Source: Microbacterium protaetiae
GTDB taxonomy: Bacteria > Actinomycetota > Actinomycetes > Actinomycetales > Microbacteriaceae
DNA length: 64,000 nt
Direction: 5' to 3'
Assembly: GCF_004135285.1 (NCBI RefSeq)
Contig: NZ_CP035494.1
Span: 2,480,001 to 2,544,000, forward strand
The notes under the pieces were generated by a model, which had not been told where the DNA came from, searched no databases, and saw only the letters and a list, made by a program, of their open reading frames with translations. The first letter of the stretch is position 1, and every line of letters begins with the position of its first letter. The translations under genes and the position numbers were made by a program. Shown piece after piece: positions 1 through 64,000 of this stretch.

Positions 1-246
1 CATGTCGATGACGCCGGTGCCCACCTCGATGCGCGTGGTCTTCGCCGCGATCGCGGCCAGGAGCGGCATCGGCGAGGAGTGCTGCTTCGCGAAATGGTGC
101 ACACGGAAATACGTGCCGTCGACCCCGAGCTCGTCCATCTGCTGGGCGAGGTCGATGGCCTGATGAAGATTGTCGCCCGCGGTCAAGTGACGGCCGCCGC
201 CGAGCGGGCCGTAGTGACCGAACGAGAGCGTTCCGAAGCGCTGCAT
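1..246 (-). CDS. LLM-class flavin-dependent oxidoreductase (N-terminal part)
   Basis: The first 82 codons of a gene that runs off the left edge. It starts at the ATG complementary to 244-246. The protein begins MQRFGTLSFGHYGPLGGGR and continues through an alternating helix/strand segment ending in RIEVGTGVIDM, which matches the first beta strands of the bacterial luciferase-like (LLM) TIM barrel. Members use FMN or F420 to oxidise small substrates; the substrate cannot be told from this fragment. It is divergent from the DUF1361 gene, with about 80 bp between the two starts. Confidence 0.75.
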   Translation of the reverse strand, partial: MQRFGTLSFGHYGPLGGGRHLTAGDNLHQAIDLAQQMDELGVDGTYFRVHHFAKQHSSPMPLLAAIAAKTTRIEVGTGVIDM

Positions 247-324
247 GGTGGATCCAACGGTACCTGCGATCGGTGTATTCCACTGAATGGATGCTGCGCG
301 GCATCCGCTCACTATCGTGGACAA

Positions 325-1044
325 GTGATCATCATCGCGGCGTTTGCAGCCGTCGTGCTCCTCAACGTCTACGCCGCGGTGCTGATCGCGCTGCGCGCAC
401 TCGTGTACCGGGTGCCGATGTACCGGCCGATGCTGCTGAACATCGTGCTGTCGTTCGTGCCCGTCGTGGTCGCCGTGCTCGGGGTGGTCGGCCTGCTCGC
501 GATCGGTGCGGTCGGTGCAGGGGCCGACCCGCCGTCGGGACTGGGCATCCTGCTCTGGGTGTTCCTGGTGGTCGGCACTCTGGCGTGGGTGCTGTTCTTT
601 CCGAACGCCATCTATCTCATCACGGAGCTCAACTTCAGTCATCGGCGCGACGACGACCCGGTGCCGCTCTGGTTCGACATCGTGCAGACGCTCACGCTGA
701 CGCTGTCGGGCATCGCCAATGCGGTGCTGAGCATGGGTGTGGTCGAGTCGATGTTCACGATCGTGGTGTTCGACGCGTCCGAGGGCATTCCGCTGGCGAG
801 CTGGGTGTTCGCCGGCGTGGTGATAGTGCTGGGTGCCATCGGCGTCTATCTGGGACGGTACCTGCGGTTCAACAGTTGGGACGTGCGGCATCCGTTCGGG
901 ATGCTGCGCAAGCTGCGCACGCACTTCGCCCAGCGAGGCAAGGCGCTCGAGGCATTCGGCTTCGTGCTCACGCACGCGGTGCTGATAGCGCTCGTCTACG
1001 TGCCGATCTACCTGCTCGCGTATCAGGCGCTGCGGGTGGGGTGA
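325..1044 (+). CDS. DUF1361 family integral membrane protein
   Basis: A 239-residue protein rich in hydrophobic segments (about six to seven predicted membrane helices). Its central FFPNAIYLITELNF segment and following WFD motif fit the DUF1361 family of uncharacterised membrane proteins. I place the start at GTG 325, just before the first hydrophobic helix (VIIIAAFAAVVLLNVYAAV). Upstream codons in the same frame overlap the divergent oxidoreductase gene and look non-coding. The 3' end overlaps the convergent DUF3054 gene by 22 bp. Function unknown. Confidence 0.7.
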   Translation: MIIIAAFAAVVLLNVYAAVLIALRALVYRVPMYRPMLLNIVLSFVPVVVAVLGVVGLLAIGAVGAGADPPSGLGILLWVFLVVGTLAWVLFFPNAIYLITELNFSHRRDDDPVPLWFDIVQTLTLTLSGIANAVLSMGVVESMFTIVVFDASEGIPLASWVFAGVVIVLGAIGVYLGRYLRFNSWDVRHPFGMLRKLRTHFAQRGKALEAFGFVLTHAVLIALVYVPIYLLAYQALRVG

Positions 1045-1397
1045 GCGCGGCGCGCGAGGAGCGCGGCGACCACGCGCCACCCTACGAGGGTCAGGAGCAA
1101 GAACACCCCGGCGACGAGGATGAACGGCAGCGCCGTGCCCTGCGCGCTGGCCACGCGCAGCAGCATCCCGCCCGCCAGCGTCACCGCCCACAGCGGCAAG
1201 CCCGTGCGCACCGGGCGCGTCGGCGCTCGCCAGGCGAACAGGGCGGCCCAGCCGACCAGCAGCGCTGCCAAGAAGGGCCAGGCGGTCGTGGCGATGCCGC
1301 CCAGATCGAGGTGCTCGCCGTGACTGGCGCGGCCGATGATCGCGAAGACCAGCACGATGACAATGTCGGCCACGAACGACCAGACGGCGCGTGTCAT
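1023..1397 (-). CDS. DUF3054 family membrane protein
   Basis: A 124-residue protein with four hydrophobic helices. It begins MTRAVWSFVADIVIVLVFAI and contains the RASHGE segment after helix 1 that is typical of DUF3054. The start at 1397 is preferred over an in-frame ATG seven codons upstream because AGAGGGG lies just upstream of it. The IS110 copy A core lies about 58 bp upstream of this start, so the insertion may have separated the gene from its native promoter. Function unknown. Confidence 0.7.
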   Translation of the reverse strand: MTRAVWSFVADIVIVLVFAIIGRASHGEHLDLGGIATTAWPFLAALLVGWAALFAWRAPTRPVRTGLPLWAVTLAGGMLLRVASAQGTALPFILVAGVFLLLTLVGWRVVAALLARRAHPTRSA

Positions 1398-1459
1398 GAG
1401 AACCCCTCTTTTCGGCATCCGTCCATTCTCCCAGGCGCTCGCGCGTTCAGAACTCAGCT

Positions 1460-1715
1460 ATGCGCGGCGGGGTGGGCCGTGGTGGATGGGAAATGTGGTG
1501 AGGTGGTCGCCTCTTGTGGTGCGGTCGCGAGGCGCGGATGCTGTTGGTAGCTGGTGGCTGATGCCGATTCAACTGTGGTGCGGAAAGTCCGTGACTCAGC
1601 TTGGTACGGGAAGCCGCCACGGGACCCGTGGATTGTCGCCTTAGAGCACGCGCGTCAGACTCCTGACCTTTCTGGCTCCCCGCCACCAGTAGTGAACAGG
1701 TGAGAGGAGATTGGG
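1460..1715 (+). ncRNA. Candidate bridge RNA region of IS110 copy A
   Basis: The 256-bp noncoding left end, almost identical in all three copies. Visible foldable parts in order: CGCCTC/GAGGCG (1508-1513 with 1529-1534); a bulged hairpin of about 1580-1620 with inner stem CCGT/ACGG whose loop contains ACTCAGCT (1594-1601); CCACGGG/CCCGTGG (1617-1631); and GTCAG/CTGAC (1654-1667). ACTCAGCT equals the left target flank plus core (AGAACT-CAGCT) and not the donor junction (ACACGT-CAGCT), so it could be a target guide. CGTCAG at 1653-1658 resembles the donor end. RNA expression and exact ends are inferred from known IS110 bridge RNAs. Confidence 0.5.
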
Positions 1716-2942
1716 ATGGATCTGTTGCATCCTCGAGCGGCGGGGATCGATATCTCAAAGAGGGATGCCAAGGTAGCCATTCGGGTGCAGTCCGAGGGTG
1801 GGAAGGTGTCCACGCAGGTCACGACGTGGGGCTCGATGACGGGTCAGGTCCTCGAACTCGCCGATTTCCTGCGCTCGCAGGGGGTGACCACGGTGGTGAT
1901 GGAAGCGACCAGTGATTACTGGAAGCCGTTCTACTATCCGATGGAAGCGACCGGGCTGCCAGTGATGCTCGTCAACGCCCGGCAGGCCAGGAACATCCCG
2001 GGCCGGAAGTCGGACGTGTCTGATGCGGCATGGCTGGCGGATCTGGGTGCGCACGGGCTGTTGCGGGCCTCGTTCGTGCCCGCGCCGGATATCCGCCGGT
2101 TGCGGGACCTGACCCGGGCCCGTCAGATGCTCGTCCATGACCGCACCCGGGTCAAGCAGCGGTTGGAGAAGTCGCTGGAATCGTCCGGCACGAAACTGTC
2201 CGTCGTGGTGGCCGATTTGAATGGTGTCTCCGCGCGCCGGATGCTGGACGCGCTCGTGGCCGGGGAACGGGACCCCCGCTCGCTTGCCGCGCTCGCGCAC
2301 CCGCGCATGAGAGCGACCCAGGACGAGTTGGCCGCCGCGCTTACCGGCAGGTTCACGGAACATGACGCGTTCATGGTCGGCCAGCACCTGACGCACTACG
2401 ACTTGCTCACCGGTCAGATCGATGCGCTCACGGCGCGTATCGAGGAGGAGATCGCGCCCTTTCGTCTCGCCCGGGAGCTGTTGACCACGATCCCGGGAAT
2501 CGCGGAACCGACCGCTGATGTGATCATCGCCGAGACCGGCGGGGACATGTCGATCTTCCCGACCGCGGCCCACCTCGCGTCCTGGGCGGGTGTATCGCCC
2601 GGGATGCACGAGTCCGCCGGGAAACGGAAATCGAGCACCACCCGGCCCGGGAACCGTTACCTCAAAGAAGCGCTCGGCAACGCAGCCAGCAGCAACGCGA
2701 AGAAGGGCTCCAACACGTACCTCGCTCGCCGTCAACGCCGCATCTCCGCGCGCCGCGGGAAAATGCGAGCCCTCGTAGCCACCGAACACGCGATCCTTAC
2801 CGCGGTATGGAACATGCTCTCCCGCGGCGAAGCATTCACCGATCTGACACCCCCGCCAGCGAATACCGAACGCCAGAAGAAATCGCACCTCCGAGCACTC
2901 GAACACCTCGGCTACAAAGTCACCCTCGCACCCGCCGCCTGA
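1716..2942 (+). CDS. IS110-family DEDD transposase (copy A)
   Basis: A 408-residue recombinase. The N-terminal RuvC-like DEDD domain shows D12 in GIDISK, E63 in VVMEATSDYW, and D100/D103 in KSDVSDAAWLADL. A coiled-coil linker follows (about 205-250). The C-terminal Tnp domain has the TTIPGIAEPTADVIIAE stretch and the SAGK segment near S300, the expected nucleophile. The start ATG follows GAGAGGAGATTGGG. The ORF is intact. It differs from copies B and C by only a few substitutions (copy B has AILNAVWN where A and C have AILTAVWN), so spread was recent. Confidence 0.95.
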   Translation: MDLLHPRAAGIDISKRDAKVAIRVQSEGGKVSTQVTTWGSMTGQVLELADFLRSQGVTTVVMEATSDYWKPFYYPMEATGLPVMLVNARQARNIPGRKSDVSDAAWLADLGAHGLLRASFVPAPDIRRLRDLTRARQMLVHDRTRVKQRLEKSLESSGTKLSVVVADLNGVSARRMLDALVAGERDPRSLAALAHPRMRATQDELAAALTGRFTEHDAFMVGQHLTHYDLLTGQIDALTARIEEEIAPFRLARELLTTIPGIAEPTADVIIAETGGDMSIFPTAAHLASWAGVSPGMHESAGKRKSSTTRPGNRYLKEALGNAASSNAKKGSNTYLARRQRRISARRGKMRALVATEHAILTAVWNMLSRGEAFTDLTPPPANTERQKKSHLRALEHLGYKVTLAPAA

Positions 2943-3089
2943 CCCAACCAGGAGCAGCCCGCACGTTCCCCATTTACACGTCAGAAGAAATCGCACCTCC
3001 GAGCACTCGAACACCTCGGCTACAAAGTCACCCTCGCACCCGCCGCCTGACCCAACCAGGAGCAGCCCGCACGTTCCCCATTTACACGT
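2874..3089 (+). repeat. 108-bp tandem duplication of the IS110 right end
   Basis: Units 2874-2981 and 2982-3089 are identical. Each covers the last codons of the transposase, the stop codon and the right terminus ending in TTTACACGT. The junction is at CAG, which occurs both as the start of the core (CAGCT) and inside the gene (CAGAAGAAATCG). Copies B and C carry a single unit. Confidence 0.95.
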
Positions 3090-3094
3090 CAGCT

Positions 3095-3368
3095 CATTTC
3101 GGCCGCGACTCACAGTTGGGGCGTGTTTTGGGTGGGCTGGCGGCGGTTTGGGCTGAGTTCTGATCGCGGATCAAAGCGGCTCGGTGCCGGTGCCCTCGCC
3201 GCCGGCCGCCCCGGCGGGGCATCCGGGCGTCTGGCTCCCGGCGCCCGCAGCCCCGCCCGATGTCCCCGGCGGCCCTCCGCTCCATCGCGGTCCGCGCGTT
3301 CAGGACTCAGCCGAAAGCGCGCGCGGCCGCGCCGATGCGGCCGTTCTGACCCCGCGGCGCGCCCGATG
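3095..3368. other. Intergenic gap between IS110 copies A and B
   Basis: Contains no convincing gene. It holds two unoccupied relatives of the IS target motif: TCAGAACTCAGCCC on the minus strand (about 3147-3160) and TTCAGGACTCAGCC on the plus strand (3299-3312). When the B/C dimer is removed in thought, the reading frame of the AbiEi-like gene enters this segment from its right edge and runs about 22 more codons (from HRARRG) to a TGA near 3300. Confidence 0.6.
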
Positions 3369-3412
3369 AGCTGACGTGTAAATGGGGAACGTGCGGGCTG
3401 CTCCTGGTTGGG

Positions 3413-4639
3413 TCAGGCGGCGGGTGCGAGGGTGACTTTGTAGCCGAGGTGTTCGAGTGCTCGGAGGTGCGATTTCTTCTGGCGTTCGGTATTCGCTGGC
3501 GGGGGTGTCAGATCGGTGAATGCTTCGCCGCGGGAGAGCATGTTCCATACCGCGTTAAGGATCGCGTGTTCGGTGGCTACGAGGGCTCGCATTTTCCCGC
3601 GGCGCGCGGAGATGCGGCGTTGACGGCGGGCGAGGTACGTGTTGGAGCCCTTCTTCGCGTTGCTGCTGGCTGCGTTGCCGAGCGCTTCTTTGAGGTAACG
3701 GTTCCCGGGCCGGGTGGTGCTCGATTTCCGTTTCCCGGCGGACTCGTGCATCCCGGGCGATACACCCGCCCAGGACGCGAGGTGGGCCGCGGTCGGGAAG
3801 ATCGACATGTCCCCGCCGGTCTCGGCGATGATCACATCAGCGGTCGGTTCCGCGATTCCCGGGATCGTGGTCAACAGCTCCCGGGCGAGACGAAAGGGCG
3901 CGATCTCCTCCTCGATACGCGCCGTGAGCGCATCGATCTGACCGGTGAGCAAGTCGTAGTGCGTCAGGTGCTGGCCGACCATGAACGCGTCATGTTCCGT
4001 GAACCTGCCGGTAAGCGCGGCGGCCAACTCGTCCTGGGTCGCTCTCATGCGCGGGTGCGCGAGCGCGGCAAGCGAGCGGGGGTCCCGTTCCCCGGCCACG
4101 AGCGCGTCCAGCATCCGGCGCGCGGAGACACCATTCAAATCGGCCACCACGACGGACAGTTTCGTGCCGGACGATTCCAGCGACTTCTCCAACCGCTGCT
4201 TGACCCGGGTGCGGTCATGGACGAGCATCTGACGGGCCCGGGTCAGGTCCCGCAACCGGCGGATATCCGGCGCGGGCACGAACGAGGCCCGCAACAGCCC
4301 GTGCGCACCCAGATCCGCCAGCCATGCCGCATCAGACACGTCCGACTTCCGGCCCGGGATGTTCCTGGCCTGCCGGGCGTTGACGAGCATCACTGGCAGC
4401 CCGGTCGCTTCCATCGGATAGTAGAACGGCTTCCAGTAATCACTGGTCGCTTCCATCACCACCGTGGTCACCCCCTGCGAGCGCAGGAAATCGGCGAGTT
4501 CGAGGACCTGACCCGTCATCGAGCCCCACGTCGTGACCTGCGTGGACACCTTCCCACCCTCGGACTGCACCCGAATGGCTACCTTGGCATCCCTCTTTGA
4601 GATATCGATCCCCGCCGCTCGAGGATGCAACAGATCCAT
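3413..4639 (-). CDS. IS110-family DEDD transposase (copy B)
   Basis: Intact 408-residue recombinase, essentially identical to copy A (see that entry for residues). Differences seen: Thr to Asn in AILNAVWNM near the C-terminus, and a silent or near-silent change in the region coding for the preceding Arg-rich helix. The same ribosome-binding sequence precedes the start. Confidence 0.95.
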   Translation of the reverse strand: MDLLHPRAAGIDISKRDAKVAIRVQSEGGKVSTQVTTWGSMTGQVLELADFLRSQGVTTVVMEATSDYWKPFYYPMEATGLPVMLVNARQARNIPGRKSDVSDAAWLADLGAHGLLRASFVPAPDIRRLRDLTRARQMLVHDRTRVKQRLEKSLESSGTKLSVVVADLNGVSARRMLDALVAGERDPRSLAALAHPRMRATQDELAAALTGRFTEHDAFMVGQHLTHYDLLTGQIDALTARIEEEIAPFRLARELLTTIPGIAEPTADVIIAETGGDMSIFPTAAHLASWAGVSPGMHESAGKRKSSTTRPGNRYLKEALGNAASSNAKKGSNTYLARRQRRISARRGKMRALVATEHAILNAVWNMLSRGEAFTDLTPPPANTERQKKSHLRALEHLGYKVTLAPAA

Positions 4640-4895
4640 CCCAATCTCCTCTCACCTGTTCACTACTGGTGGCGGGGAGCCAGAAAGGTCAGGAGTCTGA
4701 CGCGCGTGCTCTAAGGCGACAATCCACGGGTCCCGTGGCGGCTTCCCGTACCAAGCTGAGTCACGGACTTTCCGCACCACAGTTGAATCGGCATCAGCCA
4801 CCAGCTACCAACAGCATCCGCGCCCCGCGACCGCACCACAAGAGGCGACCACCTCACCACATTTCCCATCCACCACGGCCCACCCCGCCGCGCAT
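4640..4895 (-). ncRNA. Candidate bridge RNA region of IS110 copy B
   Basis: Left noncoding end of copy B, matching copy A at nearly every base. One visible change is CCCCGCGACC where A and C have CCTCGCGACC (plus-strand view of the minus-strand copies). The ACTCAGCT-bearing hairpin is conserved. Because the left end abuts the right end of copy C, the junction could also form a promoter, as reported for circular or tandem IS110 forms; this is inference. Confidence 0.45.
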
Positions 4896-4900
4896 AGCTG
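4896..4900 (-). other. Shared CAGCT core joining IS110 copies C and B
   Basis: The right end of copy C (TTTACACGT) is joined to the left end of copy B (ATGCGCGG) through a single CAGCT. This is the sequence expected of an IS110 right-end/left-end junction, normally seen in the excised circle. Confidence 0.85.
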
Positions 4901-4939
4901 ACGTGTAAATGGGGAACGTGCGGGCTGCTCCTGGTTGGG

Positions 4940-6166
4940 TCAGGCGGCGGGTGCGAGGGTGACTTTGTAGCCGAGGTGTTCGAGTGCTCGGAGGTGCGAT
5001 TTCTTCTGGCGTTCGGTATTCGCTGGCGGGGGTGTCAGATCGGTGAATGCTTCGCCGCGGGAGAGCATGTTCCATACCGCGGTAAGGATCGCGTGTTCGG
5101 TGGCTACGAGGGCTCGCATTTTCCCGCGGCGTGCGGAGATGCGGCGTTGACGGCGGGCGAGGTACGTGTTGGAGCCCTTCTTCGCGTTGCTGCTGGCTGC
5201 GTTGCCGAGCGCTTCTTTGAGGTAACGGTTCCCGGGCCGGGTGGTGCTCGATTTCCGTTTCCCGGCGGACTCGTGCATCCCGGGCGATACACCCGCCCAG
5301 GACGCGAGGTGGGCCGCGGTCGGGAAGATCGACATGTCCCCGCCGGTCTCGGCGATGATCACATCAGCGGTCGGTTCCGCGATTCCCGGGATCGTGGTCA
5401 ACAGCTCCCGGGCGAGACGAAAGGGCGCGATCTCCTCCTCGATACGCGCCGTGAGCGCATCGATCTGACCGGTGAGCAAGTCGTAGTGCGTCAGGTGCTG
5501 GCCGACCATGAACGCGTCATGTTCCGTGAACCTGCCGGTAAGCGCGGCGGCCAACTCGTCCTGGGTCGCTCTCATGCGCGGGTGCGCGAGCGCGGCAAGC
5601 GAGCGGGGGTCCCGTTCCCCGGCCACGAGCGCGTCCAGCATCCGGCGCGCGGAGACACCATTCAAATCGGCCACCACGACGGACAGTTTCGTGCCGGACG
5701 ATTCCAGCGACTTCTCCAACCGCTGCTTGACCCGGGTGCGGTCATGGACGAGCATCTGACGGGCCCGGGTCAGGTCCCGCAACCGGCGGATATCCGGCGC
5801 GGGCACGAACGAGGCCCGCAACAGCCCGTGCGCACCCAGATCCGCCAGCCATGCCGCATCAGACACGTCCGACTTCCGGCCCGGGATGTTCCTGGCCTGC
5901 CGGGCGTTGACGAGCATCACTGGCAGCCCGGTCGCTTCCATCGGATAGTAGAACGGCTTCCAGTAATCACTGGTCGCTTCCATCACCACCGTGGTCACCC
6001 CCTGCGAGCGCAGGAAATCGGCGAGTTCGAGGACCTGACCCGTCATCGAGCCCCACGTCGTGACCTGCGTGGACACCTTCCCACCCTCGGACTGCACCCG
6101 AATGGCTACCTTGGCATCCCTCTTTGAGATATCGATCCCCGCCGCTCGAGGATGCAACAGATCCAT
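4940..6166 (-). CDS. IS110-family DEDD transposase (copy C)
   Basis: Intact 408-residue recombinase; its protein sequence matches copy A at every residue compared, and the DNA has only isolated differences (for example GCGTGCGGAG near 5130). Catalytic D12, E63, D100, D103 and the S300 region are all present. It ends 40 bp before the shared core. Confidence 0.95.
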   Translation of the reverse strand: MDLLHPRAAGIDISKRDAKVAIRVQSEGGKVSTQVTTWGSMTGQVLELADFLRSQGVTTVVMEATSDYWKPFYYPMEATGLPVMLVNARQARNIPGRKSDVSDAAWLADLGAHGLLRASFVPAPDIRRLRDLTRARQMLVHDRTRVKQRLEKSLESSGTKLSVVVADLNGVSARRMLDALVAGERDPRSLAALAHPRMRATQDELAAALTGRFTEHDAFMVGQHLTHYDLLTGQIDALTARIEEEIAPFRLARELLTTIPGIAEPTADVIIAETGGDMSIFPTAAHLASWAGVSPGMHESAGKRKSSTTRPGNRYLKEALGNAASSNAKKGSNTYLARRQRRISARRGKMRALVATEHAILTAVWNMLSRGEAFTDLTPPPANTERQKKSHLRALEHLGYKVTLAPAA

Positions 6167-6422
6167 CCCAATCTCCTCTCACCTGTTCACTACTGGTGGC
6201 GGGGAGCCAGAAAGGTCAGGAGTCTGACGCGCGTGCTCTAAGGCGACAATCCACGGGTCCCGTGGCGGCTTCCCGTACCAAGCTGAGTCACGGACTTTCC
6301 GCACCACAGTTGAATCGGCATCAGCCACCAGCTACCAACAGCATCCGCGCCTCGCGACCGCACCACAAGAGGCGACCACCTCACCACATTTCCCATCCAC
6401 CACGGCCCACCCCGCCGCGCAT
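6167..6422 (-). ncRNA. Candidate bridge RNA region of IS110 copy C
   Basis: Left noncoding end of copy C, same hairpins as copy A, including the loop with ACTCAGCT. Its outer 40 bp are also translated as the replacement C-terminus of the interrupted upstream gene. Confidence 0.45.
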
Positions 6423-7307
6423 AGCTGAGTTCTGAACATCGATACGGTAGGGCGGGTGGGCGAGTACCTGTTTGAGCATGGCGAGGACTTTCTCGGGGTT
6501 GTAGAGAATGTCCTCGGCGATGGGCCGGATGGTCACATATCCTTGTGCGGCCGCGGCGAAGTCCCGCCGGCGATCGCGCTTCTCGTTGTCCCAGCCCTCG
6601 TGGTACTTCTTGCTGTCGCACTCGACGATGAGCCATCCGTCGACGACGAAGTCCACCCGCCCGACCCCACGGATCTCCACTTGCACGTCAACGTGGCAGC
6701 CCAGACCCCGCAGCATCAGGCGCATGAGCGACTCGGGTCCCGACTCGGCGCGCCTGTCGAGCAGTGCGCGCAGCCGCCGGTAGCGGCGCGGCAGCAGGTC
6801 GAACACCCGCTTCACCTTCTCTTCGTCGACGACGCCGTGATGCCACGCGCTGTCGAGGGTGGCGATGGCTTCGCGCAGTGATTGACACCGGAACGACTGT
6901 GCGAGCGCCTCGACCACATCGGCTGTCAGATGGCCTCGATCGCGCGACGAGCGTCGCCAGTGCCGCACGACGCTTTCGTCTGGTGCGGGAAGCCGGGTCG
7001 AACCGTGTTCGACCTGCACGTGCAGCCGATCGTGGGTGTGGACGAAGATGCCGATGGCTCTCAACAGCGAGATGCAGTCGAGCCGCGCCCCCAGCCGGCC
7101 GGCACGCACGAGATCGACGCTCATTCCGGTCTTCACATACCGCCCGTTCCGCAGTCGGATGAGTTCGCCGTTGGCCACGAGGTGGGCGATGTGCCGCGCA
7201 CGGATGCCCTCATCGATGAGGGCCGCGCGGCTCAGGAACGTGATCGGACGAATCTCCTCCGCCAGCTCGCGCGGCGTCTTCTCTTCTTCTTCTTCTTCTG
7301 CTGCCAT
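6381..7307 (-). CDS. AbiEi-like/DUF559-type protein with IS-derived C-terminus
   Basis: A 308-residue protein. Residues about 18-60 form a small winged-helix (FLSRAALIDEGIRARHIAHLVANGELIRLRNGRYV), like AbiEi antitoxin N-terminal domains. The C-terminal third (GLGCHVDVQVEIRGVGRVDFVVDGWLIVECDSKKYHEG...RD) matches the Vsr/restriction-like DUF559 fold, with D-x(n)-ExDSKKYH as the likely metal site. These proteins are common in Microbacteriaceae; a DNA-binding or nuclease role is inferred, not shown. The last about 13 residues (MRGGVGRGGWEMW) come from the left end of IS110 copy C, so the native C-terminus is lost. The N-terminus carries a run of acidic residues (AAEEEEEEK). Confidence 0.7.
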   Translation of the reverse strand: MAAEEEEEEKTPRELAEEIRPITFLSRAALIDEGIRARHIAHLVANGELIRLRNGRYVKTGMSVDLVRAGRLGARLDCISLLRAIGIFVHTHDRLHVQVEHGSTRLPAPDESVVRHWRRSSRDRGHLTADVVEALAQSFRCQSLREAIATLDSAWHHGVVDEEKVKRVFDLLPRRYRRLRALLDRRAESGPESLMRLMLRGLGCHVDVQVEIRGVGRVDFVVDGWLIVECDSKKYHEGWDNEKRDRRRDFAAAAQGYVTIRPIAEDILYNPEKVLAMLKQVLAHPPYRIDVQNSAMRGGVGRGGWEMW

Positions 7308-7449
7308 GTCCCCATGACACTCACCCCGGGCCCCGCGCGGGGCGCGTGGGACGAATCTGTGGACAAGTCAGCGGGATGCCGCGGCTGGGGAGGAAACGGT
7401 GCGACGACGGTCGTCGTGGCTCGGCGACAGCTCGGCGAGGCGATCAGAA
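7308..7449. other. Upstream region of the AbiEi-like gene
   Basis: About 140 bp without a gene between the AbiEi-like start and the 55-bp repeat array. No clear promoter hexamers were recognised. Confidence 0.4.
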
Positions 7450-7697
7450 CTCATCCCATCCGCGCGGATCGGGCCCGATCGGGCGCCGCACGGCGCCCCG
7501 GTGCGATGGATGGGATGAGTTTTGAACGCACGGCACGGCGCCGCACGGCGCCCCGGCGCGATGGATGGGATGAGTGTTGAACGCACGGCACGGCGCCGGA
7601 CGGCGCCCCGGTGCGATGGATGGGATGAGTTTTGAACGCACGGCACGGTGCCGCACGGCGCCCCGGCGCGATGGGTGGGCTGAGTTTGAAACGCCAG
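7450..7697. repeat. 55-bp tandem repeat array (about four units)
   Basis: Units begin at about 7505, 7560, 7615 and 7670, spaced exactly 55 bp, with a divergent partial unit to the left. On the minus strand each unit contains GTTCAAAACTCATCCCATC or a close variant; the last reads TTTCAAACTCAGCCCACC. This is related to the GTTCAGAACTCAGCTCAT target of the IS110 elements. The rest is GC-rich with the short palindrome GGCGCC. No unique spacers, so not CRISPR. Confidence 0.9.
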
Positions 7698-7734
7698 TGC
7701 GCCCCACCGCCTCGACGCACCCGAGCTCGGCGCG

Positions 7735-8883
7735 CTACAGCCCGGCCTGACGCGCAGCGACAACCTCGCGCACGCGCGCGTAGAGGGGGTGGGATGCCGC
7801 GAGTCCGGTGACCTCGGCCGTGAAGGCGTCGGCATCCTGCTCGCGCAGCATGCGCTGCAGATCGACCGACTGCGGGTCTTCGGGGTCGTCGAAGGCCAGC
7901 GCGGCGCCGATGGCATCGACCAGCGCACCGACCGACAGCCCTCGCTCGGCGGCCTCGGCCGCCGGCCCGACGAACCGTTCGTGCCGCGACAGCTTGCGCA
8001 GCGGCTGACGTCCTACCCGCCACACGGTGTCGGGCAGTGCCGGGTTTCGGAAGCGGCCCAGGATCGTCGTGCGGTACTCGGCAAGATCGGCCGGGTCGAG
8101 GCCGTGCTTGGCCGCCAGCAGGGCCGAGGTCTCTTCGAGCGCGGCGGCGACATGCGTCTCGATCGCCTCGTCGGCCAGGGCGTCCGAGATCCGATCGATT
8201 CCGGCGGCAGCGCCGAAGTACGCTGTTGTCGCGTGGCCGGTGTTGACGGTGAACAGCTTGCGCTCGATGTAGGGCGCGAGGTCGGGCACGAAGTGCGCGC
8301 CGGGCAGGTGCGGCGGGTTCTCGCCGAACGGTGGAAGCTCGATCGCCCATTCGTAGAACGGCTCGACCGTGACATCCACCCCTGCACCCTCGGGCTGGGC
8401 GGGAACTATCCGGTCCACGGCGGTATTGGCGAACACCGCCCGCCCGGCCAGCGCAGCCCAGTCGTCGCCGGCGAGGGCGATGATCTCATTGCGCAGCACA
8501 TCGGTCGCGCCGATCGCGTTCTCGCACGCCATCACCTGCAGAGGGGCGGATGCCGCATCCCGCCGCCGCAGCCCCGCGAGCACCAGCGGCGCCACGAACT
8601 TCAGGATCGTCGGCCCGACCGCCGTGGTCACGACGTCGGCGGCAGCCACCTCGTCGGCGACCTCGTCGGGGTGGTGCGCACTGTTTATCGCGCGGAACCC
8701 GGTCACCACCGTGTCGCCACCGCCGTCGCCCACCGCGTGCACGGTGTACGAGTCGACGGCGTTTATCGCGTCGACCAGGGCGCCGGCGACATCGGAGAAG
8801 ACCAGCTCATACCCGCCCTCGTGCAGCAGCAGTCCGACGAAGCCGCGCCCGATGTTGCCGGCGCCGAAGTGGACGGCCTTCAT
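7735..8883 (-). CDS. mtlD: Mannitol-1-phosphate 5-dehydrogenase
   Basis: A 382-residue cytosolic enzyme that oxidises mannitol 1-phosphate to fructose 6-phosphate with NAD. The N-terminus MKAVHFGAGNIGRGFVG carries the dinucleotide-binding loop. The TGHATTAYFG segment and the KLFTVNTGH stretch are typical of the polyol-specific long-chain dehydrogenase family. Its ATG overlaps the mtlF stop by 4 bp (ATGA), so it is translationally coupled as the last gene of the mannitol operon. Length is normal for MtlD. Confidence 0.95.
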   Translation of the reverse strand: MKAVHFGAGNIGRGFVGLLLHEGGYELVFSDVAGALVDAINAVDSYTVHAVGDGGGDTVVTGFRAINSAHHPDEVADEVAAADVVTTAVGPTILKFVAPLVLAGLRRRDAASAPLQVMACENAIGATDVLRNEIIALAGDDWAALAGRAVFANTAVDRIVPAQPEGAGVDVTVEPFYEWAIELPPFGENPPHLPGAHFVPDLAPYIERKLFTVNTGHATTAYFGAAAGIDRISDALADEAIETHVAAALEETSALLAAKHGLDPADLAEYRTTILGRFRNPALPDTVWRVGRQPLRKLSRHERFVGPAAEAAERGLSVGALVDAIGAALAFDDPEDPQSVDLQRMLREQDADAFTAEVTGLAASHPLYARVREVVAARQAGL

Positions 8884-9320
8884 GACTCGTTCACACTTGC
8901 CAGCATCGCGAACAGCTCCTCGGGCGACGTGGCCGCCTTCAGACGCGCCACGTCGTCTTCTTCAGAGAACACCAGCGCGATCTGGGAGAGGATCTCGAGG
9001 TGCTCGTCGCCCTTGCCGGCGATGCCGATGACGAACGTCACCGGCTCGCCGCCCCAGTCCACACCCCCGTCGTAGCGCACGACCGAGAGCGCCGAGTCGA
9101 GGATCGTCTCCTTCGTCTCGTTCGTGCCGTGCGGAATCGCCAGCTCGTTGCCCATGTAGGTCGACACGGTCTGCTCGCGCTGCTGCATAGCGTCGTAGTA
9201 GGTGCTGGTGACGGCGCCGGCGGCCTCGAGAATGTCGGCGGCCTCCTTCATCGCCTGCTCTTGCGTGGCGCCGTCGGAGTGGATGCGCACCTGCCCCACG
9301 GTGAGAACCTCGTGTGCCAT
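8880..9320 (-). CDS. mtlF: PTS mannitol-specific EIIA component
   Basis: A 146-residue EIIA of the fructose/mannitol class. It receives phosphate from HPr on H64 (NELAIPHGTNE) and passes it to the EIIB domain of MtlA. The start ATG at 9320 begins MAHEVLTVGQVRI. It lies between mtlA and mtlD in one minus-strand operon, with 83 bp separating it from mtlA. EIIA is separate from EIICB, as in other Gram-positive mannitol systems. Confidence 0.95.
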   Translation of the reverse strand: MAHEVLTVGQVRIHSDGATQEQAMKEAADILEAAGAVTSTYYDAMQQREQTVSTYMGNELAIPHGTNETKETILDSALSVVRYDGGVDWGGEPVTFVIGIAGKGDEHLEILSQIALVFSEEDDVARLKAATSPEELFAMLASVNES

Positions 9321-9403
9321 CTCTGTCGCCTTCCCTTCGTCGTATGAAGCCGAGGCCACGGGACCGGGGGCGTTACGCCCGCCCGGCCCCGCAGCGGTTT
9401 CGG

Positions 9404-10957
9404 TTACTGCCCATCCTGGTGCTGCGAGCGCACCAGGTCCACGACCTCGTCGTACTTCGGCGAGTTCATGAAGTTGTCCACAGAGACGTGGACGGCATCG
9501 GGTGCCTGGGCCTTGGCGCGCTCGGTGAGCTGGTTCTGCGTGATGACCAGGTCGGCCGAGCCGTCGAGGTTCGCGATGGCCTTGTTGACCACGGTGACCC
9601 CGTCGATGCCCGCCTTCTTGATCTTGTTGCGCAGCACACTCGCGCCCATCGCTGACGAGCCCATACCCGCGTCGCACGCGAACACGATGCTGTTGACGGT
9701 GCGCTCGGCGACGTCGGTTGCTCCGGCGGCGGCACCGGCCGCGCTGCCGCGCAGACCCGCCAGGGCCTCGGACGACTTGCCCTTGTTGGCCTCGGTCTGG
9801 CTGATGGCGCTGCTGAACGCGTCGCTGCCGGCCGCCTCGGCGGCGAGGTCCTTCTTGCGCGAGGCGCGCAGGATGATGGCCGCGACGATGAACGTCACGG
9901 CTGCCGAGAGGATCACCGACAAGATCACGCCCAGATAGTCGGTCTGGTATGTCTGCGCTATCACTGCGATGATGCTGCCTGGCGCGGCGGGCGCTCGAAG
10001 GCCGGTGTTGAAGATCACGTTCGTGGTGACGCCGGTCATACCGCCCAGGATCAGCGCGATGATCAGCGTCGGCTTCATCAGTGCGAAGGGGAAGTAGACC
10101 TCGTGGATGCCGCCGATGAACTGGATGACGGCAGCACCGGGGGCCGACGCCTTGGCCGCACCGATCCCGAAGATCGTGAACGCCAGCAGCAGTCCGACAC
10201 CGGGGCCGGGGTTGGCCTCGAGCAGGAACAGGATCGACTTGTGTGCCGGGCCGGTGGCCTGCTCCAGTCCCAGCGGAGTGAGCACGCCGTGGTTGACGGC
10301 GTTGTTCAGGAAGAACACCTTCGCGGGTTCGATGAGAATGCTCGTCAAGGGCAGAAGGTGCGCCGAGACCAGCCAGTTCACCGCGGCGCTGAGGATGTTC
10401 ATCAGGCCGTTGACCAGCCACGCGATCGGGTAGAACCCGAGGATGGCCAGCGCGAAGCCCCAGATGCCTGCCGAGAACATGTTCACGAGCATCTCGAAGC
10501 CGGCCTTGATCTTGTTCTCCCACAGCTTGTCGAGCCACTTCATCGAGTAGCCGGCGATGGGGGCCATGATCATCGCGCCGATGAACATGTGGATCTGGCC
10601 GAGCTGGTTGTCGGCGGGCTGGGTCAGGTTGTACTGCGCGATGAGGTAATCCGACCCGGCGATGACGCCGAAGGTCGCTATCGCGGCGACGACACCACCA
10701 CGCACCTGGTAGACGATGTGACCGCCGGTGTAGGCGATCAGGATCGGCAGCAGGTAGTGGATCATCGGACCCACGATCGTCGACAGCGCCGCCACCGGAG
10801 TCCACCCCACGTCTATGAAGAACGCGGTGAAGATGCCCCAGGCGATCAACGCCGGGATGTTCGGCATGATCATGCCGGAGAGGAACGTGCCGAATCGCTG
10901 AACGCCGACTCGGACCCCTCCCTTGCCCGCTGCTGCGGGAACGGACGCCGTTGTCAT
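9404..10957 (-). CDS. mtlA: PTS mannitol-specific EIICB permease
   Basis: A 517-residue membrane transporter that imports mannitol and phosphorylates it. Residues about 15-370 are the EIIC membrane domain (starts QRFGTFLSGMIMPNIPALIAWG; contains NNAVNHGVLTPLG and the GGIHEVYFP substrate motif). A linker follows and then the EIIB domain, with its phosphocysteine at C428 in VFACDAGMGSS. The start ATG is preceded by GAAAGAGAC. EIIA is encoded by the next gene. Encoded 32 bp after ptsI. Confidence 0.95.
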   Translation of the reverse strand: MTTASVPAAAGKGGVRVGVQRFGTFLSGMIMPNIPALIAWGIFTAFFIDVGWTPVAALSTIVGPMIHYLLPILIAYTGGHIVYQVRGGVVAAIATFGVIAGSDYLIAQYNLTQPADNQLGQIHMFIGAMIMAPIAGYSMKWLDKLWENKIKAGFEMLVNMFSAGIWGFALAILGFYPIAWLVNGLMNILSAAVNWLVSAHLLPLTSILIEPAKVFFLNNAVNHGVLTPLGLEQATGPAHKSILFLLEANPGPGVGLLLAFTIFGIGAAKASAPGAAVIQFIGGIHEVYFPFALMKPTLIIALILGGMTGVTTNVIFNTGLRAPAAPGSIIAVIAQTYQTDYLGVILSVILSAAVTFIVAAIILRASRKKDLAAEAAGSDAFSSAISQTEANKGKSSEALAGLRGSAAGAAAGATDVAERTVNSIVFACDAGMGSSAMGASVLRNKIKKAGIDGVTVVNKAIANLDGSADLVITQNQLTERAKAQAPDAVHVSVDNFMNSPKYDEVVDLVRSQHQDGQ

Positions 10958-10989
10958 GTCAGTGTCTCTTTCTCTCGGGTTGCGACGGC

Positions 10990-12672
10990 TCACGCCGCCG
11001 CGGTCTGGGATGCCGCAGCCTGGGCGGCCGCGCGGGCAGAAGCGGCGCCGTCGGCGGCCAGGGCCGCCTCGGCGATGCTGCGGGCGTCGTCGAGGGTGTG
11101 CTCGGCCAGCGACGCGCGCACATCGGCCAGAGCCGACGGCGCCATCGACAGGCTCGTCGCACCCAGCCCGACGAGCACGACCGCCAACAGGGGATCGGCG
11201 GCGGCTTCGCCGCAGATTCCCACCGGCTTGCCGGCAGCGCGCCCGGCGGCACCGACCTCCTGCACGAGCCGCAGCACCGCCGGATGCCACGGATCCTGCA
11301 GCGACGCCACGGAACCGAGCAGCCGGTCGGCGGCCAGCGTGTACTGCGTGAGGTCGTTGGTGCCGATCGATGCGAAATCGGCCACGGCGAGAATGCGGTC
11401 GGCCAGCAGTGCACAGGCGGGCACCTCGACCATGACGCCCGGGGTCTTGATGCCCAGTTCGCGGGCGAGCGAGGTGAAGTACTCGGTCTCTTCGACGGTG
11501 GCCACCATCGGCGCCATGACCCACAGGTCGGCGCCTTCGCCGCGCGCGGCGGTGGCGGCGTCGGCCTGGGCGAGAGCGGTGAGCTGGTCGCGCAGAATCT
11601 GCTCGCGCGCGCGCAGCACACGAATGCCGCGCAGCCCGAGTGCGGGGTTCTCTTCGACGTCGTCATTGAGGAACGCCAGCGGCTTGTCGGCCCCGGCATC
11701 CAACACCCGCACGACCACCTTGCAGCCGGCGAACCCCGCCAGCAGTTGCTCGTACGTGGCCTGCTGATCGGCGACGGTGGGGGCTTCGGACGAGTTCAGG
11801 AACAAGAACTCGGTGCGGAAGAGGCCGACACCCTCCGCTCCCAGATCCCGCGCGGCGGCGGCGTCGTCGGACTTGCCGAGGTTGGCCAGCAGCGGCACGG
11901 CGGTGCCGTCCTTGAGCGCGCCGGGGGTGGCCGGGGCCGCTGCCGCGGTGCGCCGCTTCTCGGCGCGCGCCGTCGCTTCGGCCACTTGGTCGGATGTCGG
12001 ATCGACCGTGACGGCGCCGGCTGCGGCATCCACTATCACTGTCTGCCCCTCGGCCAGCGATGCGGCCTCGGCGACACCGACCACGGCGACGATCGACTTC
12101 TCGCGGGCGAGGATCGCCGTGTGCGAGGTGGGCCCGCCCTCGGTGGTGACCACCGCGAGTACCTGGTCGAGGTCGAGCAGCGCCGTGTCGGCGGGGGAGA
12201 GGTCGCGGGCCACGAGCACGAAGGGATGCCCCGGATCGGGCACCCCCGGTGCGCTGACTCCGGCCAGCCGAGCGAGCACGCGCTGCGCCACGTCACCCAG
12301 GTCTGCAGCACGCTCACCGAGGTAGCCCCCCATCGCGGCGAGCGTCTCCTGGAATGTCGCGAAGGCGTCGTGCACGGCTCGCTCGGCCGTCTTCCCCCCG
12401 GCGATGCGGTCGTCGATGTCGTCGGCGAGCGACGGATCCTCGGCCATCATCGCCTGCGCTTCGAGCACCTCTTGGGCCGTTCCCCCGGCGTGCTCTCCGC
12501 GCTGCTCAAGATCGCGCGCCACGGCCTCGAGTGCCTCGTGCGCGCGTTGCTTCTCCTCGTCGGGAGTGCGTGTGCTGGGCTCATCGGCCGGCGCGGGAAG
12601 CGGGTCGGCCATGCGCGCGACCGGGCCGGATGCCACACCCAGCCCGACTCCCACTCCGGTCAACACAGCCAT
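10990..12672 (-). CDS. ptsI: PTS enzyme I (phosphoenolpyruvate-protein phosphotransferase)
   Basis: A 560-residue cytosolic enzyme that transfers phosphate from PEP to HPr. The phosphohistidine is H184 in TTEGGPTSHTAILAR. The PEP-binding barrel shows GLFRTEFLFL, the PMVATVEE and GVMVEVPA stretches, and GTNDLTQY. The C-terminal KPVGICGEAAADPL holds the catalytic cysteine. The start ATG at 12672 has GGAG upstream and is 2 bp from the ptsH stop. Having general PTS genes inside the mannitol operon suggests this may be the main EI of the cell. Confidence 0.95.
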   Translation of the reverse strand: MAVLTGVGVGLGVASGPVARMADPLPAPADEPSTRTPDEEKQRAHEALEAVARDLEQRGEHAGGTAQEVLEAQAMMAEDPSLADDIDDRIAGGKTAERAVHDAFATFQETLAAMGGYLGERAADLGDVAQRVLARLAGVSAPGVPDPGHPFVLVARDLSPADTALLDLDQVLAVVTTEGGPTSHTAILAREKSIVAVVGVAEAASLAEGQTVIVDAAAGAVTVDPTSDQVAEATARAEKRRTAAAAPATPGALKDGTAVPLLANLGKSDDAAAARDLGAEGVGLFRTEFLFLNSSEAPTVADQQATYEQLLAGFAGCKVVVRVLDAGADKPLAFLNDDVEENPALGLRGIRVLRAREQILRDQLTALAQADAATAARGEGADLWVMAPMVATVEETEYFTSLARELGIKTPGVMVEVPACALLADRILAVADFASIGTNDLTQYTLAADRLLGSVASLQDPWHPAVLRLVQEVGAAGRAAGKPVGICGEAAADPLLAVVLVGLGATSLSMAPSALADVRASLAEHTLDDARSIAEAALAADGAASARAAAQAAASQTAAA

Positions 12673-12674
12673 GC

Positions 12675-12950
12675 TCACTCCGCGTCGTGGTCGGTCAGCA
12701 GCAGTTCGCTGAGAGTGTCGACGACATCCTGGGCGCCCTCGCCGTCGGCAGACAGGGTCACTTCGTCGCCCTGATCGATGCCCAGAGCGATGACCCCGAG
12801 AATGCTGGCCGCATTCACCGGCTTCGCGTCGCCCTTGGCGATCGTCACCGGGATGCCGGCCTCCTTGGCCGCCTGCGCGAACAGCTTGGCCGGGCGTGCG
12901 TGCAAGCCGTGGGCGGAGCCGATCTTCACGGTCCTGGTCACCTGCGTCAT
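12675..12950 (-). CDS. ptsH: PTS phosphocarrier protein HPr
   Basis: A 91-residue HPr. The phosphorylatable histidine is H17 in AHGLHARPAK, and the regulatory serine region is VNAASILGVIALG (S49). The ATG overlaps the stop of the upstream EIIB-like gene (ATGA). Normal length for the family. Confidence 0.95.
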   Translation of the reverse strand: MTQVTRTVKIGSAHGLHARPAKLFAQAAKEAGIPVTIAKGDAKPVNAASILGVIALGIDQGDEVTLSADGEGAQDVVDTLSELLLTDHDAE

Positions 12951-13339
12951 GACATGTTCCTCTCGTCGTCGGTGCTGATGTCGTCGGGCGCGACGTCGTC
13001 TGACGCCGGCACGAAGGTCGGGCGCGTGCCGGCCGACGCCGACCCGCTCGCGGTAGCCAGCGCGAAGGCCCGTTCGCCGTCGCGGTCGCCGAAGATGTCG
13101 TCGGGAAGCATCGCCACGGCGATGCCGCGGGCTGCGGCATCCCGTCGCACGTCGTCAAGCCGGTCGACAAGGTGCGGTCCGACCAGCAGCACGTCGGTGC
13201 TCTCGAGGCAATCGGGGTAGGAAGAGAGCCCGGCCGCGTGCGCGGTGTCGGTGAGACCGCGGGCGGCTATCGCGCCGCGCAGGCGCTGAGCCACGAACGT
13301 GCTCGAGGCCCCGGCCCCGCACATGACGGTGATCCTCAT
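12947..13339 (-). CDS. PTS EIIB-like protein (lactose/cellobiose-type fold)
   Basis: A 130-residue protein whose first 95 residues resemble small PTS EIIB domains: MRITVMCGAGASSTFVAQRL places the phosphocysteine at C7, followed by LLVGPHLVDRLDD. The last about 35 residues are acidic and low-complexity. It is the first gene of the mannitol operon. MtlA already has its own EIIB, so this one may serve another EIIC or act as a regulator; that is inference. Confidence 0.75.
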   Translation of the reverse strand: MRITVMCGAGASSTFVAQRLRGAIAARGLTDTAHAAGLSSYPDCLESTDVLLVGPHLVDRLDDVRRDAAARGIAVAMLPDDIFGDRDGERAFALATASGSASAGTRPTFVPASDDVAPDDISTDDERNMS

Positions 13340-13396
13340 CGGTCATCCTCCTGCGGCCCATTGTGCTGGGGATGCGCGCGACCCACAACCACATGT

Positions 13397-13416
13397 GTTT
13401 CCGCGGGGGCGGAAAC
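13397..13416. promoter_or_regulatory. Palindrome in the mtl divergent promoter region
   Basis: GTTTCCGC-GGGG-GCGGAAAC is a perfect 8-bp inverted repeat with a 4-bp spacer, 57 bp upstream of the EIIB-like gene and 63 bp upstream of mtlR. It adjoins CACATGTG (13390-13397). It is a good candidate operator for the divergent regulator. TTGACT at 13431-13436 could be a -35 for mtlR, but no clear -10 follows. Confidence 0.6.
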
Positions 13417-13479
13417 GCGCTCGGGCGTGGTTGACTGGGATCGCGCCCCCACGCTCCGCGGGTCGCAAGGAGGAGAGCG

Positions 13480-15393
13480 GTGACCAGAGCGCGACAGGAC
13501 CGTCTGCTCGGCCTGCTCGTGCGCCAGGGGGAGTGGGTCACCGCGGGGCGCCTGGCCGACACCCTCGGCGTCACCCCGCGCAGCGTGCGATCGTACGTGA
13601 CAGCGCTGAACGGACGCCTGGCCGGCGGCGTGGTCGTCGAGTCGGGGCCGCAGGGGTACCGGGCGGGCGCGGATGCTCCGTCCGCGCTCCGTGCCGCCGT
13701 TCCCGATGCGGTGACGCCGCAGGATCGCCTGCACACTCTCATTCGCGCGCTGCTGGACCAGCCCGAGGGCATCGACGTGCACGAGACCGCCGAGGCGCTG
13801 CACGTGTCCAGCGGCACGATCGAGGCCGACCTCGGTCGCGTGCGCTCGCTGCTGACCGGTACGACGCTCGTGCTGGCCCGTGCCGGCTCGCGCGTGCGGA
13901 TGCACGGAGCCGAGAGCGCGCAGCGCCGACTGCTGAGCAGGCTGGTGCACGAAGAGATGGATGCCGCGGCCTTCGACACGCACGGAATGCGGCGGGTCCT
14001 GGGCGAAGGGTCGCTGAGCGCGGCCGTGCACGGCGCGTTCGAGACCGCGCTGCGCTCGGGGCTGGGCACCCGAGGGTACTTCATCAACGAGCTCGGCATT
14101 GCCGATGTGCTCATGCACATCGCCATCGCCGCAGACCGGGTCGCGCACGGGCGCGCGCTCGATACCGCGTCGGAATCGGCCGGCGAGGCGGCCGACGAGA
14201 TAGCGAGTCTGGTGGGCGCGCTGGTCGACGAGCACCTGGGTGTCGCCCTGGGGGCGGGCGACCGGCATCATCTGGCCATGCTGATCCTCACCCGGGTGGT
14301 CACACCCGGTTCGGCCGTGGCATCCACCCCGCCGGTCGATCCCGAGGTCGAAGAAGCCGTGCGCGACCTGGTGAGCGCGGCCGCCGAGGAGTTCCTCGTC
14401 GACCTGGTGCACGAGGACTTCATCCGGCGGCTGTCGATGCACGTGCAGAACCTGCGCCGTCGCGCGGCCGAGCAGGCCTGGTCGCGCAACCCGCTCGCCC
14501 GGTCGCTGAAGTCGACGTATCCGATGATCTTCGACATCGCGGTCTCGATCGCCAGCGGCCTGCGTGACCGGCTCGGGATGACGCTGCCCGATGATGAGAT
14601 CGCCTACATCGCCATGCACGTGGGCGGGCGGCTCGAACGCAGCCGGCGGGCCGAGCAGTTGCTGACGGCGACCATCGTCTGCCCGGGCTATTACGAGCTG
14701 CACGAACTGCTGCGCTCGTCGGTGGACCGGTCGCTCGGGCAGGCGATCGAGGTGGTCGGGCTGCAGACACGAATGGATCCCGATTGGGCGGCGATCGACA
14801 CCGACCTCGTGCTGACCACCGTCGATGCGCCGCCGGCTGTCGAGCGCGCGGTGCGCATCCAGCCGTTTCTGACCGATGCCGACGTCGAACGTGTGCAGGC
14901 GGCGGCATCCCGGGTGCGACGTGGGCGACGACTCGCGCGGCTGCGCGGCGAGCTGGAGCGCTACTTCGACGCGGCTGCGTTCGTGCCGGCGTTGAGCGCG
15001 AGCTCGGAGGAGGCCGCGATTCGCCTGCTCGGGGGAAAGCTGGTCGCGCTGGACGTCGTCGACGATGACTACGTCGAGCGCTCGATCGAGCGCGAGCGAC
15101 TCTCATCGACGGCGTTCACCGATGCGCTGGCGGTGCCGCACGCTATCGGCATGACGGCCGTGCGCACGGTGATCGCGGTGGGTGTCGCCGACCCGTCGAT
15201 CGCCTGGGGCGACTCGCGCGTGCAGGTGGTGGCCATGGTGGCGTTCTCAGAGGCCGACCGCGAGGCGTTCCAGACAGTGTTCGAGCAGCTCGTCGAGGTG
15301 TTCAGCGAGCACGACTCGGTGGCGCGGATCGTGCGCCGCGCGACCGACTTCTCGTCGTTCCTCGACGAGCTGGTCGCCGTGATCGACGGCTGA
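13480..15393 (+). CDS. mtlR: PRD-containing transcriptional regulator of the mannitol PTS (MtlR type)
   Basis: A 637-residue activator. Two N-terminal helix-turn-helix segments (about 1-65 and 80-130), a Mga/PRD region (about 170-400, with repeated H-containing helices such as MLILTRVV and IAYIAMHVGGR), an EIIB-like segment (about 400-490, with VCPGYYELHELL in place of a phosphocysteine loop) and a C-terminal EIIA-type-2 domain with H554 in DALAVPHAIG. Such proteins sense PTS phosphorylation state to switch mannitol genes. The GTG start follows AAGGAGGAG. Transcribed divergently from the operon it should control. Confidence 0.88.
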   Translation: MTRARQDRLLGLLVRQGEWVTAGRLADTLGVTPRSVRSYVTALNGRLAGGVVVESGPQGYRAGADAPSALRAAVPDAVTPQDRLHTLIRALLDQPEGIDVHETAEALHVSSGTIEADLGRVRSLLTGTTLVLARAGSRVRMHGAESAQRRLLSRLVHEEMDAAAFDTHGMRRVLGEGSLSAAVHGAFETALRSGLGTRGYFINELGIADVLMHIAIAADRVAHGRALDTASESAGEAADEIASLVGALVDEHLGVALGAGDRHHLAMLILTRVVTPGSAVASTPPVDPEVEEAVRDLVSAAAEEFLVDLVHEDFIRRLSMHVQNLRRRAAEQAWSRNPLARSLKSTYPMIFDIAVSIASGLRDRLGMTLPDDEIAYIAMHVGGRLERSRRAEQLLTATIVCPGYYELHELLRSSVDRSLGQAIEVVGLQTRMDPDWAAIDTDLVLTTVDAPPAVERAVRIQPFLTDADVERVQAAASRVRRGRRLARLRGELERYFDAAAFVPALSASSEEAAIRLLGGKLVALDVVDDDYVERSIERERLSSTAFTDALAVPHAIGMTAVRTVIAVGVADPSIAWGDSRVQVVAMVAFSEADREAFQTVFEQLVEVFSEHDSVARIVRRATDFSSFLDELVAVIDG

Positions 15394-15401
15394 CCCCGCC
15401 C

Positions 15402-15598
15402 CTGCGCGAGTTGTCCTCGTGTTGCGCGAGTTGCCCCCGTGTTGCGCGAGTTGCCCCCGTGTTGCGCGAGTTGTCCTTGGGTTGCGCGAGTTGTCCTGCC
15501 GTTGCGCGAGTTGCCCCCGTGTTGTGCGAGTTGTCCTTGGGTTGCGCGAGTTGTCCTGCCGTTGCGCGAGTTGTCCTGTTGCGCGGGTTGTCGTGTCG
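15402..15598. repeat. 20-bp tandem repeat array, about ten units
   Basis: Repeats of TTGCGCGAGTTGYCCYYGKG fill the gap between mtlR and the GNAT gene. Eight units are exactly 20 bp; one near the right end is 17 bp. The invariant part is GCGAGTTG. The rest of the gap to 15720 is GC-rich with no gene seen. The same repeat recurs on the other side of the GNAT gene. Confidence 0.9.
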
Positions 15599-15720
15599 AC
15601 ACCCGCGGTCGTCTCGGGGCGCGGCGCCGCCGCCTTTTTCGTTCGCGCCCGTGAATCTCGGGCGCGAGCGCAGAAAACTAGCGCCCGAGCGCCGGGCCGC
15701 GGCATCCGGGGCCGCGCCCC

Positions 15721-16305
15721 TCAGTAGCGCTCAAGCCGAGCGAGCAGGCCGCGCTGCACCGCCGGCCATTCGTGCGGGAGGATCGAGTACATCACGGTGT
15801 CGCGCAGCGTGCCGTCGGGCAGAATGCGCGCGTTGCGGCGCACGCCGTCGAGCTTCGCGCCGAGCCGTTCGATCGCTGCGCGCGATTGGCGGTTGTGCCA
15901 GTGCGTGCAGAACTCGACGGCGATGGCATCGCATTGCTCGAACGCGTGGCCGAGCAGCAGCAGCTTCGCGGCGCTATTGACCTCGGTGCGCTGTGTCTCG
16001 ATGCCCAGCCAGGTGTGTCCGATCTCCACGTGCCGGTTGGGCTGGTCGATGTTGCAGTAGCTCGTCATTCCAACGATGCGCCCCGTCGCCAAGCGCCGCA
16101 CGGCGAACGGGTTCATATGTCCCTCGTCGTGCCAGCGCAGGCGCTTGGTGATCTCGGCCGGGATGTCGGCGGGCGATGGAACGCTCGTGTACCAGGCGGT
16201 ATCGAGTCCGACGGCGGCCTCGGCGAGATCGCCGCTGTGTGCCTCGCTGAGCGGCTCGAGTCGGACGAACGGGTTCTCCAGGGTGACGCTTTCGGCGAAT
16301 TTCAC
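15721..16305 (-). CDS. GNAT family N-acetyltransferase
   Basis: A 194-residue protein resembling the RimJ/RimL branch of GNAT acetyltransferases: LENPFVRLEPLSEAHSGDL at the start, GRIVGMTSYCNID and VEIGHTWLGIETQRTEVNSAAKLLLLGHAFE in the acetyl-CoA-binding core, and NRQSRAAIERLGAKLDGV near the end. It transfers an acetyl group from acetyl-CoA to an amine; the substrate is unknown. It is flanked on both sides by arrays of the same 20-bp repeat. Confidence 0.85.
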   Translation of the reverse strand: MKFAESVTLENPFVRLEPLSEAHSGDLAEAAVGLDTAWYTSVPSPADIPAEITKRLRWHDEGHMNPFAVRRLATGRIVGMTSYCNIDQPNRHVEIGHTWLGIETQRTEVNSAAKLLLLGHAFEQCDAIAVEFCTHWHNRQSRAAIERLGAKLDGVRRNARILPDGTLRDTVMYSILPHEWPAVQRGLLARLERY

Positions 16306-16318
16306 GCCCCGATCCTAT

Positions 16319-16506
16319 TCCGCGAGTTGTCCCCTTGTTGCCCGAGTTGCCCCGTTGTTGCGCGAGTTGTCCATCTGTTGCCCGAGTTGCCCCGTTGTTG
16401 CGCGAGTTGTCCATCTGTTGCCCGAGTTGTCCACCATGGCCGGGGGTAAAGTCACGCAACCGGGGGTAAAGTCGCGCAACCCGGGGTAAAGTCGCGCAAC
16501 GAGAGG
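16319..16506. repeat. 20-bp tandem repeat array upstream of the GNAT gene
   Basis: Six units related to TTGCCCGAGTTGCCCCGTTG alternate between CCCGAGTTGCCCC and GCGAGTTGTCCATC forms. They are followed by three about 20-bp units of GGGGTAAAGTCRCGCAACC that contain the inverted motif CGCGCAAC. This is the same family as the array at 15402. It sits directly upstream of the GNAT start. Confidence 0.88.
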
Positions 16507-16547
16507 ACAACTCGGCGAAGGACGGCGCGCGGGGCGCCCGGCATGCG

Positions 16548-16610
16548 GGGCGCGGCCAAGGACGCGGCGCGCGGCCAAGGACGCGGCGCGCGGCCAAGGA
16601 CGCGGAGCGG
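16548..16610. repeat. Short GC-rich tandem repeat (three units)
   Basis: Three copies of GCGCGGCCAAGGACGCG, about 19 bp apart, precede the 3' end of the phosphosugar mutase gene. No gene seen here. Confidence 0.7.
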
Positions 16611-16631
16611 GGAAGGGCGGGGCGGGGCGCG

Positions 16632-18317
16632 TCAGCGGGAGAGAGCGTCGAACAGGGCGGAGACGGCGGCGCGCAGCGCCGCGAGACGGGATGCCGCTTC
16701 GGCAGCGGCATCCCCCCGCACATCCAGATACGCCTTGAGCTTGGGCTCCGTCCCCGACGGCCGCACCAGCACGCGCCCGCCGCCGGCCAGCTGCAGCCGC
16801 AGCATGTCGGTGGGAGGCAGCCCCTCGTGCCCGTCGCCGAAATCGTCCACCGCCTCGACATCGACCTCGCCGAGTCGCGCCGGCGGATCGGCGCGCAACC
16901 CCGTCATGATCCGCCCGATCACGGCGAGGTCATCGACCCGGATCGACACCTGATCGCTCACGAACGCGCCGAACGTCTCGTCGAACTCCTCAAGCAGGTC
17001 GGTGAGGGTGCGGCCCTCGGCCCGCGCCTCGCTGGCAAGATGCAGCACCGCCACGGCGGCCGAGATGCCGTCTTTGTCGCGCACCACGTCGGGATCGACG
17101 AGGTACCCGAGGGCCTCCTCGAAGCCGTACAGCAGCCCGGGCGCGCGCGATATCCATTTGAAGCCGGTCAGCGTCGCGTGGAACGCGAGCCCGTAGTGCT
17201 CGGCCACGGCCTGCAGCCCGGGGGATGAGACCAGCGAACACGCCAGCGAGGCGCCGGCCGCGGCATCCGCCGCCGCCGCAGCCCGAGCCGTTCGCCAGCC
17301 CAGCAGCAGCCCGATCTCGTTGCCCGTCATCCGCCGCCATCCGCCCTCGGCGTCTGGCGAGGGGATGCCGACGGCCAGGCGATCCGCGTCGGGATCGTTC
17401 GCTATCACGAGCTCGGCATCGGCCTCGCGCGCGGTCTCGAACGCGAGATCCATCGCCCCCGGCTCCTCCGGGTTCGGGAACGACACCGTCGGGAACGCGC
17501 CGTCGGGCTCGAGCTGGGCGGTCACCGTCACCGGCGCCGGGTATCCCGCGGCCTCGATCACGCGTGCCGCGGTCTCCCATCCGACCCCATGCATGGCGGT
17601 GTAGACCCAGCGCATCCCCTCGGCGCCTGCCGGAGCCGGCCCCACCGCCGCGGTCGCTGCGACGTAGTCGTCGACGAGCGACTCGGGCGCTCTCTCATAC
17701 GCGGTCGAGCGTGGCAGTTCGCTCACCGTGCGCTCGTCGGCGATCCGCTGGATGTGCGCGGCGATTTCGGCGTCGGCCGGAGCGACGATCTGCGACCCCT
17801 GGTCTTCGCCCCCGAGGTACACCTTGTATCCGTTGTCGTCGGGAGGGTTGTGGGATGCCGTGACCATGACACCCGCGTCGGCGCCCAGGTGTCGCACCGC
17901 GAAGGCGAGCACCGGGGTGGGCAGAAGCCGCGGCAGCAGGATCGTGCGCAGCCCCGCACCGGCGAACAGCTCGGCAGAGTCGGTGGCGAAGACCTGTGAG
18001 TTGCGGCGGCCGTCGTATCCGATGACCACCGACGGCGGGGCATCCGGCCCGCCCTTCTCGTTCAGATACGCGGCAAGCCCGGCCGCGGCCTGCGCGACCA
18101 GCACCCGGTTCATGCGCCGCGGGCCCGCGCCGAGGCGTCCGCGCAGCCCAGCGGTGCCGAACACGAGCCGGCCGTCGAACCTGTCGGCCAGTTCGGCCTG
18201 CGCGTCCGCGTCGTCGGCACTGGCCCGCCCGATGAGGTCGCGCAACTCGGTGCGCGTCTGCCCGTCAGGGTCTTGCGCGAGCCACGCCTGCGCGCGCTCG
18301 AGAATCTCCTCGTCCAT
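16632..18317 (-). CDS. Phospho-sugar mutase (phosphoglucomutase/phosphomannomutase family)
   Basis: A 561-residue alpha-D-phosphohexomutase. The phosphoserine is S155 in VMVTASHNPPDDNG; the metal loop is NDPDADRLAVG, the sugar-binding loop is GFEEALGYLVD, and the phosphate-binding loop is VRPSGTEPKLKAYL. It interconverts hexose 1- and 6-phosphates and could feed glucose 1-phosphate to RmlA. Sugar specificity cannot be read from sequence. Its ATG overlaps the upstream phosphorylase stop by one base (TGATG), so the two are co-translated. Confidence 0.9.
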   Translation of the reverse strand: MDEEILERAQAWLAQDPDGQTRTELRDLIGRASADDADAQAELADRFDGRLVFGTAGLRGRLGAGPRRMNRVLVAQAAAGLAAYLNEKGGPDAPPSVVIGYDGRRNSQVFATDSAELFAGAGLRTILLPRLLPTPVLAFAVRHLGADAGVMVTASHNPPDDNGYKVYLGGEDQGSQIVAPADAEIAAHIQRIADERTVSELPRSTAYERAPESLVDDYVAATAAVGPAPAGAEGMRWVYTAMHGVGWETAARVIEAAGYPAPVTVTAQLEPDGAFPTVSFPNPEEPGAMDLAFETAREADAELVIANDPDADRLAVGIPSPDAEGGWRRMTGNEIGLLLGWRTARAAAAADAAAGASLACSLVSSPGLQAVAEHYGLAFHATLTGFKWISRAPGLLYGFEEALGYLVDPDVVRDKDGISAAVAVLHLASEARAEGRTLTDLLEEFDETFGAFVSDQVSIRVDDLAVIGRIMTGLRADPPARLGEVDVEAVDDFGDGHEGLPPTDMLRLQLAGGGRVLVRPSGTEPKLKAYLDVRGDAAAEAASRLAALRAAVSALFDALSR

Positions 18318-19141
18318 CAGATCGCCTCCACGACCCGGGCCAGCAGCCCGGAGATCACCGGTTCGGCCTCGCGACCGGCCTCGAGAACCTCGCCGTGACT
18401 GAGCGGGGTCTCTTGGATGCCGGCGGCCAGGTTCGTGATGAGTGAGAAGCCGAGCACCTCCATGCCCGCTTCGCGCGCGGCGATGGCCTCGAGCGCCGTC
18501 GACATGCCGACGATGTCGCCGCCCATGAGGCCGGCCATGCGCACTTCGGCGGGCGTCTCGTAATGCGGCCCGCGAAACTGGCAGTACACGCCCTCGTCGA
18601 GCGAGGGATCGACCGACCGGGCCACATCCCGCAGCCGCGCGGAATACAGGTCGGTGAGGTCGACGAAGGTGGCTCCTTCGAGGGGGGATGCCGCGGTCAG
18701 ATTGATGTGGTCACTGATGAGCACCGGCTGGCCCGGCGTGAAAGTGCGCCGCACGCCACCGGCGCCGTTGGTGAGCACCATGATCTTCGCTCCGGCGGCG
18801 GCCGCGGTGCGCACGGAATGCACCACCCGACGCACGCCGTGCCCCTCATAGAAGTGAGTGCGGGCCCCGATGACGAGCACCCGTGTGCCGGACGGGGTCA
18901 GGATGCTGCGCAGCGTGCCGGCGTGTCCCTCCAGCGCGGGCTTGCTGAACCCGGTGACCTCGGTGGCGGCGAGGGTCGTCGTCGTCTCGCCGACCAGGTC
19001 GGCGGCCTTGCCCCAGCCGCTGCCGAGGGTCAGGGCGATGTCGTGCCGCTCGACGCCGGTCAGGCGCGCGATGTCGGCGGCGGCGATGCGGGCGATCTCG
19101 AACGGGTCTGCGGTCGGGTCGTCCAACGGATTGTCGGTCAT
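18317..19141 (-). CDS. Purine-nucleoside phosphorylase
   Basis: A 274-residue PNP/MTAP-family enzyme that phosphorolyses purine nucleosides to base and ribose 1-phosphate. Landmarks: LTLGSGWGKAADL, RTHFYEGHG, VLTNGAGGVRRTF, ISDHINLT, YCQFRGPHYETPAEVRM, and the GMSTALEAIAAREAGMEVLGFSLITNLAAG stretch. The ATG at 19141 is the first codon giving a compact N-terminus. Pairing with a phosphosugar mutase suggests salvage of ribose 1-phosphate. Confidence 0.9.
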   Translation of the reverse strand: MTDNPLDDPTADPFEIARIAAADIARLTGVERHDIALTLGSGWGKAADLVGETTTTLAATEVTGFSKPALEGHAGTLRSILTPSGTRVLVIGARTHFYEGHGVRRVVHSVRTAAAAGAKIMVLTNGAGGVRRTFTPGQPVLISDHINLTAASPLEGATFVDLTDLYSARLRDVARSVDPSLDEGVYCQFRGPHYETPAEVRMAGLMGGDIVGMSTALEAIAAREAGMEVLGFSLITNLAAGIQETPLSHGEVLEAGREAEPVISGLLARVVEAI

Positions 19142-19280
19142 GCCACAACGGTAGCGCTGGGTACCCCCACTCGCCGAGGATGCGGCACGTCTCGCCGGGC
19201 TCGCCCGCCGTCGACGAGGATCACCGAGGGCGTGCAACCCCGGTTTCCACGAGCGAGGGATGCCTGAGAGAATGGAGTCC

Positions 19281-20726
19281 ATGTCGTTGAGCTTCGAGCG
19301 CACCCAGTCCGTCGCCATCCTCGGCGGGGGCCCCGGCGGGTACGAGGCGGCTCTGGCTGCGACCCAGCTCGGTGCCGAGGTGACCCTCGTCGAGCGCGCC
19401 GGCGTCGGCGGATCGGCGGTCATCACCGATGTCGTGCCGTCCAAGAGCCTCATCGCCACCGCCGACGCGGCGGTCGCGATAGCCCAGGCGTCCGATCTGG
19501 GCGTGCAGCTGTTCGCGAAGGGCAAAGAGGGCAAGCCGCTCAAGCCTGAGGTCGCAATCAACCTCGCCGCCGTCAACCATCGGCTGCTCTCGCTCGCGCG
19601 GCAGCAGTCCGACGACATGCGCGCGGCCCTGATCGACGCGGGTGTGCGCATCATCTCGGGCCATGGCCGGCTCGAGAGCCGCAACGCCATCGTCGTGTCC
19701 ACGGCATCCGACGGCACCGACTTCGACCGCGTGGAGGCCGACACGCTCGTGGTCTCGGTGGGGGCGGCCCCGCGCGAGCTGCCCAGCGCACAGCCCGATG
19801 GTGAACGCATCCTCACCTGGACGCAGCTGTACGACATGAAGCGGCTGCCCGAGCATCTCATCGTCGTGGGCTCGGGCGTCACCGGTGCCGAGTTCGCGGG
19901 CGCCTATATGAACCTCGGCTCCGAGGTCACGCTGGTCTCCAGCCGCGATCAGGTGTTGCCGGGTGAGGACAAGGATGCCGCTGCCGTGCTGGAGAAGGTG
20001 TTCAAACGTGGTGGCATGCATGTGCTGTCGAAGTCACGGGCCGAGAAGGTCGTGAACACCGGAGACGGCGTCGAGGTGACCCTCACCGACGGGCGTGTCG
20101 TCTCGGGCAGCCACTGCCTGATGGCGGTGGGCTCGATTCCGAACACCGCGGGGATCGGCCTGGAAGACGCCGGGGTGCAGATGACCGACTCGGGGCACAT
20201 CCAGGTCAATCGGGTCGCGCGCACCTCCGTGCCCAACATCTACGCGGCCGGGGACTGCACGACTTTCGTGCCGCTGGCATCGGTGGCCTCGATGCAGGGA
20301 CGCACGGCCGTTTTCCACGCGCTCGGCGATGTCGTCATTCCGCTGGAGCGCCGCCGGATCGCCTCGAACATCTTCACCGCGCCAGAGATCGCCACCGTCG
20401 GCTGGCAGGAGGCCGACATCGAAGCCGGGCGCATGAGCGGTACGGTGCACAAGCTGCCGTTGTCGTCGAACCCGCGCGCGAAGATGATGGGCATCAAGGA
20501 CGGCTTCGTCAAGATCATCGCGCGTACCGGCAGCGGCACCGTCATCGGCGGCGTGATCGTCGGCCCACGTGCGTCGGAGATGATCTATCCGATCGCGATC
20601 GCGGTTGAGCGGCGGCTGTCGGTCGATCAGCTCTCCCGCGTGTTCGCCGTCTACCCGTCGCTGTCGGGCATGATCACCGACGTGGCCAACGCGATGCACA
20701 CGACGAACTCGCCTCGCGAGAACTGA
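19281..20726 (+). CDS. lpdA: NAD(P)H-quinone dehydrogenase of the LpdA flavoprotein type
   Basis: A 481-residue FAD- and NAD-binding protein. FAD loop GGGPGGYEAALAA, NAD loop GSGVTGAEFAGAY, second FAD motif IYAAGDCTTFVPLASVA, and a C-terminal dimerisation domain. Where lipoamide dehydrogenases have the CxxxxC redox disulphide, this has GGSAVITDVVPSKSL with no cysteine, as in mycobacterial LpdA (Rv3303c), which reduces quinones rather than lipoamide. An alternative ATG is at 19272; GAGAGA upstream could serve either. Confidence 0.85.
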   Translation: MSLSFERTQSVAILGGGPGGYEAALAATQLGAEVTLVERAGVGGSAVITDVVPSKSLIATADAAVAIAQASDLGVQLFAKGKEGKPLKPEVAINLAAVNHRLLSLARQQSDDMRAALIDAGVRIISGHGRLESRNAIVVSTASDGTDFDRVEADTLVVSVGAAPRELPSAQPDGERILTWTQLYDMKRLPEHLIVVGSGVTGAEFAGAYMNLGSEVTLVSSRDQVLPGEDKDAAAVLEKVFKRGGMHVLSKSRAEKVVNTGDGVEVTLTDGRVVSGSHCLMAVGSIPNTAGIGLEDAGVQMTDSGHIQVNRVARTSVPNIYAAGDCTTFVPLASVASMQGRTAVFHALGDVVIPLERRRIASNIFTAPEIATVGWQEADIEAGRMSGTVHKLPLSSNPRAKMMGIKDGFVKIIARTGSGTVIGGVIVGPRASEMIYPIAIAVERRLSVDQLSRVFAVYPSLSGMITDVANAMHTTNSPREN

Positions 20727-20773
20727 GCGGGTCGACCGGGCCTGCGCGACCCGAGCGCTTTCGGTGCCGGTAG

Positions 20774-21050
20774 CGATCGCGTTGTGACCGACCGCGCGTG
20801 CGCGTGCATCCGCGCGTGCTGTGGGCGACCCTGCACGTGCGTTCGTCTGCCGAACGCGCGATCGATCACGTTGTGGCCGACCGCGCGTGCGCGTGCATCC
20901 GCGCGTGCTGTGGGCGACCCTGCACGTGCGTTCGTCTGCCGAATGCGCGATCGATCACGTTGTGGCCGACCGCGCGTGCGCGTGCGACCCTGCACGTGCT
21001 GTGGGCGACCCTGCACGTGCGTTCATGTGCCGAACGCGCGACGCTGGGCG
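20774..21050. repeat. 89-bp tandem repeat array (about three units)
   Basis: Units start at about 20781, 20870 and 20959, spaced exactly 89 bp, each beginning GTTGTGRCCGACCGCGCGTG. The third has an internal rearrangement with a partial duplication of GCGACCCTGCACGTGC. The array lies between the ends of lpdA and the convergent lipoprotein gene. No gene seen. Confidence 0.9.
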
Positions 21051-21149
21051 CGACGTCCGGCTGGCGGATGTTCGAAGAGCGGTGCGCAGCGGCGCACCGA
21101 GTGCGGGCTGCGGCATCCCGTACCCGGCCGACGTTCTGCGCCGGCGTCT

Positions 21150-22010
21150 TCAGTCCTCGGGCGCGAACTCCTTGGGATCGACGCGCACGACGAAGCCGCC
21201 CGGTTCCCCGCGGCTGTCGAGTCGCACCACGAGACCGGGCTGCGTCGTGGTCAGCTCAAGCAACGCGATGACAGGGCAGTTGATCAGTGTCGTCTCGGCT
21301 GGTTCGCCTTCGCTCACCTCAGTATCGTCGCCGTCGTCCGCGATGGCGGCCAGCGTCACGGCGAGACTCCGTGGCCCGTCGCACTGTACCTGCACGAGGT
21401 GGTGCCCCGCAGACATCGACACGTCGGTGGTCTGCGCCACGCTGACCGCATCGGGTGGCCCGAACGACCCGCCGAACGAGAGCAGTGCCGGAGCGGGCTG
21501 ATTCTGCATCTGATCGTCGTAATACCCCTCCCACGGGTCGGCTGAAGGGTCGGAGTCCGACTCGGTTTCGGACGTCGCCCGCCCGCCGATCGCCGCGACG
21601 ACAACATACGTGGGAATCGTGCTCGTCGCAGTCAGACGTACCGACTGGGTGGCGAACGACTCGGGGGAAACCGTGTGGGGCTGCTGGTCGCACGACACCC
21701 GTGCGTGCGCCGACGAGATGCCCGCCAGCTCATAGCCGAAAAGGACGTCTGTGCCGCCGTAACAGGCGACTCGGAATTCTTCCAGCTGCATAGGCGCCGC
21801 AAAGTCGAGCACGACCGGGGGCTCGGCAGTGTGGCCGGGCAGGGTACTCAGAAAGGATGCCGTGGCGACGTAGCCCGCAGGTGGGTGCTGGTCGATCTGC
21901 TCCGCCCAGCGCCATGCGTCTTCGAGGTCGATGTGTGGCGCAGCGCTGCATCCCGCCGCCCCCAGGGTCACGAGCACGGCGGTGAGAGTGGAGAGGATGC
22001 GACGGTGCAC
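21150..22010 (-). CDS. Putative secreted lipoprotein
   Basis: A 286-residue protein starting with a basic n-region and hydrophobic core ending in a lipobox (LGAAGC, Cys about 21), so it is likely lipidated and held on the outer face of the membrane. The rest has beta-rich segments (PPVVLDFAAPMQLEEFRVACYG, HHLVQVQCDGPRSLAVTLAAI) and an acidic loop (ETESDSDPSADPWE). Start chosen at GTG 22010, with AGGA upstream; a TTG two codons earlier is possible. No family recognised. Confidence 0.65.
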   Translation of the reverse strand: MHRRILSTLTAVLVTLGAAGCSAAPHIDLEDAWRWAEQIDQHPPAGYVATASFLSTLPGHTAEPPVVLDFAAPMQLEEFRVACYGGTDVLFGYELAGISSAHARVSCDQQPHTVSPESFATQSVRLTATSTIPTYVVVAAIGGRATSETESDSDPSADPWEGYYDDQMQNQPAPALLSFGGSFGPPDAVSVAQTTDVSMSAGHHLVQVQCDGPRSLAVTLAAIADDGDDTEVSEGEPAETTLINCPVIALLELTTTQPGLVVRLDSRGEPGGFVVRVDPKEFAPED

Positions 22011-22059
22011 GCACAAATCCTAGCGGTGCGCCTGGGCGGGCCGATGTCCCACCGAGACG

Positions 22060-23000
22060 CGTGATGTGCGGTTTGGCGGCGCGCCCGCGTGGGCGCGTCG
22101 GCGGGGCGCGTCGGTGGCTCGCGGGACGCGCGGCGGGCGCGTCGGCGGCTCGCGGGAGGTGCGGCGGCAGCTGCGATTCGCTCGCGCTGCTCGATTCTGC
22201 GTTCGCGCCTGCGATTGGCATGCGCGAACGCAGATCGGGGTAGCGCGAGGTCGGGCGGGGTGTAGATCGGGGTAGCGGACGCAGATCGGGGTAGCGGACG
22301 CAGATCGGGGTAGCGCGACGGCGGGCGGGATTCGGATCGGGGTGGCGGACGCGGATCGGGGTAGCGAACGCGGATTCGGGTGGCGCGAGGTGCGTCTGGG
22401 CGGTTCGCTGGAGGCGTCTCAGCGGGTACGTTTGGCTCGCGCTGCTCGATTCTGCGTTCGCGCCTGCAATTGGCATGCGCGAACGCAGATCGGGGTAGCG
22501 CGGGGGTGGGCGGGGTGCAGATCGGGGTAGCGGACGCAGATCGGGGTAGCTGACGCGGATCGGGGTAGCGGACGCGGATTGGGGTGGCGCGAGGTGCGTC
22601 TGGGCGGTTCGCGGAGGCGTCTCAGCGGGTACGTTTGGCTCGCGCTGCTCGATTCTGCGTTCGCGCCTGCGATTGGCATGCGCGAACGCAGATCGGGGTA
22701 GCGCGAGGTCGGGCGGGGTGCAGATCGGGGTAGCGGACGCAGATCGGGGTAGCTGACGCGGATCGGGGTAGCGGACGCGGATTGGGGTGGCGCGAGGCGC
22801 GTCTGGGCGGTTCGCTGGAGGCGTCTCAGGGGCGACGTTTTGTTCGCGCTGCTCGATTCTGCGTTCGCGCCTGCGATTGGCATGCGCGGATGCAGATCGG
22901 GGTAGCGCGAGGGCGGGCGGGATGCGGATCGGGGTAGCGCGAGGGTGGGCGGGGTGCAGATTGGGGTAGCGGACGCAGATTTCGGTAGCGCGTGCGAACC
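22060..23000. repeat. About 204-bp repeat array with internal hairpins and short repeats
   Basis: Four copies of a module containing CTCGCGCTGCTCGATTCTGC start at about 22181, 22436, 22639 and 22843. Each carries a hairpin with perfect 11-bp arms CTGCGTTCGCG/CGCGAACGCAG and a 15-nt loop (first copy 22197-22233; the last copy has mismatches in the right arm). Between the hairpins are many copies of GATCGGGGTAGCGGACGCA-type short repeats. Reading frames across the array only give repetitive low-complexity peptide, so I regard it as noncoding. Confidence 0.88.
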
Positions 23001-23049
23001 CCCAGCGCGCCCCGCCGACGCCGTGCCGGCAAGCCCCCGCCCCCCGCCG

Positions 23050-24816
23050 CTACGAGATCGTCAGCAGTTGGTGCCCGGCCGAAACCGTCGTTCCGGCGGC
23101 GGCGTTGATCGTGCCGATGACGCCGTCCTTGTGAGCCTGGATTGGCTGCTCCATCTTCATCGCCTCGAGCACGACGACCAGGTCGCCCTTCACGACATGC
23201 TGACCGTCTTCGACCGCGACTTTGACCACCGTGGCCTGCATCGGCGACTTCACGGCGTCACCTGACGCACCGGCGCTGGCGACCGTGGTGTGTGAGCGAC
23301 GCGACGGCGGAACGACGGCCGGACGGCCGGCCGCGATGGGAGCGGCGGCGATGCGGTCGGGCAGACTCACCTCGAGTCGCTTGCCCGCCACCTCCACGAC
23401 CACGGTGTGTCGGGTCTCGGCCGGCTCGGGGTCGCCGATCTCGCCGTCCCACGGCGGGATGTCGTTCTCGAACTCGGTCTCGATCCACCGGGTGTACACG
23501 CCGAAGACGCCGTCCTCGGCGACAAATGCCGGGTCGCGCACGACCTTGCGGTGGAACGGCAGCACAGTGGGCAGCCCGCCGACCTCGAACTCATCGAGGG
23601 CGCGACGGGCACGCTCGAGCGCTTCGGCGCGGTCGCGGCCGGTGATGATGATCTTGGCCAGCAGCGAGTCGAAAGCACCGCCCACGACGTCGCCGGCGGT
23701 CACGCCCGAGTCCAGGCGCGTTCCGGGGCCGCCGAACGTCTTGAAGACCTTGATCGGCCCGGGCTGCGGCAGGAACCCGCGCCCGGGGTCTTCACCGTTG
23801 ATGCGGAACTCGATCGAGTGTCCGACAGGCTCGGGGTCGGCGTAGTCGAGCGTGCCACCCTCGGCGATGCGGAACTGCTCACGCACCAGGTCGATGCCCG
23901 TCACCTCTTCAGAGACCGGATGCTCCACCTGCAGTCGCGTGTTCACTTCGAGGAACGACACCGTGCCGTCGGCACCGATGAGGAACTCACACGTGCCCGC
24001 ACCGACATAGCCGACCTCGCGCAGGATCGCCTTCGACGAGGAGTAGAGCACTTCGCGCTGCGCGTCGGACAGGAACGGCGCCGGAGCCTCTTCGACGAGC
24101 TTCTGGTTGCGGCGCTGCAGCGAGCAGTCGCGTGTCGAGATCACCACGACATTGCCCGCGGCATCCGCCAGGCACTGCGTCTCGACGTGACGCGGCTTGT
24201 CGAGGTACTTCTCCACAAAGCACTCGCCGCGACCGAACGCAGTGACAGCCTCGCGGGTGGCCGACTCGAACAGCTCGGCGACCTCGTCGAGTTCACGGGC
24301 GACCTTCAGGCCGCGCCCGCCGCCGCCGTACGCGGCCTTGATGGCGATGGGTAGGCCGTGCTCACGCGCGAAGGCGATGACCTCGTCAGCGCCAGAGACG
24401 GTGCCCTGCGTGCCGGGAGCCAGGGGTGCACCGACCTTTTCGGCCACGTGCCGGGCGGTCACCTTGTCGCCGAGCGCCTCGATGGCCGCCGGTGACGGGC
24501 CGATCCAGACGAGTCCCGCGGCGATGACGGCGCGGGCGAACTCGGCGTTCTCGGCGAGAAAGCCGTATCCCGGGTGCACGGCGTCGGCGCCCGAGCGGCG
24601 CGCCACCGACAGGATCTTGTCGATCGACAGGTACGTCTCGGCGCTCGTGGCACCTTCGAGGGCATATGCCTCGTCGGCGAGCTTGGCGTGCAGGGCGTCG
24701 CGATCCTGGTCGGCATAGACGGCGACGGAGGCTTTCCCGCTGTCGCGTGCGGCTCGGATGATGCGTACGGCGATCTCGCCGCGGTTCGCGATGAGCACCT
24801 TGGCGATTTCAGGCAT
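23050..24816 (-). CDS. accA3: Acyl-CoA carboxylase alpha subunit (biotin carboxylase plus BCCP)
   Basis: A 588-residue protein. Residues 1-450 are biotin carboxylase: [18 protein letters not shown], the ATP-grasp glycine loop [12 protein letters not shown], and [20 protein letters not shown]. The last 70 residues are the biotinyl domain with the biotin lysine K554 in EAMKMEQP. With a beta subunit it makes malonyl-CoA or methylmalonyl-CoA. The partner beta and epsilon subunits are at 30.6-32.4 kb, about 6 kb away. The start at 24816 is the conserved [14 protein letters not shown]. Name by analogy with mycobacteria. Confidence 0.92.
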
Positions 24817-24894
24817 GGACTTCAGCCTACCGAGCGTTTTCGGCCCTCTTTTGACTGCACCGCACAAGATAGCCGCGAAAATGTGTGGGGCGAT

Positions 24895-25542
24895 CTACGA
24901 GGACGTCCACGTATCGGGCCACCGCACGCCGAGTTCGCGCACCAGTCGCCGAAGCGTCGACAGCGACATTCCGACCACCGTCGACGGGTCGCCGTCGACG
25001 CGGTCGATGAACGGCCCGCCGAGACTGTCGATGGTGAAAGCGCCGGCCACCAGCAGCGGCTCGCCCGTGGCCACATACGCGTCGATCTCGTCGTCGGTCA
25101 CGTCGGCGGCGAAGGTGACGGATGCCTCGGCCGTGCCGTGCGCCTCGGTCGGCGACGCGCCGGGTCGCAGCCGATACACGCTGTGTCCGGAATGAAGGAT
25201 GCCGGTGCGCCCGCGCATCTGCTGCCAGCGGGCCGTGGCCACCTCGGGTGTATACGGCTTGCCGTGGATCTGACCGTCGAGCACGAACATCGAATCGCCG
25301 CCGATGACAAGGCCGTCGAACGACGGGTCGTCGGCCGCGATCCGCGCGGCGACATCGGCTGCCTTGCGCCGCGCCAGCAGCAGCACGTACTCGGCAGGGT
25401 TGAGCGGACGGTTTTCGGCGGCCTCGACGGCGGCGATCACGGCCTCTTCGTCGACCTCGGGCGCGAGAGTGTCGGGTTCGATGCCGGCCTGCCGCAGCAG
25501 CATGAGGCGAGCGGGGGACGTCGAAGCCAGGCACACGCGCAT
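24895..25542 (-). CDS. maf: Maf-type nucleotide pyrophosphatase
   Basis: A 215-residue Maf/Ham1-fold protein: LASTSPARLMLLRQAGI at the start, PEVDEEAV, VIGGDSMFVLDG and the GKPYTPEVATARWQQMRGRTGILHSG block. Maf enzymes hydrolyse non-canonical or selected nucleoside triphosphates (dTTP, UTP) to monophosphates and are linked to septum control. It lies 78 bp upstream of accA3 on the same strand, so co-transcription is possible. Confidence 0.9.
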   Translation of the reverse strand: MRVCLASTSPARLMLLRQAGIEPDTLAPEVDEEAVIAAVEAAENRPLNPAEYVLLLARRKAADVAARIAADDPSFDGLVIGGDSMFVLDGQIHGKPYTPEVATARWQQMRGRTGILHSGHSVYRLRPGASPTEAHGTAEASVTFAADVTDDEIDAYVATGEPLLVAGAFTIDSLGGPFIDRVDGDPSTVVGMSLSTLRRLVRELGVRWPDTWTSS

Positions 25543-25676
25543 GCGTCCACGGTAGCCGTGCGGATGCGCGGCGGGTACCGCGGCCGGTGCGTTCAAAACG
25601 CAGCCCATCCGTTGGTGGACGGGCCGAGAACGCCCCTCAGAGCGAGGCGAGAGCCAAGATGAGCGGAGTTTTGAAC

Positions 25677-25892
25677 GCGGATGCCGCGCCAGCGGCGCGG
25701 TGCGACCGCGGATGCCGCGCCAAACCGGCGCGGTGAGACCGCGGATGCCGCGCCAAACCACCGCGGTGCGAACGCGGGCCCGCCCCAAACCACCGCGGTG
25801 CGACCGCGGATGCCGCGCCAAACCGGCGCGGTGCGACCGCGGATGCCGCGCCAAACCACCGCGGTGCGAACGCGAGCCCGCCCCACAGCACC
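25677..25892. repeat. About 33-bp tandem repeat array (seven units)
   Basis: Units start near 25677, 25708, 25741, 25774, 25806, 25839 and 25872 (spacing 31-33 bp). Consensus begins GCGGATGCCGCGCCAAACC, followed by CCGCGGTGCGA or GGCGCGGTGCGA. The left edge is GAGTTTTGAACGCGG, another relative of the motif next to the IS110 targets. The array sits between divergent maf and the methyltransferase. Confidence 0.9.
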
Positions 25893-25921
25893 CCCGCAGT
25901 CGCGTGTGAAACGATCGGGGG

Positions 25922-27214
25922 ATGCAGCCTGGCGACCACATCGAGCTCGATATCACCTCTGTCGCCCACGGCGGCGTCTTCGTCGGAAGGCATGAGGGTC
26001 GTGTCGTGTTCGTGCCCGACGCCATTCCCGGCGAGCGCGTGCGGGTACGGCTGACCCAGACCGGCGAGAAGTCGTTCTGGCGCGGCGAGACCGTCGAGGT
26101 GATGGATGCCTCGCCGCACCGCCGTGCGCACGTGTGGCCTCAGGCCGACGTCGACGTCGCTCCCGAACAGCGGCCGGGTGGCGCCGACTTCGGACACATC
26201 GAGCTCGCGCATCAGCGCGCGCTCAAGCTCGAGGTGCTGCAGGACGCCCTCACGCGCATGGGCGGGCTCGACCTGCCCGCCCGCATGGTGCCGATCGCCG
26301 GCGACGACGGCACGCGCTGGCGCACCCGGGTGAGCCTGCACGTCGACGACGCCGGCCGTGTCGGGCCGTACGCCGCGCGCAGCCACCGGGTGATCCCCGT
26401 CGACGATCTGCCGCTGGCGACCGAGGCGATCGCCGCCGCTGCGGATGACCTCAGCGCCGATGCCCCCGGCCGCATCGACCTCGTCGAGCCGGCGGACGGG
26501 CGGGTGCGCGTGCTGCCCCGGCCCACCCGCGAGCACAACCCGGCGCGCGACCGCCGTGCCCGGCGCGACGCCGGCAAGGGCGCACAGCCCCCGCGGCTGC
26601 GCCGCAACCCGGCACGCGAGGTCGTCGTCGAGCAGGTCGGCGACCGGCGGTTCCAGGTCGACGCCGGGGGATTCTGGCAGGTGCATCGGCTGGCCGCGGC
26701 CACCCTGACCGACCTCGTCACGGCGGCGCTTCCCGAGGTCGACCCCGAGGGCCTGCATCTGGACCTGTACGGCGGGGTCGGGCTTTTCGCCGCGGCGCTC
26801 GCCGACGCCGGAGCCACCCGCATCGTCAGCGTCGAATCCGATTCGCGGGCCACCGAGCACGCGGGCGAGAACCTCGCCGCCTGGATCGGCGCGCGCGCCG
26901 AGACGGGGCGCGTGGACCGCTGGCTGCCGCAGTTGCGGCAGAGCGCGGGGGAGCGCGACCTGGCCCGGCTTCGCCGCGGCGTGGTCGTGCTCGACCCGCC
27001 GCGATCCGGGGCGGGAACCGAGGTGGTCCGCGAGCTCGCAGCCCTGGCACCGGCATCCATCGTCTATGTCGCTTGCGATCCGGTCGCGCTGGCCCGCGAC
27101 CTGAAGACCTTCCGCGAGAGCGGTTACGAGGCGGCCGAGGTGACCGCCGTCGACCTGTTCCCGAATTCGCACCACGTCGAGGCGGTCACCGCGCTGCATC
27201 GCATCGCCGAGTGA
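25922..27214 (+). CDS. TrmA/RlmD-type RNA 5-methyluridine methyltransferase
   Basis: A 430-residue enzyme. An N-terminal TRAM domain (about 1-60, QPGDHIELDITSVAHGGVFVGRHEGRVVFV) is followed by the SAM-binding Rossmann domain (LDLYGGVGLFAAALA), motif DPPRSGAG, and the catalytic cysteine in YVACDPVALARD. It adds C5-methyl to a uridine in rRNA or tRNA. Where RlmD has four iron-sulphur cysteines after TRAM, this has HVWPQADVDVAPEQRPGG without them, as in many actinobacterial members. Confidence 0.85.
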   Translation: MQPGDHIELDITSVAHGGVFVGRHEGRVVFVPDAIPGERVRVRLTQTGEKSFWRGETVEVMDASPHRRAHVWPQADVDVAPEQRPGGADFGHIELAHQRALKLEVLQDALTRMGGLDLPARMVPIAGDDGTRWRTRVSLHVDDAGRVGPYAARSHRVIPVDDLPLATEAIAAAADDLSADAPGRIDLVEPADGRVRVLPRPTREHNPARDRRARRDAGKGAQPPRLRRNPAREVVVEQVGDRRFQVDAGGFWQVHRLAAATLTDLVTAALPEVDPEGLHLDLYGGVGLFAAALADAGATRIVSVESDSRATEHAGENLAAWIGARAETGRVDRWLPQLRQSAGERDLARLRRGVVVLDPPRSGAGTEVVRELAALAPASIVYVACDPVALARDLKTFRESGYEAAEVTAVDLFPNSHHVEAVTALHRIAE

Positions 27215-27345
27215 CGCCGCGCCGCGTCGCCGAGTGCCGCGTCGCCGAGTGACCTCGCATCGCGTCACCGCGCTGCACCGCGTCGCCGAGTGACCTCGCA
27301 CCGCGTCGCCGAGTGCCGCGTCGCCGAGTGACGTCGCGCCGCGCG
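27215..27345. repeat. Short repeats derived from the 3' end of the methyltransferase gene
   Basis: The last codons and stop (CATCGCCGAGTGA) are followed by five or more variants of GCGTCGCCGAGTGACCTCGC with irregular spacing. It looks like tandem expansion of the gene's own tail. Confidence 0.75.
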
Positions 27346-27375
27346 CGCGGGGCCGGCCCGCGCTAGCCTGAACCC

Positions 27376-28038
27376 ATGACGCGCGTGGCTCTTATCGACG
27401 ACCATGAGTCGGTGCGCCTGGGCCTGGAAGCCGCCTGTGCCCGGGTCGACGACATGGACATCGTGTTCTCGGGAAGCTCGGTGACCGAGTACCTCGACTG
27501 GCGTGCGCTGTCGGGTTCGGCGCCGGCCGATGTTGTCGTGCTCGATCTGACGCTCGGCGACGGCACCACGGTGACCGAGAACGTGCGCACTCTGGTCGTC
27601 GACGGGTCGAGCGTGATCATCCACAGCGTCGCCGACCGCCCCGCTGCGGTGCGCGAGGCGCTGGCCGCGGGCGCGGTCGGCATCGTCAGCAAATCGTCGC
27701 CGATCGACGAGGTGCTCGCGGCGGTGGTCGCCGTTGCCAGCGGCGAGCCCCTGAACAACGTGGAATGGGCCAGCGCCGTCGACGGCGACCGGGCGTTCGC
27801 CGACGCCCAGCTGTCGACACGCGAACGCGAGGTGCTGCGTCTGTATGCCACAGGCCTGCCGCTGAAGATCGTCGCCGACCGCCTCGGCATCGCCTACTCG
27901 ACGGCGAAGGAGAACATCACGCGGGTGCGCGTGAAGTACGTCGACGTGGGCCGGCCCGCACCCACCAAGGTGGATCTGCTGCGCCGGGCGGTTGAGGACG
28001 GCATCCTCACCCCCATCGACGATGCCGGTGACAGCTGA
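27376..28038 (+). CDS. NarL/FixJ-family response regulator
   Basis: A 220-residue two-component regulator. The receiver domain (1-125) has the acidic pair in ALIDDHES, the phospho-acceptor Asp in VVVLDLTLGDG and the conserved Lys in IVSKSSP. The LuxR-type HTH (about 145-215) reads LSTREREVLRLYATGLPLKIVADRLGIAYSTAKENITRVRVKY. It overlaps the next gene, a histidine kinase, by 17 bp, so the two form a pair. Target genes unknown. Confidence 0.9.
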   Translation: MTRVALIDDHESVRLGLEAACARVDDMDIVFSGSSVTEYLDWRALSGSAPADVVVLDLTLGDGTTVTENVRTLVVDGSSVIIHSVADRPAAVREALAAGAVGIVSKSSPIDEVLAAVVAVASGEPLNNVEWASAVDGDRAFADAQLSTREREVLRLYATGLPLKIVADRLGIAYSTAKENITRVRVKYVDVGRPAPTKVDLLRRAVEDGILTPIDDAGDS

Positions 28039-29275
28039 CACCGCGCAGGCCGCTCTCGACGCGGCCTGGCAGCGCGTTCCCCGGTCGAGGGAGGCTGTCG
28101 CGCGCGTCGGGGCGTTCACCCGCACGCGGGTGGAGCGGATCCTCTCGCTGGTCATCGCGGTCGGTTGCGCGGTGCTGGGCGCGCAGGGACTGCTCACCGC
28201 ACTGAACACGTCGTCGGAGCGACCCGAGTGGCGGTCGGCGATGGCGTTGACGGTCTTCATCCCACTTGGGCTCATGCTGTTGGCGTGCGTGGTGGGGCGG
28301 TTTCAGCGCCTGCTGGCGGCGGTGTTCGTCGTCGTCTACACCGCGGCGCTGGTGATCTGGCCGGTGGCCGCCGCGGGCGCGCCGTCTTCGCCCGAGGTGG
28401 AGCCCTGGATCTTCTTTCTGCTCAACGTCGCCACCGTGGCATCCGTCCTGGCCTTCCCCCTGCCGTGGCAGGTGGTGTGCACCGCGGTGATCCCGGTGCT
28501 GTGGGGTCTGGCTCGACTCGTGCAGTCGGGCTTCGATCCGCGATTCGCGATACCGGTGGTCCTGGACGTCTCGTTCGCGCTCATTCTCGGCGGCATCCTG
28601 GTGGCCCTGGGATGGATGCTGCGCTCGGTCGCCACGAACGTCGACACCGCGCGCGCACAGGCGGTGGCCTCCTACGCGGCCGCTGCCGCGGTGGATGCCA
28701 CCGAACAGGAGCGCGTCGCGGTCGGGGCGCTGATGCACGACAGCGTGCTGGCCGCCCTGCTGGCCGTCGAGCGCGCGCACACCGAACGCGAGCGGGGCCT
28801 GGCCGTCGGGATGGCGCGCGAGGCGCTCACGCGACTGGCCAACGCCGAACGCGACGCGGGAATGGGCTCGGAGGCCCCGGTGGACGCCGAGACGATAGCG
28901 CGCGAGATCGAGGTCTCGACCGCCGAGCTCGGCCACACCCTGCGGGTCGAGCGCACCCAGATCGACGGCATCCGCCTGCCCGGTGTCGTCGCCCGCGCCC
29001 TGGCGCTGGCGGCCGCGCAGGCCATCGCGAATGCCATTCAGCACGCGGATGCCGCGGGCCTGCGGGTGACGGTGCACGGTGAGCACGACCCGGCGCGCGT
29101 GGCGGTGCGGGTGATCGACACGGGGCCGGGTTTCGACCCCGACGCGGTGCCGGCCGATCGACTCGGAATTCGCGCGTCGATCCATGCGCGGGTCGCGGCC
29201 GTGGGGGGCCGGGCGCGGGTCTCGTCGGGCGCCGACGGCACACGCGTCACGCTGGAATGGGCGGATACGGCATGA
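28022..29275 (+). CDS. Sensor histidine kinase
   Basis: A 417-residue membrane kinase. Residues about 35-195 form five to six membrane helices. The dimerisation segment QERVAVGALMHDSVLAALLAVERA resembles HisKA_3, with H-D as phospho-acceptor. The ATPase domain has the N-box ANAIQHA, the G1 box DTGPGFD and the G2 box GIRASI. The start ATG at 28022 overlaps the regulator gene; the longer frame from 27992 is less likely. Confidence 0.85.
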   Translation: MPVTADTAQAALDAAWQRVPRSREAVARVGAFTRTRVERILSLVIAVGCAVLGAQGLLTALNTSSERPEWRSAMALTVFIPLGLMLLACVVGRFQRLLAAVFVVVYTAALVIWPVAAAGAPSSPEVEPWIFFLLNVATVASVLAFPLPWQVVCTAVIPVLWGLARLVQSGFDPRFAIPVVLDVSFALILGGILVALGWMLRSVATNVDTARAQAVASYAAAAAVDATEQERVAVGALMHDSVLAALLAVERAHTERERGLAVGMAREALTRLANAERDAGMGSEAPVDAETIAREIEVSTAELGHTLRVERTQIDGIRLPGVVARALALAAAQAIANAIQHADAAGLRVTVHGEHDPARVAVRVIDTGPGFDPDAVPADRLGIRASIHARVAAVGGRARVSSGADGTRVTLEWADTA

Positions 29276-30345
29276 GGGCCTCGGTTCGCGGCATCCTGAC
29301 CGCCCTGGGCACCGCGTTCGCGGTGTATCTGGCCGCGCGCAGCCTTGTGTGGGCCGGCGGCACCGTGAACCATCCGCTTCTGGCGCTGATCACCACGGCG
29401 TTCTACCTCGTGGTCGTGGCCATCTGCCTCTTCGTGGATGGCACGCCCCTGCGGGGGGCGAGCGCCGGCCCGGCCGACGGCGACAGCCTGCTGACCGCCG
29501 GCGAGCGCGGCCCCACCCGTCTGCCCGCCTGGGTGTGCGCGGTCGCGCTGGTGGCCACCGTGCTCGTGCCCAACGGCGCGGCCGCCGCCCTGTCGGTCGA
29601 CTCGCGCACGACATCGTTCGGCACCTGGTACGTGGGTGCCATCGGGCTGCTGATGATCATCGTCATGGTGCGTCGCCGCCCCTGGATCGCGTGGATCGGC
29701 ATCGCGGCGCTCGCGGTGTCGACGTCGCTGTGGCTCGGCCCGCTGGCCGCGCTCACACTGGGGCTCATCGGCTCGTCGATGTGGGTGCTGGCCGCGCAGC
29801 TGCTGCTGCTGTCGATGGACCGCGCCGCTCTGGATGCGGCACGCCTCTCCGAGCTGCAACGCGCAGCCTCTGCCTGGCGCGCCGCGCAGCAGGGGCGTCA
29901 GCGCGAGCGGCGCATCCAGGTGCAGCGCGCGTTGGCGGTGGCGGGCCCCATCCTGTCTCGTGCCATCGAGCAGGGCGGGCTGCTCGATGAACACGAGCGC
30001 ACCGAGGCGCGCATCGCTGAGGGCCAGCTGCGCGACGAGTTGCGCGGCGCGCGCCTTCTCGACGACGGGGTGCGGGCCGAATTGGATGCCGCGCGGCGGC
30101 GCGGTGCGACGGTGTCGGTACTCGACGAGGGCGGGTTGGAAGACCTCAGCGACGAGGAGCTCGAGCATATCCGCAGCGAACTGGCCGCCGCCGTGCACGA
30201 GGCCGTGTCGCATCGGCTCTACATTCGCGCGTCCACGCATCCCGAGATCGCCGTGACGGTCGTGGGCCGCTCGCCCAGCAGCACACCGTCAGACGACGAC
30301 AGCGTCGACCTGTGGCACGAGATTCCGCGTCCGCGTCGCGGGTGA
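29272..30345 (+). CDS. Membrane protein of the two-component operon
   Basis: A 357-residue protein with about five hydrophobic helices in the first 190 residues, then a charged helical cytoplasmic region (about 190-330) rich in Arg, Glu and Ala. The start ATG overlaps the kinase stop (ATGA), so it is translated with the two-component pair. No family recognised; it may be an accessory sensor or an output of the system. The track to the left of this ATG belongs to the kinase. Confidence 0.7.
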   Translation: MRASVRGILTALGTAFAVYLAARSLVWAGGTVNHPLLALITTAFYLVVVAICLFVDGTPLRGASAGPADGDSLLTAGERGPTRLPAWVCAVALVATVLVPNGAAAALSVDSRTTSFGTWYVGAIGLLMIIVMVRRRPWIAWIGIAALAVSTSLWLGPLAALTLGLIGSSMWVLAAQLLLLSMDRAALDAARLSELQRAASAWRAAQQGRQRERRIQVQRALAVAGPILSRAIEQGGLLDEHERTEARIAEGQLRDELRGARLLDDGVRAELDAARRRGATVSVLDEGGLEDLSDEELEHIRSELAAAVHEAVSHRLYIRASTHPEIAVTVVGRSPSSTPSDDDSVDLWHEIPRPRRG

Positions 30346-30614
30346 GCGCGGCATCCGTCTGCCACAGCCTGCGTGCCGCGGCCTGCGTGCCGCACAAAGG
30401 GCAAGAGAAAGGCGAGGGGCGGCGAAGCCGCCCGCCCCTCGCCGTGTGGACGGTTACCCGAAAACCATCCACGGTGGCCGAACCTGTGCTCATCTACCCT
30501 GGACGAGCAGGTCAGCCGAACGCAGAAGCGTTCCAGCACATCCAGTATGCGAGAGCGGTAGGGTGCTCGTCTGTAGGTATTTTGGGGGACAAATTCCCCC
30601 GTATCTGCGGCGAA
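30346..30614. other. Gap between convergent genes, with hairpins
   Basis: No convincing ORF. Besides the terminator listed separately, it has GGGGG-ACAAATT-CCCCC (30584-30600). The segment 30446-30600 is less GC-rich than its surroundings. I cannot assign it to an RNA family by eye. Confidence 0.5.
30411..30443 (-). terminator. Hairpin terminator between convergent operons
   Basis: GGCGAGGGGC (30411-30420) pairs perfectly with GCCCCTCGCC (30434-30443), with a small inner GGC/GCC stem. On the minus strand it is followed by the T-rich stretch TTTCTCTTGCCCTTT, which fits termination of the accD/accE transcript about 170 bp after its last gene. It may also stop the opposite transcript. Confidence 0.65.
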
Positions 30615-30845
30615 TCAGCCGGCGGTGTAATTGCGCCAGCCGAGTTCCCGGCGCAGCGGTTTGCGCAGGTGGCGCGCCGAGACCTGCCATGCGCTCAGGC
30701 TCTCGTCGGCGACGGTGGCCGACTCCTCTTCGCGTGAGTACGCCTCGCTGACCACGGCGATGAGCGCCGCGAGCTCTTCCTCGGTGGGATTGCCGCGCAC
30801 GACGTCGATCTGCAGCGGTGCTGCCGTGTCGTCCCCCGCGCTCAT
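30615..30845 (-). CDS. accE: Acyl-CoA carboxylase epsilon subunit
   Basis: A 76-residue protein with the family hallmark [22 protein letters not shown] near the middle and a C-terminal [21 protein letters not shown]. Epsilon subunits are short actinobacterial proteins that stabilise the alpha-beta carboxylase complex. Its ATG overlaps the stop of the beta-subunit gene (ATGA), so the two are coupled. Confidence 0.88.
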
Positions 30846-32428
30846 AGCGGGATGTTACCGTGCTTCTTCGCGGCGGGGGTCACGCGCTTGCCACGCAGTG
30901 CGCGCAGCGACTTGGCCACGAACACACGCGTCTGGGCCGGCTCGATGATACTGTCCAGCTCTCCGCGTTCGGCTGCCAGGAACGGCGAAGTCACCGAGTA
31001 GGTGTACTCGTTCGCGAGGCGCGCGCGCACGGCCGCGACATCCTCTCCCGCCTCTTCGGCACGCTTGAGCTCGCCCCGGTAGAGGATGTTCACCGCGCCC
31101 TGACCGCCCATCACGGCGATCTCGGCCGTGGGCCAGGCGACATTCACGTCGGCCCCCAGCTGCTTGGAGCCCATCACGATGTAGGCCCCGCCGTACGCCT
31201 TGCGCAGAATGACGGTCACCAGGGGAACGGTGGCCTCGGCGTAGGCGTAGAGCAGCTTTGCGCCGCGACGGATCACCCCGGTCCACTCCTGGTCGGTGCC
31301 CGGCAGGTATCCGGGCACGTCGACCAGCGTGACGATGGGGATCGAGAACGCATCGCAGAAGCGCACGAACCGGCTGGCCTTCTCGCCGGCGTCGATGTTC
31401 AGGGTGCCGGCCATCTGGTTGGGCTGGTTCGCGATGATGCCGACCGAGCGCCCTTCCACGCGACCGAAGCCGATCGTGATGTTCGGGGCGAACAGCGGCT
31501 GCACCTCGAGGAACTCACCGGCGTCCACGACATGCTCGATCACCTGATGCATGTCGTATGGCTGGTTGGGGGAGTCGGGGATGATCGTGTTCAGGAAGCG
31601 GTCGGCGTCGGTGGTCTCCCACTCGAAGCCGCTCTCGTACACCGGCAGCTCGGCGAGGTTGTTGTCGGGCAGAAAGCCCAGCAGCGTGCGCGCGTAGTCG
31701 ATGGCGTCGTCTTCGTCGTCGGCGAGGTAATGCGCGACGCCCGAGCGGGTGTTGTGCGTGTAGGCGCCGCCGAGCTCTTCCATGCCGACGTCTTCGCCGG
31801 TCACGGTCTTGATGACGTCGGGCCCGGTGACGAACATCTGGCTGGTCTTGTCGACCATGATCACGAAGTCGGTCAGCGCCGGGCCGTACACGGCACCGCC
31901 GGCGGCCGGCCCCATGATGATGGATATCTGCGGGATGACCCCCGATGCCGCCGTGTTCAGCCGGAAGATCTCACCGTACTTGCCGAGCGCGACCACGCCC
32001 TCCTGAATGCGCGCGCCGCCCGAGTCGAGAATGCCGATGATCGGGATGCCGTTGCGCAGCGCGAGTTCCATGATCTTGATGATCTTCTCGCCGGCCACTT
32101 CGCCCAGCGACCCGCCGAACGTGGAGAAGTCCTGCGCGTACACCGCCACAGTGCGACCGTGGATGGTGCCCACCCCGGTGACGACCGAGTCGCCGTAGGG
32201 CCGTGCCTTGTCCATGCCGAACGTGGTCGTGCGGTGGCGCACATACTCGTCGATCTCGGTGAACGAACCGGTGTCGAGCAGCATCTCGATGCGTTCGCGC
32301 GCCGTCATCTTGTTCTTGGCGTGCTGCTTGCTCTGCGCCTTCTCCTCGGCATAGGTGACCGCTTGCTGAAAGCGGGCACGCAGATCGGCGATCTTGCCGG
32401 CGGTCGTGGTCAGGTCGGGTTGCGTCAC
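30842..32428 (-). CDS. accD5: Acyl-CoA (propionyl/acetyl-CoA) carboxylase beta subunit
   Basis: A 528-residue carboxyltransferase. It carries the biotin- and CoA-binding halves of the crotonase-like fold: [59 protein letters not shown], and [17 protein letters not shown]...[40 protein letters not shown]. It transfers CO2 from biotin to acyl-CoA. Start chosen at GTG 32428 (VTQPDLTTT), with AGGGTGGA upstream. Divergent from birA, the ligase that charges its partner. Name by analogy with mycobacteria. Confidence 0.92.
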
Positions 32429-32548
32429 GCATTCCACCCTAACGATCAGCCCGCTCCGGCGGTTGGAGGGCGTACACAAGGGGTTGCCTCATCGGCTGTG
32501 CGCGCCCACCAGTGGGGAGGGGGCGTGCGGGCCGCCTATCGTGGGGAC

Positions 32549-33340
32549 ATGTCCGTCGACTATCCCCGCACCGAGAGTGTGAGCCCGCGGGTGCGGGTTG
32601 TGGCATCCACTGGTTCGACCAATGCGGATGCCGTGGCCGCGGCATCCGCCGATCCTGTGGGCTGGCCCCACCTGTCGGTGCTGTTGACCGGCGATCAGCG
32701 GTCGGGCCGCGGGCGGCTCGACCGCACCTGGAGTGCCCCGGCGGGATCGGCGCTGGCCCTCTCGGTGCTCGTGCGCATTCCGCGCATCCCGGCCGCGGCA
32801 CGCGGGTGGGTGCCGCTGGCAGCCGGGGCGGCGATGACGCGTGCGGTGGCAGCACAGCTGCGCCCGCACGGGCACACGGTCGGCCTGAAGTGGCCGAACG
32901 ACGTGCTCGTCGACGGAGGCAAGATCTGCGGCATCCTCGCCGAAGTCGTGCCCGGTGAACCGGATGCCGTCGTGATCGGCTCGGGGGTGAACACGCGCAT
33001 GCCGGCGTCGGAGCTTCCGGTTCACACGGCGACCTCGTTCGCCGCACTCGGACGCGAGGCCGACGACGACCGTCTTGTCGCCGACTATCTCGTCGCGCTC
33101 GACGAGCAGCTGGCCGCCCTCGCCCGCGGCGCGGCCGGGGCCTCCGGGGTGCGCGGCGAGGTCGAGGCGCTGTGCCTGACGCTCGGTGCCGACGTACGGG
33201 TCTCGCTGCCCGATGGCCGCGTGCTCGAAGGGCGCGCACAGCGACTGGATGACGAGGGTCGCCTGGTCGTGGCATCCGGATCCGTGGAAACAGCCGTCTC
33301 GGCGGGCGATGTCGTGCACGTGCGCCCGAGCGCCGGCTGA
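32549..33340 (+). CDS. birA: Biotin--[acetyl-CoA-carboxylase] ligase
   Basis: A 263-residue ligase that attaches biotin to the lysine of the carboxylase BCCP domain. It has STGSTNADAV at the start, the ATP/biotin loop GDQRSGRGRLDRTW, the KWPNDVLVDGGKICGILAE core and the small C-terminal domain. It lacks an N-terminal DNA-binding domain, so it is a class I (non-repressor) BirA. ATG with GGGGA upstream. It lies divergent from accD5/accE and is functionally linked to them. Confidence 0.92.
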   Translation: MSVDYPRTESVSPRVRVVASTGSTNADAVAAASADPVGWPHLSVLLTGDQRSGRGRLDRTWSAPAGSALALSVLVRIPRIPAAARGWVPLAAGAAMTRAVAAQLRPHGHTVGLKWPNDVLVDGGKICGILAEVVPGEPDAVVIGSGVNTRMPASELPVHTATSFAALGREADDDRLVADYLVALDEQLAALARGAAGASGVRGEVEALCLTLGADVRVSLPDGRVLEGRAQRLDDEGRLVVASGSVETAVSAGDVVHVRPSAG

Positions 33341-33420
33341 GACCGGCCCCGCGTCTTTGCGGGAACGTTGGTCCCGTCGTGTCGGCGGGCGATGTCGGCG
33401 GGTGCGGTGAGAATGGAACC

Positions 33421-33969
33421 ATGACGCGGCCGACGAGCATCGGGGGGCGGCCACTGACGCCCGCCCCGGGCACGCCGACGCCCGAACTGCGCATCGCCCG
33501 CATCCGGCCGCACGCGCGTCGGCTGTTCTGGTCGGCGCTCGTGCTCATCGCCGTGGCAGGCGCTGTCGGCTATCTGTACGGCAACCTGCCGTCGGGGTTC
33601 GAGAATTGGATGCTGCTGGCCGCTGCGGCCGCGGTGGTGCTGCTGCTCGTGCTGCTGCCGTTCGCCGCCTGGTGGAGCCATGTCTACACGCTGACCACCG
33701 AGCGCGTCATCGAGCGCCGCGGCATCGTCGTCGTGCATCGCCGTGAGCTCTCGCACACCCGGGGGTACACGATCACCCTTCGCCGCGGCATCCTGCAGCG
33801 CATCTGGGGGACGGGAACGCTCGTGCTCGCCGACGGCATCCAAGAGCCGCTGCGGCTGCGCAACATCCCGAAGACCCGGCTTGTGCACGAGGTGCTCGTC
33901 GACCGGGTCGAGGTCAGCCAGATTCTCGCGCACCGCGACGCGCAGCCGCTGCCCGACCAGCCTGCCTGA
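33421..33969 (+). CDS. PH-domain (bPH2/DUF304) membrane protein
   Basis: A 182-residue protein with two membrane helices (about 40-85) followed by a beta-rich bacterial PH domain (HVYTLTTERVIERRGIVVVHRRELSHTRGYTITLRRGILQRIWGTGTLVLADG). It is common in actinobacteria beside birA. The role is unknown. The start at 33421 is preferred to an in-frame GTG 14 codons upstream. Confidence 0.8.
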   Translation: MTRPTSIGGRPLTPAPGTPTPELRIARIRPHARRLFWSALVLIAVAGAVGYLYGNLPSGFENWMLLAAAAAVVLLLVLLPFAAWWSHVYTLTTERVIERRGIVVVHRRELSHTRGYTITLRRGILQRIWGTGTLVLADGIQEPLRLRNIPKTRLVHEVLVDRVEVSQILAHRDAQPLPDQPA

Positions 33970-34006
33970 CGCCGCGGGCGGACGCTGTGGTGCACCCCGG
34001 TCAGGG

Positions 34007-34770
34007 GATGTCACGGTATGTGCGGGCTGGCGGCGGGGAGGTCGCCGGTTCTGTGACATGTGGTGCCGGGGTGCGGAGGGGGTGTTCGCTGAGGGGATGC
34101 TCCCGAGATGGATGTCATAGTATGTGCGGGCTGTGCGCCGGGAGGCCGCCGGTTCTGTGACGCGGTCTTGGGGATGTCACAGTATGTGCGGGCTGTGCGC
34201 CGGGAGGCCGACGGTTCTGTGACATGCGCTGCCGGGGGTGCGGAGGGTGAGTCTGCTGAGGGGATGCTCTCGAGGTGGATGTCACAGAAGGTGCGGGCTG
34301 TGCGCGTGGAGGTCGCCGGTTCTGTGACATGCGCTGCCGGGGGTGTGGAGGGGGTGCCCGCCGAGGGGGATGCTCCGAGATGGATGTCACAGTATGTGCG
34401 GGCTGTGCGCCGGGAGGTCGCCGGTTCTGTGACGCGGTCTTGGGGATGTCACAGTATGTCCGGGCTGTGCGCGGGGCGGCCGCCGGTTCTGTGACATGCG
34501 CTGCTGGGGTTGATAGCGGTGGTGGTCCCGAGGGATGCTCCCGAGAGCGATGTCACAGAAGGTGCGGGCTGTGCGCGTGGAGGTCGCCGATTCTGTGACA
34601 TGCGCTGCCGGGGGTGTGGAGGGGGTGTCCGCCGAGGGGGATGCTCCCGAGATGGATGTCACAGTATGTGCGGGTTGTCGGCCGGGAGGTCGCCGGTTCT
34701 GTGACGCGGTCTTGGGGGATGTCACAGTAGGTGCGGGCTGTGCGCCGCGAGGTCGCCAGTTCTGTGACCC
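34007..34770. repeat. Nine-unit palindromic repeat array with a 272-bp super-period
   Basis: Nine about 50-bp units start at 34007, 34111, 34173, 34278, 34383, 34445, 34549, 34655 and 34718. Each runs from GATGTCACAG to CTGTGAC, so its ends are an inverted repeat (TGTCACAG/CTGTGACA), around a core close to TATGTGCGGGCTGTGCGC and GGTCGCCGGT. Spacing follows long-short-long (about 104, 62, 105 bp), giving a 271-273-bp higher-order repeat. The long spacers share ATGCGCTGCCGGGGGTG. It fills the gap between the PH-domain gene and purK. No gene seen. Confidence 0.93.
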
Positions 34771-34850
34771 CAAATACCCGCGCGGCGGCGGCGCACCCCC
34801 GAACTCAGCCGGGCGAGTGCGGCAGAATGGTGCGAGACGGAAGGACGCGG

Positions 34851-35987
34851 ATGACCCTGCGAGTCGGAGTGGTGGGCGGCGGCCAGCTGGCCCGGATGAT
34901 GATCGCCCCGGCGGTCGAGATCGGCATTGAGCTGAGCGTGCTGGCCGAGCAGAAGGGGATGTCGGCCAAGCTCGCGGCATCCGCGGTCGGTGACTACCAC
35001 GACGAGCAGACCGTACTCGAGTTCGCGAAAAGCGTCGATGTCGTCACTTTCGACCACGAGCACGTGCCCCAACCCGTTTTGCGCGCACTCGTCGAGGCCG
35101 GTGTGGCAGTGCACCCCGGTCCCGACGCGCTGCAGTATGCGCAGGACAAGCTCGCCATGCGCGCAAAGCTCGACGAACTCGGGATGCCGCAGCCCGATTG
35201 GGCCGCGGTCTCAGACGCGCAAGGTCTCCAGGCCTTTCTCGACGACCATGGTGGACGCGCGGTCATCAAGACCCCGCGCGGCGGCTACGACGGCAAAGGC
35301 GTGCGTGTCGTCTCGTCGGGAACCGAGGCTGAGGACTGGTTCGCGGCGCTCGCCGAAGACGCTCGCGGGGGAGAGCTGCTGGTCGAAGAGCTCGTGGACT
35401 TTCGCCGCGAGCTCTCGCAGCAGGTCGCGCGGCGTCCGTCGGGTGAGGTGCGTGCGTACCCGGTCGTCGAAACCGTTCAGCGAGACGGCGTGTGCGCCGA
35501 GGTGATTGCGCCCGCACCGCACTTGAATGGCCGCCTCGCCGAGGTCGCCGAGCAAGTGGGCTCCGGCATCGCTGAAGGCCTGGGGGTGACGGGGATGCTG
35601 GCGGTCGAGCTGTTCGAGACCACCGATGACCGGATTCTTGTCAATGAGTTGGCGATGCGCCCGCACAATTCCGGGCACTGGTCGCAGGACGGCGCGGTGA
35701 CCAGCCAGTTCGAGCAGCACCTGCGTGCCGTGCTCGATCTGCCGCTGGGCGACCCCGCTCCTCGGCAGCACTGGGCGGTCATGGTGAACATCCTCGGCGG
35801 CCCCACCGAAGAGGGACTCGACGTGCGCTTCGCCGAGGTCATGGCGGAGCATCCGGATGTCAAGATCCATACGTATGGGAAGGATCCGCGGCCGGGCCGC
35901 AAGGTCGGACACGTCAATGCCGTGGGCGACGACCTCGACGATGTCGTCTACGACGCGCGAGCGGCGGCCGCGTTCTTCGCCGACTGA
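34851..35987 (+). CDS. purK: 5-(carboxyamino)imidazole ribonucleotide synthase
   Basis: A 378-residue ATP-grasp enzyme of purine synthesis. VGVVGGGQLARMM at the start; ATP-binding KTPRGGYDGKGVRVV; LLVEELVDFRRELSQQVAR; and NELAMRPHNSGHWSQDGA near the active site. It carboxylates AIR using bicarbonate and ATP, and PurE then isomerises the product. ATG 34851 is preceded by GGAAGGACG. Confidence 0.93.
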   Translation: MTLRVGVVGGGQLARMMIAPAVEIGIELSVLAEQKGMSAKLAASAVGDYHDEQTVLEFAKSVDVVTFDHEHVPQPVLRALVEAGVAVHPGPDALQYAQDKLAMRAKLDELGMPQPDWAAVSDAQGLQAFLDDHGGRAVIKTPRGGYDGKGVRVVSSGTEAEDWFAALAEDARGGELLVEELVDFRRELSQQVARRPSGEVRAYPVVETVQRDGVCAEVIAPAPHLNGRLAEVAEQVGSGIAEGLGVTGMLAVELFETTDDRILVNELAMRPHNSGHWSQDGAVTSQFEQHLRAVLDLPLGDPAPRQHWAVMVNILGGPTEEGLDVRFAEVMAEHPDVKIHTYGKDPRPGRKVGHVNAVGDDLDDVVYDARAAAAFFAD

Positions 35988-35991
35988 CGCA

Positions 35992-36558
35992 TCATTCGGC
36001 CGGTGATGCAGACGCCGGAGAGGCCAGGAGGGGCTTCAGGCCCGCCGCCAACAGATACATGCGGTCGTCGAGACGGTTGATGTCTGCTTTCAGCTCGGTG
36101 CGCAGCTCGGCGATGTCGGTCTTGAGTTCGGTGCGTAGCTCGGCGATGTCGGTTTTTAGTTCGGTGCGCGTGCTGTGAAGTTCGTCGCGTACGCCGGCGA
36201 TGTCGGTTTTCAGTTCGGTGCGCGTGTCGTGAAGTTCGGTGCGTAGCTCGGCGATGTCGGTTTTCAGTTCGGTGCGCGTGTTGTGAAGTTCGTCGCGTAC
36301 GCCGGCGATGTCGGTCTTGAGCTCGGTGCGCGTGTTGTGAAGTTCGTCGCGTACGCCGGCGATGTCGGTCTTGAGCTCGGTGCGCGTGCTGTGAAGTTCG
36401 TCGCGTACGCCGGCGATGTCGTTCTTGAGATCGGTGCGTACGCCGGCGATGTCGTTCTTGAGGTCGGTGCGCCACGAGCGCATCGACGCATAGAAGGCCA
36501 CCGCGACTGCCAGCAGGCTGCCGAGGGAAACCCATGTGTCGAGCGACAAAGCGATCAC
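35992..36558 (-). CDS. Membrane-anchored coiled-coil repeat protein
   Basis: A 188-residue protein. One N-terminal membrane helix (about 5-24, SLDTWVSLGSLLAVAVAFYAS) is followed by about 140 residues of repeats built from an 11-residue unit (TDLKNDIAGVR, TELKTDIAELR) and an 18-residue unit (DELHSTRTELKTDIAGVR). This reads as a long, probably trimeric coiled coil of hendecads and heptads, ending in LDDRMYLLAAGLKPLL. The start is GTG 36558 behind GGAGG; TTG 36549 is possible. The DNA repeats are near-identical, so copy number probably varies. It lies on the opposite strand between purK and purE. Confidence 0.7.
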   Translation of the reverse strand: MIALSLDTWVSLGSLLAVAVAFYASMRSWRTDLKNDIAGVRTDLKNDIAGVRDELHSTRTELKTDIAGVRDELHNTRTELKTDIAGVRDELHNTRTELKTDIAELRTELHDTRTELKTDIAGVRDELHSTRTELKTDIAELRTELKTDIAELRTELKADINRLDDRMYLLAAGLKPLLASPASASPAE

Positions 36559-36653
36559 CCCTCCAGTGTGCGACGAAAACGGATGCTGTGCCACCACGGT
36601 ATGGCGCGCGACAGATCGCGCGTGCCACCGGCATCCAATCTGTGGACAACCCG

Positions 36654-36659
36654 TACAAT
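36654..36659 (+). promoter_or_regulatory. Possible -10 element upstream of purE
   Basis: TACAAT about 90 bp before the purE start, in a less GC-rich stretch (TGTGGACAACCCGTACAATT). No good -35 at the right distance. Confidence 0.35.
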
Positions 36660-36750
36660 TCCGTCTTCGAGCCCCCTTGTGCAGGAGGCGTCGCCGATTT
36701 CCCCCGCGCCGTTGCGGGGATCTTCCAGGCAGTCGCCCTAGCCTTGACGC

Positions 36751-37266
36751 GTGACCCAGCCGCTGCATTCCTCGTCGTCGCCTTTGGTCGGAGTCGTGAT
36801 GGGCTCCGATTCCGACTGGCGTGTGATGAGCGACGCCTCACAGATTCTCACCGACTTCGGGATTGCACACGAGGTCGAGGTGGTCTCGGCGCACCGCACT
36901 CCCGACAAGCTCGTGCGATACGGGCGCGAAGCGCGTGAGCGCGGTCTGCAGGTGATCATCGCCGGCGCTGGAGGCGCGGCGCACCTGCCGGGCATGCTGG
37001 CCTCGGTGACCGCGCTGCCGGTCATCGGCGTGCCGGTACCGCTGGCCACCCTCGACGGCATGGATTCGCTGCTGAGCATCGTGCAGATGCCCGCCGGCAT
37101 TCCGGTGGCGACCGTGTCGATCGGCGGGGCGAAGAACGCCGGCCTGTTGGCCGCTCGCATCCTGGGGACATCCGACCCCGCCGTCGCCGACCGCGTCGAG
37201 GCGTACGCCCGCGACCTCGAAGCCCAGGTCGAGCAGAAGAACCGGCGGTTGAAGGAGTCACTGTGA
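36751..37266 (+). CDS. purE: N5-carboxyaminoimidazole ribonucleotide mutase
   Basis: A 171-residue class I Pur[15 protein letters not shown] at the start, [11 protein letters not shown] with the catalytic His, and [17 protein letters not shown]...[26 protein letters not shown]. It converts N5-CAIR, made by PurK, to CAIR. The GTG at 36751 is the only start giving the usual length. Its stop overlaps the LCP gene start (GTGA). Confidence 0.93.
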
Positions 37267-38720
37267 CGGCCGTCGCGTCGGGCGCGCACGTCGTCGAGGA
37301 ACGCCCGCTCAGACACCCCGACACCGCGTCGGAGCGCTTCATGACCCGGCGCGGGTGGTGGCTGGTCGTCTGCAACTTTCTCATCCCCGGCTCGGCGCAG
37401 GCACTGGCCGGCAACCGGCGGCTGGCCAAGATCGGGCTCGGCGCGACCCTGGTGATGTGGGTGCTGGTGATCATCGGGATCGTCAGCGCTCTGCTGTGGC
37501 GCACCACCCTCTTGAAAGTCGTACTCGCCGATTTCTCGTTCTTCGGTCTGTTCCGGATCAGCTCACCCGTGCTCCTGCTGATCGGCCTGGCCCTTTTCGC
37601 GTATCTCGTGCTGTGGGTCGTGCTCACCGTCGACACACTCCGCCTCGTGCGTCTGATCAAGACCGGCCCCACGGCGCGCTTCGGCATCGCCTTGCTTTCT
37701 ATCGTGCTGCTCGTGCTCTCGGGAACGTTTACGGCCGGAGCCGCCTCACGGGTCTTCTCCCTGCACGGCGGTCTTGCCAGCATCTTCCAGGCCTCGGCGC
37801 CGATGGCCAAGCCGTCAGACGGCTACTACAACATTCTTCTCCTGGGCGCCGACAGCGGCAGCGGCCGCGATTCCATGCGCTTCGACTCGATCTCGGTGGT
37901 CTCGGTCAACGCCGACACCGGACAAGTGACCATCACCGGCATTCCGCGCGACCTCGAGGGGTTCCCGTTCTCGGCAGACAGCCCGATGCGCCAGTTCTAT
38001 CCCGATCTGCACACCGGCCACGGCGACCCGACCTGCGGGTGGACGGCCGCGATCAACCAGCTCAACACCGAGCTCGAGGTCTGCCGCGACGGCAACGCGA
38101 TCTATCCCGACGCCGAGAAGAACGGCTCGACTCCGGGTGTGGAGGCCACGAAGGATGCCGCAGAGGGCCTGCTGGGAATCGACATTCCGTACTACGCGTT
38201 CATTGACATGGCCGGCTTCGCCGATCTCGTCGACGCGCTGGGCGGCGTCGACATCACCGTAACCGAGCGGCTGCCCGAGGGGGGCGGCCCGAAATACGAG
38301 GGGCAGCCCACCGACGAATGGGCCACCGGCTGGATCGAGAAGGGCAAGCAGCACATGGACGGCAACACCGCCCAGTGGTACGCCCGCTCGCGCAAGACCA
38401 CCAGCGACTGGGACCGCATGAAGCGGCAGCGACAGCTGCAGGAGGCGATCCTCAAGCAGTTCACCCCGGTGACAGTGCTCAGCCGGTTCCAAGAGATCAT
38501 GTCTGCGGGCGAGCACCTGGTCAAAACCGACATCCCGAAGTCGATGCTGTCGGGATTCGCCGATCTGGCGATCAAGGCCAAGGAACACAAGATCACCACG
38601 ATCGAGCTGACACCCCAAGAGAACAACATCGACCAGACCTCGCCTGATATCGACGCCGTGCACGCTCTTGTGCACGATGCCCTGCATCCGGCCAGCGAAT
38701 CGCCGTCACCGAAGGGCTGA
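37263..38720 (+). CDS. LytR-CpsA-Psr (LCP) family glycopolymer ligase
   Basis: A 485-residue protein with three or four N-terminal membrane helices (about 35-160) and an extracellular LCP domain (about 185-420): [48 protein letters not shown], and [27 protein letters not shown] proteins move polymers from lipid carriers onto peptidoglycan, and the arginines in these motifs bind the pyrophosphate. GTG start overlaps purE. It probably attaches the glycopolymer made by the genes that follow. Confidence 0.9.
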
Positions 38721-38722
38721 CG

Positions 38723-39841
38723 ATGAGCGTGCTGCTGCGGGTTGTGCTCGACCAGCTGATCACCGAGACCGATCCTGATCTGGCCGTCGCTTCGGCAGAG
38801 CTGGCGCGGGCCCTCGTGCAGACGGCGCCCTCGGGATGCGATGTCGGCGCGATAGTGCCGACCGGCCGGGAACTCGACATCGCCGGACTCAGCGAAGTGC
38901 GGCGCCTCGGGATGGGGCGGCGCGAGCTGGCCGCGGCGTGGCAGCTGGGGGTGACCGCGGGGGTGGGCGGTGGGCTCATCCACTCGCCGACGCTGCTGGC
39001 GCCGCTCACCCGGCACGACCGCGTCAACGAGCACGACCAGACCGTCGTCACCCTCTGGGATCTGCTGCCCTGGCAGCATCCCGAAGAGCTCTCGCGTTCG
39101 GCGCTCGCATGGCACAAGGGGATGCTGCGACGCGCCCGCAAGCACGCCGACGCTATCGTGGTGCCCACCCACGCGATGGTGGATCGCCTCGAAGAGCTTG
39201 CCGGTCTCGGTTCACGCACCCGCGTGATCGCGGGGGCTGCAGCGACCGGGTTCGCGGTGCCGACCGATTCGGTCGGCCGCCGCCGCACGCTGGCCGTCCC
39301 CGAAGCCGTCATCGCCCTCGTCGGTGACGCGAGCCCGTCGGCCGCGCTGTCCACGGGCTTTTCCGCCATCGCCGCCTCGGGCACCGACCTGCCGGTTGTT
39401 GTTCTCGACGCGCAGCAGGGGCAGGAACCCGCGATCGTCGACCTGGCCGAGGCATCCGGAATCTCCGGCACCCGCGTGCGGGTGCGGCCCGAGGCAGACA
39501 GCGCCGATCGGGCGGCGATCCTCGACGCGAGCGTGCTGCTGGTGGCTCCGAGCCGCCGTGCCGCATTCCCCTGGCGGGTGCTCGAGGCCATGAAGCTCAG
39601 TGTGCCGGTGATCGCAGTGGCCTCGCCCGATCACCGCGAAGTGATCGTCGACGGGGGAGCGGTCGTCGGCGACCCCCAAGACGGCGAAGAGGATGCCGCG
39701 GCCCTGGGCGAGGCGATTGCACAGGCGCTGGGCTCAGGCCGCAGCCTTGACCGCCTGGGCGTGCTCGCCGGTGACCGTGGGCGCGCCTTCTCGTGGCACG
39801 AGGCCGCCGACCGCGTCTGGCAGCTGCACGCCGACCTCTGA
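38723..39841 (+). CDS. Glycosyltransferase (GT4-like)
   Basis: A 372-residue cytosolic protein with a two-domain GT-B layout: VNEHDQTVVTLWDLLPWQHPE and an ADAIVVPTHAMVDRL segment in the first half, and a C-terminal half with LVAPSRRAAFPWRVLEAMKLSVPVIAVASPDHREVI in place of the classic EPFGLxxxEAM. It starts 2 bp after the LCP gene, so the two are an operon. Donor and acceptor unknown. Confidence 0.75.
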   Translation: MSVLLRVVLDQLITETDPDLAVASAELARALVQTAPSGCDVGAIVPTGRELDIAGLSEVRRLGMGRRELAAAWQLGVTAGVGGGLIHSPTLLAPLTRHDRVNEHDQTVVTLWDLLPWQHPEELSRSALAWHKGMLRRARKHADAIVVPTHAMVDRLEELAGLGSRTRVIAGAAATGFAVPTDSVGRRRTLAVPEAVIALVGDASPSAALSTGFSAIAASGTDLPVVVLDAQQGQEPAIVDLAEASGISGTRVRVRPEADSADRAAILDASVLLVAPSRRAAFPWRVLEAMKLSVPVIAVASPDHREVIVDGGAVVGDPQDGEEDAAALGEAIAQALGSGRSLDRLGVLAGDRGRAFSWHEAADRVWQLHADL

Positions 39842-39856
39842 CCGACCCTGGCCCTC

Positions 39857-40004
39857 CGCTCGTTGAGCGAGCGCAGCGAGTCGAAACGCTCTCGCGCACG
39901 TGTCGAAACGCTCTCGCGCACGAGTCGAAACGCTCTCGCGCACGTGTCGCAACGCTCTTGCGCACGTGTCGACTCGGTTGCTGCGCTCCCTCGCCCAACG
40001 AGCG
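39857..40004. repeat. 22-bp tandem repeats inside a long inverted repeat
   Basis: Four units of TCGAAACGCTCTCGCGCACGTG start at 39881, 39903, 39925 and 39947. They are bracketed by an imperfect inverted repeat: CGCTCGTTGAGCGAGCGCAG on the left and its complement around CTGCGCTCCCTCGCCCAACG on the right. The left arm GTTGAGCGAGCGCAGCGAGTCGAAACG-type sequence is a common extragenic palindrome in actinobacteria (quoted here only as a type). Confidence 0.82.
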
Positions 40005-40126
40005 GATGGGAGGTGAGCGGAAACCCCAGATGTGTGATAAATGAGAGCCCCCTGCATTCGGCGTGTCGTGCCATCTGATTTCTGTGCGGGGTGGTAATCA
40101 CTCGTCACATCCGCCACAATGTTCAC

Positions 40127-42103
40127 ATGTTTGCACGTCGAGGGGTCCTTCTGTCTGCGCGCTGGCTGGCGCTGGTGGTCTCGGCGTTGGTGGCTGTGGC
40201 GGTGCTGGCGTTGGTCGCGCCGTCGACGAAGGCCGAAGCGGCAGAGCTGCCGGGCACGATCCTCGACGGGGGCTACATCATCTCCGATGCCGAGTTCTAT
40301 GACTCCGGCGCGATGACCGAGAAGCAGATCGAGACGTTCCTCGACGGCAAGGTGTCATCGTGCAAGTCGGGTTACACGTGTTTGAAGGACTACAAGGGCG
40401 ACATCGCCAAGCGCGCCGCCGACACCTACTGCAAGGCCGTCGCCGCCGAAAAGGGCGTATCGTCGGCCCGCATCATCTACCAGGCAGCGAAGGCGTGCGG
40501 AATCAACCCGAAGGTGCTGATCGTCATGCTCCAGAAGGAGCAGGGCCTGGTCACGATGAACAACCCCGATTCGACGCGCTATGCGCGGGCGCTGGGGTTC
40601 TCGTGCCCCGACACTCCGCAGGGATGTGACCCGAAGTTCGCCGGATTCTCCACACAGGTGGTGCTCGGAGCGCGGCAGATGCAGATCTACACGAAGTACC
40701 CGAGTTCGTTCTCGTACCGTGCCGGGCAGTACAACACGATCAAGTGGGCGCCCTCGTCGTCGTGCGGCACCTCGAAGGTCTTCATCAAGAACCAGGCGAC
40801 GGCCAACCTTTACAACTACACGCCGTACCGGCCCAATATCGCGGCGTTGGCCGCCGGCTGGGGCACCGGCGACGCCTGCTCGACGTACGGCAACCGCAAC
40901 TTCTACAACTACTACGTGTCGTGGTTCGCACCCGGCGCGTCCACGTCGAAGGGGGCGCCGGCCCAGGTGTCCGCGTGCACGAACCCTGCGACGGCGGATG
41001 TCTCGACCCGGTCGGGATCGGCCACGGTGAACGTGCTGGAGCTCAACGCACGCACCGCGCCCACGACGCTGTGCGGCAGCGGCATCCACACACTCAAGAA
41101 GGGCGACAAGGTCACCGTCACCGGTGTGTATGGGGCGTGGACGCATATCACGGTCGGCAGCACGAAGCTCTGGGTCGTGAGTTCGTACCTGACCACCGGT
41201 TCTGCATCGTCGGGCCCGGCCCCGGCGGTGACCGGATGCGCCCAGCCCGCGAAGGTGACCTCGGCGTCGGGCACCGCAGTGGTGACGGTGGGTCTGCTGA
41301 ACGCCCGTACCGCCCCGTCGACCGACTGCGCCACCGGCGTGCAGACGATCAAGCAGGGCCAGAAGTACACCCGCACCGGAACCTACGGCGCATGGTGGCG
41401 GCTGAAGGTCGGCACCACGACGCTGTGGGCGCACAGTGACTACCTCGCCCTCGAGCAAGAGGCGACCACCCCGTCGAAGCCGTTGACTCCGACCACGCAG
41501 ACGGCCAAGACCACGGCCGCGCTCAACCTGCGCGCAAGTGCCAGCCTGTCGGCAAAGGTGCTCACCGTCATTCCCAAGGGCAAGTCGGTCACCGTCAAGA
41601 AGACCAGCGGCAACTGGAGCCAGGTCACGTACAGTTCGACGACAGGTTGGGTCGCCAATGCCTACCTGAGCGGCTTCAAGACCTCGGTGCCCACAGCGTC
41701 CAAGCCCAGCACGGGCACGACGACGAGCAAGACGGCCACGGTGAAGGTGGCACTGAACCTGCGCTCGAGCAACAGCCTGAGCGCCAAGGTGATCACGGTG
41801 CTGCCGCGGGGCGCGAAGGTCACCGTCACCAAGACCAGCGGAAGCTGGAGCCACGTGACGTACGGCTCGAAGAGCGGGTGGGTGTACAACGACTATCTGT
41901 CGACATCGTCGGCGGCGGCATCCACCACCATGAAGAAGACGACAGCGCCCCTGAACCTGCGTTCCAGCGGCAGCCTGTCGGCCAAGGTGCTCACGGTGAT
42001 CCCCAAGGGCAAGGCTGTGACGGTCAAGAAGACGAGCGGCAGCTGGAGTCAGGTGACGTACGGCTCGAAGTCGGGGTGGGTCGCGAATCAGTACCTGAAG
42101 TGA
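40127..42103 (+). CDS. Secreted SH3-repeat protein, possibly wall-active
   Basis: A 658-residue exported protein. A signal peptide (1 to about 37, ending STKAEA) leads to a Cys-rich domain (about 40-285) with AKACGINPKVLIVMLQKEQGLV, which resembles lytic-transglycosylase helices and may supply a catalytic Glu. Then come five SH3b modules: two longer, Cys-paired ones (about 290-450) and three short ones (about 470-655) sharing ALNLRxSxSLSAKVLTVxPKG...SGWVxNxYL. SH3b repeats bind cell wall. The start ATG 40127 gives the signal peptide. Enzymatic activity is unproven. Confidence 0.75.
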   Translation: MFARRGVLLSARWLALVVSALVAVAVLALVAPSTKAEAAELPGTILDGGYIISDAEFYDSGAMTEKQIETFLDGKVSSCKSGYTCLKDYKGDIAKRAADTYCKAVAAEKGVSSARIIYQAAKACGINPKVLIVMLQKEQGLVTMNNPDSTRYARALGFSCPDTPQGCDPKFAGFSTQVVLGARQMQIYTKYPSSFSYRAGQYNTIKWAPSSSCGTSKVFIKNQATANLYNYTPYRPNIAALAAGWGTGDACSTYGNRNFYNYYVSWFAPGASTSKGAPAQVSACTNPATADVSTRSGSATVNVLELNARTAPTTLCGSGIHTLKKGDKVTVTGVYGAWTHITVGSTKLWVVSSYLTTGSASSGPAPAVTGCAQPAKVTSASGTAVVTVGLLNARTAPSTDCATGVQTIKQGQKYTRTGTYGAWWRLKVGTTTLWAHSDYLALEQEATTPSKPLTPTTQTAKTTAALNLRASASLSAKVLTVIPKGKSVTVKKTSGNWSQVTYSSTTGWVANAYLSGFKTSVPTASKPSTGTTTSKTATVKVALNLRSSNSLSAKVITVLPRGAKVTVTKTSGSWSHVTYGSKSGWVYNDYLSTSSAAASTTMKKTTAPLNLRSSGSLSAKVLTVIPKGKAVTVKKTSGSWSQVTYGSKSGWVANQYLK

Positions 42104-42204
42104 CGGGATGCCGCGGCTCCGTCGCAGCCGGTTCTCAGACGCCATTCCAGTAGGATGGCGGATGGCCCGGATGCGGATGCGCGCGGCCGCTAGGACAACT
42201 ACCC

Positions 42205-43080
42205 GTGACAATCACTTTCGATAAGAACGACTTCAACACGCCCGGCACAGGCCGCGGACTCCTCGACGTCTTCAAGTATCGGTACCTGCTGCGAGTGCTC
42301 ATCTCCAAGAGCAGCTCGCTGCGCTATCGCAACTCGGTGCTGGGCTGGTTCTGGTCGTACGTGCGGCCCACCGTGCAGTTCCTCGTCTATTACCTCGTGA
42401 TGGGGCGCATCGTCGGGCTGCATGGCAGGGTCGAGGACTACCCGATCTACCTGTTCTCGGGCCTTGTCATCGTGAACCTGTTCAACGATGCGATGGGCGC
42501 CACCACCCGTTCGATCGTCTCGAACGGTGCGCTCGTGCGAAAGATCTACTTGCCGCGTGAGCTGTTCCCGATCGCGGCCGTGGTGGGCTCGTTTGTGCAC
42601 TTTCTGCCGCAGATGGCAGTGCTTATGTTCGTCTGCGTGCTGTTCGGCTGGCTGCCGAGCCTCACGTCGGTGGGTCTGATGCTTGCCGGCCTTCTTCTGG
42701 TGACGACGTTCGTTCTCGGCGTCGGGCTGCTCTTGTCTGCCATCAACGTGAGGTTCCGCGACGCGCAGAACTTCATCGAGATCATCCGCACCATCGCCAC
42801 CTGGTCGTCGCCGATCATGTACACGTGGGTGATGGTGTACCAACACACCACGAACCATCGTTGGATCTTCGACATCTACATGAGCAACCCGATCACCGTC
42901 GCCGTCGAACTCTTCCACAACGCCTTCTGGGCCCCGCTCGTTCCCGAGAGCTCGCGCCTGGGTTGGGCGCCCGGCTTCGAGTGGCACGTGCTCTCGGCCG
43001 TGGGCATCATCATCGTGGTCACGTTCATCGGCCAGTTCGTCTTCCGGCGTTTCGAGCGCACGTTCGCCCAGGATCTGTAA
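42205..43080 (+). CDS. wzm: ABC transporter permease for polysaccharide export (Wzm/TagG type)
   Basis: A 291-residue ABC-2 permease with six membrane helices: RYLLRVLISKSSSLRYRNSVLGWFWSYVRPTVQFLVYYLVMG at the N-terminus, then the RKIYLPRELFPIAAVVGSFVHF coupling helix. With the next gene it exports a lipid-linked polysaccharide. The GTG start has AGGAC upstream; TAGGAT at 42151-42156 could be its -10. The last codon and stop overlap wzt (TAATG). Confidence 0.9.
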   Translation: MTITFDKNDFNTPGTGRGLLDVFKYRYLLRVLISKSSSLRYRNSVLGWFWSYVRPTVQFLVYYLVMGRIVGLHGRVEDYPIYLFSGLVIVNLFNDAMGATTRSIVSNGALVRKIYLPRELFPIAAVVGSFVHFLPQMAVLMFVCVLFGWLPSLTSVGLMLAGLLLVTTFVLGVGLLLSAINVRFRDAQNFIEIIRTIATWSSPIMYTWVMVYQHTTNHRWIFDIYMSNPITVAVELFHNAFWAPLVPESSRLGWAPGFEWHVLSAVGIIIVVTFIGQFVFRRFERTFAQDL

Positions 43081-43871
43081 TGGCAACGAACACCTCGAAC
43101 ATCGCCGTGCGCACATCACGCGAACAGAAGCCCGCTATCGTTCTCGACAACGTGTCGAAGTGGTTCAACAAGCGCTCGACGCGCTCCTTCAAAGACGCCT
43201 TCATCAACTGGATTAAGCGCCGGCCCCTTCGCTCTCAGCAGTTCCAGGCGCTCAAGAACGTGACTTTCACGATCAACGAGGGCGAATCCGTGGCAGTCAT
43301 GGGTATGAACGGCTCGGGCAAGTCCACGACACTGAAGCTCGTCTCGGGTGTCCTTCGCCCCGACGAAGGCGAGGTGCTCACGCGCGGGCGCGTCGCTGGG
43401 CTCATCGAGGTCGGCGCGGGATTCCACCCCGATCTGACCGGGCGCGAGAACGTCTTCCTCAACGCCGCCATTCTGGGCATGAGCGAGAAGGAGACCAAGG
43501 CGCGCTTCGATGAGATCGTCGCGTTCAGCGAGATCGGTGACTTCATCGATCAAGAGGTCAAGCACTACTCGTCGGGCATGTTCATGCGCCTGGCGTTCAG
43601 CGTGGCCATCCACATCGAACTCGACGTGCTGCTGGTCGATGAGGTGCTCTCGGTCGGTGACGCACCGTTCCGAGAGAAGTGCAACGCCAAGCTCAAAGAG
43701 ATGGCAGGCAGCGGCGTCACCATGATGATCGTGAGTCACAGCGCCGGCCAGGTCAAAGAACTGTGCCGGCGCGGCATCGTCATTCGCAAGGGCGAGGTCA
43801 TCTTCGACGGCGGCATCGACGATGCGCTTGCGGTACTCGAAGGCCGAGACCCGGCCGCCTCGGCAGGCTGA
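43080..43871 (+). CDS. wzt: ABC transporter ATP-binding protein for polysaccharide export (Wzt/TagH type)
   Basis: A 263-residue ATPase. Walker A GMNGSGKST, signature HYSSGMFMRLAFSVA, Walker B VLLVDEVLSVGD, and the switch His in MIVSHS. It is preceded by the family insertion RRPLRSQQFQALKNVTFTI. It lacks the long C-terminal carbohydrate-binding domain of some Wzt proteins. It pairs with the overlapping permease. Confidence 0.92.
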   Translation: MATNTSNIAVRTSREQKPAIVLDNVSKWFNKRSTRSFKDAFINWIKRRPLRSQQFQALKNVTFTINEGESVAVMGMNGSGKSTTLKLVSGVLRPDEGEVLTRGRVAGLIEVGAGFHPDLTGRENVFLNAAILGMSEKETKARFDEIVAFSEIGDFIDQEVKHYSSGMFMRLAFSVAIHIELDVLLVDEVLSVGDAPFREKCNAKLKEMAGSGVTMMIVSHSAGQVKELCRRGIVIRKGEVIFDGGIDDALAVLEGRDPAASAG

Positions 43872-43875
43872 CCGC

Positions 43876-45281
43876 TCAGCTCACGTAGTCGGCCAGCGAA
43901 TCCGCGGCGTCGGTTGGAGTGAACCCGGTGTCGCTGATCTTGCCGAGATCGAGAACGCTGTTGCGTGGCCGCGGCGCGACCGGCCCGTCAGCGGCCGCGA
44001 AGTAGTCATCCGTCGACACGCCGGTCACGCGCGCGGGGTCATACCCGGTCAGTTCGAACACGCGTCGCGCGACATCCGCCCAGGTGGTCGGTTCACCGGC
44101 GCCGGTGACGTTGTACACACCGTGAGGCGCTTGAGTACTGAGCAGATGATGGATGCCGCGGGCCAGGTCAGAGGTGAAAGTGAGGCGTCCGGTCTGATCG
44201 TCGACGACCTTCGGATCGATACCGCGTTCGGCCAGCGACGCCATGGTGCGCACGAAGTTCTTGCCCTCGCCGATCACCCACGAGGTGCGCACGATGTAGT
44301 GGCGCGGTACCGTCGCCACGATCGCGTCGCCGGCGGCCTTGGTCTGGCCGTAGACGCCGAGCGGGCAGAGCGCGTCTTGCTCGGTATAGGGCCGTGAGCC
44401 GGTGCCGTCGAAGACGTAGTCGCTGGAGACATGCACGAGAGTGAGTCCGTGCGCAGCCGCCAGGCGCGCGAGCGCGCCGACAGCGGTGACGTTGGCTGCC
44501 CAGGCATTCCGGCGTCCCTCGGGTGTCTCCGCGGCGTCGACCGCGGTGTATGCGGCGGCGTTGATGACAGTGTCATAGTCGCGCCAGCGGCGGGCCGTCA
44601 CAAGGTCGGGCGCGGTGAGGTCGAGGTCGGCGCGGGTCGCATACTCGACGTGCGCGGCATCCCCGAATTCCGCGCGCAGCGCGCGGCCCAGCTGCCCGTT
44701 CGCGCCCAGCACGAGGGTCTTGCGCGGTGCGACCGGAGTGACGTCTGCGAGTCGCGGGTGCGCGGCATCCTTCGCCGACAGCTCGGCCCGATCGAGCGGA
44801 ATCGGCCACGCGATGGCGGCGGTCTCGTCGGCGAGATTCAAGAACGTGTACGACGCGTCGGGTGACCAGTGGTCGTTGACGAGATAGGTGTAGGCGGTGT
44901 CGGGCTCGAGCGTCTGGTAGGCATTGCCGACCCCGCGCGGCACGAAGATGGCCCGCGACGGATCGATCTCACACGTGTAGACCGCGCCGAACGTGGGGCC
45001 CTCGCGCAGGTCGACCCAGGCGCCGAAGATGCGGCCGGTGGCCACCGACACCCACTTGTCCCAGGGTTCGGCGTGGATGCCGCGGGTCGTGCCAACCGCG
45101 TCGTTGAACGAGATGTTGTTCTGCACCGGGCCGAAGTCTTCCAGACCCGCGGCGGTCATCTTCTCGCGCTGCCAGTTCTCTTTGAACCAGCCGCGGTTGT
45201 CGCCGTGCACCGGCAGATCCCAGACCACGAGCCCGGGGATCGAGGTGGAAGTCGGTTGCAGGGGCTTGCCGTAGTCGGTCA

Positions 45282-45282
<1 letters not shown>
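43876..45282 (-). CDS. rmlC-rmlD: Fused dTDP-4-dehydrorhamnose 3,5-epimerase and reductase
   Basis: A 468-residue bifunctional enzyme. Residues 1-185 are RmlC (GDNRGWFKENW, NNISFNDAVGTTRGIHAEPWDKWVSVATGRIFGAWVDLRE, FVPRGVGNAYQTLE). Residues 190-468 are RmlD (TLVLGANGQLGRALRAEFG, NAAAYTAVDAAE, HVSSDYVFDG, and the YGQTKAAGD catalytic Tyr and Lys). It performs the last two steps to dTDP-L-rhamnose. The ATG overlaps the rmlB stop (TGATG). Convergent with wzt, with only 4 bp between. Confidence 0.92.
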
Positions 45283-47149
<1,867 letters not shown>

Positions 47150-47164
47150 TCTGCTATCCTCTCA

Positions 47165-47182
47165 GCGCAAGCCGCCTTGCGC
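47165..47182. promoter_or_regulatory. Palindrome in the rmlA/glycosyltransferase divergent gap
   Basis: GCGCAAG-CCGC-CTTGCGC, a perfect 7-bp inverted repeat 15 bp upstream of the rmlA start. It overlaps where rmlA transcription or translation would begin and could be an operator. GCGCAAG recurs once more at 47192-47200 in a partial form. Confidence 0.5.
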
Positions 47183-47296
47183 TAACCTCCTTACGCGCAA
47201 GAGCACTGACGGCAGGTGCGGATGCATGCGATCTCGATGGGCGGCGGGGCGTCCTGATAGCCTGCTCAAGTCGTCTTGACGGGGGAGGTGCGGTCG

Positions 47297-48421
47297 GTGT
47301 CGGGCATCCTGGTTCACGAGTGGCTCGCGCGCCATGGTGGTTCCGAGAACGTCTTCGAGGTTCTCTCGCAAGCCTTTCCCGACGCCGAACGATTCTGCCT
47401 CTGGAATGACAGTGATGGACGTTTCCGCGGCGTACACGAGACCGTGCTCGCACGTACCCCTTTGCGCCGCAGTAAAGCGGCAGCCCTGCCGTTCATGCCC
47501 AGCGTGTGGCGGCATCTGCCACGGCGCGACGCGGAGTGGGTGCTGTGCAGCAGTCACCTTTTCGCGCACCATGCTCGCTTCAGAGGCGCCGCGCGCGACG
47601 CCCCCAAGCTCGTGTACGCGCACACACCAGCTCGGTATGTGTGGGCGCCCGAATTGGATGGACGCGGCAGCGGCATGGTGGCGCGCGCCGTCTCTGGGTT
47701 GCTGAAACCCGTTGATCGCAAGCGCGCGGCCGAACCGGTATCGATCGCGGCGAACAGTGCGTTTGTGGCGCGGCGCATCGCCGAGACGTGGAAGCGTGAG
47801 GCGACCGTCATCCATCCGCCAGTGAACGTTTCGGCGTTCGCGACGCCAGTCACCGACCTCACGTCGGCCGAGCACGAGATACTCGCCGGTCTTCCGCCCG
47901 AGTTTCTGCTCGGTGTGTCGCGCTTCGTGCCGTACAAGCGCCTTGACCGGGTGATCGAGGCGGGCGCCGCGGTCGGCGTGCCGGTGGTGTTGGCGGGCGG
48001 CGGGCCCGATGAAGATCGCCTGCGCGCGCTCGCGGCCGAGGTGCGCGAGCCGGCGATGTTCGTACAAGATCCCTCGTCGAGGCTTCTCGCGGCCCTGTAT
48101 CGACGTGCCCACGCCTTGGTTTTCCCCTCAGTGGAGGATTTCGGCATTATGCCGGTCGAGGCGATGGCAAGCGGCACACCTGTCGTCGCCAATGCCGTGG
48201 GAGGAACTTCCGAGAGCGTTGTCGACTCAGTCACCGGTGCGCTCGTGCACGATTGGACACGCAGCGAGCTCACCAGCGCTGTCGAACGCGCGGTCGGGGC
48301 AGACCCGAACGCATGCGTCGCTCGAGCGCTCGAGTTCGACACGAGTGTGTTCGTCGACCGCATCACCGATTGGGTGGCAACACAGACGCAGACGCGCGGT
48401 GCAGCGTCACCGATATCGTGA
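47297..48421 (+). CDS. Glycosyltransferase family 4 protein
   Basis: A 374-residue GT-B enzyme: ILVHEWLARHGGSENVFEVLSQAFPDAERFCLW at the start, YAHTPARYVWAPELD, EFLLGVSRFVPYKRLDRVIEA, and PSVEDFGIMPVEAMASGTPVVANAVGG with the nucleotide-sugar-binding Glu. It probably transfers a mannose- or rhamnose-type sugar on the cytosolic face. GTG 47297 is chosen because GGGGGAGG lies 8 bp upstream; earlier GTG and TTG codons exist. Confidence 0.87.
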   Translation: MSGILVHEWLARHGGSENVFEVLSQAFPDAERFCLWNDSDGRFRGVHETVLARTPLRRSKAAALPFMPSVWRHLPRRDAEWVLCSSHLFAHHARFRGAARDAPKLVYAHTPARYVWAPELDGRGSGMVARAVSGLLKPVDRKRAAEPVSIAANSAFVARRIAETWKREATVIHPPVNVSAFATPVTDLTSAEHEILAGLPPEFLLGVSRFVPYKRLDRVIEAGAAVGVPVVLAGGGPDEDRLRALAAEVREPAMFVQDPSSRLLAALYRRAHALVFPSVEDFGIMPVEAMASGTPVVANAVGGTSESVVDSVTGALVHDWTRSELTSAVERAVGADPNACVARALEFDTSVFVDRITDWVATQTQTRGAASPIS

Positions 48422-49395
48422 CCACGCTGTATGTCGACGATCGCTATCGCGGTGCGCATGGCATCGGCAGATACGCACGCGAGGTGCTGGCGCGCCTGCG
48501 CCCGCACTGGCAGTCACTTGATCTCGACGGCAGCCCGCACTCACCGCTCGACGCTTTCCGCGCGCTGCCGACGGTCGGTCGCAATGACGTTGTGTACTCG
48601 CCGGGGTACGGCGCGCTGGTGCGCGCTCCGCGGCAGATACTCACGATCCACGATCTGATCCAACTGCGCTCGCCGGGGCTTCACCGCGTGAAGTTCGCGG
48701 CATATTATGCCGGCCCGGTGCGAAGCGCCGTGCGCAAGGCGGGGCTGGTGCTCACAGTGTCGCAGACGTCGCAGCGTGAGATCCGTGAGTGGGTGCGCGA
48801 CGATTCCGTGCGGGTGGTCAACGCCGGTAATGGATGTTCTGCGGCGTTCCGAATGCAGGGTCCCGTCGAAGAGGCGACAGACCCCTACGTCGTCTTTGTC
48901 GGCAACCTCCGTCGGCACAAGAACCTCGATGTCGTGCTGCGCGCCCTGCCCTACCTCCCCGACGTGCGGCTGCGCGCAGTGATCCCTGAGCGCGAGCGAG
49001 AGGCGGCTCAGGCGCAGGCGGCTGCCTTGTCTCTTGTCGATCGCGTCGAGTGGCTGCACGATGTCGACGACGAGCACCTCGCAGCGCTGTACCGGGGAGC
49101 CGCTGCCACCGTGATGCCCTCGACCCTTGAGGGTTTTGGGCTTCCGGCGCTGGAATCGATCGCCTGCGGCGTCCCAGTCCTCTTCTGGCAGGGCTGTGAC
49201 GCAGTGGCCGAGATCGTGGGCACCCGTGGCTGGTCGCTCGCGTCGGCGCAGGATGCCGCGGAATGGGCCGCTGCACTCACGGAAGCTGTCGCCGCGCCGC
49301 GCCGTGTCGAGCCACCAGCGGGCGTGCACGACTGGGACCGCACAGCCGACATCATCTCCAGCGCACTCGAGCAGGCACTCACAACCGCTGGTTGA
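48418..49395 (+). CDS. Glycosyltransferase family 4 protein
   Basis: A 325-residue GT-B enzyme: DDRYRGAHGIGRYAREVLARL, TIHDLIQLRSPGLHRVKFAAYYAGPVRSAVRKAGLVLTVSQTSQREI, VFVGNLRRHKNLDVVLRALPYL and MPSTLEGFGLPALESIACGVPVLF. The GTG overlaps the preceding gene's stop (GTGA), so the two act in tandem. Acceptor unknown. Confidence 0.87.
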   Translation: MTTLYVDDRYRGAHGIGRYAREVLARLRPHWQSLDLDGSPHSPLDAFRALPTVGRNDVVYSPGYGALVRAPRQILTIHDLIQLRSPGLHRVKFAAYYAGPVRSAVRKAGLVLTVSQTSQREIREWVRDDSVRVVNAGNGCSAAFRMQGPVEEATDPYVVFVGNLRRHKNLDVVLRALPYLPDVRLRAVIPEREREAAQAQAAALSLVDRVEWLHDVDDEHLAALYRGAAATVMPSTLEGFGLPALESIACGVPVLFWQGCDAVAEIVGTRGWSLASAQDAAEWAAALTEAVAAPRRVEPPAGVHDWDRTADIISSALEQALTTAG

Positions 49396-49431
49396 GCTCG
49401 GCCAGGTGCAACGCGACTGAACTGAGACACC

Positions 49432-50541
49432 TCAGCGCCCTGCGAGCCCGCACACGAACGCCTCGAGCGACTCGGTCTTGGCCGTCCAAGACTCTGACGC
49501 CGCGCGCTGGATTCCCGCGAGGTTGGGGGAAGGATGCCGCAGCGCCCCACCGATCGCAGCGTCGGCCTCGCCCGAACCTGCGTAGGTGAACAGGCCCGAT
49601 GTCTCGTCGGCGCTGATCACGGGCGTTTCGCGTGCCACGACGGACAGTCCTGCCGCCAGATATTCATAGAGCTTCATCGGACTGCGCCCCGCGTTGAGCG
49701 GATCGTCTGAGAGCGGTAGCAGCCCGACGCGCGCGCCGTGCAGCAGCGCGGGCAACTCGCCATACGGCACCGGTCCCAGCACGTCGACGTTCGCCGCAAC
49801 CGGCGGCGGCGACGACGCTCCCACACCCGCGAGCGCAAATCGAACATCAGGGTGGGTGCGCGCCCACGCATCCAGTTGTGCCCAATCGAACCGGTCGTCG
49901 AGCGCGCCGACGTACACGCACATCGCTTGGCGCTTATCGCGCAGGTCGTCACCTGCCCCGAAGTGCTGTGTGTCCACGCCGTTCTCGAGAACCAGCGACG
50001 GTACATCCAGCGGCCCCAGCGCCCGCAGCACCTCGCCGGAGGTCGCGACGATGCCGTCGGCCGCCGCCACGATGCTGCGCTGCAAGCGCTGCTTCTCACC
50101 TGATGGGTAGAGATCGGTTGGTCGGTACACGAGTCGAGGTGCGAGAGCTCGCACGGAGTCGTCCCACAAGAGGGGCTGGTCGACGAGCACGGCGTCGAAC
50201 GCGGGATCGATTCCCTGCCGCGTCAGCTCGCGCGCGACGCGGAACGGCCCATAAGGACGGGGGAGGGTCGTGCGCGGCACCAGGTGCGTCACTCCATCGG
50301 CGTCACGGTATGCACCGCGCGGGACCGCGGCATCCATCGCATGGCTCACACGTCGCGTGGCGCGATGCGCGAGCGAGATCGGTGTCGAAAGGTGCACCAC
50401 GTCGGCTCCGCTGAGCGCGAGGGTGCGGGCGTAATGGTGGCTGCCGACACGGAATGGGCCGAACGCGTGGCTGTGGGAAAGGAAAAGGATGCAGCGGCCG
50501 CCCGCATCGCGTGGCCCTTCGGGCATACCCTGCTCGCTCAT
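49432..50541 (-). CDS. Glycosyltransferase (GT-B fold)
   Basis: A 369-residue protein: CILFLSHSHAFGPFRVGSHHYARTLALSGADVVHLSTP at the start, then VYRPTDLYPSG, VLENGVDTQHF, and LGPVPYGELPALLHGARVGLLPLSDDPLNAGRSPMKLYEYLAAGLSVVA with the donor-binding end of GT-B enzymes. The ATG overlaps the pyruvyltransferase stop by 4 bp. Convergent with the GT4 gene to the left. Confidence 0.8.
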   Translation of the reverse strand: MSEQGMPEGPRDAGGRCILFLSHSHAFGPFRVGSHHYARTLALSGADVVHLSTPISLAHRATRRVSHAMDAAVPRGAYRDADGVTHLVPRTTLPRPYGPFRVARELTRQGIDPAFDAVLVDQPLLWDDSVRALAPRLVYRPTDLYPSGEKQRLQRSIVAAADGIVATSGEVLRALGPLDVPSLVLENGVDTQHFGAGDDLRDKRQAMCVYVGALDDRFDWAQLDAWARTHPDVRFALAGVGASSPPPVAANVDVLGPVPYGELPALLHGARVGLLPLSDDPLNAGRSPMKLYEYLAAGLSVVARETPVISADETSGLFTYAGSGEADAAIGGALRHPSPNLAGIQRAASESWTAKTESLEAFVCGLAGR

Positions 50542-51641
50542 GACCGCGCGGCCCGGATCGTGTCGCGCACCTCGGCCTCAAGGTCTGACAGGGTCTGGTC
50601 GGCATCGCGCATGCGTTCGGTCACCTCGGCGGTGCGACCCAACTGCTCGCGCAGGAACTGCTGCATCCGGTCTGGGTCGCTTGTCGCTGCGTCGAGGGAG
50701 ATGTCGTTCAGTCCCACAGTGGCGAACGCATCCGTGATCTTGTGCGTTGGGTGGGGCACGAGTTCGGCCGGCACGGCACCGCTCAGGGCGGCGAGCACGA
50801 GCACGTGCATCCGGTCGCTGATCACCAGGCGTGCGCCGTCGTAGCGTTCGCGCAGCAGCGTCTCTTGCGTGACCGGATCGGTGGCGCCCCACGGTTCGAA
50901 GACTCCGCCTAGTGCATCGGAAAGTTCGCGGGCGCGGGGCTCGTCTTCACGCACCTGCACGACGGTGCGGATGAGCAGCCCCTCGGCGGCGGCGGCCGCG
51001 CGCACCGCCTGCACCCAAGCGTCGCCGGGCATCGGACGTGCACCGCGCAGGCTGACGATCAGCTCGCTGCGTTCGACCCAGGGACGTCCGGTACGGACGC
51101 CGGCCGCGAACCCGATATCGGGAGCGACCCGGCCCCCGCCGACGACCGCCGCACTCGCGTCATCCCGCCACAGCGCGATCTGCGAGAGGCGTGCCGCGCG
51201 TGCGTGCAACCACCTCGCAGGATTGGTGGGCGCACGGATGCCGCGGGGCGGCCGTACGACGATGCCCCGCTTAATCCGCACGATGAGGGTCTCGACGAAG
51301 AAGACCAGTTCGCGCAGTCCGTTGCCGCGGTCAAGTGGCACCTCACCGGCTTCGAATATAAGCACTGGGCGTGGGGGAGCGGTCACCAGCATCCACAGCC
51401 ACTTCGGCACGCTGCGCTTCGAGCGCAGCACGATGGCATCGTCGGGCACCCCGAGCTGTCGTAACCAGACATCCGGCGCGGCACCTGCGTAAACGACAAG
51501 ATCGCTGGAGCTGTCGCGCGCCCAGTCGAGCGTCCCGCGGCGGATGAGCGCGTCGCCGATGTTCCATTCGGGGCCTGTGAGTGAGACGAACGTGCGCGTG
51601 CAGTGCGCGCGTTGGCATGTCTTGCTCGCACCCGATCGCAT
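50538..51641 (-). CDS. Polysaccharide pyruvyltransferase family protein
   Basis: A 367-residue protein of the WcaK/CsaB fold: EWNIGDALIRRGTLDWA, ELIVSLRGARPM, and ARLVISDRMHVLVLAALSGAVPAELVPHPTHKITDAFATVGL. Such enzymes add a pyruvate ketal to sugars of wall polymers. Residues of the C-terminal DRxH motif are present. Translationally coupled to the glycosyltransferase downstream. Confidence 0.75.
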   Translation of the reverse strand: MRSGASKTCQRAHCTRTFVSLTGPEWNIGDALIRRGTLDWARDSSSDLVVYAGAAPDVWLRQLGVPDDAIVLRSKRSVPKWLWMLVTAPPRPVLIFEAGEVPLDRGNGLRELVFFVETLIVRIKRGIVVRPPRGIRAPTNPARWLHARAARLSQIALWRDDASAAVVGGGRVAPDIGFAAGVRTGRPWVERSELIVSLRGARPMPGDAWVQAVRAAAAAEGLLIRTVVQVREDEPRARELSDALGGVFEPWGATDPVTQETLLRERYDGARLVISDRMHVLVLAALSGAVPAELVPHPTHKITDAFATVGLNDISLDAATSDPDRMQQFLREQLGRTAEVTERMRDADQTLSDLEAEVRDTIRAARS

Positions 51642-51698
51642 GAATTCAATCTACTTCGAGGATGAGACCCTCCCTCGGCCGAAGAGCAGCCGAGGGAG

Positions 51699-53351
51699 TC
51701 AGTCAAAGCGCGGCAACTCCGCAAGTCGACCGCGCCAATGCGATATCCAGTGTGCGAGCGCTGCGCCGTTGCGTACCGCTCGAGGGAGACGGTCGCCGTC
51801 TGAATTCGTGGCCAGTGATTCAATGCGGCGCATGTCGAAGAGGCGGGCGACCGCCGGCTCTGCAACGATGCTCTGGGACATCGACCTCGCAGCCGCTGCT
51901 GACGTCGGGCCGCGTTCTGTGAATACTACTTGGCTGCGATGGGGGTTGACTGTCGAGTCGATGTCGGCCAGCACCGGATTGAGTATTCTCAAAACCGCAG
52001 GTCGGAGGTCCCGATTCTGGCGTGGGAGAGGCGGGACTGCGCACACGGTGCGCACCACTTCTGGGTCGATGAACGGTGTCAGAACGCGTCGCTCTGGTGA
52101 GAACAGGCGGAAAGGCGACACAGCGATCGCACGTCGTGTGCGAGTGAGTAGTCGCATGACGGTCTCCGCATACGGGTGATCGTCCCATGAGCGCGAGCGC
52201 GCGCGCCAATCTGCAAACGCTTCGGCTTCCCACTCATCCCGGATGCTCTGGCGCAGTACGCGTGAGTCTTGAAATGGTCTTGCACCCAGCGCGGACCACA
52301 CCTCACGCGCGTGTTGTTCGGACGCCGAGGATGCAACGTTATCGTGGTACCTCATGAGCACATCGCCCGCAAGCCCATCGAAGAGCGAAGAACTCGCATG
52401 TTGGTTCCGCAGAACCTGGGCTAGCGGCATCATCCAGTTATGCATGCATGTTGCGTGCTCCAGGCGGACAAGGGTGGGTTCTCGCGCCGCCAGCCAGTCT
52501 TCTGTCTGGTAGTCGACAACGTGGTGCTCGATTCCAATGGCCCGGGCGATCTCTCCGGCTATCCGGATGTCTCCGTCCCAACCGTTTTCGTGATGCGTGG
52601 ACCACGAGACGGGTAGAGCGTTGGGAGTGAGCAACGCCGCAAGCAATAGCCGGGAATCGAGCCCCCCGGAGAGCGTGAGGTCGACGCTTCTTGCTGCCGG
52701 CTGCGGCACAGCAGCCACGATCGCGGCCGCGAGATCATTGACGGTCGCTGTACCTGAGGGGTCCGTAAACCACCGAGGGAGGCGAGTACTCAGGCGTGTC
52801 TCTCCCGCCACATGATCGAGTCTCTGACCGGCGTCGAGCCTGCTGATCTCGACCATCGGCGTCGAGCCAGCCGAGAAGCCTGATAGGACAAAGTACGTCC
52901 GCCACGCCATGATGTCGGCGTGGACCGGTACATCTGCGAATTCTATGAGCGGTGACATGCGATTGGCCCAGAAAGTGGTCCCGCCGATCGCCCGAGTGAA
53001 GATGTCCTGGGTGCCGAGCCAGTCAGTGTGTAGGGTGGCTCCTTTACTGTTACTGTCGACCCAGAACCCCGCGAGCCCGATGTCTTCGCTGGCGTGTTGT
53101 GCTGTGCGCGGTCGTGTGTTGCGCGCGACGTAGCGGCCCCATACCCAGCCGTCAGGAACCGTCTCCAAGCCATCGGATCTGGACGCAGCGAATCGGATGT
53201 CTCGAGAATCGTGCAGCATTGTGACAGGTGCCGGCGAGCTTGCCAGCAGCCGATCAAAAAGGTGGTCTTCGTCCTCGCCGAACGCGCCACACACGAAAGG
53301 CTGGGCGACGAATCGCTCTCCAGGGACCGTTGGTGCCGTCACGACTCCCAC
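51699..53351 (-). CDS. Asparagine-synthetase-like protein without a glutaminase nucleophile
   Basis: A 550-residue protein. The first about 200 residues resemble a class-II glutamine amidotransferase fold but lack the N-terminal Cys2. The C-terminal ATP pyrophosphatase domain has the P-loop LSGGLDSRLLLAALL (SGGLDSR at 228-234) and LFDGLAGDVLM. Such proteins sit in actinobacterial polysaccharide loci and may ligate an amine to a carboxylate (inferred). GTG 53351 is the first start; GTG 53342 with GGGAG is also possible. An IS3 remnant begins about 23 bp upstream, so the promoter may be lost. Confidence 0.75.
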   Translation of the reverse strand: MGVVTAPTVPGERFVAQPFVCGAFGEDEDHLFDRLLASSPAPVTMLHDSRDIRFAASRSDGLETVPDGWVWGRYVARNTRPRTAQHASEDIGLAGFWVDSNSKGATLHTDWLGTQDIFTRAIGGTTFWANRMSPLIEFADVPVHADIMAWRTYFVLSGFSAGSTPMVEISRLDAGQRLDHVAGETRLSTRLPRWFTDPSGTATVNDLAAAIVAAVPQPAARSVDLTLSGGLDSRLLLAALLTPNALPVSWSTHHENGWDGDIRIAGEIARAIGIEHHVVDYQTEDWLAAREPTLVRLEHATCMHNWMMPLAQVLRNQHASSSLFDGLAGDVLMRYHDNVASSASEQHAREVWSALGARPFQDSRVLRQSIRDEWEAEAFADWRARSRSWDDHPYAETVMRLLTRTRRAIAVSPFRLFSPERRVLTPFIDPEVVRTVCAVPPLPRQNRDLRPAVLRILNPVLADIDSTVNPHRSQVVFTERGPTSAAAARSMSQSIVAEPAVARLFDMRRIESLATNSDGDRLPRAVRNGAALAHWISHWRGRLAELPRFD

Positions 53352-53373
53352 TTTGCCACGCGTTGGCCGACAG

Positions 53374-53850
53374 CGAACCGCCCCAGGTTTGGTGCCGCTT
53401 CCTTTCGAGTCGAAAGGATAGCGTCACGCCGAAGAAGATTGACCCCGGGCTCCGCGAGCGAGCTGTCAGGTTCGCGCTTGAGCATCGGACCGAGTACGCG
53501 TCGACTGCGAAGGTGATCGCGGCCGTGGCCCGCCAGGAGGGTGTCGGTGCGGAGTTGATGCGCCGATGGGTTGTGCAGACCGAGATCGATGCGGGTGATC
53601 GTGGCGGGCAGACCAGTGAAGAGCACACGGAGATCCGCCGGTTGCAGGCGGAGAATCGGCGGCTGCGTGAGGGTGTCGCTATCCTCAAAGCGACGACTCT
53701 CTTCGTGGGGAACTCGACCTGCGCAACGGTTTATGGGCTTCATCGACCAGATGTGCTCGGAGGGCTTTGTCGTCGAGTTGATCGTCCGCGTCCGGCGTGA
53801 GCGGGGCGTGTCGATCGCGGCACATATGTTCGGCCCAACACTGGTATGGC
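53374..53850 (+). pseudogene. IS3-family remnant (orfA with lost start, truncated orfB)
   Basis: Starts with GAACCGCCCCAGGTTTGGTG, like an IS3-type terminal repeat. OrfA reads (V)TPKKIDPGLRERAVRFALEH...EHTEIRRLQAENRRLREGVAILKATTLFVG from 53422, with GTC where a start codon is expected. OrfB begins at 53733 (MGFIDQMCSEGFVVELIVRVRRERGVSIAA) but breaks off after about 30 residues. Both match IS3 transposase subunits. Nonfunctional. Confidence 0.75.
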
Positions 53851-53964
53851 CGTGCCCGAACCGCCCCCGGGACCCTACCTGTCAGTGTTGGGTGAGTCCA
53901 CCACTCCATAGCAAGTCCGCCTTGTAGGACGGTCAAGTCCCCTGAAGTGGATGCTCCTATGCTG

Positions 53965-55235
53965 TCAAGCGGTCAGTGGTGAGCTGATTTGTTCCAGGGT
54001 GGCGATCGCTCGAGTTTCGAGGTCGGGATCGGCGCGGGTGCCGATCTCGAGCCGGCGTAGCCGTTGGTACGGGACGCCGAGACTGCTGGCGAGAACGCTG
54101 ATCGGGATGCCGACTGCTTGTCGGCGGGCTCTGAGCTCGCGCCCGGCTGGGTTGTCGATGGCGGGGTTGAGCAGGGCGGCGTAGACCTCGTTCGCGACGC
54201 GCCTCTTGAGACAGCGCATGATGTCGCGGTCGGTGAGCTGCTCTGCACGGCGCTGTTCGAAGTAGGCCATCGTTCGAGGCTCGCGGTGACGCATGCGTAG
54301 AAGCACGATCCGGTGCAGGGCGGCGTTGGCGTGCCGGTTACCGCCGCGAGAGAGCCGGTGCCGCGTGCGTTGTCCGGACGAGGCGGGAATCGGGGCGACG
54401 CCGGCGAGAGCGGCGAAGCTCGCGCGGGTCCCCAGCCGCTCAGGGTTGTCGCCTGCGGCGACCAGGAGCGTCGCCGCAGTGACGGGACCGACTCCGCTCA
54501 GGGACAGCAGCGTGGGGTTGACCTGCCGGACCAGCAACTCAAGCTGTTGCTCGATCAGGTCGATCTCGGCTTGCATCGTGAGGTACCGGACCGAGAACCT
54601 TCGCAACGTCTGCCGGGCGACGATCTCGGGATCGGAGGACGCGATCGTTCCCGGCCGGGTCTTTGCGAGCGTGTTCACCAGTCGCTGCCCGCTGAGCGCT
54701 CGGAACGACTGCCGCACCAGCTCGGGCGCGGTGATCAGCAGCGCGTGGATCTGGTTCATCACCTGCGCCCTGGCTTTGGCCGCGGAGCGGCGCTCGGCGA
54801 GGAGGATCCGCATCGATTCCACCGCCCCGTCACCAGTCTTCGGGATCGCGGTGTCAGTTCCGGCCAGGACAGCGACGGCTGCCTGATGCGCGTCGAGCGG
54901 GTCGGACTTGCCCCGACGCCGTCGGGCCTGCCAGTCCTGTCGGGCGACTTCGACGACGGCCGGCCCCGCCGCATTCGCGCGCGGGAGAGGCCAGCCCCGT
55001 AGGAGCCGGTGCCCTCCACGCCGACACAGACGACATCGCCGTGCGCGTGGAGAAACGCGACTACCTGCGCATAGCCGCGGCCGTCGGCGCGGAACTCTCG
55101 GTCGGCGACAGGTTTGCGGACGTGATCGAGGATCGCGACATGATGCGTGTTCTTGTGCGTGTCGACGCCTGCGACCAGCTCGGTCGCTGGTGAGAGCGGG
55201 TTGGTGAGCGGCGGGTCGAGTGTCATGCTCGTCAT
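53965..55235 (-). pseudogene. Second IS110-family transposase, frameshifted
   Basis: A different IS110 lineage from copies A-C. The N-terminal part (from ATG 55235: ELVAGVDTHKNTHHVAILDH, VVCVGVEGTGSYGAGL) is in one frame. The rest (NAAGPAVVEVARQDWQARRRRGKSDPLDAHQAA through LLSLSGVGPVTAATLLVAAGD) continues in another frame from about 54985, so a 1-base shift splits the gene. A C-terminal helix-turn-helix-like tail (ELRARRQAVGIPISVLASSLGVPYQRLRRLEIG) is intact. The transposase is probably inactive. Confidence 0.85.
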
Positions 55236-55500
55236 TGGCGGGATTCCCTTCCAACGGTTGATGAACGTCACCGCAGGTCGGGTGAGTGCAGACAGCACAA
55301 AGGTGAGACGACTACCCGGTCAGGCTCCTATCAACTCATGTGCCCGCCCGGCCCGCAGCGACCCCGGCGTCGACGGACAGATCAACAAAAAGACAGCCGC
55401 GAACGGCGCCCGTGTAATTTCGGGTCACGCCGGCGCCGGAGCCGAATCCATGATCTCTGTGTAGCCGTTCTGTGATCCTTCGGGTTGGTTGTGGTGGTTA
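55236..55500. other. Left end of the second IS110 element and flank
   Basis: Noncoding. It corresponds to the upstream end of the frameshifted IS110 and may have encoded its bridge RNA; the GGCGCCCG...CGCCGGCGCC pairing near 55405-55440 is visible. The exact element end is not recognised. Confidence 0.4.
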
Positions 55501-55539
55501 AGCGGGCACTACTTGTAGGACGAGTTGGAGGATCGCCAG

Positions 55540-55785
55540 TCTGATGAGTTTGAGTTCCGTGGTGGCGGCCGCCGCGGCCAATGATGGAGTCGTGCCCGCT
55601 GCCTCCAGTTCTGACCGTCCGGCCCGTCGGCGTTCGCTCACGCCTGGCTAGTAGCTGAAGTACCTGTCCGAGTGCGAGACGGCGTGCTAGTCCGGGCAGG
55701 GCATCGCTTACCTGCGTGGCGACGGCGTGTACTCGTCGTTGATCCCGGGGTGGCGTATGCAGCGCGATCGAGGATCAGAACACCT
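55540..55785 (+). pseudogene. Decayed transposase subunit fragment
   Basis: Fragments of an IS3-type orfA can be read with stops and frame slips: VVPAASSSDRPARRRSLTPG, then about KYLSECET, then YLRGDGVYSSLIPGW. These match the conserved order SSDRPARRRxxTPxYK...LLRREGLYSSHIxEW of that family. No intact frame. Together with its neighbours it marks an insertion hotspot. Confidence 0.55.
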
Positions 55786-55972
55786 ATCAGCGATCACACA
55801 CCGCCAACCAGGCCCGGTGACAACACCACCCCAGATCACGACTTCGCCAGGGGACAGCAATCGTGCCGGGGCCCAGCAGGCCGTCAACTTTCAGGGTTCC
55901 TCCATCCGGGCGACGCAGAAAGTAACGGGGCATGCCATCGAAGTGTTCGAGCTAGAGAACTAGCGCCGTCCG

Positions 55973-57061
55973 ATGCTCAGAGCCGGACCTAGTATCGTCA
56001 TAGACGTGGATGATCAGACCACTCAGCAGATCCATGCGGACATCTCAGGGCAGGACGACAATCTCGGCGACTCCGCTTTGCGCAGGGGGTATCTCAGCGC
56101 GATAGCCGGTGCGGGACGTAGATTCCATGTCGTGGGTCGCATGCAGACATCCGACTACCTTTCCGGTCTCGCGCTGAGCGAGCAGCACATCTGGTACGCA
56201 GACCGGGACACATGGGTGAGGTCTGTCGACGCAAAATCCAAGATCATCCATGTCTTCAACGCCGGAGAGATCGATCTGGCCGGTGTGGTGCGATATCCGA
56301 CTCCCCGTCGTGCCGATGAATTGGCTGCGGCGAAGGATTCGGGCGGTGTCGTCATTGCGGCGGGGATCGGCCTGAAGGACCCACGGCTAGCGCGATCAAT
56401 CGAGTTTCGCTCATCCTTCCTCAACGCGGACGTCGTGTCGTGGCGCGATGCCGGCTCACAGCAGGCTGCCGGCTTCGGTGAGGTGAACCCGGATTGGGCG
56501 TTCATGCTCGGCTCGAAGACTGCCGACTGGCGATCGGTTGGCGCACGCAGCTATATCGCGGTCACGCTGCGCTTCGACAGACCGTACCCGGATAGTAGGT
56601 GGATTGCTGCGGTGAAGTCACTCGCAAATGCGACATCCACTCGAATCGTGACATTGGCACAGGTGTCCCGCGATGCGCCGCGAGCCGTACAACTCGCGGT
56701 AGATCTGGGCGGCGAATACCTCGCGCCCCGTAGTCTGGCCCATGATGTTCTCGAGGCGCATGTGCGAGGCATCTACCAGCAGTCGCTGGCTGTGGTAAGC
56801 GACCGAGCCCACGGACTCATCATCGGAGCGACCGAGGGCGCCTATCCCATCGGATCGGGGGCCGATCCGGGCAAGATTGTCCGCCTTCTCGACGCGGTGG
56901 GTCTCGGCACACTCATCGGGCATTTCGATCAGCTTCAGGACTTCGGTGAGCAGCTTCCAACGCGGCTTCGCGACCTGGCACCCGCAGTCGATGAAGCACG
57001 GGCTCGACTGGCACGCCTGACGCTGCGCATCCAGGCTGTGCTGGGCTCAGTCATGCCCTGA
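55973..57061 (+). CDS. Polysaccharide pyruvyltransferase family protein
   Basis: A 362-residue protein of the WcaK/CsaB fold: SGQDDNLGDSALRRGYLSAIAGAGRRFHVVG, GGVVIAAGIGLKDPRLARSIEFRSSFLNADVVSWRD, SYIAVTLRFDRPYPDSRW and LAVVSDRAHGLIIGATEG (DRAH). It differs strongly from the pyruvyltransferase at 50.5 kb. Start is ATG 55973 or GTG 56006; both are in frame. Convergent with the hydrolase gene. Confidence 0.72.
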   Translation: MLRAGPSIVIDVDDQTTQQIHADISGQDDNLGDSALRRGYLSAIAGAGRRFHVVGRMQTSDYLSGLALSEQHIWYADRDTWVRSVDAKSKIIHVFNAGEIDLAGVVRYPTPRRADELAAAKDSGGVVIAAGIGLKDPRLARSIEFRSSFLNADVVSWRDAGSQQAAGFGEVNPDWAFMLGSKTADWRSVGARSYIAVTLRFDRPYPDSRWIAAVKSLANATSTRIVTLAQVSRDAPRAVQLAVDLGGEYLAPRSLAHDVLEAHVRGIYQQSLAVVSDRAHGLIIGATEGAYPIGSGADPGKIVRLLDAVGLGTLIGHFDQLQDFGEQLPTRLRDLAPAVDEARARLARLTLRIQAVLGSVMP

Positions 57062-57109
57062 CACGTATGCCGCAGGCACCCCTGGTGACGCCGCACCACA
57101 TGGCGGCCG

Positions 57110-58135
57110 TTACGAGCGGCCGAATCGCGCGATCTCCTCCGTCAGGGTGGAGATGAAGGCCTCCGCGGGGATCTTTTCGTGGCGCGGACCGTCGTCACGA
57201 GTTGTCCGAACTAGCGACTTCACCTGGCGGTCCTCCAGGCCGGATGCAAATGGCTCATAGTGCTCGTCGAGATGGTGCTGGTCGCCGATGTTAGTCACGT
57301 ACCGGATCCGGGCTGGCACGATGGCAGTCGTGTCATACCGTTCCAGGACGCTGACACGCGCGGGCACAGGGTCAGCATCTGCGCCGAACACCGAGCCCAT
57401 CGCGACCCGGGTCACTCTTCTGGCGTGGTAACGTCGCACGTCCGTCTGCGGATTGAACGCCACAACCGTAGCCTCGGGAAAATAGGCGCCGAGCTGGAGC
57501 GCGCCGAATCCACCCATCGAAGATCCGGCGATGACGAGACGCTTCGCACCGAGCTCCTCCATGGTGCGGGAGACGAGCACCGCTAATTGCGGGATCAGAT
57601 CGAGTGAATGTGTCCCGAGCCACCAGCCGCCCTCAAGACCGAGGTCGAGATCCATCGTGGGGTCGCCAAAAGATAGGACGTTATGACCGAGACTACGAAG
57701 CGAATTCACCCACTCAAACCTCGGTAGCACATACTTGCTCCGTCTGAGGACCCCATGAAAAGTGACGATGAGTATAGGTGACTCCGTGCGTCGAGTGAAG
57801 ATCGGAATCGCGACAGACCCGGCTTCGACCCAGTGGAGGCTGTCTCGGCTCGCGGCGGTATGGTAGCTGGAGACGCTGTCGTGGTGAAGCAAATTCGGGT
57901 GGGACCCGGCGATTGCGTTGCGGACGCCGTGGGGGAGAGCCCTCCCAATCGCGCGTCTCCCCGAAGCTTCGAAGTCGCGAATGATCGCGCTCGCGCCAAG
58001 ATCAATGCCGCGGTCGAGGCGGTTCCACAGTCGATCGATGTCGGTGTCATCGAGTGCGCCGTTGAACAACTTCGAGCGGATTGTGGCGCTTTCAAAGTCA
58101 AAGCGGTCCGCCTCGCTCGAGGTAGGTAGCACCAC
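57110..58135 (-). CDS. Alpha/beta hydrolase-fold protein
   Basis: A 341-residue protein. The nucleophile elbow is VIAGSSMGGFGALQLG (GxSxG with S206); the oxyanion side is ILIVTFHGVLRRSKYVLPRFEW; a possible acid/His pair lies in NIGDQHHLDEHYEPF. Likely an esterase or acyl modifier of the surface polymer (inferred from neighbours). The long N-terminal part (1-120) is not typical of simple esterases. Codon use is less GC-biased than the housekeeping genes. Confidence 0.65.
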   Translation of the reverse strand: MVLPTSSEADRFDFESATIRSKLFNGALDDTDIDRLWNRLDRGIDLGASAIIRDFEASGRRAIGRALPHGVRNAIAGSHPNLLHHDSVSSYHTAASRDSLHWVEAGSVAIPIFTRRTESPILIVTFHGVLRRSKYVLPRFEWVNSLRSLGHNVLSFGDPTMDLDLGLEGGWWLGTHSLDLIPQLAVLVSRTMEELGAKRLVIAGSSMGGFGALQLGAYFPEATVVAFNPQTDVRRYHARRVTRVAMGSVFGADADPVPARVSVLERYDTTAIVPARIRYVTNIGDQHHLDEHYEPFASGLEDRQVKSLVRTTRDDGPRHEKIPAEAFISTLTEEIARFGRS

Positions 58136-58187
58136 GTATCTGAATCCCTTCGTTGAAGCTTCCCGGCGCGGGGCGCCAGTCCATCTA

Positions 58188-58201
58188 TTGTGGCGGCACA
58201 G
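58188..58201. promoter_or_regulatory. TTGTG-N4-CACAG element (copy 1)
   Basis: TTGTGGCGGCACAG, a near-palindrome 53 bp upstream of the hydrolase gene, inside a about 40-bp block repeated at 60036-60076. Candidate operator for a shared regulator. Confidence 0.45.
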
Positions 58202-58222
58202 TATCCATCTTCGTGAACCGAC

Positions 58223-59731
58223 TTACCCAGGCATCCCTGGGAGCCCAGTCTCCGCCGCGACTTGGGCTGAAGCCGGGAGGGTGCGGAGCTTGCCGTTAAC
58301 TGGCAGGTCATATGCTTCAGGCCAGGCGATTTCAACAATGTGGTCGAAAACCCGTCCGGCGCGGCGGTCTGTCAAGGGAACCGACAGTAGCATCCGCAGA
58401 ATTACGCGCGAGTTCACTAGAATGTGCGTGTCATGGGCAATGTCCGACTCAAGAAGAACCTTGTTGAACCAGCTGACCATCCGGTGTTCCCAATAGAACA
58501 GGTCGAGCGGTTCATACCCATCTACTTCCAGAATACCGGTCGCTTCAGCCATCTCTTCGAATGCCTCTATCACTGAGCGGGGCGGTGCGATGTCAGACGT
58601 GAGGAGACGCGCGAACAAGTCAGCAGTGACTTCCAGGTGCTCTCTATTCCTAAAGAACCCGCGAGCGATCTCGTACAGGTTGGAGCGGACATGTAGCCGG
58701 TCGGGGGGGAGCTCCCGAAGGTAAGACGCGGCTACCGAACGGCCGTGGGTCACGAAGGTGCTGCGCTCAAGGAGTGCTTCCAAGGGAGCCGACTTCGTGA
58801 GTGGAATCACGCTATAACCACGGTGGTTCAAACCAAGGTGTGCTGCGAGCCGGGTCGCAATCTGGAGGTCGTAATCCGAGACCGACTTGGGGTCGCGGTG
58901 CCTTTTATAGGTGAAGAAGAGCGTCTCAGGGACAAGCTCACGCAAAGCTGCGGTGGTGATTCGGCTGTCTAGTCCCGCCGTGAGAGAGACCAACGGGCCG
59001 CCTCCGCTCCGCGATAGGAAGGGGTGCTGCCGGCGCATGAGATGGAGTACGGACGACGCCACAGCCCTCGGTTGCCCTGGCCTACTAGGAAAGGGGCCGA
59101 CTCGACGAATGGTGAAGTCGCGCACGTTGACTTCCGTATTGGCAGGGACCATGTAGACGCCCGCGAAACGCGTGTACATTCCGGGAAACGTGTACGCATG
59201 GTTTTGGCGTAGCCAGTCGGGCTCTCCAAAGGGAGAGTACTCCAGACCACCTGCAGTCTCTGCGAGGAGGTTCTGGTGGGACGCAATCATCCGATGCTCA
59301 GCGGAATAAGAGGCAGAGAGCATGCCTGTCGCATCGGTTTGAAAGAAATCGCCTTCGGCCGATTGACCGAGGATGACGTAACGGCCGGCTAGCCACTCGA
59401 GCGCTTCATCGAGGTCTGACCGTGCCGTCTCCCACGCCTTGAGCAGGCCCGCGACGACCTGCGCACCGCTGACCTGGCTGCGGAGGTCCATCACGCTGCC
59501 GACGAGGAGGAGACTGCGGCCATCACGCTCGATGAAGCTCGCGCCGAGACGGGGATCCCGGGATAAGTACCACCCACCAACTTTATGGGTCAGCCAGTGG
59601 TCCGCAGGCGCGGGGCGTGGGGCGCGAGACAGCAAGTAGCCACGGGCGAAAAGCAGGTGCTCGAGGTCCTCGCGGGGCGTGAGCTCGGAATCGAGGACTG
59701 CGGCTTCATGCCATGCCTTAGTCTCCATCAT
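58223..59731 (-). CDS. Asparagine-synthetase-like protein, second type
   Basis: A 502-residue protein. The P-loop is SLTAGLDSRITTAAL (TAGLDSR at 251-257), with Ala in place of a Gly of the usual SGGxDS. No N-terminal Cys2, so no glutaminase activity is expected. Upstream lie an N-terminal beta-rich domain (about 50-200) and LFFTYKRHRDPKSVSDYDLQIA. It is only distantly like the protein at 51.7 kb. The role in the locus is inferred as amide or aminoacyl decoration. The start at 59731 is followed by a second ATG. Confidence 0.68.
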   Translation of the reverse strand: MMETKAWHEAAVLDSELTPREDLEHLLFARGYLLSRAPRPAPADHWLTHKVGGWYLSRDPRLGASFIERDGRSLLLVGSVMDLRSQVSGAQVVAGLLKAWETARSDLDEALEWLAGRYVILGQSAEGDFFQTDATGMLSASYSAEHRMIASHQNLLAETAGGLEYSPFGEPDWLRQNHAYTFPGMYTRFAGVYMVPANTEVNVRDFTIRRVGPFPSRPGQPRAVASSVLHLMRRQHPFLSRSGGGPLVSLTAGLDSRITTAALRELVPETLFFTYKRHRDPKSVSDYDLQIATRLAAHLGLNHRGYSVIPLTKSAPLEALLERSTFVTHGRSVAASYLRELPPDRLHVRSNLYEIARGFFRNREHLEVTADLFARLLTSDIAPPRSVIEAFEEMAEATGILEVDGYEPLDLFYWEHRMVSWFNKVLLESDIAHDTHILVNSRVILRMLLSVPLTDRRAGRVFDHIVEIAWPEAYDLPVNGKLRTLPASAQVAAETGLPGMPG

Positions 59732-60130
59732 GCCGCTGATTCTCCCACGAACCTCGACATCACCCTCGCAAGCCGGCTCGCGTGCAACACACGCACCGCG
59801 CGACAGACGCTCGAGGCCTTATGAATCTGTTGAGGAGTGCGGCGCGATGCTAGGCTGGATTGCGTCCTCAGCCCGCTCGTTCGCCCGTTGGCCACACGCG
59901 AGGTGATGCCAGCATCTCGGCCGTGCGCCGCATGGCGGGCAGTCTCGCACATGCCGTAGTAACCGTGCCACGGCCAGGCTGGCTGCATACCCGCATGCCC
60001 GGCTGGCAGCCTCCCGGCCGTCAGGACCTCGGTCCAATATACTGTGACGGCACAGAACCGATCTTCGTGAGCCCACTCCTGCGCTTTCGAGCGTGCGAAT
60101 GTTTGCCCAGCTGACATAACCGGAGATAAA
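59732..60130. other. Gap between divergent genes
   Basis: A minus-strand reading frame of about 129 codons (59728-60117) exists but has no recognisable domain and poor codon bias; I treat it as noncoding. Contains the palindromic element at 60042-60055. Confidence 0.5.
60042..60055. promoter_or_regulatory. CTGTG-N4-CACAG element (copy 2)
   Basis: CTGTGACGGCACAG, a perfect 5-bp inverted repeat with a 4-bp spacer, 76 bp before the glycosyltransferase start. It lies in a about 40-bp block also found at 58182-58222 (shared CACAG...ATCTTCGTGA). Confidence 0.5.
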
Positions 60131-63100
60131 TTGAGTAAGGATCTTCTGATCGGCCTGCGTCACGTGGACGAGCTTCCCCGAGTACCCGCAACGGTACCAG
60201 CCGTTCCACTGAGTCACGTAGCCTTCACGCTCCACGCCGCGGCGAGATTTGCCAAGTGGAACCCGTCGGAAACCGCGCTCGATCTCGTCGCGCGCCGCCT
60301 CACATCGGGCGAGCATGACTGGACTGGCATACGCGCGGCGCTAATCTCCGCCGAACCTCGTCCGGTGCATCCCGCACTCGACAAGATCGCAACGGAACAC
60401 CTCTTCGTCCTCTGGGATGCCATCGGCTCCAGTCAAGACATCAAAGCGGAAGCGGCGATCGCCCGCCAGATCGCACACCGATACGTCAATGGCGACCAAA
60501 TCAACGAGAAGAATCTGATCCAGTTGGCCTCGGGACTCCTCAATCTGGGCTGTGTTGATGAAGCTCGCGTGGTCACGGGCGCGCTTGAGCGAGGTTCATG
60601 GTCGAGGATCGTGGCAGACGCGGAGCTCGCCCACCCTCGATTCGGCGGGTCGCACGCAGCCGTTATCGACCATCTCAATGAGGCCTACCGCGCAGCAGAC
60701 ATGTTGCAGATCTCGCTTACTGATGGAGGCGGCAGCCCGTTTAATCGCCTCACCGCCTCATCCGAACGCACTGCACACGGCCCGCTCGTCTCCGTGATCA
60801 TGAGCGCGTGGCATCCCGGCGATGAAATTTTCACGGCCGTCCAGTCCGTCATAAACCAGACGTACCAGGACTGGGAACTACTTATCATGGACGACGCTTC
60901 CGGCGACGGTTACGACGACAGATTTGCTCAGCTGTGTGGATTGGACTCACGAATCCGAGTCATCCGTAACGATGAGAACGCCGGCACCTATGTTCGGCGT
61001 AACGAAGCTCTGCAGATCGCAATTGGAGACTTCGCTACTTTCCACGACTCGGACGACTGGTCGCATCCCGAGCGCCTGGAGATTCAGGTGCGCGACCTTA
61101 TTGAACATCCCGGACGGATCGGAAATATCGTCCGCCACGCCCGTGCAACCGAAGACTTGTCCTTTGCCACAAATCGCGGGATGTCGTTGACCCTGACCGA
61201 GCCAGCCATCATGTTTCGTCGCAGGGAGGCCATCTCCGCGGCCGGTTTCTATGACTCGATCAGGAAGGGTGCCGACCGGGAGTACCGCCTCAGGCTTGAG
61301 TCGGTTACCGGCTCGAAGGTGGAGACAATCGGCCCCATGGCGCCGTTGCTGCTAATGCTTGCGTCAGCGAGTTCACTCTCTGGCTCGGATTTCGGCGCGG
61401 GATGGATGACTCCAGCACGAGTTGCGTATCGCACTGCGTCGGATCGGTTTCACTCGCTGGTCAGGGAAGGTCTGGTTTCTGGCCGTGTCGAGTTTCCACT
61501 GAGCCACCGGCCGATGGCTGCGCCTCCGGACCTGTCGATTGTGGGAGGCGCACGCGAAGCGCCGGTCAGGGTCGACGTGCTCGTTATTGTGGATGGCCGA
61601 GTCCGCAAAGGTCGGGATGAGTTCCTCAGAAGAATTGCGCTAGAGATCCGGGAAGCGCTCGCTGGTGGACTGGTGGTGGGCCTGTTACACAGCGACTCAC
61701 TCGGAGGTCATCACGGCGGCCCGAGACTCGCTCCGGCCCTGCAGACGCTCGTCGATGAGGAATCAGTCATCCAAGTATTTGATGGCCAGCCAGTCGGTGC
61801 CGAAGTAGTAATCATTCGTCACGCCAGTGCAGTTCAGGGTCATAGCGCTGCTCGCCGGATGATCAGTGCGCCGCGCGCCCTGGTCGTTGAAGATCCGGCA
61901 GGTGGCGACGCGCGCGGACTGACGTTCACTGTCGCGGACGTCGCATCAATTGTCACTGGCTGGCTGGGACAAGCGCCGGGGTGGGGAACCATCGACGAAC
62001 TCGCACATCTCGCCGCACTGCATGCGCGGGTGAATCGGAAGCCGCTCGTGCTTGCGACCTTCCGTTCGCCATCTGCGCAGCTGAAGTATGAAGATCAGGT
62101 TGTTGCATGGTCGGATGGCCGTGTTGCCGTCCGGTACCAGCGGACCTTCAGCACGTTCGTCGGAGCGGATGTCGTCTACGGTGTGGGATCGATGGATGCC
62201 TACCTTTCGCTGGACGCCAAATCAAGCCCGAATAGACGGTTGGACCGCACCAGGCGGTTCGTCAAGGAACTCGTCGATTGTAAGGCTGCTTTGGTGCGCA
62301 CGATTTTTGGGGAGCTGCCCGAGCCACAGGACCCTCGGGAGGTGCAGGCCCGTGCCTTGCTCGATGAAGCGACCACCCGCTTCATCGTTGTTGAGGGAAG
62401 CGCCACGACTCCAGATCCTGCACGGACCGTATTCATTCCGTTCGCGGACCCGACGCCACTGTTCACGGGCTATCCAGTCCATGATCAGGTTGCAGGCCGT
62501 GTGCTGTGCGCGACCGTCGATTCGCTCAACGAGGTCGCCGAGAGTGTGTTGAGGACATTCTTTGTTTCGCGTCTGCGAGACTTGTCACTGCGAATCGCTG
62601 GCCCCGCCAGCGATTCACTGGGGACGGAGCTGAGACGAGCAGTATCGAGAACACCCGGCAAGGTCACAAGCCGGATCGAATTGCTGTCAGATGCCGCGCT
62701 GATCGAGGAGATCACGGCCGCGGAAGTCATTATTGTCCCGGAGATAGTGTCCCCGGTGGAGTACCAGCTCGCAATGACATCGTTGGCATTTGGTAGGCCG
62801 GTGCTCACGCCATCCAATGACGCGGTACTCGCGCTTTCCGCCGCGGTTGGCGACGAATGGGTGATTCCGATTGCTGGGACCCTGACCGCCGAGCGCCTCG
62901 ACGCGGCAGTTGCGCAATCGCGACTCCGGCGAGAGGGATCGATGCCTGACCTGCGTCAACGCCGCTGGTCGGATATCGGAGGCCACTACGAGCAAGTCCT
63001 GCGAACAGTAGCGAGCGAGATTCGCGCGTCCGTCCTTGATATTGAGGACAGTGAGATCGGGGCCCGACAAATGCAAGGAATGGATTTGGTAAAAGCATGA
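60131..63100 (+). CDS. Large protein with a family-2 glycosyltransferase domain
   Basis: A 989-residue protein. Residues 1-210 are helical and unrecognised. Residues about 218-430 are a GT2 (GT-A) domain: LVSVIMSAWHPGDEIFTAVQSVINQTYQDWELLIMDDASGD, with the metal motif FHDSDDW at 305-310. The remaining about 550 residues are alpha/beta-rich; QLAMTSLAFGRPVLTPSNDAVLAL near 900 looks like the donor end of a GT-B domain, so it may hold two transferases. TTG start behind GGAGATAAA. It overlaps the next gene (ATGA). Lower GC than the core genes. Confidence 0.75.
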   Translation: MSKDLLIGLRHVDELPRVPATVPAVPLSHVAFTLHAAARFAKWNPSETALDLVARRLTSGEHDWTGIRAALISAEPRPVHPALDKIATEHLFVLWDAIGSSQDIKAEAAIARQIAHRYVNGDQINEKNLIQLASGLLNLGCVDEARVVTGALERGSWSRIVADAELAHPRFGGSHAAVIDHLNEAYRAADMLQISLTDGGGSPFNRLTASSERTAHGPLVSVIMSAWHPGDEIFTAVQSVINQTYQDWELLIMDDASGDGYDDRFAQLCGLDSRIRVIRNDENAGTYVRRNEALQIAIGDFATFHDSDDWSHPERLEIQVRDLIEHPGRIGNIVRHARATEDLSFATNRGMSLTLTEPAIMFRRREAISAAGFYDSIRKGADREYRLRLESVTGSKVETIGPMAPLLLMLASASSLSGSDFGAGWMTPARVAYRTASDRFHSLVREGLVSGRVEFPLSHRPMAAPPDLSIVGGAREAPVRVDVLVIVDGRVRKGRDEFLRRIALEIREALAGGLVVGLLHSDSLGGHHGGPRLAPALQTLVDEESVIQVFDGQPVGAEVVIIRHASAVQGHSAARRMISAPRALVVEDPAGGDARGLTFTVADVASIVTGWLGQAPGWGTIDELAHLAALHARVNRKPLVLATFRSPSAQLKYEDQVVAWSDGRVAVRYQRTFSTFVGADVVYGVGSMDAYLSLDAKSSPNRRLDRTRRFVKELVDCKAALVRTIFGELPEPQDPREVQARALLDEATTRFIVVEGSATTPDPARTVFIPFADPTPLFTGYPVHDQVAGRVLCATVDSLNEVAESVLRTFFVSRLRDLSLRIAGPASDSLGTELRRAVSRTPGKVTSRIELLSDAALIEEITAAEVIIVPEIVSPVEYQLAMTSLAFGRPVLTPSNDAVLALSAAVGDEWVIPIAGTLTAERLDAAVAQSRLRREGSMPDLRQRRWSDIGGHYEQVLRTVASEIRASVLDIEDSEIGARQMQGMDLVKA

Positions 63101-64000
63101 CGTCTGAGACGACACGCCTTCCGCCGCTTGTGACGGTAGTTATCCCGGTGTTCAACGACGAGGAAACAATCGCGGCCGCGCTGGACAGCGCCATCGCGCA
63201 GACGCTCGAGCAGATTGAGATCGTTGTCGTCGATGATGCTTCTTCGGATCGAACACCCGAGATCGTGGCTGAGTACGCGGCGCGCGACCCCCGGGTCCAC
63301 CTCCTTACCCAGCCTGAGAATATGTCCGGCTTTCAGGCGCGCCGGACGGGGATTTACGCCGCCCAAGCACCGTACGTGCTGTTTCTCGATGGGGATGACG
63401 AACTGGACCGCTATGCGGCAGCGAAGAGTGCCGCGGCTGCAGAAGCGAATCGATCCGACATTGTTCAGTTCGGCATTCAAATCATCTATCCGGACGGTAC
63501 GTCTGGCGGTAGCTGGGAAGGACGGAGTCAGCCCAGGTACGGTGAGCTCTTCGGCGATGAGATCCTTCTGAAGCTGTTTCCGGCGGACGCGCGTGCTGCC
63601 GGGCAACTCTGGAAGTACATCTTCCGAACCGACGTTCTGCGCGCTGCATACGAGAAGCTGCCCGCCGACGGTCGTTATTACCGTGCGAATGATCTTCCGG
63701 TCGCTTTCCTCGCGGCGCTCACCGCACGGCGATACGCGTCTATCCCTGACAAGCTCTATCGATACTTCTGGCGGCGAGGGGCGAGCACGCTCGAAGCGAC
63801 CGGGACAGAAGCGGTCGACTTCCAGGTCAGTGCCATCGACGCATTCGAAGCGACAACCGCAGCGGTGCGCGATGCGGCTTATCGGCATTCCGACCCAAGT
63901 GGGCTCCTAGGCAGCCATACCAGCGCGCGGCTTTCGGTAATCGGGATCGCTATGAAGTGGGCCCTCGACACACGAGACGAGACGCTGTTCCGTCTCGGCG
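63097..64000 (+). CDS. Family-2 glycosyltransferase (3' end outside window)
   Basis: A GT2 enzyme truncated by the window edge (301 codons visible). LVTVVIPVFNDEETIAAALDSAIAQTLEQIEIVVVDDASSDRT at the start, the metal motif FLDGDDELD near residue 99, and WKYIFRTDVLRAA with the RANDLPVAF region. Transfers a sugar from a nucleotide donor. Translationally coupled to the preceding gene. Confidence 0.88.
   Translation, partial: MTSETTRLPPLVTVVIPVFNDEETIAAALDSAIAQTLEQIEIVVVDDASSDRTPEIVAEYAARDPRVHLLTQPENMSGFQARRTGIYAAQAPYVLFLDGDDELDRYAAAKSAAAAEANRSDIVQFGIQIIYPDGTSGGSWEGRSQPRYGELFGDEILLKLFPADARAAGQLWKYIFRTDVLRAAYEKLPADGRYYRANDLPVAFLAALTARRYASIPDKLYRYFWRRGASTLEATGTEAVDFQVSAIDAFEATTAAVRDAAYRHSDPSGLLGSHTSARLSVIGIAMKWALDTRDETLFRLG

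Follow-up and report, generated by a model that had tools for sequence, protein, structure and literature searches.

Pairing of a bridge RNA with the insertion site and with the ends of its own element is a known principle of IS110-family transposition. In the open-access text of PMC11208160 and PMC11208158, the bridge RNA of IS621 has its left target guide in the 5' position, its right target guide in the 3' position and a CT core. According to the accessible text of PMC11187229, the top-strand match lies 3' of the bottom-strand match in ISEc21 and 5' of it in IS1111 members, an opposite guide order between the two groups that rests on one element of IS110 type and four of IS1111 type. Palindromic repeats have already been reported as targets of other IS110 members (PMC1525189, available text). 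The left-end segment of the element described here is very probably a bridge RNA, and differs from the best-studied examples in a reversed order of its target guides.

The IS110-family element and its relatives

The window, as the whole 64,000-nucleotide stretch of Microbacterium protaetiae DNA analysed is called here, harbours three of the seven copies that the element has in its own genome:

1458 to 1715, + strand: noncoding left end (LE) of IS copy 1, 99-100% identical between copies; its first bases, CT, are the right donor (RD)
1716 to 2942, + strand: IS110-family recombinase gene of copy 1, 408 aa (PF01548, PF02371, NF033542, remote ISCro4/IS621 match)
2943 to 2984, + strand: RE, the right end of copy 1; contains the left donor TTTACACGTCAG and the core AG at 2983-2984
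2985 to 3092, + strand: 108-bp direct duplication of the copy 1 tail (2877-2984), terminated by a second RE end; the true right flank starts at 3093
3371 to 4897, - strand: IS copy 2, with the recombinase at 3413-4639 and the guide ACTCAGCT at 4754-4761
4898 to 6424, - strand: IS copy 3, head-to-tail with copy 2, with the recombinase at 4940-6166 and the guide at 6281-6288

The recombinase features an N-terminal DEDD RuvC-like domain (PF01548, E 2.3e-26) and a C-terminal Transposase_20 domain (PF02371, E 3.9e-20), scores 253.9 bits against NF033542 (cut-off 140) and shows remote similarity to the structures of ISCro4 and IS621. The noncoding ends of the element measure 258 nt upstream of the recombinase gene versus 42 nt at the right end. 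Nucleotides 4898-4899, between copies 2 and 3, are the AG core of the RE-LE (donor) junction.

The tail duplication of copy 1 (2877-3092) has its head-to-tail joint at an internal CCAG, which has CAG in common with the donor core. Such an arrangement would fit an element that inserted into another copy and then recombined, or a plain tandem duplication. The right end is also present twice running in a Rhodococcus relative (L093), with the core at the end of each. Three close-set copies at 344.6-349.6 kb of genome G000 (L002-L004) have near-identical left flanks and right flanks that are all different.

When 58 genomes, the own one and those of relatives, were searched with the left-end DNA, the own genome alone had it (1/58). 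Protein searches for relatives gave matches in 3/398, 2/396, 5/394 and 8/396 genomes, the own genome being included every time and the cut-offs differing between searches, and none was found in the viral contigs searched. In a large protein set 7,812 of 7,999 scored candidates pass E 1e-60; the recombinase family is therefore common.

The set used for covariation comprises 33 element types with both ends located, thinned to 27 representatives; the close relatives L065, L066, L068, L081, L093 and L096 stand outside these 27. Plasmid relatives were taken in as 29 records, from 60 of the 109 matching. Elements removed as repeats were L062 (the same as L063), L055, L057 and L059 (copies of L053), L069 and L071 (copies of L072) and L088 (the same as L077). 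Also removed were L070, whose flank is masked, L073, L082, L083 and L094, each with one end not found, the partial elements L011-L013, and L010 and L097, whose ends or guides are unclear. The donor guide of L010 looked poor and L097 is without clear guides, and both count against the bridge RNA reading. Ends of single-copy elements were set by eye, with AG-N-YCC and TTTTC as motifs, at a stage when guide matches were already apparent; flank divergence aided end placement in three multi-copy families of seven, four and three copies. The relatives in the set are not independent of each other.

Target site and AG core

The target sequence flanks the left end of copy 1:

1446 to 1457, + strand: left half of the target (LT) beside copy 1, with the motif TTCARRACTCAGC, ending in the core AG (1456-1457)

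The genome has 34 occurrences of TTCARRACTCAGC versus 0 for the same pattern read backwards, and 6 of the 34 are left junctions of IS copies. The left flank is GTTCARAACTCAG at six of the seven copies, the seventh being the tandem joint. Several TTCARRACTCAGC occurrences form inverted pairs about 70 bp apart, and at each of the three insertions inspected the right flank has the inverted arm, which identifies the target as a palindromic repeat of the genome.

At the right junctions of the genome copies CAG is followed by CTCAT four times and by GAGCG, CCGAA and AAGAA once each, the AAGAA junction being the inner joint of the copy 1 tail duplication. CAG alone is common to every right junction, which places the exchange point within it. 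The dinucleotide common across the relatives is AG, with a TG core in L084. A CT core, the first assumption of this analysis, was rejected because three right junctions have only CAG in common with the donor. The IS621-type CT core is absent from the gene strand, where the elements used have AG. The initial annotation had likewise let the core end in CT; the CT concerned, at 1600-1601, matches instead the left end of the element itself in what would be a handshake (see below).

Targets of several relatives could also be delimited. Four copies in a genome of another genus of the same family (L053, L055, L057 and L059 in G141) lie in the repeat TCATTATTCAGGAG with inverted arms nearby, and their left guide is TTATTCAG. 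L064, L068, L081 and L082 have a common left-flank target, CCGCAGGTCAG. A tRNA end was considered as the identity of CCGCAGGTCAG and rejected, since ARAGORN reports one tRNA in the 8 loci (Gly, L082 2954-3029) and the other seven are without support; this tRNA is close to the target site of the L082 element. The Streptomyces plasmid element L077/L088, whose left guide is CGCGTCAG, is positioned directly after TATTTACGCGTCAG, which has the same sequence as the last 14 nt of the right end in the L064-L066 type, and is apparently a case of one IS110 element programmed against the end of another. The diverged elements L009 and L095 have both flanks near-identical (CCAACCCGCGNATATCAG, TGACCGCGCGTCGA), occupying the same site with similar left guides.

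Putative guides, handshake bases and stems in the left end

The following features are assigned to the left end, mostly by comparison across elements:

1541 to 1699, + strand: candidate bridge RNA, with predicted ends set by the closing stem and delimited by comparison with relatives
1550 to 1558 (1541-1545 outside it), + strand: 5' arm of the closing stem P1, pairing with 1682-1690 and 1695-1699 (covariation z 7.8)
1567 to 1574, + strand: position of the right target guide (RTG), ATTCAACT, from covariation across elements; ends in CT, the complement of the core AG
1591 to 1599, + strand: left target guide (LTG), GTGACTCAG, ending in the core AG; 5/6 non-core positions match in the window element
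1600 to 1601, + strand: CT of the target-loop handshake, identical to the two bases with which the own left end begins
1608 to 1616, + strand: 5' arm of stem P2, pairing with 1673-1681 (covariation z 4.8)
1617 to 1631, + strand: conserved hairpin CCACGGGACCCGTGG, from alignments
1650 to 1658, + strand: left donor guide (LDG), GCGCGTCAG, ending in the core AG, from covariation
1673 to 1690, + strand: 3' arms of P2 (1673-1681) and P1 (1682-1690), from covariation and the minimum-energy fold

The window contains ACTCAGCT five times versus 1.35 expected, a count reached in 0 of 100 shuffles. All five occurrences are within or at the three IS copies, three as guide (1594, 4754 and 6281) and two as target/left-end junction (1452 and 6423). 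CGTCAG, with 50 occurrences versus 67 expected, is uninformative alone. Target and donor have TCAG in common (TCAGCT once the left end is included), so that in the window element ACTCAGCT tells one from the other by just two bases. Support for the putative guide function comes from the cross-element comparison and not from the window copy.

The initial annotation had placed ACTCAGCT at 1594-1601, presented by a bulged hairpin, and CGTCAG near 1654 in a second hairpin. The first position is confirmed and the second motif is located at 1653-1658, with a small hairpin at 1654-1667; the minimum-energy fold has a hairpin at 1562-1606. The proposal of an IS110 bridge RNA whose first loop is for the target and the second for the donor, in that order, agrees with the covariation of both loops with their own DNA. 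Covariation of the loop with the target in homologues, which had been put forward as the check, was assessed on the 33 element types (27 non-redundant) and left the proposal unrefuted. The claim that ACTCAGCT fits the target and not the donor holds in that LTG covaries with the target, with the reservation on the two discriminating bases given above.

An unguided scan of the 27 elements, in which RNA column, DNA 6-mer and strand were varied over 12,096 combinations, yielded 23 combinations at z > 4, all lying on five diagonals: LTG with LT (z 12.7), LDG with the left donor LD (11.6), the bases after LTG with RD (6.6), the bases after LDG with the right target RT (5.5), and RTG with the complement of RT (5.0). 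LTG matches its own target at 5.37 of 6 positions and the targets of other elements at 2.59, while LDG matches its own right end at 5.26 of 6 and those of others at 3.18 (0/20,000 permutations in each case). For each of the two guides 25 of the 27 elements score 5-6. One element of the 33, L066, has a guide mismatched to its flank (1/6). No z > 4 was obtained in the 27-element scan for a right donor guide (RD complement), a test weakened by the conservation of RD among relatives. The thinning and the cognate controls argue against common descent alone as the source of the covariation. In five Bacillota and Pseudomonadota elements (41-42% identity) considered post hoc, LTG scores 5.20 versus 2.50 and LDG 6.00 versus 3.55 of 6. 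The predicted main guides, LTG and LDG, extend to these phyla, the weaker signals being unconfirmed in so small a set.

RTG is found in the 27-element scan about 30 alignment columns 5' of LTG. Its score at the fixed column is 3.59 versus 2.68. When anchored on CU, an anchor selected after the fixed-column result, the first four nt score 2.74 versus 1.62 (z 6.5) and six nt 3.74 versus 2.51 (0/20,000 permutations for all three). RTG pairs at 5-6 of 6 positions in only 10 of the 27 elements; pairing is 8/8 in L060 and L063 (G-U counted) and 7/8 in L009 and L090, and in the window element pairing with the right target at the L005 insertion is limited to 4/8 positions. Of the five later elements four are testable for RTG and average 3.00 versus 2.25, with one at 6/6 and three at 2. 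A right guide 3' of LTG (1602-1650) was considered and dropped, as no consistent match was seen by eye and the scan puts the right guide 5'. The predicted order of the target guides, right then left, is the reverse of that in IS621 and ISEc21 and is the IS1111 order.

The two bases after LTG match the own left end (RD) at 1.67 versus 0.68 of 2 (0/20,000 permutations) and give no match with the right target, which served as cognate control (0.30 versus 0.43). This handshake to the left end explains why the ACTCAGCT match continues through CT. The two bases after LDG match RT at 1.07 versus 0.60 (1/20,000 permutations), with no match to the donor as cognate control (0.19 versus 0.36). Handshake guides are described likewise for IS621, on the other side of the core, in the accessible text of PMC11208158. 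The five later elements give 1.80 versus 1.10 of 2 for the target-loop handshake, and the four of them testable for the donor-loop handshake gave no signal (1.00 versus 1.06).

Folding energies are ordinary for 1579-1667 alone (z 0.47), for 1530-1715 (z 0.25) and for the whole left end (z 1.08). The fold of 1541-1699 (z -1.40; 15/200 shuffles equally or more stable) contains the closing stem, the bulged hairpin 1562-1606 with ACTCAGCT and a GUCAG/CUGAC hairpin at 1654-1667 with CGTCAG. Trimming the RNA at P1 gives a minimum-energy fold with P1, P2, an arm with the two target guides and a hairpin with the donor guide. Folding energy by itself would not establish the predicted hairpins, which are supported by the comparison with relatives. 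Stems were compared region versus region because the MAFFT columns missed the 3' stem arms; the intended controls of this test overlap the true arms and are not clean (A-D z 2.8, C-B z 8.4). A search of window positions 1-10000 with Rfam gave no model at the gathering score and four microRNA models below threshold.

Proposed recombination mechanism and related systems

It is highly likely, in view of the computed guide/DNA covariation, the stems, the AG core and the repeat target, that the left end codes for a bridge RNA directing a mirror image of IS621 recombination at AG. The RNA would be transcribed from the left end and bound by the recombinase. The arm inside stem P2 would hold the guide 1650-1658 for the right end of the element, and a right donor guide may complete this set. 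The recombinase would then bring the palindromic repeat GTTCARAACTCAG together with the RE-LE junction of a circular form, and strands would be exchanged at the dinucleotide AG. After exchange, the two bases 3' of each 3' guide would pair with the other partner, as a handshake. On the opposite strand AG reads as CT, the 5' guide becomes the left guide (left-then-right order) and the handshake falls in its IS621 places; the simplest reading is therefore that the chemistry is that of IS621, with CT as core on the opposite strand and the element ends flipped relative to the bridge RNA.

A standard IS621-type bridge RNA, with a CT core, the left guide 5' and the right guide 3', would make ACTCAGCT the left guide including its CT core. 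CT does follow CAG in the guide of the window element, at its left end and at four of the right junctions (CTCAT...), and the target loop precedes the donor loop as in IS621. This assignment is nevertheless very unlikely: the right junctions CAG-GAGCG, CAG-CCGAA and CAG-AAGAA are without CT, the guide bases after AG track the own left end and not the target in the 33 elements, and none of the 23 combinations at z > 4 corresponds to a right guide 3' of the left one. It is hardly credible that the target is chosen by protein-DNA contact or homology and that the ACTCAGCT match is due to chance or is a flank fossil. The insignificant single-copy fold energies and the six bases that the 8-mer ACTCAGCT has in common with the donor/left-end junction would be in line with such an origin, but guide and flank co-vary down to 41% recombinase identity, which neither chance nor one inherited motif gives, and close relatives had been thinned to 27 representatives.

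The mirror order might also be real and be due to an IS1111 lineage in which the RNA was relocated upstream, and not to IS110-type elements with flipped ends. The top-then-bottom order is that reported for IS1111 in the open text of PMC11187229, and the two ends show, as an IS1111-like trait, covariation of the subterminal inverted repeat ATTTTC/GAAAAT (z 4.8; 0/3,000). Against this origin, the same text gives 395-455 aa for the IS110 subgroup, which the 408 aa of the recombinase fit, and 330-350 aa for IS1111, which they do not. The subterminal inverted repeats are mostly of 6-8 bp, with 14 bp in L067, and of 5 bp at best in the window element, the IS1111 criterion being 7-17 bp. An IS1111 lineage is a doubtful explanation, with some claim to attention.

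A wider proposition, slightly more likely than not, is that a mirror-image bridge RNA serves a broad group of IS110-type elements, here observed in Actinomycetota, Bacillota and Pseudomonadota, and combines the upstream RNA of IS110 with the guide order and core polarity of IS1111 and with a handshake swapped to match. The literature comparison covers open-access text, and an earlier depiction of the reversed order is possible, for instance in ISAar29 and others (Extended Data Fig. 10, PMC11208160). If true, the wider proposition would add a third architecture, in which guide order is uncoupled from the RNA position to which the literature ties it, and would show that donor ends can flip relative to the guide RNA with the chemistry, CT on one strand, being kept. 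Bridge RNAs are under development as programmable recombinases; if upstream-RNA elements can carry the IS1111 order, RNA position does not dictate guide order, and guides designed for this group by IS621 rules would address the wrong strand and use the wrong core. Handshake covariation in the mirrored place is independent support for the handshake model, and the window supplies a natural seven-copy case with a palindromic repeat target.

In the accessible text of PMC11208160 and PMC11208158, IS621 resembles the window element in its upstream noncoding end, target loop before donor loop, core within the guides and repeat (REP) targets. Common to both are also guides to the bottom strand of the left side and to the top strand of the right side, and a handshake with the non-cognate partner. 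Compared with this description, the window element differs from IS621 in its gene-strand core (AG and not CT), in having RTG 5' of LTG, in that the donor guide detected is the left one, on the 3' side, and in a handshake that involves the right-hand donor and target, where IS621 uses the left-hand ones. Its recombinase has 408 aa versus 328 in the IS621 PDB chain.

IS1111-type seekRNAs (ISEc11, ISPa11 and ISKpn4), as presented in the open text of PMC11187229, have like the window element a top-strand match 5' of the bottom-strand match; they also have covarying subterminal inverted repeats, to which the repeat that covaries across the elements compared here may correspond. Their RNA is downstream of a shorter transposase gene, whereas that of the window element is upstream. 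The ISEc21 seekRNA of the same text is IS110-type and upstream of the gene, as in the window element, with the opposite order, its top-strand match being 3' of the bottom-strand match. ISArsp3 (a name taken from plasmid annotation; L062/L063) has a 57% identical recombinase, the same scaffold and an AG core. Its left guide AAGTGAG fits its own flank and its right guide pairs 8/8 including G-U, while the letters of its target and donor differ from those of the window element.
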